DNA of 5,207 bases from Candidatus Sumerlaeota bacterium (GTDB lineage: Bacteria; CG03; SLGR01): assembly GCA_007136585.1 (NCBI GenBank), contig SLGR01000149.1, positions 1-5,207 on the forward strand, read 5' to 3'. The stretch's first letter is position 1, and each line of letters begins with the position of its first letter. Shown piece after piece: positions 1 through 5,207 of this stretch. Position numbers and translations under genes: made by a program. The notes under the pieces are model-generated. The model was not told the DNA's origin and searched no databases. It saw nothing but the letters and a program-made list of their open reading frames with translations.

Positions 1-445
<445 letters not shown>

Positions 446-481
446 CACCTTCAAGCTAAACTTTCCAGTGACCCGACTCTT

Positions 482-497
482 AAATTTTCAATGAGCT
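482..497 (-). promoter_or_regulatory. boxA-like rRNA antitermination element in the 16S leader
   Basis: On the minus strand this reads AGCTCATTGAAAATTT. The core GCTCATTGAAAA matches 9 of 12 positions of the E. coli rrn boxA GCTCTTTAACAA and is followed by ATTT as in E. coli. It lies about 37 nt before the mature 16S 5' end and just after a hairpin-forming sequence, so the order hairpin then boxA resembles the boxB-boxA order of rrn leaders. In known systems boxA RNA recruits NusB/NusE (S10) to make polymerase resistant to Rho. That role here is inferred from sequence and position. Confidence 0.65.
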
Positions 498-505
498 ATT
501 TTTAA

Positions 506-540
506 ATGCGGCGAATACTATAGCAGTATTCCAACCGCAT
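506..540 (-). repeat. Nested inverted repeat covering promoter P2; hairpin in any P1 transcript
   Basis: The outer arms ATGCGG (506-511) and CCGCAT (535-540) enclose the inner arms GAATACT (513-519) and AGTATTC (525-531). The inner loop is 5 nt, and one side has 1 and the other 3 unpaired bases between the two arm pairs. All 13 arm pairs are perfect. The repeat begins at the P2 -35 box and ends at the predicted P2 start, so P2 transcripts lack it. Transcripts from P1 or from upstream genes would carry it as a hairpin about 8 nt before boxA. It could act as a boxB-like hairpin, a processing site or an operator; which one is not shown by the sequence. Confidence 0.7.
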
Positions 541-545
541 GTCAA
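517..545 (-). promoter_or_regulatory. rRNA promoter P2 (TTGACA-17-TATAGT, extended -10)
   Basis: The -35 box TTGACA is at 540-545 and the -10 box TATAGT at 517-522, with an optimal 17-nt spacer. TGC precedes the -10 box, giving an extended -10 motif. The predicted start is near 507-511, leaving a leader of about 62-65 nt before 16S. The discriminator after the -10 box is GC-rich (ATTCGCC), as often seen in promoters under stringent control. The stretch 551-572 just upstream is almost pure A/T and sits where an UP element would be. This is a near-consensus sigma-70 promoter and the probable main rRNA promoter. Confidence 0.85.
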
Positions 546-553
546 GCCTTTCT

Positions 554-581
554 ACTATATATATTTTTTTATGAGTGTCAA
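554..581 (-). promoter_or_regulatory. rRNA promoter P1 (TTGACA-16-TATAGT), upstream and tandem to P2
   Basis: A second TTGACA lies at 576-581 and a second TATAGT at 554-559, separated by 16 nt that include an A7 run. It uses the same pair of hexamers as P2. Only 8 nt separate its -10 box from the P2 -35 box, so its predicted start (about 547) falls at the edge of the P2 -35 box and the two promoters cannot easily be occupied together. The alternative is that this A/T tract serves only as the UP element of P2 and the TTGACA is accidental. Confidence 0.6.
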
Positions 582-606
582 GAGGCTGTATACCTCCCTG
601 ATGTGC

Positions 607-630
607 TTTAATATTAACATAAATATTAAA
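607..630. repeat. All-A/T inverted repeat between mltG and the rRNA promoters
   Basis: The arms TTTAATATT (607-615) and AATATTAAA (622-630) are perfect 9-bp inverted copies with a 6-nt spacer, followed on the plus strand by the rest of an A9 run (628-636). The repeat lies 26 bp upstream of the P1 -35 box. It may be an A/T-rich promoter-upstream element or a protein-binding site. A/T-only palindromes also arise easily by chance in AT-rich spacers, so no function is assigned. Confidence 0.45.
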
Positions 631-666
631 AAAAAACAAGAGGATGTTTCTATAGAAAAAAGAAAC
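628..666 (-). terminator. Weak, non-canonical terminator candidate after mltG
   Basis: Just after the mltG stop, the minus strand has a 6-bp inverted repeat GTTTCT (661-666) / AGAAAC (646-651) with a 9-nt loop. After a 9-nt gap comes a run of nine T residues (628-636). The stem is A/T-rich and the T run does not abut it, so this is a poor intrinsic terminator. No better one exists before the rRNA promoters, so some read-through from the protein operon into the rRNA operon is possible. Confidence 0.25.
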
Positions 667-671
667 CTTTA

Positions 672-1598
672 CTATCGACGTAAGAGCATCTGTTTATTCA
701 GGTGCTCCCGGTAGGTTTTGCTGAACTCATGGGAGCCGTCTTCAAGAGCAAAGAAGAACAGATACCCTGAGTCGTCAGGATATAAAGCAGCCTTTATCGA
801 TTCAGACCCGGGGCTGCATATAGGAGTAGGGGGCAGCCCGAATCTCCTGTATGTGTTGTAAGGGGAATCTATCTCAAGGTCGGCATATGTCAATCTGTCG
901 CGGTGTTCTCCCAGCGCAAACTGCACAGTGGCGCAGGATTCAAGATACATCCTCTTTCTGAGCCGCCGGTGAAAAACCCCTGATATAACGGTACGTTCTT
1001 CGGGAACACGGGCCTCTCTTTCTATTATTGAAGCCAGTGTGATTACTTCGGATACACTCATCCCGAGTTCCTCTGCCCTGCTGCGGTACTCATCAGTAAA
1101 CTCTGCCTGGAACCTGGCCCGCATCTTACCCGCAACGCTTCTTATGCTTTCTCCGGGGAAAAAATCATATGTATCGGGAAAAAGAAAACCCCTCAGGTTC
1201 CTATCAAGAACATACTCCATAAACTCCTCACGGCTATCTATCACACCCTCCCGGTAAAGACGGGCGGCGATCTGTTCCGCGGTAAACCCCTCCGGTATGG
1301 AGACCCGGATAAGAACGTTCGGTCCGGTAGTAAGTTTTCTTCTCAGGGAAGAAAACCTCATATTTTCTCTAAGCCTGTAAACACCTGCCAGGATATTTCC
1401 GGCATCTCCCGTAATTTTCATATACAAAAGAAAAAACCGGGAACTTGAAATAATATTCTCTTCTTCCAGAAGATAAGATATCCGCCTTGCGCTCATCCCT
1501 TTTCTTATCTCTATATCCCTGGTATCCCCTGCTCTGCGGGCGCAGGCTGAGACTGAGAATAAAAGAGCCGAAACTGCTATAAATTTAATTGTTTTCAC
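672..1598 (-). CDS. mltG: Endolytic murein transglycosylase MltG (YceG family), predicted lipoprotein
   Basis: MltG cleaves nascent peptidoglycan glycan strands at the outer face of the cytoplasmic membrane and limits strand length. The 308-aa product has a basic N-terminus, a short hydrophobic stretch (residues 6-18) and a lipobox VSAC with Cys19. A LysM-like subdomain follows at about residues 28-92, and the catalytic YceG domain at about 95-305. The motif TLASIIEREA holds the expected catalytic Glu193. Further family blocks are GVFHRRL (208-214), ATVQFALG (223-230), YNTY and GLPPTPI (247-260), and HEFSKTYREH near the end. Length is normal to slightly short. The start is GTG, with GAAGGG nine bases upstream. 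A TAG in another frame abuts this GTG, suggesting coupling to an upstream frame. It is last in the protein operon. Homologues usually have an uncleaved membrane anchor, so the lipobox is notable. Confidence 0.94.
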   Translation of the reverse strand: MKTIKFIAVSALLFSVSACARRAGDTRDIEIRKGMSARRISYLLEEENIISSSRFFLLYMKITGDAGNILAGVYRLRENMRFSSLRRKLTTGPNVLIRVSIPEGFTAEQIAARLYREGVIDSREEFMEYVLDRNLRGFLFPDTYDFFPGESIRSVAGKMRARFQAEFTDEYRSRAEELGMSVSEVITLASIIEREARVPEERTVISGVFHRRLRKRMYLESCATVQFALGEHRDRLTYADLEIDSPYNTYRRFGLPPTPICSPGSESIKAALYPDDSGYLFFFALEDGSHEFSKTYREHLNKQMLLRR

Positions 1599-1781
1599 CT
1601 AAAAATACCCTTCAATATATTTACAGTCCCCGGCGGTACGGATTTCCGGGTTTGTTGCGGGCCAAGGACGGAACCCCTCGGAGCCGGAGGCGAGAATGAG
1701 GAAAACCGTGCCGGCAGAGTCTGAGTCAGCATTTTCATCGTTTTTTGCAAGTATATACTCATGGGCCTTAACGGTAATATA
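1599..1781 (-). CDS. Possible small gene or gene remnant between thpR and mltG; start unresolved, apparent frame break
   Basis: This frame is open for 60 codons from the codon after a TAA (1782-1784) to a TAG (1599-1601) that directly abuts the mltG GTG. Its translation has a protein-like composition (Asp, Glu, Lys, Tyr, Trp, Cys) with an internal hydrophobic patch GTVFLILASG, and ends CKYIEGYF. It has no ATG, GTG or TTG start. One base away in frame, positions 1781-1807 encode a hydrophobic start (TTG, then IALFLAVN). Joining the two with a -1 shift near 1781 would give a 69-residue protein with a membrane-type N-terminus. The competing uninterrupted 70-aa frame (TTG at 1807 to TGA at 1595) is rich in Pro, Ser and Arg and looks like a shadow, though it overlaps mltG by four bases. 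I do not recognise the product. It may be a sequencing indel, a pseudogene or non-coding. Confidence 0.35.
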   Translation of the reverse strand, partial: YITVKAHEYILAKNDENADSDSAGTVFLILASGSEGFRPWPATNPEIRTAGDCKYIEGYF

Positions 1782-1815
1782 TTAACCGCAAGAAAGAGCG
1801 CAATCAATGCCGGGG

Positions 1816-2397
1816 CTATACGAACTCAAATTTTTCAAGCACCCTGTACCTGACACCCGAAGGCTGAAGGATACTCTCTATCAGTTCCAGAGACTCCGCT
1901 TTGAAAGACCCGAACCCGGGATTTTCATCAATAAGAAGCTTAGCTGTTTTCATCCTGGGATACCGCCTGCGCACCCGCGCTATAGTAAGATGAGGCGTAT
2001 ATTTTCTTTTCTCCGGCTTTATCCCCGCCCTTTCAAGAAGCTTCTCATCCAGCCTTTCTTTTATCCGGCAGAGAGGTTCGGCTCCGTTAATTCCAACCCA
2101 GAGGATCCTTGGGTTCTTCGGGGACGGGAAAGCGCCCCCGGATCCGACTTCCATATGGAAAGGTTCTTCCTCCTGCGCAGCCTCGCGCGCGGCCTGCGAA
2201 ATTCTCTCAATTGCAGTTTCGGGAGTATTTCCCAGAAAAACCAGAGTCAGGTGAATATTTTCAGGTGGAACCCAGGAAACCTTTTCTTCAGGAACCCTGG
2301 AATCAAGAGAGCTCTGAAATCCTCTTATCCCGGTTTTAATATTTTCCGGGACAGGAACCGCAATAAACAGCCTCAGTTGCTTTGCAGAGTTTCCCAC
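1816..2397 (-). CDS. thpR: RNA 2',3'-cyclic phosphodiesterase (2H phosphoesterase, LigT/ThpR family)
   Basis: The family hydrolyses RNA 2',3'-cyclic phosphates to 2'-phosphates and can run 2'-5' RNA ligation in reverse; it is cytoplasmic. The 193-aa product shows both signature HxTx motifs: HLTL at His49-Thr51 and HLTI at His136-Thr138, which form the paired active site of 2H enzymes. The N-terminal strand RLFIAVPVP and the block GGAFPSPKNPRILWVG (residues 87-102) are typical. Length is normal (about 180-195). The called start is GTG at 2397, which overlaps the end of cinA by 25 nt with only a weak GGA upstream. A shorter start just before RLFIAV is possible, so about 7 N-terminal residues are uncertain. 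The overlap indicates coupling to cinA. The true cellular substrate is unknown for most bacterial members. Confidence 0.93.
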   Translation of the reverse strand: MGNSAKQLRLFIAVPVPENIKTGIRGFQSSLDSRVPEEKVSWVPPENIHLTLVFLGNTPETAIERISQAAREAAQEEEPFHMEVGSGGAFPSPKNPRILWVGINGAEPLCRIKERLDEKLLERAGIKPEKRKYTPHLTIARVRRRYPRMKTAKLLIDENPGFGSFKAESLELIESILQPSGVRYRVLEKFEFV

Positions 2398-3629
2398 AGA
2401 AATCCAAGAGCTGCCGCAACAAACCTTTCCTTAATTTCTTTCCGCGGCCCGGTAAAGGCAACCTTTAACAGTTTCTTCTCGTCACCAATGGATAATGCCA
2501 CGTATCCGGTCCCCGGCTTTCCGCCTTCACCTGCCCCAGGTCCCGCGTACCCTGTGACAGAAACTGCGCAGGAAGAACCCGAGAGCTCTTTTGCCCGCCG
2601 TGCCATCTCTATAGCTGTCTCCCCCGAGACAGCACCGTGTTTCTTTATTATACCCTCATCTACCCCCAGGAACCTTGTCTTTGCCCTGGTGGAATACACT
2701 ACCAGGCCCTGCCGGAAATAAACAGAACTGCCGGACGCATCGGTTATCCTAGATGAGAGAAGCCCTCCTGTGCAGCTTTCAGCGACGGAGAGGGTCATAC
2801 GTTTCTCTGCCAGCACCCTTCCCAGGGCTCCCTCAAGCGTTTCCTCACCCTCGGCATATATATTTTCCTTAAGCACATCGTAAACCTCTGCCTTTGTCTT
2901 ATGAATAAGTTCGTCCACCAGAAGCTCATTCGTCCCCGAACACTTTATTATAAAATCACATCCGGCCGGAGTATCCTCAAAAGAAAAATCCAGAACACCC
3001 TCTTCAAGCTCCCTCTCGGTTCTGATAATCTCTGCCAGTTTCTCAAAGGCCTCCCCCTCGCATACTCCGAGAAGCCGGATCCTTGAAGAACGAATAATCC
3101 TGCTCTCGAACCTGGACTTGAGTTTCTCAAGGAGTCCTCCTTCCAGTATATCCCTGACCTCCGCAACAGGTCCCGGAAGAAGCACTAAAATTAAACCTCT
3201 TTCTTCCACCATCTGCCCCGGGCTGCTCCCCCGGTTATTTACAAGCACTTCAGCCCCTTCTATCACCTCTGCCTGCTTCTCGCAGGAGTTCGGGACTTTC
3301 TCCCCCCTGGAAGCGAAGTACCTTGCAACATTTGCCATCGCCCGGCGTGAAAACCTGAGTTTTCTTTCCAGGAAAGCAGCCGCGGCCCCACGGGTGATAT
3401 CGTCGTAAGCAGCCCCCAGCCCCCCAACTATAAAGACCAGTTCAGCCCTTTCAGAGGCCCCGGAGAGGATATCCTTAAGCTCACCCGGGTCATCCTTGGA
3501 GGTTATTATTCTCTCCGCCTGAAGCCCTATGGATGAGAGTCCCCGGCTTAAAAAAGCGCAACTTTCCGAAACCCGTCCTGAAAGAAGCTCATCTCCTACA
3601 TTTATTATTTCAGACCTCATTCTTTTCAT
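2373..3629 (-). CDS. cinA: CinA: COG1058 domain fused to nicotinamide-nucleotide amidase (PncC) domain
   Basis: The C-terminal PncC-type domain deamidates NMN to NaMN in pyridine-nucleotide salvage; the N-terminal MoaB-like COG1058 domain is an ADP-ribose/nucleotide pyrophosphatase in studied members. I chose ATG 3629 (418 aa), preceded by AGGTGG; ATG 3620, preceded by GGAGG at 10 nt, is a close alternative. The longer TTG start at 3665 adds residues unlike the family. The N-terminal domain begins SEIINVGDELLSG and has GGLGAAYDDIT at about residues 69-79, then a middle linker domain at about 168-255. The amidase domain at about 276-416 has AESCTGG (residues 283-289), the GLVVYS strand, GAVSGET and VTGYAGP (358-364). 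Several COG1058 positions are unusual (see findings), while the amidase motifs look intact. It overlaps the transporter by 20 nt and thpR by 25 nt. Despite the name, a competence role is not implied. Confidence 0.93.
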   Translation of the reverse strand: MKRMRSEIINVGDELLSGRVSESCAFLSRGLSSIGLQAERIITSKDDPGELKDILSGASERAELVFIVGGLGAAYDDITRGAAAAFLERKLRFSRRAMANVARYFASRGEKVPNSCEKQAEVIEGAEVLVNNRGSSPGQMVEERGLILVLLPGPVAEVRDILEGGLLEKLKSRFESRIIRSSRIRLLGVCEGEAFEKLAEIIRTERELEEGVLDFSFEDTPAGCDFIIKCSGTNELLVDELIHKTKAEVYDVLKENIYAEGEETLEGALGRVLAEKRMTLSVAESCTGGLLSSRITDASGSSVYFRQGLVVYSTRAKTRFLGVDEGIIKKHGAVSGETAIEMARRAKELSGSSCAVSVTGYAGPGAGEGGKPGTGYVALSIGDEKKLLKVAFTGPRKEIKERFVAAALGFLWETLQSN

Positions 3630-5127
3630 GCCTCCACCTGATCTTTGAAACCGCCACAGCAGCAAGAAGTGTTATTATTAACCAGCCGTAACCTATAAGA
3701 AGAAGCCACCTTATCGGGTACCCGCCATAGGGTGAGATAATCTCGCCATAAAGCCCGGTTATGAAAAAATAAGCTAAAATAGCCGGGGTTATGAACCCTA
3801 TGGAATACTCCCACCATTTACCTGTTTTCAAAGTAGATACACTGTTTATATATTTCCTCATACGTGAAGTCTTTATCAGCCAGGCAGCTACCACGCACTC
3901 AAGGATAGCCACAACAGTCAACCCGTAATTTGTAAGGAAATGGTCAGTTATATCAAGCCAGTGAAGTCCGGCGCCGGTAGTAAAGATAATTCCTCCCAGA
4001 AATCCGGCCAAACATAAGACAGAGACGACAGACTTACGGGAATAATGAAACTTATCCATCACCGATGAGGCAAAAGCCTCTACTATTGAAATTGACGAGG
4101 AAAGTCCTGCAAAGACAAGGATCCCGAAAAAAAGAACCCCGAATATATGAGGGAAGGCCGGGATTATGGATATCGCCTGGGGATAAGCAACAAAAGCAAG
4201 CCCCACTGACTGATCCACGACCTCCCCCACACCGACACCTCTGACCCCGGCCATATATCCCAGAGTTCCGAATACTGCCAGACCGGCGATAAGAGAGAAT
4301 ATGCAGTTTCCGATTGAAATAACATAGGCATTTCCGGCAAGGTCAGTCTTTCTGGGGAGGTAGGACGCATAAGCTATCATTATCCCGAAACCCAGAGAAA
4401 GCGTAAAGAATATCTGAGAAAAAGCCGCCATCCAGACCCCGGTATCGCCTAAAGCGGAAAAATCAGGTCTGAGATATTGCTTCACCCCTTCAGCGGCATT
4501 AGGAAGAGTAAGGGCCCATATAGCCAGCGCTATTATCATAAGAAAGAGCGCGGGCATTAAAATTTTGGTTGCCCGCTCAATTCCCTTTTCAACCCCTGCG
4601 TAAACAATGAGCCAATTAAGGAACCAGACAAGCAGAAGCCCGGATAGTATGGGACGGCTAAACCCCGTGATATCCCCGGGTCCGGAGCTTAACTGAAGAA
4701 AATCATTAAAGAAAAAGCTGTTGGGGTCAGCGCCCCAGGCGAGATTAAAACTGTAAAACAAGTAGTTTACACACCAGGATATAACTACCGAGTAGTATAC
4801 CACTATTCCGAACATCACAAAAATAACGGGCCACCACCCCAGCCACTCAAACCGTCCTGATATACTGTGAAAACTCTTGGGGGCGGATCCCCTCTCGCGG
4901 TGACCTATCCCAAACTCAAGGATCATAAGCGGAATTCCTACTATAAAAAGAGCAGCAAAGTAAGGTATGAGAAAAGCACCCCCGCCGTGCTCATAGGCCA
5001 GATACGAGAACCTCCATATATTCCCCAGTCCCACCGCAGACCCTATAGCGGCAAAAATGAAACCGGTTCTGGTTTTCCACTGAGCTCTGTGTTCCTCGCT
5101 GAAATATTCACGTTTTCTTTTAGCCAT
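3610..5127 (-). CDS. Sodium-dependent neurotransmitter:sodium symporter (NSS/SLC6, LeuT-fold) transporter
   Basis: This is a Na+-coupled importer in the inner membrane, probably for an amino acid; the substrate cannot be named. The 505-aa product has about 12 membrane segments. TM1 carries GSAVGLGNIWRF (residues 29-40) and TM2 GGGAFLIPY (48-56). TM6 has QIFFTLSLGFG (238-248), TM7 GNCIFSLIAG (273-282) and TM8 FAGLSSSISIVE (339-350). Aligned by eye to LeuT, the Na1 ligands (Ala31, Asn36, Thr242, Asn274), the Na2 ligands (Gly29, Val32, Ala340, Ser343, Ser344) and the outer gate pair Arg39-Asp395 are kept, as are Tyr112 and Phe247 of the substrate pocket. The chloride-site position is Ser278. The usual RFPY after TM1 reads RFSY. 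ATG 5127 follows a strong GGAGG, and the 3' end overlaps cinA. It is the first gene of the operon in view. Confidence 0.95.
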   Translation of the reverse strand: MAKRKREYFSEEHRAQWKTRTGFIFAAIGSAVGLGNIWRFSYLAYEHGGGAFLIPYFAALFIVGIPLMILEFGIGHRERGSAPKSFHSISGRFEWLGWWPVIFVMFGIVVYYSVVISWCVNYLFYSFNLAWGADPNSFFFNDFLQLSSGPGDITGFSRPILSGLLLVWFLNWLIVYAGVEKGIERATKILMPALFLMIIALAIWALTLPNAAEGVKQYLRPDFSALGDTGVWMAAFSQIFFTLSLGFGIMIAYASYLPRKTDLAGNAYVISIGNCIFSLIAGLAVFGTLGYMAGVRGVGVGEVVDQSVGLAFVAYPQAISIIPAFPHIFGVLFFGILVFAGLSSSISIVEAFASSVMDKFHYSRKSVVSVLCLAGFLGGIIFTTGAGLHWLDITDHFLTNYGLTVVAILECVVAAWLIKTSRMRKYINSVSTLKTGKWWEYSIGFITPAILAYFFITGLYGEIISPYGGYPIRWLLLIGYGWLIITLLAAVAVSKIRWRHEKNEV

Positions 5128-5131
5128 GTCG

Positions 5132-5136
5132 CCTCC
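5132..5136 (-). promoter_or_regulatory. Ribosome binding site of the NSS transporter
   Basis: TTGGAGG precedes the ATG at 5127 with 4 nt between GGAGG and the start codon. It is the strongest Shine-Dalgarno sequence in the window and fixes this start. The other genes rely on weaker sites and on overlaps with the gene before them, which fits this being the first gene of the operon. Confidence 0.8.
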
Positions 5137-5185
5137 AAGTATTCGTTAACTGACAAAAATCAACTCAGGGTAAGACCGCTGTATC

Positions 5186-5207
5186 TAATATATGTATTTA
5201 TATATTA
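5186..5207. repeat. All-A/T inverted repeat upstream of the transporter
   Basis: The arms TAATATAT (5186-5193) and ATATATTA (5200-5207) are perfect 8-bp inverted copies around a 6-nt spacer, ending at the window edge. It lies about 60-80 bp upstream of the transporter ATG, where a promoter or its upstream element is expected. No convincing -35/-10 pair is visible between it and the RBS, so the operon promoter may overlap this repeat or lie outside the window. Confidence 0.4.

Follow-up and report, generated by a model that had tools for sequence, protein, structure and literature searches.

Does the inverted repeat that lies over the promoter nearest the 16S rRNA gene act as an RNA hairpin, does it act as a DNA element, or is its symmetry accidental? 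The question is raised by the window, the 5,207-nt stretch of DNA analysed here, which is one whole contig (G000:C225) of an uncultured bacterium whose genome comprises 257 contigs. On the minus strand, an SNF-family transporter gene, cinA, a LigT/2'-5' RNA ligase-like gene, a short unassigned ORF, mltG and 16S rRNA follow one another in this order, and no second rrn copy was found among the 257 contigs.

The mltG-16S leader was compared with those of the only two relatives for which it was available, G001 of the same family (PWEK01000023; record "Elusimicrobia bacterium", isolate T1Sed10_83R1) and G006 of the same order (PWMP01000014; record "Elusimicrobia bacterium", isolate CSSed10_282R1), in both of which mltG also lies just upstream of 16S. 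CSSed10 and T1Sed are datasets of a soda-lake sediment survey (PMC6146748). The phylum was sampled with 16 genomes, the 5' end of 16S being present in six; the mltG contig of G003 stops short of P2.

The repeat and the promoter that it overlaps

The features of the window to which the analysis refers are as follows.

1 to 445, minus strand: 5' part of the 16S rRNA gene (Rfam RF00177, 411.6 bits), 445 nt, after which the contig ends
471 to 479, minus strand: GAGTCGGGT, unchanged across the three leaders, 5' strand of the processing helix between 16S leader and trailer
485 to 496, minus strand: boxA-like GCTCATTGAAAA, assigned by resemblance, 9 nt after the repeat
506 to 540, minus strand: nested inverted repeat with exact arm pairs, a fold of -16.1 kcal/mol and a 35-nt frame shared with two orthologous leaders
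540 to 535 and 511 to 506, minus strand: outer arms of the repeat, ATGCGG and CCGCAT, pairing exactly
531 to 525 and 519 to 513, minus strand: inner arms of the repeat, GAATACT and AGTATTC, pairing exactly
524 to 520, minus strand: loop of the repeat, GCTAT
517 to 545, minus strand: promoter P2, TTGACA (545 to 540), 17-nt spacer and TATAGT (522 to 517), 11/12 consensus
554 to 581, minus strand: promoter-like P1, TTGACA (581 to 576), 16-nt spacer and TATAGT (559 to 554), 11/12 consensus
610 to 618, minus strand: GTTAATATT, aligned to GTTATTATT and GTTAGTATT of the relatives in the mltG-16S intergenic alignment (weak evidence)
672 to 1598, minus strand: mltG (YceG family; Pfam PF02618, E 5e-87), same-direction upstream neighbour of 16S

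Both pairs of arms had been described as perfect in the original prediction and are indeed exact at 540 to 506. The two sides of the repeat are unequal (TTG at 534 to 532 opposite G512), such that stems of 6 and 7 bp are separated by a 3/1 internal loop, and in the sense RNA the addition of two wobble pairs results in a 15-bp imperfect stem. Folded as rRNA-sense RNA, the repeat has a minimum free energy of -16.1 kcal/mol (z -4.4), which none of 200 shuffled sequences equalled; RNA from position 511 onward, close to the product of P2, showed no unusual fold (z 0.3). Elsewhere in the genome, 406 of 50,086 overlapping 35-mers fold at -16 or better. The energy of the repeat alone is thus only moderately rare and not extraordinary, and its standout features are position and conservation. 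An intrinsic terminator at this site was considered and rejected, given that only three to four U residues follow the stem and that a terminator scan found none there.

The repeat had been said to span P2 from the -35 box to the start. This frame fits, with adjustments at both ends: only the last base of the -35 hexamer, A540, is shared, the 17-nt spacer and the -10 hexamer are enclosed, and the repeat ends 3 nt beyond G509, the likeliest start of P2 as judged by spacing. Since the 5' arm occupies the interval from the -35 to the -10 hexamer, transcripts from P2 cannot contain it, and the proposal that P2 RNA would lack the hairpin is borne out by this arrangement. RNA from P1 is predicted to begin at about position 547 with the entire repeat included; such RNA, or read-through from mltG, would carry the hairpin directly before boxA at a gap of 9 nt, also as proposed.

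P2 is found at the matching place in both relatives, as TTGACA-17-TATTAT in G006 and TTGACA-17-TAATAT in G001. No counterpart of P1 (TTGACA-16-TATAGT) was found at the same place in G001 or G006, where weaker 9/12 candidates occur approximately 80 to 95 bp above P2. In all three genomes an element corresponding to GTTANTATT (window 610 to 618, minus strand) is conserved between mltG and P2, and in G001 and G006 the aligned element sits at the -10 of such a 9/12 candidate; it may therefore mark an older upstream rrn promoter. In the G006 leader (L071), a strong GAAA-loop hairpin, TCCCGGGAAACCGGGA, lies directly upstream of the P2 -35 box and is absent in the other two.

Judged by resemblance, all three leaders have a boxA before 16S, which in the equivalent position of G001 and G006 reads GATCTTTGAAA. 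The 16S trailer of G001 (L070, 2032 to 2095) contains ACCCGACTC, which co-folds with GAGTCGGGT. The latter was therefore taken to form the leader-side strand of the leader-trailer helix and rejected as a regulatory motif; the trailer of the window lies beyond the contig end. When genome contigs were scanned for boxA together with GAGTCGGGT, the leaders of G001 and G006 were recovered and the remaining matches were in unrelated phyla, as judged by record titles. A scan of viral contigs for more relatives gave a single match, which reads as unrelated sequence.

Symmetry of the promoter frame in related leaders

Alignment of the 35-mers with MAFFT inserted gaps that hid their common frame, and pairs were instead counted ungapped from the ends of a promoter-anchored frame of 35 nt, which begins at the last -35 base and ends 11 nt beyond the -10, shortly after the predicted P2 start. 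The ends of this frame are AAGTTTTTAA/TTAAAAGCTT in G006 and AAAGC/GCTTT in G001, so that the letters differ while the arms are complementary. Uninterrupted runs of 7, 10 and 5 pairs were obtained for the window, G006 and G001, respectively. When compared with shuffles of the letters outside the hexamers, the run length gave p 1.4e-4 for G006 and p 0.012 for G001; with Watson-Crick pairs alone, the corresponding values were p 0.05 (a run of 3) and p 0.004. Fisher's method combines the two run-length values to approximately 2e-5 if the relatives are independent, which they are not, since the 3'-arm core AAAGCTTT is common to both, perhaps by descent.

Similar runs are rare at control sites. Among 93 further bacterial rrn promoter sites, from 76 rrn leaders, a single one has a run of at least 5. 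At other TTGACA-17-TATWNT sites of the three genomes the longest run was 2, so that 0 of 30 reached 5, a few of these sites being counted twice from overlapping loci. Pairs 2 to 5 are altered on both sides between the relatives with pairing kept, in a sample of three sequences in which G001 does not fold. Compensatory change in relatives had been named as the test by which an accidental symmetry would be exposed, and in the two relatives the symmetry survives it. The recurrence of the frame with differently paired arms, together with the rarity of such runs at control sites, argues that the repeat is probably a product of selection rather than an accident; the sample behind this is three sequences of one order, with A+T-rich arms that pair easily.

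Coincidence would require that a partly self-complementary -10, an A+T-rich region and a conserved start, GC[AT]TTTAA, which happens to match the sequence after the -35, together produced the symmetry. Such an origin is made easier by a fold energy that is not rare in the genome, by the mere five pairs of G001, by the predominance of A-T among the pairs of G006, and by the prospect that AAAGCTTT was inherited. It has more difficulty in accounting for an identical frame in three of three genomes and for the low counts at control sites, and we consider it unlikely, if no weaker than any other alternative.

RNA hairpin or DNA element

Our preferred explanation, held tentatively and at somewhat less than even confidence, is a lineage-specific leader hairpin in the position of boxB, present only in RNA that comes from upstream of P2. 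In upstream transcripts the ten outer pairs of G006 have probabilities of 0.73-1.0 and the seven outer pairs of the window 0.58-1.0. By contrast, the five outer pairs of G001 surround a 25-nt gap and have a probability of 0.01, such that a stable hairpin just 5' of boxA folds in the window and in G006 but not in G001. The three pairs that depart from Watson-Crick geometry (U-G and G-U in the window, U-G in G006) are wobbles in rRNA-sense RNA only. The antisense strand of the window folds at -14.1 compared with -16.1 for the sense strand; antisense G006 gives no fold, and antisense G001 folds slightly better than sense.

The mechanism that we infer begins with a repeat selected for its symmetry and laid exactly over the promoter nearest 16S. 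The acting form would be an RNA hairpin in leaders begun above P2, whether at P1, at the older upstream promoter or by read-through from mltG. In these, the hairpin would take the place of boxB just before boxA, where it could hold the 5' end of upstream transcripts in a folded state and leave boxA accessible to NusB/S10 or, alternatively, help polymerase to clear the P2 region. P2 transcripts, on the other hand, would begin within the 3' arm and run straight into boxA without a hairpin. The use of P1 and P2, RNA as the acting form and its role there are all inferred from sequence, and a mechanism of this kind is plausible. The original RNA interpretation receives partial support only. The explanation is weakened by the failure of G001 to fold, by the unconserved place of P1, by a sample of three sequences of one order and by the dispensability of boxB in E. 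coli; the function of the repeat may be modest.

An alternative in which the DNA itself acts would make the arms two half-sites for a regulator, or a cruciform-prone site, covering P2 from -35 to start and controlling its use. In each of the three genomes the position of the arms is fixed relative to promoter landmarks, at a separation of approximately three helical turns, a constraint that an RNA hairpin would not require. Symmetric half-sites also co-vary, so the paired changes are compatible with this alternative, and G001 need not fold as RNA. A loosely defined shared core, A[AT]G[CT]...GC[AT]T, can be recognized in every one of the three. However, most arm letters differ among the relatives: the outer arms start with ATGCGG in the window, AAGTTT in G006 and AAAGCA in G001, sharing only A[AT]G[CT], so the arm sequence that an operator for a dimeric regulator would be expected to keep in close relatives differs among the window, G006 and G001. 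Nor does the site mark other promoters of the genome; ATGCGG-N18-28-CCGCAT occurs at one other place, giving 2 matches compared with 3 for a reversed-pattern control, which is background. Single-site operators exist. The deviations from Watson-Crick pairing, in three cases only, favor sense RNA. The operator over P2 that had been suggested as an alternative thus keeps its landmark-tied arms and loses any recurrence above background; overall, we regard a DNA element as improbable, with a standing close to that of coincidence.

The distance from the end of -10 to the boxA core is 22 nt in the window and has a median of 29 nt in 55 leaders. The P2-boxA distance of the window is therefore ordinary, and transcripts from the last promoter that have no room for a boxB are common. 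That the repeat is a true boxB-type antitermination element, with P1 and P2 RNAs differing in antitermination strength, as the original prediction suggested, is a weak claim and appears very improbable: the order of hairpin and boxA and their 9-nt spacing agree with it, but half of the scored rrn leaders have at most 29 nt from the last -10 to boxA, so promoters too near boxA for a boxB are common, and in E. coli boxA alone is necessary and sufficient, the role of rrn boxB having been called puzzling (PMC10250234).

Comparison with known leaders and operators

Among bacterial rrn leaders, the 48 nt preceding boxA form hairpins more often than expected (p <= 0.05 in 19 of 81), which favors the RNA reading. 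A hairpin before boxA is thus common in these leaders, and the unusual part here is that the hairpin lies over a core promoter. A literature search found no description of such a promoter-hairpin arrangement. Two leaders from one genus of another phylum (L160 and L161; G227 and G087) have their last rrn promoter, TTGACA-16-TACTAT, inside the hairpin GGTGGGT...ACCCAT, whose loop contains the -10; this overlap of promoter and inverted repeat is similar to that of the window but not identical.

Symmetric operators that overlap sigma-70 promoters place an inverted repeat over the -35, the -10 and the start. The repeat of the window is likewise placed, but its arm letters are not conserved and it does not recur above background. 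Leaders from another family of the same phylum (G009, G010 and G012) resemble the window in having a hairpin directly before boxA; unlike the window, their boxA lies within approximately 20 nt of the 16S start (L005, L006, L007 and L214), and in G010 and G012 the hairpin is downstream of the promoter. For G010, co-folding gave no evident leader-trailer helix.

If the preferred explanation is correct, promoter and leader-RNA structure are superimposed, with selection on one constraining the other, and an entire structural element sets the P1 transcripts of an rRNA operon apart from its P2 transcripts. A broader formulation, which we put forward as a rather unlikely conjecture, is that in this order the core promoter adjacent to the rRNA genes itself makes up a conserved hairpin, both arms and loop, serving as promoter when DNA and as structured RNA when read through from upstream, so that there would be two leaders whose ratio reports the promoter used. 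If the explanation is not correct, the locus simply joins the other rrn leaders in which a hairpin precedes boxA.

The closest comparison is with the E. coli rrn leader, which likewise has tandem promoters, a hairpin before a boxA-like sequence and, further on, the 5' half of the leader-trailer helix. In E. coli this helix is essential, and deletion of boxB has little effect (PMC10250234); the arrangement described here, if true, bears on why rrn leaders have boxB-like hairpins that are seemingly dispensable in that organism. The E. coli elements (P1, P2, boxB, boxA, boxC and leader-trailer helix) are such that boxB follows just after P2, and both P1 and P2 RNAs carry it (PMC10250234). A boxB-boxA leader of this kind would be expected to have its hairpin downstream of every rrn promoter and so in every transcript. 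In the window, by contrast, the 5' arm lies within P2 and the hairpin coincides with that promoter, leaving P2 RNA without it.
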